Assembly: GCA_003136795.1 (NCBI GenBank)
Contig: PLDP01000039.1
Coordinates: 1-9,056, forward strand
Direction of reading: 5' to 3'
Length of the DNA: 9,056 bases
Source of the DNA: Actinomycetota bacterium
GTDB taxonomy: Bacteria; Actinomycetota; Thermoleophilia; Gaiellales; Gaiellaceae
Shown: positions 1-9,056 of the stretch, piece after piece
Position numbering within the stretch: the first letter of the stretch is position 1
Layout: the number at the start of each line of letters is the position of its first letter
The notes under the pieces: model-generated
Databases searched by the model: none
What the model saw: the letters and a program-made list of their open reading frames with translations, nothing else
Told to the model about the DNA's origin: nothing
Position numbers and translations under genes: made by a program

Positions 1-585
1 TGCGTCCAGTGCCACGACCGCGTCGGGACGGAAGGTCGGCCGGATGCGAAAGCCCGGCTCCGACGCGGCGAGCGCGCGATGCTCCGCGAGCGACGAGCCG
101 GCGGGGTCGGTCGTCGACAAACACTCGACCTGGAACCGGTCGAGCAAGGCCCGCGGAGCAAACGCGGGCGACGAGAGCTGCTCCTCGACGCGCGCGTAGA
201 TCGTCTCCGCCGAGGCCGGCTCGAGGCGCTCCTCGATTCCGAACACCGTCACGAGCGTCTCGCGCAGCCAGAGCCCGGTTGGGGTCAGCGCAAACAGGTG
301 CACGTTGTCGGCGAGCAGCTGCCAAACGGCGCGGTCGTCGACTGCGGCTTCGCCGACTCCAGCGCGCTCGAGCGGAATCCCCTGCGAGTAGAGCATCCGC
401 ACGACGTAGTGGTCGCCCGTGACGAAGAGCCGGCCGGGCGGGTCGAGCCGCGCCGCGGGATCGGCGAGGAGCCGCACGTCGATGTGCCCGTGCGGGCTCA
501 CGATCGGCAACTCGGCGACGCCGCGGTAGAGGTCGAGGCCGCCACGCGAGGGCTCGATGTACCGGTCGGCCCTCAGATGCGCCAC
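1..585 (-). CDS. uxaC: Uronate isomerase (UxaC/glucuronate isomerase family), N-terminal part; C-terminus beyond window
   Basis: The frame is open for 195 codons from a GTG at 585 and leaves the window at position 1, so roughly 40% of a typical ~470-residue family member is present. Seen: an amidohydrolase-type metal motif in PHGHID (H32, H34), then TGDHYVVRMLYSQGI at 56-70, a helical stretch with LWLRETLVTVFGI (105-117), and CLSTTDPAGSSLAEHRAL (155-172). All resemble UxaC, which interconverts aldose and ketose hexuronates (glucuronate to fructuronate, galacturonate to tagaturonate) in the cytoplasm. Most UxaC proteins have HCH where this has HGH. No in-frame ATG exists near the N-terminus; the GTG overlaps the end of the upstream larA-like gene by 13 bp, which implies translational coupling. 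The rest of the active site lies outside the window, so the exact uronate substrate cannot be judged. Confidence 0.85.
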   Translation of the reverse strand, partial: MAHLRADRYIEPSRGGLDLYRGVAELPIVSPHGHIDVRLLADPAARLDPPGRLFVTGDHYVVRMLYSQGIPLERAGVGEAAVDDRAVWQLLADNVHLFALTPTGLWLRETLVTVFGIEERLEPASAETIYARVEEQLSSPAFAPRALLDRFQVECLSTTDPAGSSLAEHRALAASEPGFRIRPTFRPDAVVALDA

Positions 586-1841
586 AGCCCGAGCCCAGGG
601 TTCGGGATGTCGACCGCGTCGGGCGGAAACCGCTCGAGGGCCTCGTCGAGCGCCAGGTAGCGGAACCCGACCGCCTCGACCTCGGCGCGCGACAGTTCGG
701 GGCCGGGCGCGTAGGTGACGGTGAAGCGCCCCTCGGTCGAGCCGTGGATCAGATGCGCGACCGCCGCGAGGTTCGCCGCGAGCTCCGGGTCGGCCGCCAT
801 CGCCTGCAGCGCCGCCTCGCGCCCGTGATAACCGTGCCGCCGGATCAGCGCGTCCACGACGGGATCCTCGCCGAAGCGCGACACGCCCGGCGCGACGACG
901 AAGAGCTCCCCGCCATCCGCCATCGCGAGCCGCGTGCGGTAGATCGCCTTGTTCCCGAGCCAGGTCGAGCGGTACTCCCGCGGGTCGAGGTAGGCGACGC
1001 ACTGCTGAAACGGCGTCTCGAGCGTTTCGATGTTGACCTCGGCCGAAAGCGCGGCGGCCGTGCGAAACGCATCGCCCCCGGAGGAGCGAGTGCCGCCTTC
1101 GCCGGCGAAGACGCCGCGCAAGACCGGTCCCTCGTGACGAGCTTCGACGACGGTGAGGACGAACAGCACCCGGCAACGCTCCTCGAGGAAGCGATCGAAG
1201 CCCCGGTCGAGCAGCTGCCGGACGGGCGCGTCGATGCGTCCCAGCGTCTGCTCGATTCCGTAGACGGCGCTGAAGAAATGGCTGCGCTGGATCGTCTCCG
1301 GGCCACCGAGCCCGATCGAAACGTGTTTCGTGTAGCCGCCGAACCCCGCCACCTCGTGCGGCACCACCTGCCCGACGGAGACGACGAGGTCGTAGGAGCC
1401 GTCGACGAGCGCTCGGTTGACGGCGAACGGCAGGGCGAGACCCAGGAAGCGCCCGACCACCTCGTCGACCTCGTCCGCGGGGAGCTCACCGATCGTCGTC
1501 ACGTCGTCGCGCCAACGGTGGTGCAGCAAGCGCGCGGGATCAATCGCGTCGCCGAACATCAGCCTGCATTCGGCAGGACCGAGCGGCCGATGCGTGCCGA
1601 GCGCGGGCATCACGTCGACGCGCTCGACCTGGCTCTCGAGCAGCCCGGCGAGTTGCGCAACGATCTCTCCCGCGCGCGAATGCAGACGCGTCTGGTCGGG
1701 CGGCACGAGGAGCACGCTGCGCGCTCCCGTGCCCGCGACCTGGCCCGCGAGGTCGCGCACGAATGCGGCGAGCTCGTCCGGCGAGACGTCGGCGGTCGAG
1801 CCGCCGACCGCGAGGAGCGGCCGTCCGGTGGTCGTTTGCAC
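573..1841 (-). CDS. larA: LarA-family nickel-dependent 2-hydroxyacid racemase/epimerase (DUF2088)
   Basis: The 422-residue product matches the usual LarA length (about 424). LarA enzymes racemise or epimerise 2-hydroxyacids using a nickel-pincer nucleotide cofactor. Seen: PPDQTRLH (47-54), like the family's PDxTR motif; GTHRP with H84; PHEVAGFGGYTKH with H162 and K172; and QRSH with H188. In Lactiplantibacillus LarA the matching residues are H108, H174, K184 (cofactor attachment) and H200 (nickel ligand). The H-K-H spacing of 10 and 16 residues is identical here, so a working cofactor site is likely. The start is the first usable codon after the beta-subunit gene (59-bp gap); an upstream extension of the frame only overlaps that gene. 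The ribosome site is weak (CTGAG directly before GTG). The substrate is unknown: LarA homologues act on lactate, malate, 2-hydroxyglutarate, phenyllactate or gluconate. The uxaC neighbour favours a sugar acid, by inference. The LarB/C/E cofactor genes are not in the window. Confidence 0.88.
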   Translation of the reverse strand: MQTTTGRPLLAVGGSTADVSPDELAAFVRDLAGQVAGTGARSVLLVPPDQTRLHSRAGEIVAQLAGLLESQVERVDVMPALGTHRPLGPAECRLMFGDAIDPARLLHHRWRDDVTTIGELPADEVDEVVGRFLGLALPFAVNRALVDGSYDLVVSVGQVVPHEVAGFGGYTKHVSIGLGGPETIQRSHFFSAVYGIEQTLGRIDAPVRQLLDRGFDRFLEERCRVLFVLTVVEARHEGPVLRGVFAGEGGTRSSGGDAFRTAAALSAEVNIETLETPFQQCVAYLDPREYRSTWLGNKAIYRTRLAMADGGELFVVAPGVSRFGEDPVVDALIRRHGYHGREAALQAMAADPELAANLAAVAHLIHGSTEGRFTVTYAPGPELSRAEVEAVGFRYLALDEALERFPPDAVDIPNPGLGLWRI

Positions 1842-1900
1842 CTCAGCAGGATAGGGCGGCCGTGGCGGTGCGCGACCACACCCGTTCTCGCCGCTTGCTA

Positions 1901-2812
1901 CTAGGACGTCTCCAGACCGGCGAGCGCGTCCCAGCGCTCGTCGACGTGAGTCTGAATGGAGTCGATCTCTCCGGGTGCGAGGTGGCTGAAGCGCCCCTGC
2001 GTCTCGAGGAAGTCGCCGACGGGCAACGGATGCTTCGGCCGGACCGTGATCCGCCATTCGCCGTGGTCGCATTCGCAGAGCGGGAAGTAGTGCGACTCGA
2101 CAGCGAGCCGCGCGAGCTCGGTGGTTTGCGCGGTCGGGTAGCGCCAGCCGGGCGGGCAGCCACCCAGGATGTGCAGGAACCGGAAGCCCTCCACCTCGGC
2201 GGCTCTCGTCACCTTCGCCCGGAAGTCACGCAGCATCGGCACCGACCCGAGAGCAAGCGTCGCGACATAGGGAATGCCGTGGGCGGCCATGATGCGCGCG
2301 AGGTCCTTCTTCTGCCCGGTCCGCGTCGCACCCGCTGGTGTCGTCGTCGTCCACGCGCCCTCCGGGGTCGCGCCGGACTTCTGAACGCCGGTGTTCATGT
2401 ACGCCTCGTTGTCGTTGAGCACGTAGATGATGTCCTCGTTCCTCTCCGCGGCCGCGGACACGCCGGAGAAGCCGATGTCCGCGGTCGAGCCGTCTCCACC
2501 CCACACGACGACGGTCGAGTCCTCGATCCCGCGTAGCCGCATTGCCGCCTTGATCCCGGATGCCTCGGCTGCCGCCGACGCGAACGGCGTCAGATGGACG
2601 GAGACCCCGAACGCGTTGACAGGGAAGACGCCGGCAATGATCGTCCAGCACGACGCCGGCACGACCAGGACGATCTTCGACTCCGGCGCCGCAGCGGTGA
2701 GCCCGCCGAGCACGTGCCGGATGTTGATCGCAGGCCCGCAGCCGGCGCAGGCGGTGTGGCCGGGAAGCAGCAGCGTGTCCTCGGAGACGATCTCGTCGAG
2801 CCAGGCGGGCAT
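1901..2812 (-). CDS. porB: 2-oxoacid (pyruvate):ferredoxin oxidoreductase, beta subunit (TPP-binding)
   Basis: The 303-residue product is the thiamine-diphosphate subunit of a PFOR-type enzyme, which oxidatively decarboxylates a 2-oxoacid with CoA and ferredoxin. Seen: GHTACAGCG with C22 and C25; further cysteines C55 (PASC) and C219 (GGCPPGW), which complete the four ligands of the subunit's 4Fe-4S cluster in this family; and the TPP motif from GDGSTADIG (106-114) to NDNEAYMNTG (133-142), followed by QKSGATPEGAWTTTTPAG. Family assignment is firm. Pyruvate is the most likely substrate by overall resemblance to PorB, but other 2-oxoacids are possible. The ATG sits 2 bp after the alpha stop codon behind a strong GGAGGGG site. 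The gene ends in two consecutive TAG codons (1903-1898). Confidence 0.92.
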   Translation of the reverse strand: MPAWLDEIVSEDTLLLPGHTACAGCGPAINIRHVLGGLTAAAPESKIVLVVPASCWTIIAGVFPVNAFGVSVHLTPFASAAAEASGIKAAMRLRGIEDSTVVVWGGDGSTADIGFSGVSAAAERNEDIIYVLNDNEAYMNTGVQKSGATPEGAWTTTTPAGATRTGQKKDLARIMAAHGIPYVATLALGSVPMLRDFRAKVTRAAEVEGFRFLHILGGCPPGWRYPTAQTTELARLAVESHYFPLCECDHGEWRITVRPKHPLPVGDFLETQGRFSHLAPGEIDSIQTHVDERWDALAGLETS

Positions 2813-2814
2813 CG

Positions 2815-3981
2815 CTACACCCCCTCCGGAACATAGACCGGCGCGACGCCGCCGCTCTGCGTGCTCGAGCGCGTGTGCTGGAGCGCCCAGCGCAGCGTCG
2901 CGGGCGTGACGTCCGCGCCGCCGAGCCCGCCGATGAAGTTCGCGGCGGCTTTGACGCGCTTCAGATCGAGCGACAGCACGTCGTTGCCGAGCGGCCCGAG
3001 CGAGCCGAAGCCGGGCGCTCGATCGACGACGGAGAGATACGACACGCCCGCCAGCACCGAGGCGAGCTCGGCAGCCGGGAACGGCCGGTAGGTATGGACG
3101 CGGACGACGAGCAGGTTGTCGTCGTCAGCGACGAGCTCCTGCGCCGAGTCGCCGATCGTCCCGATCGCGACGAGCGCGGTGTCCGCCTCGGGGTTGCCGA
3201 CGAGCTCGAGCGCGGCGACCTTCTCGCGCTGGAAATGCGTCGTGAACTCCGACGCGACGGTCTCGATCAGGCCTCTCGCATCGTCCAATGCCTCTGCGAC
3301 GTCGCGCTGGAACGCGAAGTAGTCCTTCGGCTCCGGCAGCGCAGAGAACACGCGCGGGTTCGACGGGTCGAGCAGCCATTCCTGCGGCGGATGCAACGCG
3401 GGGATGAACGCGTCGACCGCGTCCTGATCCGGGATCTCCAGGACCTCGGACGTGTGCGAGAGCAGGAAGCCCTCGGCGCAGACCAGCACGGGCAGCATCG
3501 CCGTCTCGGCGATCCGGTAGGCGCAGAGAATGCTGTCGAGCACCTCCTGCGCCGACGAGCAGTACAGCTGGATCCAGCCGGTGTCCCTCTGGCTCATGCT
3601 GTCCGAGAGATCCGGCTCGATGCTCCACGGGGCGAACACCGCGCGGTTGACGTTGACGACGACCAGCGGCACGCGTTCGCGCGAGGCTCTGTGCAGCTGC
3701 TCGTGCGCGTACAACAACCCCTGTGACGACGTCGCGGTAAACGTCCGAACTCCCGCGCGCGCCGCCGCGATCACGTACCCGAACATGGAGTGCTCGCTCT
3801 CGAGATTCGCGTACTCGATGTCGTCTCGTCCGACGACGAGGTCGGCGAGCCGCTCGACGATGAGCGTCTGCGGCGTGATCGGATAGCAGCCGATCGCCTG
3901 GACGCGCGCGAGCATCACCGCGCACGCCGCGGCTTCGTTCGCCGTCATGACCACACGACCGCGCGGCAGTGTCTGGATCAC
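2815..3981 (-). CDS. porA: 2-oxoacid (pyruvate):ferredoxin oxidoreductase, alpha subunit
   Basis: The 388-residue product starts at a GTG whose last two bases are shared with the TGA of the upstream gene (GTGA overlap), behind a very strong ribosome site. Seen: EAAACAVMLARVQAIGCYPITPQT, with the YPITP motif at 33-37; ESEHSMFGYVIAAARAG (61-77); TATSSQGLLYAHEQLHRAS (82-100); and SQRDTGWIQLY (130-140). All are typical of archaeal-type PorA, followed by the C-terminal domain II with VRVHTYRPFP. The Thr in YPITP is the pyruvate-type residue; to my recollection oxalate oxidoreductase has Arg there, so oxalate is unlikely. Alpha pairs with beta to form the TPP active site. The frame remains open upstream to 4173, but that part overlaps the gamma-delta gene in another frame and shows no family similarity, so the start at 3981 is preferred. 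Confidence 0.92.
   Translation of the reverse strand: MIQTLPRGRVVMTANEAAACAVMLARVQAIGCYPITPQTLIVERLADLVVGRDDIEYANLESEHSMFGYVIAAARAGVRTFTATSSQGLLYAHEQLHRASRERVPLVVVNVNRAVFAPWSIEPDLSDSMSQRDTGWIQLYCSSAQEVLDSILCAYRIAETAMLPVLVCAEGFLLSHTSEVLEIPDQDAVDAFIPALHPPQEWLLDPSNPRVFSALPEPKDYFAFQRDVAEALDDARGLIETVASEFTTHFQREKVAALELVGNPEADTALVAIGTIGDSAQELVADDDNLLVVRVHTYRPFPAAELASVLAGVSYLSVVDRAPGFGSLGPLGNDVLSLDLKRVKAAANFIGGLGGADVTPATLRWALQHTRSSTQSGGVAPVYVPEGV
2821..2827 (-). promoter_or_regulatory. Ribosome binding site of the beta-subunit gene
   Basis: GGAGGGG lies inside the last codons of the alpha gene, 8 nt before the ATG at 2812. It fixes the start and supports coupled translation of alpha and beta. Confidence 0.8.
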
Positions 3982-4832
3982 GCCGGCACCTCCTCCATCG
4001 CGATCGCGTTCCGCACCGGGCACACGACCTCGCAGATGCCGCAGCCCTTGCAATAGAGGTAGTCGATGACCATCGCGCCGTCGCTCTTCGTCATCGCGCC
4101 TTCCGGGCAGAAGAGCGCGCACACACCGCACGCGGTGCACTCCACCGCGATCAACGGCCGGTCGAGCGACCACGTGCCGGTGTGGTTGCCACGCGAGTCG
4201 GTCGTGCTGACGGCGAAGACGGGCGTGCCCGAGCTTCGCACCACCTGCGCGAGGCTCGCCGCTTCGACCGGCGTGTCACCCGCCGCCGCGTGTTGCTTCG
4301 TGCAGCGCTCGTGGCCGTCTCGAGCAGCGGCGACGTTCGCTCCGGCCTTTGCGCCCATGCGCGACGCGACGGCCTGCTCCAGGAACGCGAGCCCGTCCGG
4401 GATGAGCAAGCTCACGCACGCGCCGAGCACGGCGACGTTGCCCATCGGCCGGCCCTCGGACGAGAGGATCCCGTGGCGCTGCGCGATTCGTGCCGCCGGG
4501 ACGCGCGCGATGTCGAACGGGCCCGTGTGCGGGAAGCGCGTCTCGCGATTCAGGAGAACGAGCCCGCCGGGCCTGAGCTTGGCCAGGGCCTGCGGCGAGG
4601 GCGGCGAGGAGGACACGACGACGAGCACGTCGCAGTCGCGCACCTTGTAGCGGCGGTGAATCGGCGATTCGTCCCAGCGGAGCGACGCCGAGATCGGCGC
4701 TCCACGCCGCTCGGCGGTGAACTCCGGAAAGCTCTGCACGAAGAATCCCGCGCGGGCAAACGTCTCGGCGAGGATCTGCGAGGCGAGCACGACCCCTTCG
4801 CCGCCCCGGCCCACAAGGAGCATCTCCTTCAT
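3978..4832 (-). CDS. 2-oxoacid (pyruvate):ferredoxin oxidoreductase, fused gamma-delta subunit
   Basis: One 284-residue protein carries two subunits that are often separate. The gamma part (about 1-165) begins MKEMLLVGRGGEGVVLASQI, the GxGGxG-type start of the gamma family (thought to bind CoA), and has the PEFTAERRGAPISASLR segment (36-52). A linker of about 30-40 residues follows. The delta part (about 200-284) opens with GTWSLDRPLI and has two 4Fe-4S motifs: C232/C235/C238/C242 with a final CP, and C261/C264/C267/C271 with a final CP. Delta passes electrons from the TPP site to ferredoxin. This is the promoter-proximal gene of the minus-strand operon. The ATG at 4832 is preceded by AGG-containing sites; an ATG three codons in (4823) would have GGAG touching it and is less likely. 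The gene order gamma-delta, alpha, beta is also that of some anaerobes with fused subunits. Confidence 0.9.
   Translation of the reverse strand: MKEMLLVGRGGEGVVLASQILAETFARAGFFVQSFPEFTAERRGAPISASLRWDESPIHRRYKVRDCDVLVVVSSSPPSPQALAKLRPGGLVLLNRETRFPHTGPFDIARVPAARIAQRHGILSSEGRPMGNVAVLGACVSLLIPDGLAFLEQAVASRMGAKAGANVAAARDGHERCTKQHAAAGDTPVEAASLAQVVRSSGTPVFAVSTTDSRGNHTGTWSLDRPLIAVECTACGVCALFCPEGAMTKSDGAMVIDYLYCKGCGICEVVCPVRNAIAMEEVPA
3989..3996 (-). promoter_or_regulatory. Ribosome binding site deciding the GTG start of the alpha gene
   Basis: GGAGGAGG lies 7 nt upstream of the GTG at 3981, within the last codons of the gamma-delta gene. It supports the non-ATG start and the 4-bp stop/start overlap over any longer frame. 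Confidence 0.85.
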
Positions 4833-4934
4833 CTCGACCTGATCCTCCGCCGCGGCTCCCAGCCGGGCATCAGGGAGATTGCCGAAGGTCCGTCGGTAGT
4901 CCTACCACCCCCGGCGGGGGATAGCGTTCGAGGG
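4833..4934. promoter_or_regulatory. Divergent intergenic region with two adjacent inverted repeats
   Basis: This 102-bp gap separates the oxidoreductase operon (leftward) from the peroxidase gene (rightward), so it should hold both promoters. I could not pick out convincing -35/-10 pairs. It does contain GGTAG-TC-CTACC (4895-4906) followed one base later by CCCCC-GGC-GGGGG (4908-4920). The second could be a short stem or, together with the first, a regulator binding site. The repeat ends only 14 bp before the peroxidase start codon. Confidence 0.45.
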
Positions 4935-5822
4935 GTGCAGACGCCGCAGATCGGGATCTTCGCGCTCGGGACGTCGTCGACGGCCTACCTCGAGTTCGAC
5001 GCCAGGGACGGAACCACCCGCGACCTGGTGGGCGCGATCGCGTCGCTGCGCGAACCGCGAATGACGATCGGCGGCGTCAATCTGGTCGTGGGCTTTCGGC
5101 CGGAGCTCTGGCGCGACCTGTTCCCCGCCGAGGCGCCGGCCGGGGTCGAGGGCTTCAACCACGATCTCGTCGGCCCCGACGGCTACCGGATGCCGGCGAC
5201 GCAGCACGACGCGGTGCTCTGGCTGTCCGGCAGCGCCTACGACGTCGTCTTCGACGTCGCCCGCGGCGCGATCGCCGAGCTCGCCGAGCTCGCGTCGGTC
5301 GCCGACGAGACGTCGAGCTGGTCCTACCGTCACGACCGCGATCTCACCGGCTTCATCGACGGCACCGAGAACCCGACGCTCGTCGAGGCGGCAGAGCTCG
5401 CGCTGATCGCAGACGGAAGGCCGGGCGCCGGCGGCTCGATCCTCCTGCTGCAGAAGTGGAGCCACGACGCGACGGCGTGGGAGTCGCTGCCCGTCGCCGA
5501 TCAGGAGCAAGTGATCGGGCGAACGAAGGACGAGAGCATCGAGCTCACCGACAAGCCTCCGGAGTCGCATGTTGCGCGCACCGACCAGGACCGGTTCGGC
5601 AAGATCTTCCGCCGCAACACGCCCTACGGGACCGTGACCGACCACGGCACGATCTTCGTCGGGCTCAGCGCCGACCAGCGGCCGCTCGTTGCGATGCTCG
5701 AGAGCATGTTGGGACTGACCGACGGCGTCCGCGATGCGCTCACGCGCTACACGCAGCCACTCACCGGCGCGTACTACTTCGTACCATCGACGCAGGGCCT
5801 CCAACGCGCGTCGACTGCTTGA
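4935..5822 (+). CDS. DyP-type heme peroxidase, class B-like
   Basis: The 295-residue product has the length of class B DyP peroxidases, which use hydrogen peroxide to oxidise dyes, metal ions or small aromatics through a heme. Seen: the hallmark GxxDG motif in GFIDGTENP (139-147, catalytic D142); the likely proximal heme ligand H212 in PPESHVARTD; and IFRRNTPYG (224-232), where R226 and N228 match the distal Arg and Asn of DypB-type enzymes. No signal peptide or membrane segment is visible, so it is probably cytoplasmic. The tail after the core is short (STQGLQRASTA) and lacks the encapsulin cargo peptide found on some DyPs. The GTG start is chosen because protein similarity begins there; the frame is open far upstream (to 3969) but only opposite the gamma-delta gene. 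The ribosome site is weak. The physiological substrate is unknown. Confidence 0.9.
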   Translation: MQTPQIGIFALGTSSTAYLEFDARDGTTRDLVGAIASLREPRMTIGGVNLVVGFRPELWRDLFPAEAPAGVEGFNHDLVGPDGYRMPATQHDAVLWLSGSAYDVVFDVARGAIAELAELASVADETSSWSYRHDRDLTGFIDGTENPTLVEAAELALIADGRPGAGGSILLLQKWSHDATAWESLPVADQEQVIGRTKDESIELTDKPPESHVARTDQDRFGKIFRRNTPYGTVTDHGTIFVGLSADQRPLVAMLESMLGLTDGVRDALTRYTQPLTGAYYFVPSTQGLQRASTA

Positions 5823-5903
5823 TGGATCGGCTTGAAACGTACGCCTACCCGTCGATTTCGCGATTTTGCGGGACTTTCGTGATCGTCATGACCGGGCCAC
5901 CTC
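5823..5903 (+). other. Short intergenic gap before the sensor kinase
   Basis: This 81-bp gap holds no clear terminator for the peroxidase gene and no convincing promoter. A TTGAAA at 5832-5837 has no good -10 partner. Peroxidase and kinase genes may therefore be co-transcribed. At the right end, CGGGCC (5893-5898) can pair with GGCCCG (5910-5915), which places the kinase ATG in the loop. Confidence 0.4.
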
Positions 5904-8261
5904 ATGCTCGGCCCGTTCCACACCGATGCTAGGAAGGTGGCCCTCGCACAATCTCGTGCCTACGATCGCAGGCACCTGCTCTACTCGTGGGAAGGCGCAC
6001 CGTTCGGCGTCAGCCTCCTGGACGCCGAGGGCCACATCCTGCAGAGCAACGAGGCGATGCGGTCGATCACCGGCTACGACGCGGGCGAGCTCGCGCGGCA
6101 GCCGGTCTCGAGCTACACGCACCCGGACGACGTTCTCGAAAGCGTGTCGAACTTCCGCCGCCTGCTCGCCGGTGAGACGGATTCCTACCGGCTCGAGACG
6201 CGGCTGATCGACAAGGGCGGCTGCACGGTCTGGGTCGACTGCTACCTCACCACGACGCAGGAGACCCCGGGGGCGCCGTGGACCGCGCTCGGGATGGTGC
6301 AGGACATCACGTCGCGCAAGCTCGCCGAGGTGAATCTGCAACGGGAGAAAGCCGACCTGTCGCGGCTGGTCGAGACTCAGGCCAAGATCGCGGCCGCCGA
6401 CCTCGGGCTCGAGGGCGCGGCGCAACTGATCGCCGAGCGCGCACAGGAGCTGACCGGCGCCGACGGCGCGACGGTGTGCATCCTCGACGGAGCTGACGCT
6501 GTGACCCGGTTCGCGGCGGGACAATCCGACGCGGCAGCTGAGGTCAGCGTCCCGCTCCTCCAAGGCGGCCGGAACGTCGGCTCGCTCGGTGTGACGAAAC
6601 GGTCCGGCATCACGGACCAAGACCGCCGCACGCTGGAGCTGCTCGCGATCCTCCTCTCCTCAGCGGTGAGCGAGGCGGCCGAACGCGCCGCACGGCGCGA
6701 GCAAACGGAGGCACTCGCCCGCTTCGAGACCATCTTCGAGCGCGCCCCGATCGGCATCGGACTCCTCAGCCTGAGCGGCCGGCTCCGAACCACGAACTCG
6801 GTCATGCGCGACATCACCGGCCAAAGCGCAGAGGAGCTCGCGAGCCGGAACGTGAGCGAGTACACGGTGCCCGAGGACGTCGACGAGATGGTCAAGCTCT
6901 TCACGGACATGCTCGAGGGAAAGCACGACTCGTACCGCCATGTGCATCGCCTCTACACCAAGGTCGGGGAGGTCGTCTGGGTCGACGTGGCCACGGCGCT
7001 CCTGCGCGACGCGGACGGGAAGCCGCAGGGCGCGGTCACGATGGCCCAGGACATCACGCAGCGGCGCGCGGCCGAGGAGCAGCTGCGCCAGTCTCAGAAG
7101 ATCGACGCGATCGGCCAGCTCGCCGCGGGCATTGCGCACGACTTCAACAACCTGCTCGTCGGGATGCTCGGCTACACCGAGCTCGCACGAGCGAAGATCG
7201 ATGCCAACGAACCGGCGGCCGAGTACCTGAGCCAAGTCGAGACATGCGCGCAGCGCGCCACCACGCTCACCGGGCAGCTGCTCGCGTTCGGCCGGCGCCA
7301 GGCCCTCCACCCGCGGCCACTCGAGTTGAACGCGCTCGTCTCGGAGACCGTCGCGATGTTGCACAGCATCCTCGGCGACCGGATCGAGCTCGTGGCTGTG
7401 CTCGACCCCGCGCTCGGCATCGTTCGGGCCGATGGCGGCCAGATGCAGCAGGTGCTCCTCAACCTCGCCCTGAACGCGCGCGACGCGATGCCCGACGGCG
7501 GCACCTTGACGATCCGGACGACCAACGCCGAAGTCGGCGCGGGCGGTCTCTTCAGCCGCGAGCTCGAGCCCGGACCGTACGTCGTCCTTTCGATCGAGGA
7601 CGAGGGCTCCGGGATGACGCCCGAGGTCCTCGACAAGATCTTCGATCCGTTTTTCACGACGAAGGACGTCGGTAAGGGCACCGGCCTGGGACTCTCGAGC
7701 GCCCACGGGATCCTCAAGCAGAGCGGCGGCCACATCGAGGTCGCGAGCGAGCCCAACCTCGGCAGCTCCTTCCACTGCTACCTGCCCGCGATTCCTGCTC
7801 CGCTCGCCGAGGAGGAGGGAACGACGGAGCCTGAGCCCCAGCGGCTGTTCAGCGACGCACCGCCGGGCGCCGGCCGGCGGATCCTCGTCGTCGAGGACGA
7901 AGCCGTTGTGCGGAGACTGCTCGCCCACACGCTCGCGCAGCTCGGCTACGCGGTCGAAACCGCAGAGGATCCCTCGTTCGCACTGCCGAAGCTCCGCGAG
8001 CGCGGCGACGAGTTCGCGCTGGTGATCTCCGACATGATGATGCCGCACATGACCGGAGCCGATTTGGCGCGCAAGGTCGCGGAATGGCAGCCCGAGCTGC
8101 CGTTCGTCTTCATCTCCGGCTACACCGAAGACATGGGCACCGGGGAGTCACCGTTCCTGCAGAAGCCCTTCACCTTGGAGACGCTCGCGACCACCGTGCG
8201 CGAGGCGATCGAGCACTCGGACCAGGAACGGCGGAGCTCACTTTACGCAATGAAGTCTTAG
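5904..8261 (+). CDS. Soluble hybrid sensor histidine kinase, PAS-GAF-PAS-HisKA-HATPase-REC
   Basis: The 785-residue product has no membrane segment, so it senses a cytoplasmic signal. Order: PAS1 (about 28-138, ending GMVQDITSRK), GAF-like domain (about 160-260), PAS2 (about 274-388, ending MAQDITQRR), and HisKA with phospho-acceptor H412 in GIAHDFNNLL. The ATPase follows, with its N-box around NLALNARDAMPDGG (520-533), DEGSGM (566-571), FDPFFTTK (580-587) and GTGLGLSS (592-599). Last is a receiver domain (about 658-772) with E664/D665, phospho-acceptor D710, S738 and K754. The core and the C-terminal receiver resemble NtrB/CckA-type hybrids; all key residues are present. No DNA-binding or ANTAR domain follows the receiver. 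A stop codon lies in frame just upstream (5889), so the start is ATG 5904, which has no Shine-Dalgarno, or GTG 5937. The next gene is amt, so a nitrogen-related role is plausible but inferred. Confidence 0.9.
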   Translation: MLGPFHTDARKVALAQSRAYDRRHLLYSWEGAPFGVSLLDAEGHILQSNEAMRSITGYDAGELARQPVSSYTHPDDVLESVSNFRRLLAGETDSYRLETRLIDKGGCTVWVDCYLTTTQETPGAPWTALGMVQDITSRKLAEVNLQREKADLSRLVETQAKIAAADLGLEGAAQLIAERAQELTGADGATVCILDGADAVTRFAAGQSDAAAEVSVPLLQGGRNVGSLGVTKRSGITDQDRRTLELLAILLSSAVSEAAERAARREQTEALARFETIFERAPIGIGLLSLSGRLRTTNSVMRDITGQSAEELASRNVSEYTVPEDVDEMVKLFTDMLEGKHDSYRHVHRLYTKVGEVVWVDVATALLRDADGKPQGAVTMAQDITQRRAAEEQLRQSQKIDAIGQLAAGIAHDFNNLLVGMLGYTELARAKIDANEPAAEYLSQVETCAQRATTLTGQLLAFGRRQALHPRPLELNALVSETVAMLHSILGDRIELVAVLDPALGIVRADGGQMQQVLLNLALNARDAMPDGGTLTIRTTNAEVGAGGLFSRELEPGPYVVLSIEDEGSGMTPEVLDKIFDPFFTTKDVGKGTGLGLSSAHGILKQSGGHIEVASEPNLGSSFHCYLPAIPAPLAEEEGTTEPEPQRLFSDAPPGAGRRILVVEDEAVVRRLLAHTLAQLGYAVETAEDPSFALPKLRERGDEFALVISDMMMPHMTGADLARKVAEWQPELPFVFISGYTEDMGTGESPFLQKPFTLETLATTVREAIEHSDQERRSSLYAMKS

Positions 8262-8264
8262 AAC

Positions 8265-8292
8265 TTGACACGCACACTCGTGCGTGTATCTT
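8265..8292 (+). promoter_or_regulatory. Promoter for amt, with a perfect inverted repeat in the spacer
   Basis: A consensus -35, TTGACA (8265-8270), is followed after 16 bp by TATCTT (8287-8292), which matches TATAAT at four of six positions. It starts three bases after the kinase stop codon and would initiate near 8299. Between the boxes ACACGCAC (8268-8275) and GTGCGTGT (8280-8287) form a perfect 8-bp inverted repeat around ACTC. The repeat overlaps the end of the -35 and the first base of the -10, the position expected of an operator whose bound protein would block or remodel polymerase binding. The protein is unknown. Confidence 0.7.
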
Positions 8293-8305
8293 GGCGGCAC
8301 GCGTT

Positions 8306-8342
8306 GCGGCAACGGCGTCGCTCGCGGAGGCAATGTGGCCTC
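8306..8342 (+). promoter_or_regulatory. Candidate ANTAR antitermination element (two hexaloop hairpins) in the amt leader
   Basis: Two short hairpins lie at the start of the predicted transcript. P1 is GCGGC (8306-8310), loop AACGGC (8311-8316), GTCGC (8317-8321), with one G-U pair. P2 is GAGGC (8327-8331), loop AATGTG (8332-8337), GCCTC (8338-8342), perfectly paired. Both loops are six bases with A first and G fourth, the hallmark of RNA bound by ANTAR-domain antiterminators such as EutV and NasR. The 3' arm of P2 is also the 5' foot of the downstream terminator, so P2 and the terminator exclude each other. By family knowledge, an activated ANTAR dimer would hold P1-P2, prevent termination and allow amt expression. 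A competing small hairpin, CGTTG-CGG-CAACG (8302-8314), could mask P1. Confidence 0.7.
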
Positions 8343-8371
8343 AGGACTCTGACGAGTCCTGGGGCTTTTTT
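8338..8371 (+). terminator. Intrinsic terminator in the amt leader (attenuator)
   Basis: GCCTCAGGACTC (8338-8349) pairs fully with GAGTCCTGGGGC (8354-8365), including one T-G wobble, around the loop TGAC, giving a 12-bp stem followed at once by six T (8366-8371). It lies between the amt promoter and the amt start codon, 50 bp before the ATG, so by default it would stop amt transcription. It would also stop readthrough from the kinase gene. Its 5' foot is shared with the upstream hexaloop hairpin. Confidence 0.88.
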
Positions 8372-8408
8372 GTGTTGGGCGAACGAGGCAAACGCGCGCA
8401 GGCGCCCC

Positions 8409-8416
8409 GAGAGGAG
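8409..8416 (+). promoter_or_regulatory. Ribosome binding site of amt
   Basis: GAGAGGAG ends 5 nt before the ATG at 8422. It is downstream of the terminator, so it is made only in readthrough transcripts. Confidence 0.85.
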
Positions 8417-8421
8417 ATCCA

Positions 8422-9056
8422 ATGCTCTACCCCCAATGGCTGAACCCAGGCGACAATTCGTGGCAGCTCACCGCAGCAACGCTCGTCGGCTTGATGAGCG
8501 TGCCGGGCCTCGTCGTCCTGTACGGCGGCGTGATGCAGAAGCGCTGGTCGGTGAACAGCATGATGCTCGCGTTCATCGCCTTCGCACTCGTGCTCGTGGT
8601 GTGGGTGCTCTACGGATTCAAGATGGGTTTCGGCAGCCCGATCCCGATCGGGTCGAAAGGGAGCTTCTGGCACAACTTCCTCGGCAAGCCCGCCCCTGTG
8701 CTCGACCACAAAGCCATGCAGGGCCAGGCGAAGATCCCCAACCTCGGCGCTGCAGGCGTCCTCGACTTTCCACAGTCGTCGCTCGTCTACTTCCAGTTCG
8801 TCTTTGCGGCGATCACGCCGATCCTGATGCTCGGCTCGGTGCTCGGGCGGGTCAACTTCAAGGCGTGGATCCCGTTCGTCGTGCTGTGGACGAGCGTCGT
8901 CTACACCGTCAACGCGTTCCTGATCTGGGGGGGCGGCTGGTTCGCACAGCACGGAGCTGTCGACTTCAGCGGCGGCTATGTGATCCACCTCGCGGCCGGT
9001 GTGTCCGGCTTCGTTGCCGCGTGGGTGATCGGCCCGCGCCTTGCGCGTGACCGTGA
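8422..9056 (+). CDS. amt: Amt-family ammonium transporter, N-terminal 211 residues; cut by window end
   Basis: An integral membrane channel that takes up ammonium. Seen: an N-terminal helix with PGLVVLYGGVMQKRWSVNS (28-46); a second helix, MMLAFIAFALVLVVWVLYGF (47-66); FQFVFAAITPILMLGSVLGR (124-143); FLIWGGGWF (166-174), whose Trp matches the pore-entry Trp of AmtB; and the family signature DFSGGYVIHLAAGVSGFVAAW (181-201), with H189 at the position of the first pore histidine. The remaining helices and the second pore histidine are beyond the window. Unlike E. coli AmtB there is no cleavable signal peptide. The start has a good ribosome site. The leader carries its own promoter and a regulated-looking terminator, so expression is probably tied to nitrogen status. 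A PII-family gene often follows amt but cannot be seen here. Confidence 0.93.
   Translation, partial: MLYPQWLNPGDNSWQLTAATLVGLMSVPGLVVLYGGVMQKRWSVNSMMLAFIAFALVLVVWVLYGFKMGFGSPIPIGSKGSFWHNFLGKPAPVLDHKAMQGQAKIPNLGAAGVLDFPQSSLVYFQFVFAAITPILMLGSVLGRVNFKAWIPFVVLWTSVVYTVNAFLIWGGGWFAQHGAVDFSGGYVIHLAAGVSGFVAAWVIGPRLARDR

Follow-up and report, generated by a model that had tools for sequence, protein, structure and literature searches.

The window analysed here is a 9,056-nucleotide stretch of an actinobacterial genome of the order Gaiellales (contig PLDP01000039.1), and its last part is taken up by amt, an ammonium transporter gene. Between a predicted promoter and the amt start, there is a leader that bears two hexaloop hairpins (P1 and P2), a terminator-like stem-loop, and a U tract (Table 1). 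The whole arrangement, from the promoter at 8265 to the amt ATG, lies inside 160 bp and follows the order (promoter, P1, P2, terminator, ribosome site, amt) that a first-pass annotation of this DNA had proposed. The same annotation was right in describing two hairpins with the loops AACGGC and AATGTG, both with A at loop position 1 (A1) and G at position 4 (G4) and separated by 5 nt, and in assigning GCCTC at 8338–8342 both to P2 and to the foot of the terminator. Because the terminator foot is the 3′ arm of P2, the two hairpins are mutually exclusive. What had been called a perfect 12-bp terminator plus six T is indeed a hairpin with six T but is not perfect, as one U·G wobble occurs among its pairs.

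Table 1. Elements of the amt leader and the gene behind it (positions in the window).
Feature	Position	Strand	Details	Basis
Predicted promoter	8265–8270, 8287–8292	+	TTGACA, 16-nt spacer, TATCTT	pattern scan
P1 outer stem	8300–8303, 8323–8326	+	CGCG with CGCG, 4 bp, flush with P2	RNAfold centroid
P1 hexaloop hairpin	8306–8321	+	5-bp stem, arms GCGGC 8306–8310 and GTCGC 8317–8321, 5 pairs including one G·U; loop AACGGC 8311–8316 (A1, G4)	sequence, fold, covariation
Linker between P1 and P2	8322–8326		5 nt	
P2 hexaloop hairpin	8327–8342	+	5-bp stem, arms GAGGC 8327–8331 and GCCTC 8338–8342; loop AATGTG 8332–8337 (A1, G4)	sequence, fold
Terminator-like stem-loop	8337–8366	+	12–13 pairs including one U·G, arms 8337–8349 and 8354–8366, loop TGAC	terminator scan, fold
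U tract	8366–8371	+	six T	sequence
Likely ribosome-binding site of amt	8410–8417	+	AGAGGAGA	read from sequence
amt, ammonium transporter (PF00909)	8422–9054	+	ATG at 8422; extends past window end	Pfam match

The promoter-like pair was found once, against 0.0 expected in shuffled sequences, and the last base of its −10 box lies 34 nt 5′ of P2, within the cluster of 26–40 nt that is seen in the leaders of relatives. The linker falls into the range of 2–25 nt given for the hairpins of ANTAR targets (PMC8164766), and 79 nt separate the end of P2 from the amt start. Every sequence feature of ANTAR targets that was tested, namely paired hexaloops, A1, G4, the linker, and the terminator overlap, is present in this leader, while none of the 4227 models of Rfam 15 gives a match in it up to E 5. 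The outer stem of P1 was absent from the first-pass list and lies outside the covariation tests described below. Elsewhere in the window, a long frame directly 5′ of the amt promoter (5904–8261) reads as a hybrid sensor kinase with a C-terminal receiver, and positions 858–896 (minus strand, in a coding region) give a sub-threshold match to an Rfam CRISPR repeat (22.5 bits versus a cut-off of 39), which is taken as chance.

When 8298–8352 is folded with RNAfold, the centroid consists of P1, P2, and the P1 outer stem. The stability of these hairpins is not unusual in comparison with shuffled sequences (z of −0.5 for P1–P2 alone and −1.3 for 8298–8352), so the evidence that goes beyond chance is comparative; the stretch including the terminator (8304–8372) reaches a z of −3.5. 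A scan for terminator-like hairpins found one versus 0.5 expected in shuffles, and the terminator is therefore not unusual by itself. Folding of successively longer RNA shows P2 still present in the optimal structure at base 8360 and displaced by the terminator at 8364, the computed energies being −24.8 kcal/mol for the terminator versus −8.6 kcal/mol for P2. A competing hairpin at 8302–8314, in which the first-pass annotation saw a possible further switch, does exist, but such a switch is not upheld and was rejected: the hairpin is weaker than P1 (−3.6 versus −7.1 kcal/mol) and mostly not shared, for at its position 12 of the 16 other aligned units (see below) have none, two (L041a and L043a) have a different perfect hairpin, and two (L049a and L054a) have only P1 itself.

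A search of the 129 genomes of the order for orthologues of the window’s amt gave 12 close ones at 74–86% identity, the weaker matches being other amt genes. One of the 12 leaders is cut by a contig end; in all 11 others, P2 is fused to a terminator-like hairpin, which was found by the scan in 10 and by eye in L016/L087, where the T tract is interrupted. P2 and its overlap with the terminator, on whose conservation in relatives the first-pass annotation had staked its reading along with that of the loops, are thus kept, and so is P1, with some irregular stems: P1 of L037 folds better with a five-base loop, and a mismatch interrupts the stem in L087 and L059 as well as in the first unit of both L041 and L043. 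Five of the amt-orthologue genomes, all of genus g9, carry two P1–P2–terminator units in tandem, which look as if they served to tighten the off state. Tandem units of this one genus were seen before amt in L041, L043, L049, L054, and L059, and before a REC gene in L198 and L199.

Seventeen leader units of this amt class, including the window’s, were aligned, and the alignment was the source of the covariance model R1. Among its 17 consensus pairs (P1 and the terminator), 9 show compensatory changes. With P1 and P2 placed as named in the first-pass annotation, 87.0% of the cells are paired versus 31.0–53.5% when the hairpins are slid, and none of 500 shuffles attains this percentage or equals the covariation score; on two weaker measures, the counts of pairs and of types, 46 and 32 of the 500 do so. 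The three inner pairs of P2 are invariant, the outermost is disrupted in 9 of the 17 units, and P2 is backed more by sequence conservation than by covariation. A second alignment brought together 41 leaders that precede other genes (glutamine synthetase, P-II/amt2, and REC), with none from the window’s amt class. Here, 92.4% of the P1 and P2 cells are paired versus 29.3–49.9% when slid, no shuffle out of 500 reaches the covariation score, and the outer P2 pair is broken in 14 leaders with the three inner pairs again invariant. The model R2 built from this alignment scores the window’s leader at 69.0 bits (E 6e-23 in a search of the window) and also recovers all 16 other units of the first alignment, its 41 leaders having been gathered with R1, which makes the collection and the test partly dependent. 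The covariance-model search suggested by the first-pass annotation thus recovers the window with a model built without its class. As for the covariation with invariant A1 and G4 expected there, P1 does covary and G4 is near-invariant, but A1 is not, P1 having mostly G1.

The distribution of R1 matches is centred on the order. Among the matches listed for its 129 genomes, 117 genomes have one at E ≤ 0.05 and 82 at E < 1e-5, while a class-wide search of 399 genomes gave only two genomes outside the order below 1e-5 (G269 and G373) and 29 with weak matches at E ≤ 0.001. The genes were surveyed in the DNA around 134 distinct R1 matches, re-located after retrieval; this set was drawn from the best matches listed and omits the units of L037 and L087, the second units of the tandem pairs in L163–L165, and matches weaker than ~1e-6 unless they lay in a retrieved stretch. 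For 125 of the 134, a gene match starts no more than 700 nt further downstream: glutamine synthetase in 83 (GSI 31, GSx 32, and GSII 20, by the class names of this analysis), Amt or P-II in 33 (including 12 of the amt class behind R1), and REC or REC-ANTAR in nine. Among the nine unassigned leaders, L188/L238 also precedes P-II and amt2, which brings the number standing before ammonium-assimilation or REC(-ANTAR) genes to 126 of 134; one ends at a contig end, and the others precede genes for an MGS-domain protein, an FAD oxidoreductase, a HAD hydrolase, a group 1 glycosyltransferase (L276, with L284 alike by reading), or an ATP-grasp protein, or no clear gene. The first-pass annotation had tied the leader to amt; it is a real amt leader, but amt alone was too narrow, as it belongs to an order-wide regulon. 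The estimated gene start lies within 150 nt of the leader in 106 of the 125 cases. Sixteen Amt matches begin 356–519 nt downstream, a gap that fits an intervening P-II gene; such a gene was read in L193, L188, and L218. Three other genes begin at 314, 494, and 614 nt. The overlap of P2 with the terminator is present in 130 of the 134 leaders at the threshold used; one leader lacking a P2 anchor and three under the overlap threshold were dropped from further analysis. The glycosyltransferase leaders, of the same kind as the rest, belong to G087 (L276) and G097 (L284), and their gene has its place outside nitrogen metabolism.

Among the matches listed for the window’s own genome, both models give three clear sites (amt, a glutamine synthetase on contig C288, and one on C63), the next having an E of 0.03; C288 also carries the genome’s GSI gene, which has no leader and stands behind an ABC operon. 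Between the C63 leader and a truncated REC gene 314 nt downstream lies an opposite-strand frame, so the assignment of this leader to REC is uncertain. In L192 (6783–7141), this leader points into the opposite-strand frame 6783–7085, ThiS/MoaD-like by reading, which lies before the REC gene. A closely similar leader in G090 precedes P-II/amt2, and C63 is perhaps a rearranged P-II/amt2 locus. Receiver-only proteins that bear a short tail (e.g., WPLRIERRADGSLDV) in place of ANTAR were noticed in L199 (3538–4098, minus strand), L198 (2449–3102, plus), L036 (2371–2877, plus), and L192 (6409–6747, minus). Their genes are preceded by a leader, in tandem in L198 and L199, and lie near amt or REC-ANTAR in several genomes; the copy of the window’s genome has 112 aa and misses part of the receiver. 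A role as a phosphate sink or feedback partner is possible for such a protein.

The loop letters and spacing were studied in the 130 anchored leaders. Position 4 of the P2 loop is G in 128 of them (116 of 118 without R1’s amt class), while position 1 is A in 74 and G in 48. For P1, folding of 86 dual leaders with RNAfold gave 51 hexaloops, 27 tetraloops, and 8 other structures, compared with hexaloops at ~15% and tetraloops at about a third of the loops in shuffles. After the eight leaders with neither a hexaloop nor a closed tetraloop had been dropped, and with a tetraloop plus its closing pair counted as a hexaloop, position 4 is G in 77 of the 78 resolved loops, with 67 G and 7 A at position 1; these G4 figures, like those for P2, are upper bounds because R1, used to choose the matches, already prefers G4. 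In 72 of the 78 leaders, the distance from the end of the P1 loop to the P2 arm downstream is 9–11 nt. A1, which helps to define the motif as published, is present in both loops of the window but is not general in the P1 of the order, where G1 dominates. The fixed G4 and the free position 1 fit the EutV–RNA structure (6WSH and 6WW6), in which G4 makes the sole base-specific contact and A1 none (PMC8934654). A simple stem score over loop sizes 4–8 preferred a six-base loop in 93 of 132 P2 and 46 of 132 P1 (P1-less leaders included), but this automatic choice of the best stem is noisy, since a G1–C6 pair turns many hexaloops into tetraloops, and it was replaced by the anchored and folded analyses. 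The latter demand three pairs in P2 and take P1 from the fold, which biases the pairing percentages, so only the loop letters and distances were used.

The leaders of glnA (GSI) stand apart in the position of the predicted promoter. A TANNNT box whose last base lies 26–40 nt 5′ of the P2 arm is present in 84 of 100 non-GSI leaders (~7 expected in shuffles) and in 2 of 30 GSI leaders, 26 of which have the box at 8–17 nt instead, versus 1.4 expected; 15 of the 130 leaders have TANNNT at neither spacing. An RNA starting 6–8 nt 3′ of the near box would lack P1 and contain just P2 and the terminator, and glnA in most of these genomes is, by its predicted starts, likely a single-hexaloop attenuator. 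In family f3, a P1 was read in the GSI leaders (L209, L234, L244, and L252). Three GSII leaders also have the box at 8–17 nt; with 0.8 such cases expected by chance, they may be misfits and were left out of the single-hexaloop group. In the 2022 structural work on EutV, one hexaloop is the minimal ANTAR site, two being retained for antitermination; EutX is noted to have an additional single hexaloop, the stem-loops of mycobacteria are said not to be dual in every case, and further analysis of single hexaloops is called for (PMC8934654). This paper, in its accessible text, names no single-hexaloop terminator leader, for which the glnA leaders are candidates, and in the open-licence literature it is the only one found to combine “ANTAR” with “single hexaloop”. 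On balance, we consider it rather probable that the order runs amt, P-II/amt2, the three glutamine synthetase classes, and REC plus REC-ANTAR through terminator-type ANTAR leaders, with glnA under P1-less single-hexaloop control. If so, one ANTAR protein would read both dual and single sites, and the regulon would offer a natural paired comparison to show the purpose of P1; the presence of one- and two-hexaloop leaders within one regulon would make the single-site question directly testable.

The absence of an ANTAR-domain protein from the genome would have spoken against the first-pass interpretation; four such proteins are encoded there. One of them is a REC-ANTAR (G000:C17) whose gene lies just 3′ of that for a HisKA_2 kinase with a partial GAF domain. 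Its best PDB match is 1s8n, called a putative antiterminator (E 6.5e-52), followed by 6wsh, EutV. It is 77–83% identical to the REC-ANTARs in seven GSI-holding stretches (L193, L194, L195, L197, L207, L208, and L210), with the adjacent kinase Pfam-confirmed in L194 only. Orthologues (E ≤ 1e-45) occur in 111 of the 129 genomes and, among the matches listed, in 77 of the 82 with a strong leader match, the other five being 56–78% complete. On the same count of listed matches, 34 of the 47 genomes lacking a strong match also have the orthologue (15 of these in family f2), and REC-ANTAR therefore has other targets, or targets missed by R1. Leader matches track ANTAR genes: they occur in 80 of 117 genomes with ANTAR versus 2 of 12 without (p 0.0007, among the matches listed), and among the 162 ANTAR genes listed, 34 lie within 15 kb of a leader match, with ~3.4 expected. 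In L087, the gene order is amt, a usp-like frame, REC-ANTAR, while in G105 a leader match directly precedes the REC and REC-ANTAR genes. The partner of the leader is likely this PdtaR-like REC-ANTAR, orthologues of which are often found near glnA.

In an alignment mapped by hand, the EutV contacts Arg142, Lys143, Lys149, Glu160, and Arg168 are kept in the REC-ANTAR of the window’s genome, Tyr164 is replaced by Phe, and Met172 (replaced by Gln), Asn173, Arg175, and Arg177 are not kept. Met172 has been reported as essential in EutV and proposed to help exclude pseudotriloops, as A1 may (PMC8934654). The Gln in place of Met172 and the G1 in place of A1 in P1 may belong together. The kinase and REC-ANTAR are often encoded near glnA in the order and track the ammonium genes. 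Their closest two-component relative is presumably PdtaS-PdtaR (Rv1626) of mycobacteria, which likewise combines a HisKA_2 kinase with REC-ANTAR. The mycobacterial ANTAR setting is one of lipid and redox processes (PMC8164766), in contrast to the ammonium genes that the pair follows here, which suggests a role of a PdtaS-PdtaR-like pair in the control of ammonium assimilation. As a guess from the targets, the kinase might sense ammonium or glutamine status.

Taken together, the R2 match, the gene context, the kept G4, and the tracking of ANTAR genes strongly support the earlier reading of the leader as an ANTAR target. Very probably, it is a transcription attenuator of the order’s regulon that is switched to readthrough by an ANTAR protein, likely the PdtaR-like REC-ANTAR. 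The RNA would start near 8299, with P1 and then P2 forming as it emerges, and in the computed fold P2 would stay until about base 8360. Without the protein, the stronger terminator hairpin would capture GCCTC from P2, and transcription would stop at 8366–8371. A REC-ANTAR dimer, activated through phosphorylation in response to a nitrogen signal, would bind the flipped-out G4 first in P1 and next in P2, keeping P2 closed; only a 7-bp upper stem, apart from the U tract, would be left of the terminator, and RNA polymerase could reach amt.

The identity of the partner is the point on which a different answer deserves most attention. The other ANTAR proteins of the genome (on C86, C198, and C147) all have a good ANTAR domain, with a receiver match that is weak or none, and the C86 class is enriched in genomes with leader matches (35 of 82 versus 5 of 47, among the matches listed). 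This class (E ≤ 1e-30) is, however, confined to 40 of the 129 genomes and missing from 47 of the 82 strong-match genomes listed, 77 of which have REC-ANTAR, the ANTAR found near glnA; an attenuator served by one of the three is therefore unlikely. An attenuator working without any protein, in which the hairpins were spacers and amt RNA was held at a fixed low level, or in which a small molecule such as glutamine bound the RNA, would agree with a terminator so much stronger than P2, and ANTAR binding itself is something that we infer. Yet the covariation of P1, the kept G4, and the near-constant P1-loop-to-P2 distance would be needless for a spacer, and the concentration of leader matches in ANTAR-bearing genomes likewise makes this explanation very improbable.

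Action of the hairpins on translation has been proposed for many actinobacterial ANTAR RNAs, ~37% of which overlap the ribosome site or start codon and few of which stand 5′ of a terminator (Mehta and Ramesh 2021, PMC8164766). It can hardly be expected at amt, where P2 ends well before the start codon and is fused to a terminator-like hairpin, as in nearly all leaders surveyed, and readthrough by an ANTAR protein remains our preferred reading.

Antitermination of nitrogen genes by ANTAR proteins has been described for other phyla and is proposed here for Actinobacteria. The described targets of Firmicutes and Proteobacteria include eut of E. faecalis with EutV, nasF with NasR, and amiE with AmiR (PMC3369931). 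The window’s leader shares with them the two hexaloop hairpins, A1 and G4, the 5-nt linker, the overlap of P2 with the terminator, and the nitrogen genes; it differs in the phylum, in G1 mostly replacing A1 in P1 across the order, in the near-constant distance between the P1 loop and P2, and in that part of the regulon likely has P2 only. Ramesh et al. 2012 (PMC3369931) list ammonium transporters, P-II, and glutamine synthases among the matches in other bacteria, so ANTAR control of amt is not new as such. With the actinobacterial ANTAR RNAs of the 2021 survey (PMC8164766), the leader has in common the phylum, the dual hexaloop, and the ANTAR proteins. Those targets often overlap the start codon or ribosome site, and few are of the terminator type, whereas terminators and ammonium-assimilation genes prevail here; the terms “ammonium”, “amt”, “glutamine”, “Thermoleophil”, and “Gaiella” are absent from the main text of that survey. 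No comparable regulon in Actinobacteria was found in the open-licence literature. What is new here is an order-wide, terminator-type ammonium-assimilation regulon in Actinobacteria with tandem units, near-constant spacing, and likely single-hexaloop glnA leaders.

The scan found no hexaloop leader in 69 other named loci of the window’s amt (e.g., from Solirubrobacterales and Acidimicrobiales), a set in which L035 is cut at a contig end and not all loci necessarily lie outside the order. The best R1 match there (L091, 19.9 bits), on the minus strand and 3 kb away, does not represent an amt leader; another match, directly 5′ of amt in L072 (7920–7954), has 11.3 bits and an E of 1. A plain P2 sequence pattern proved useless without structure and terminator, giving 19 matches in the window’s genome versus 17 with the reversed control. 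The amt leaders devoid of hexaloops bear another element ~120–175 nt 5′ of amt (L040, L052, L064, L073, L082, L084, L094–L097, L104, and others). It consists of ATGTCCA followed by GCTGGAC and GGCCATGG or, alternatively, of ATGTCGAAA and TTGGCCA. In these leaders, GTCCAGA occurs in 13 of 67 (1.1 expected) and TTGGCCA in 16 of 67 (0.9 expected).
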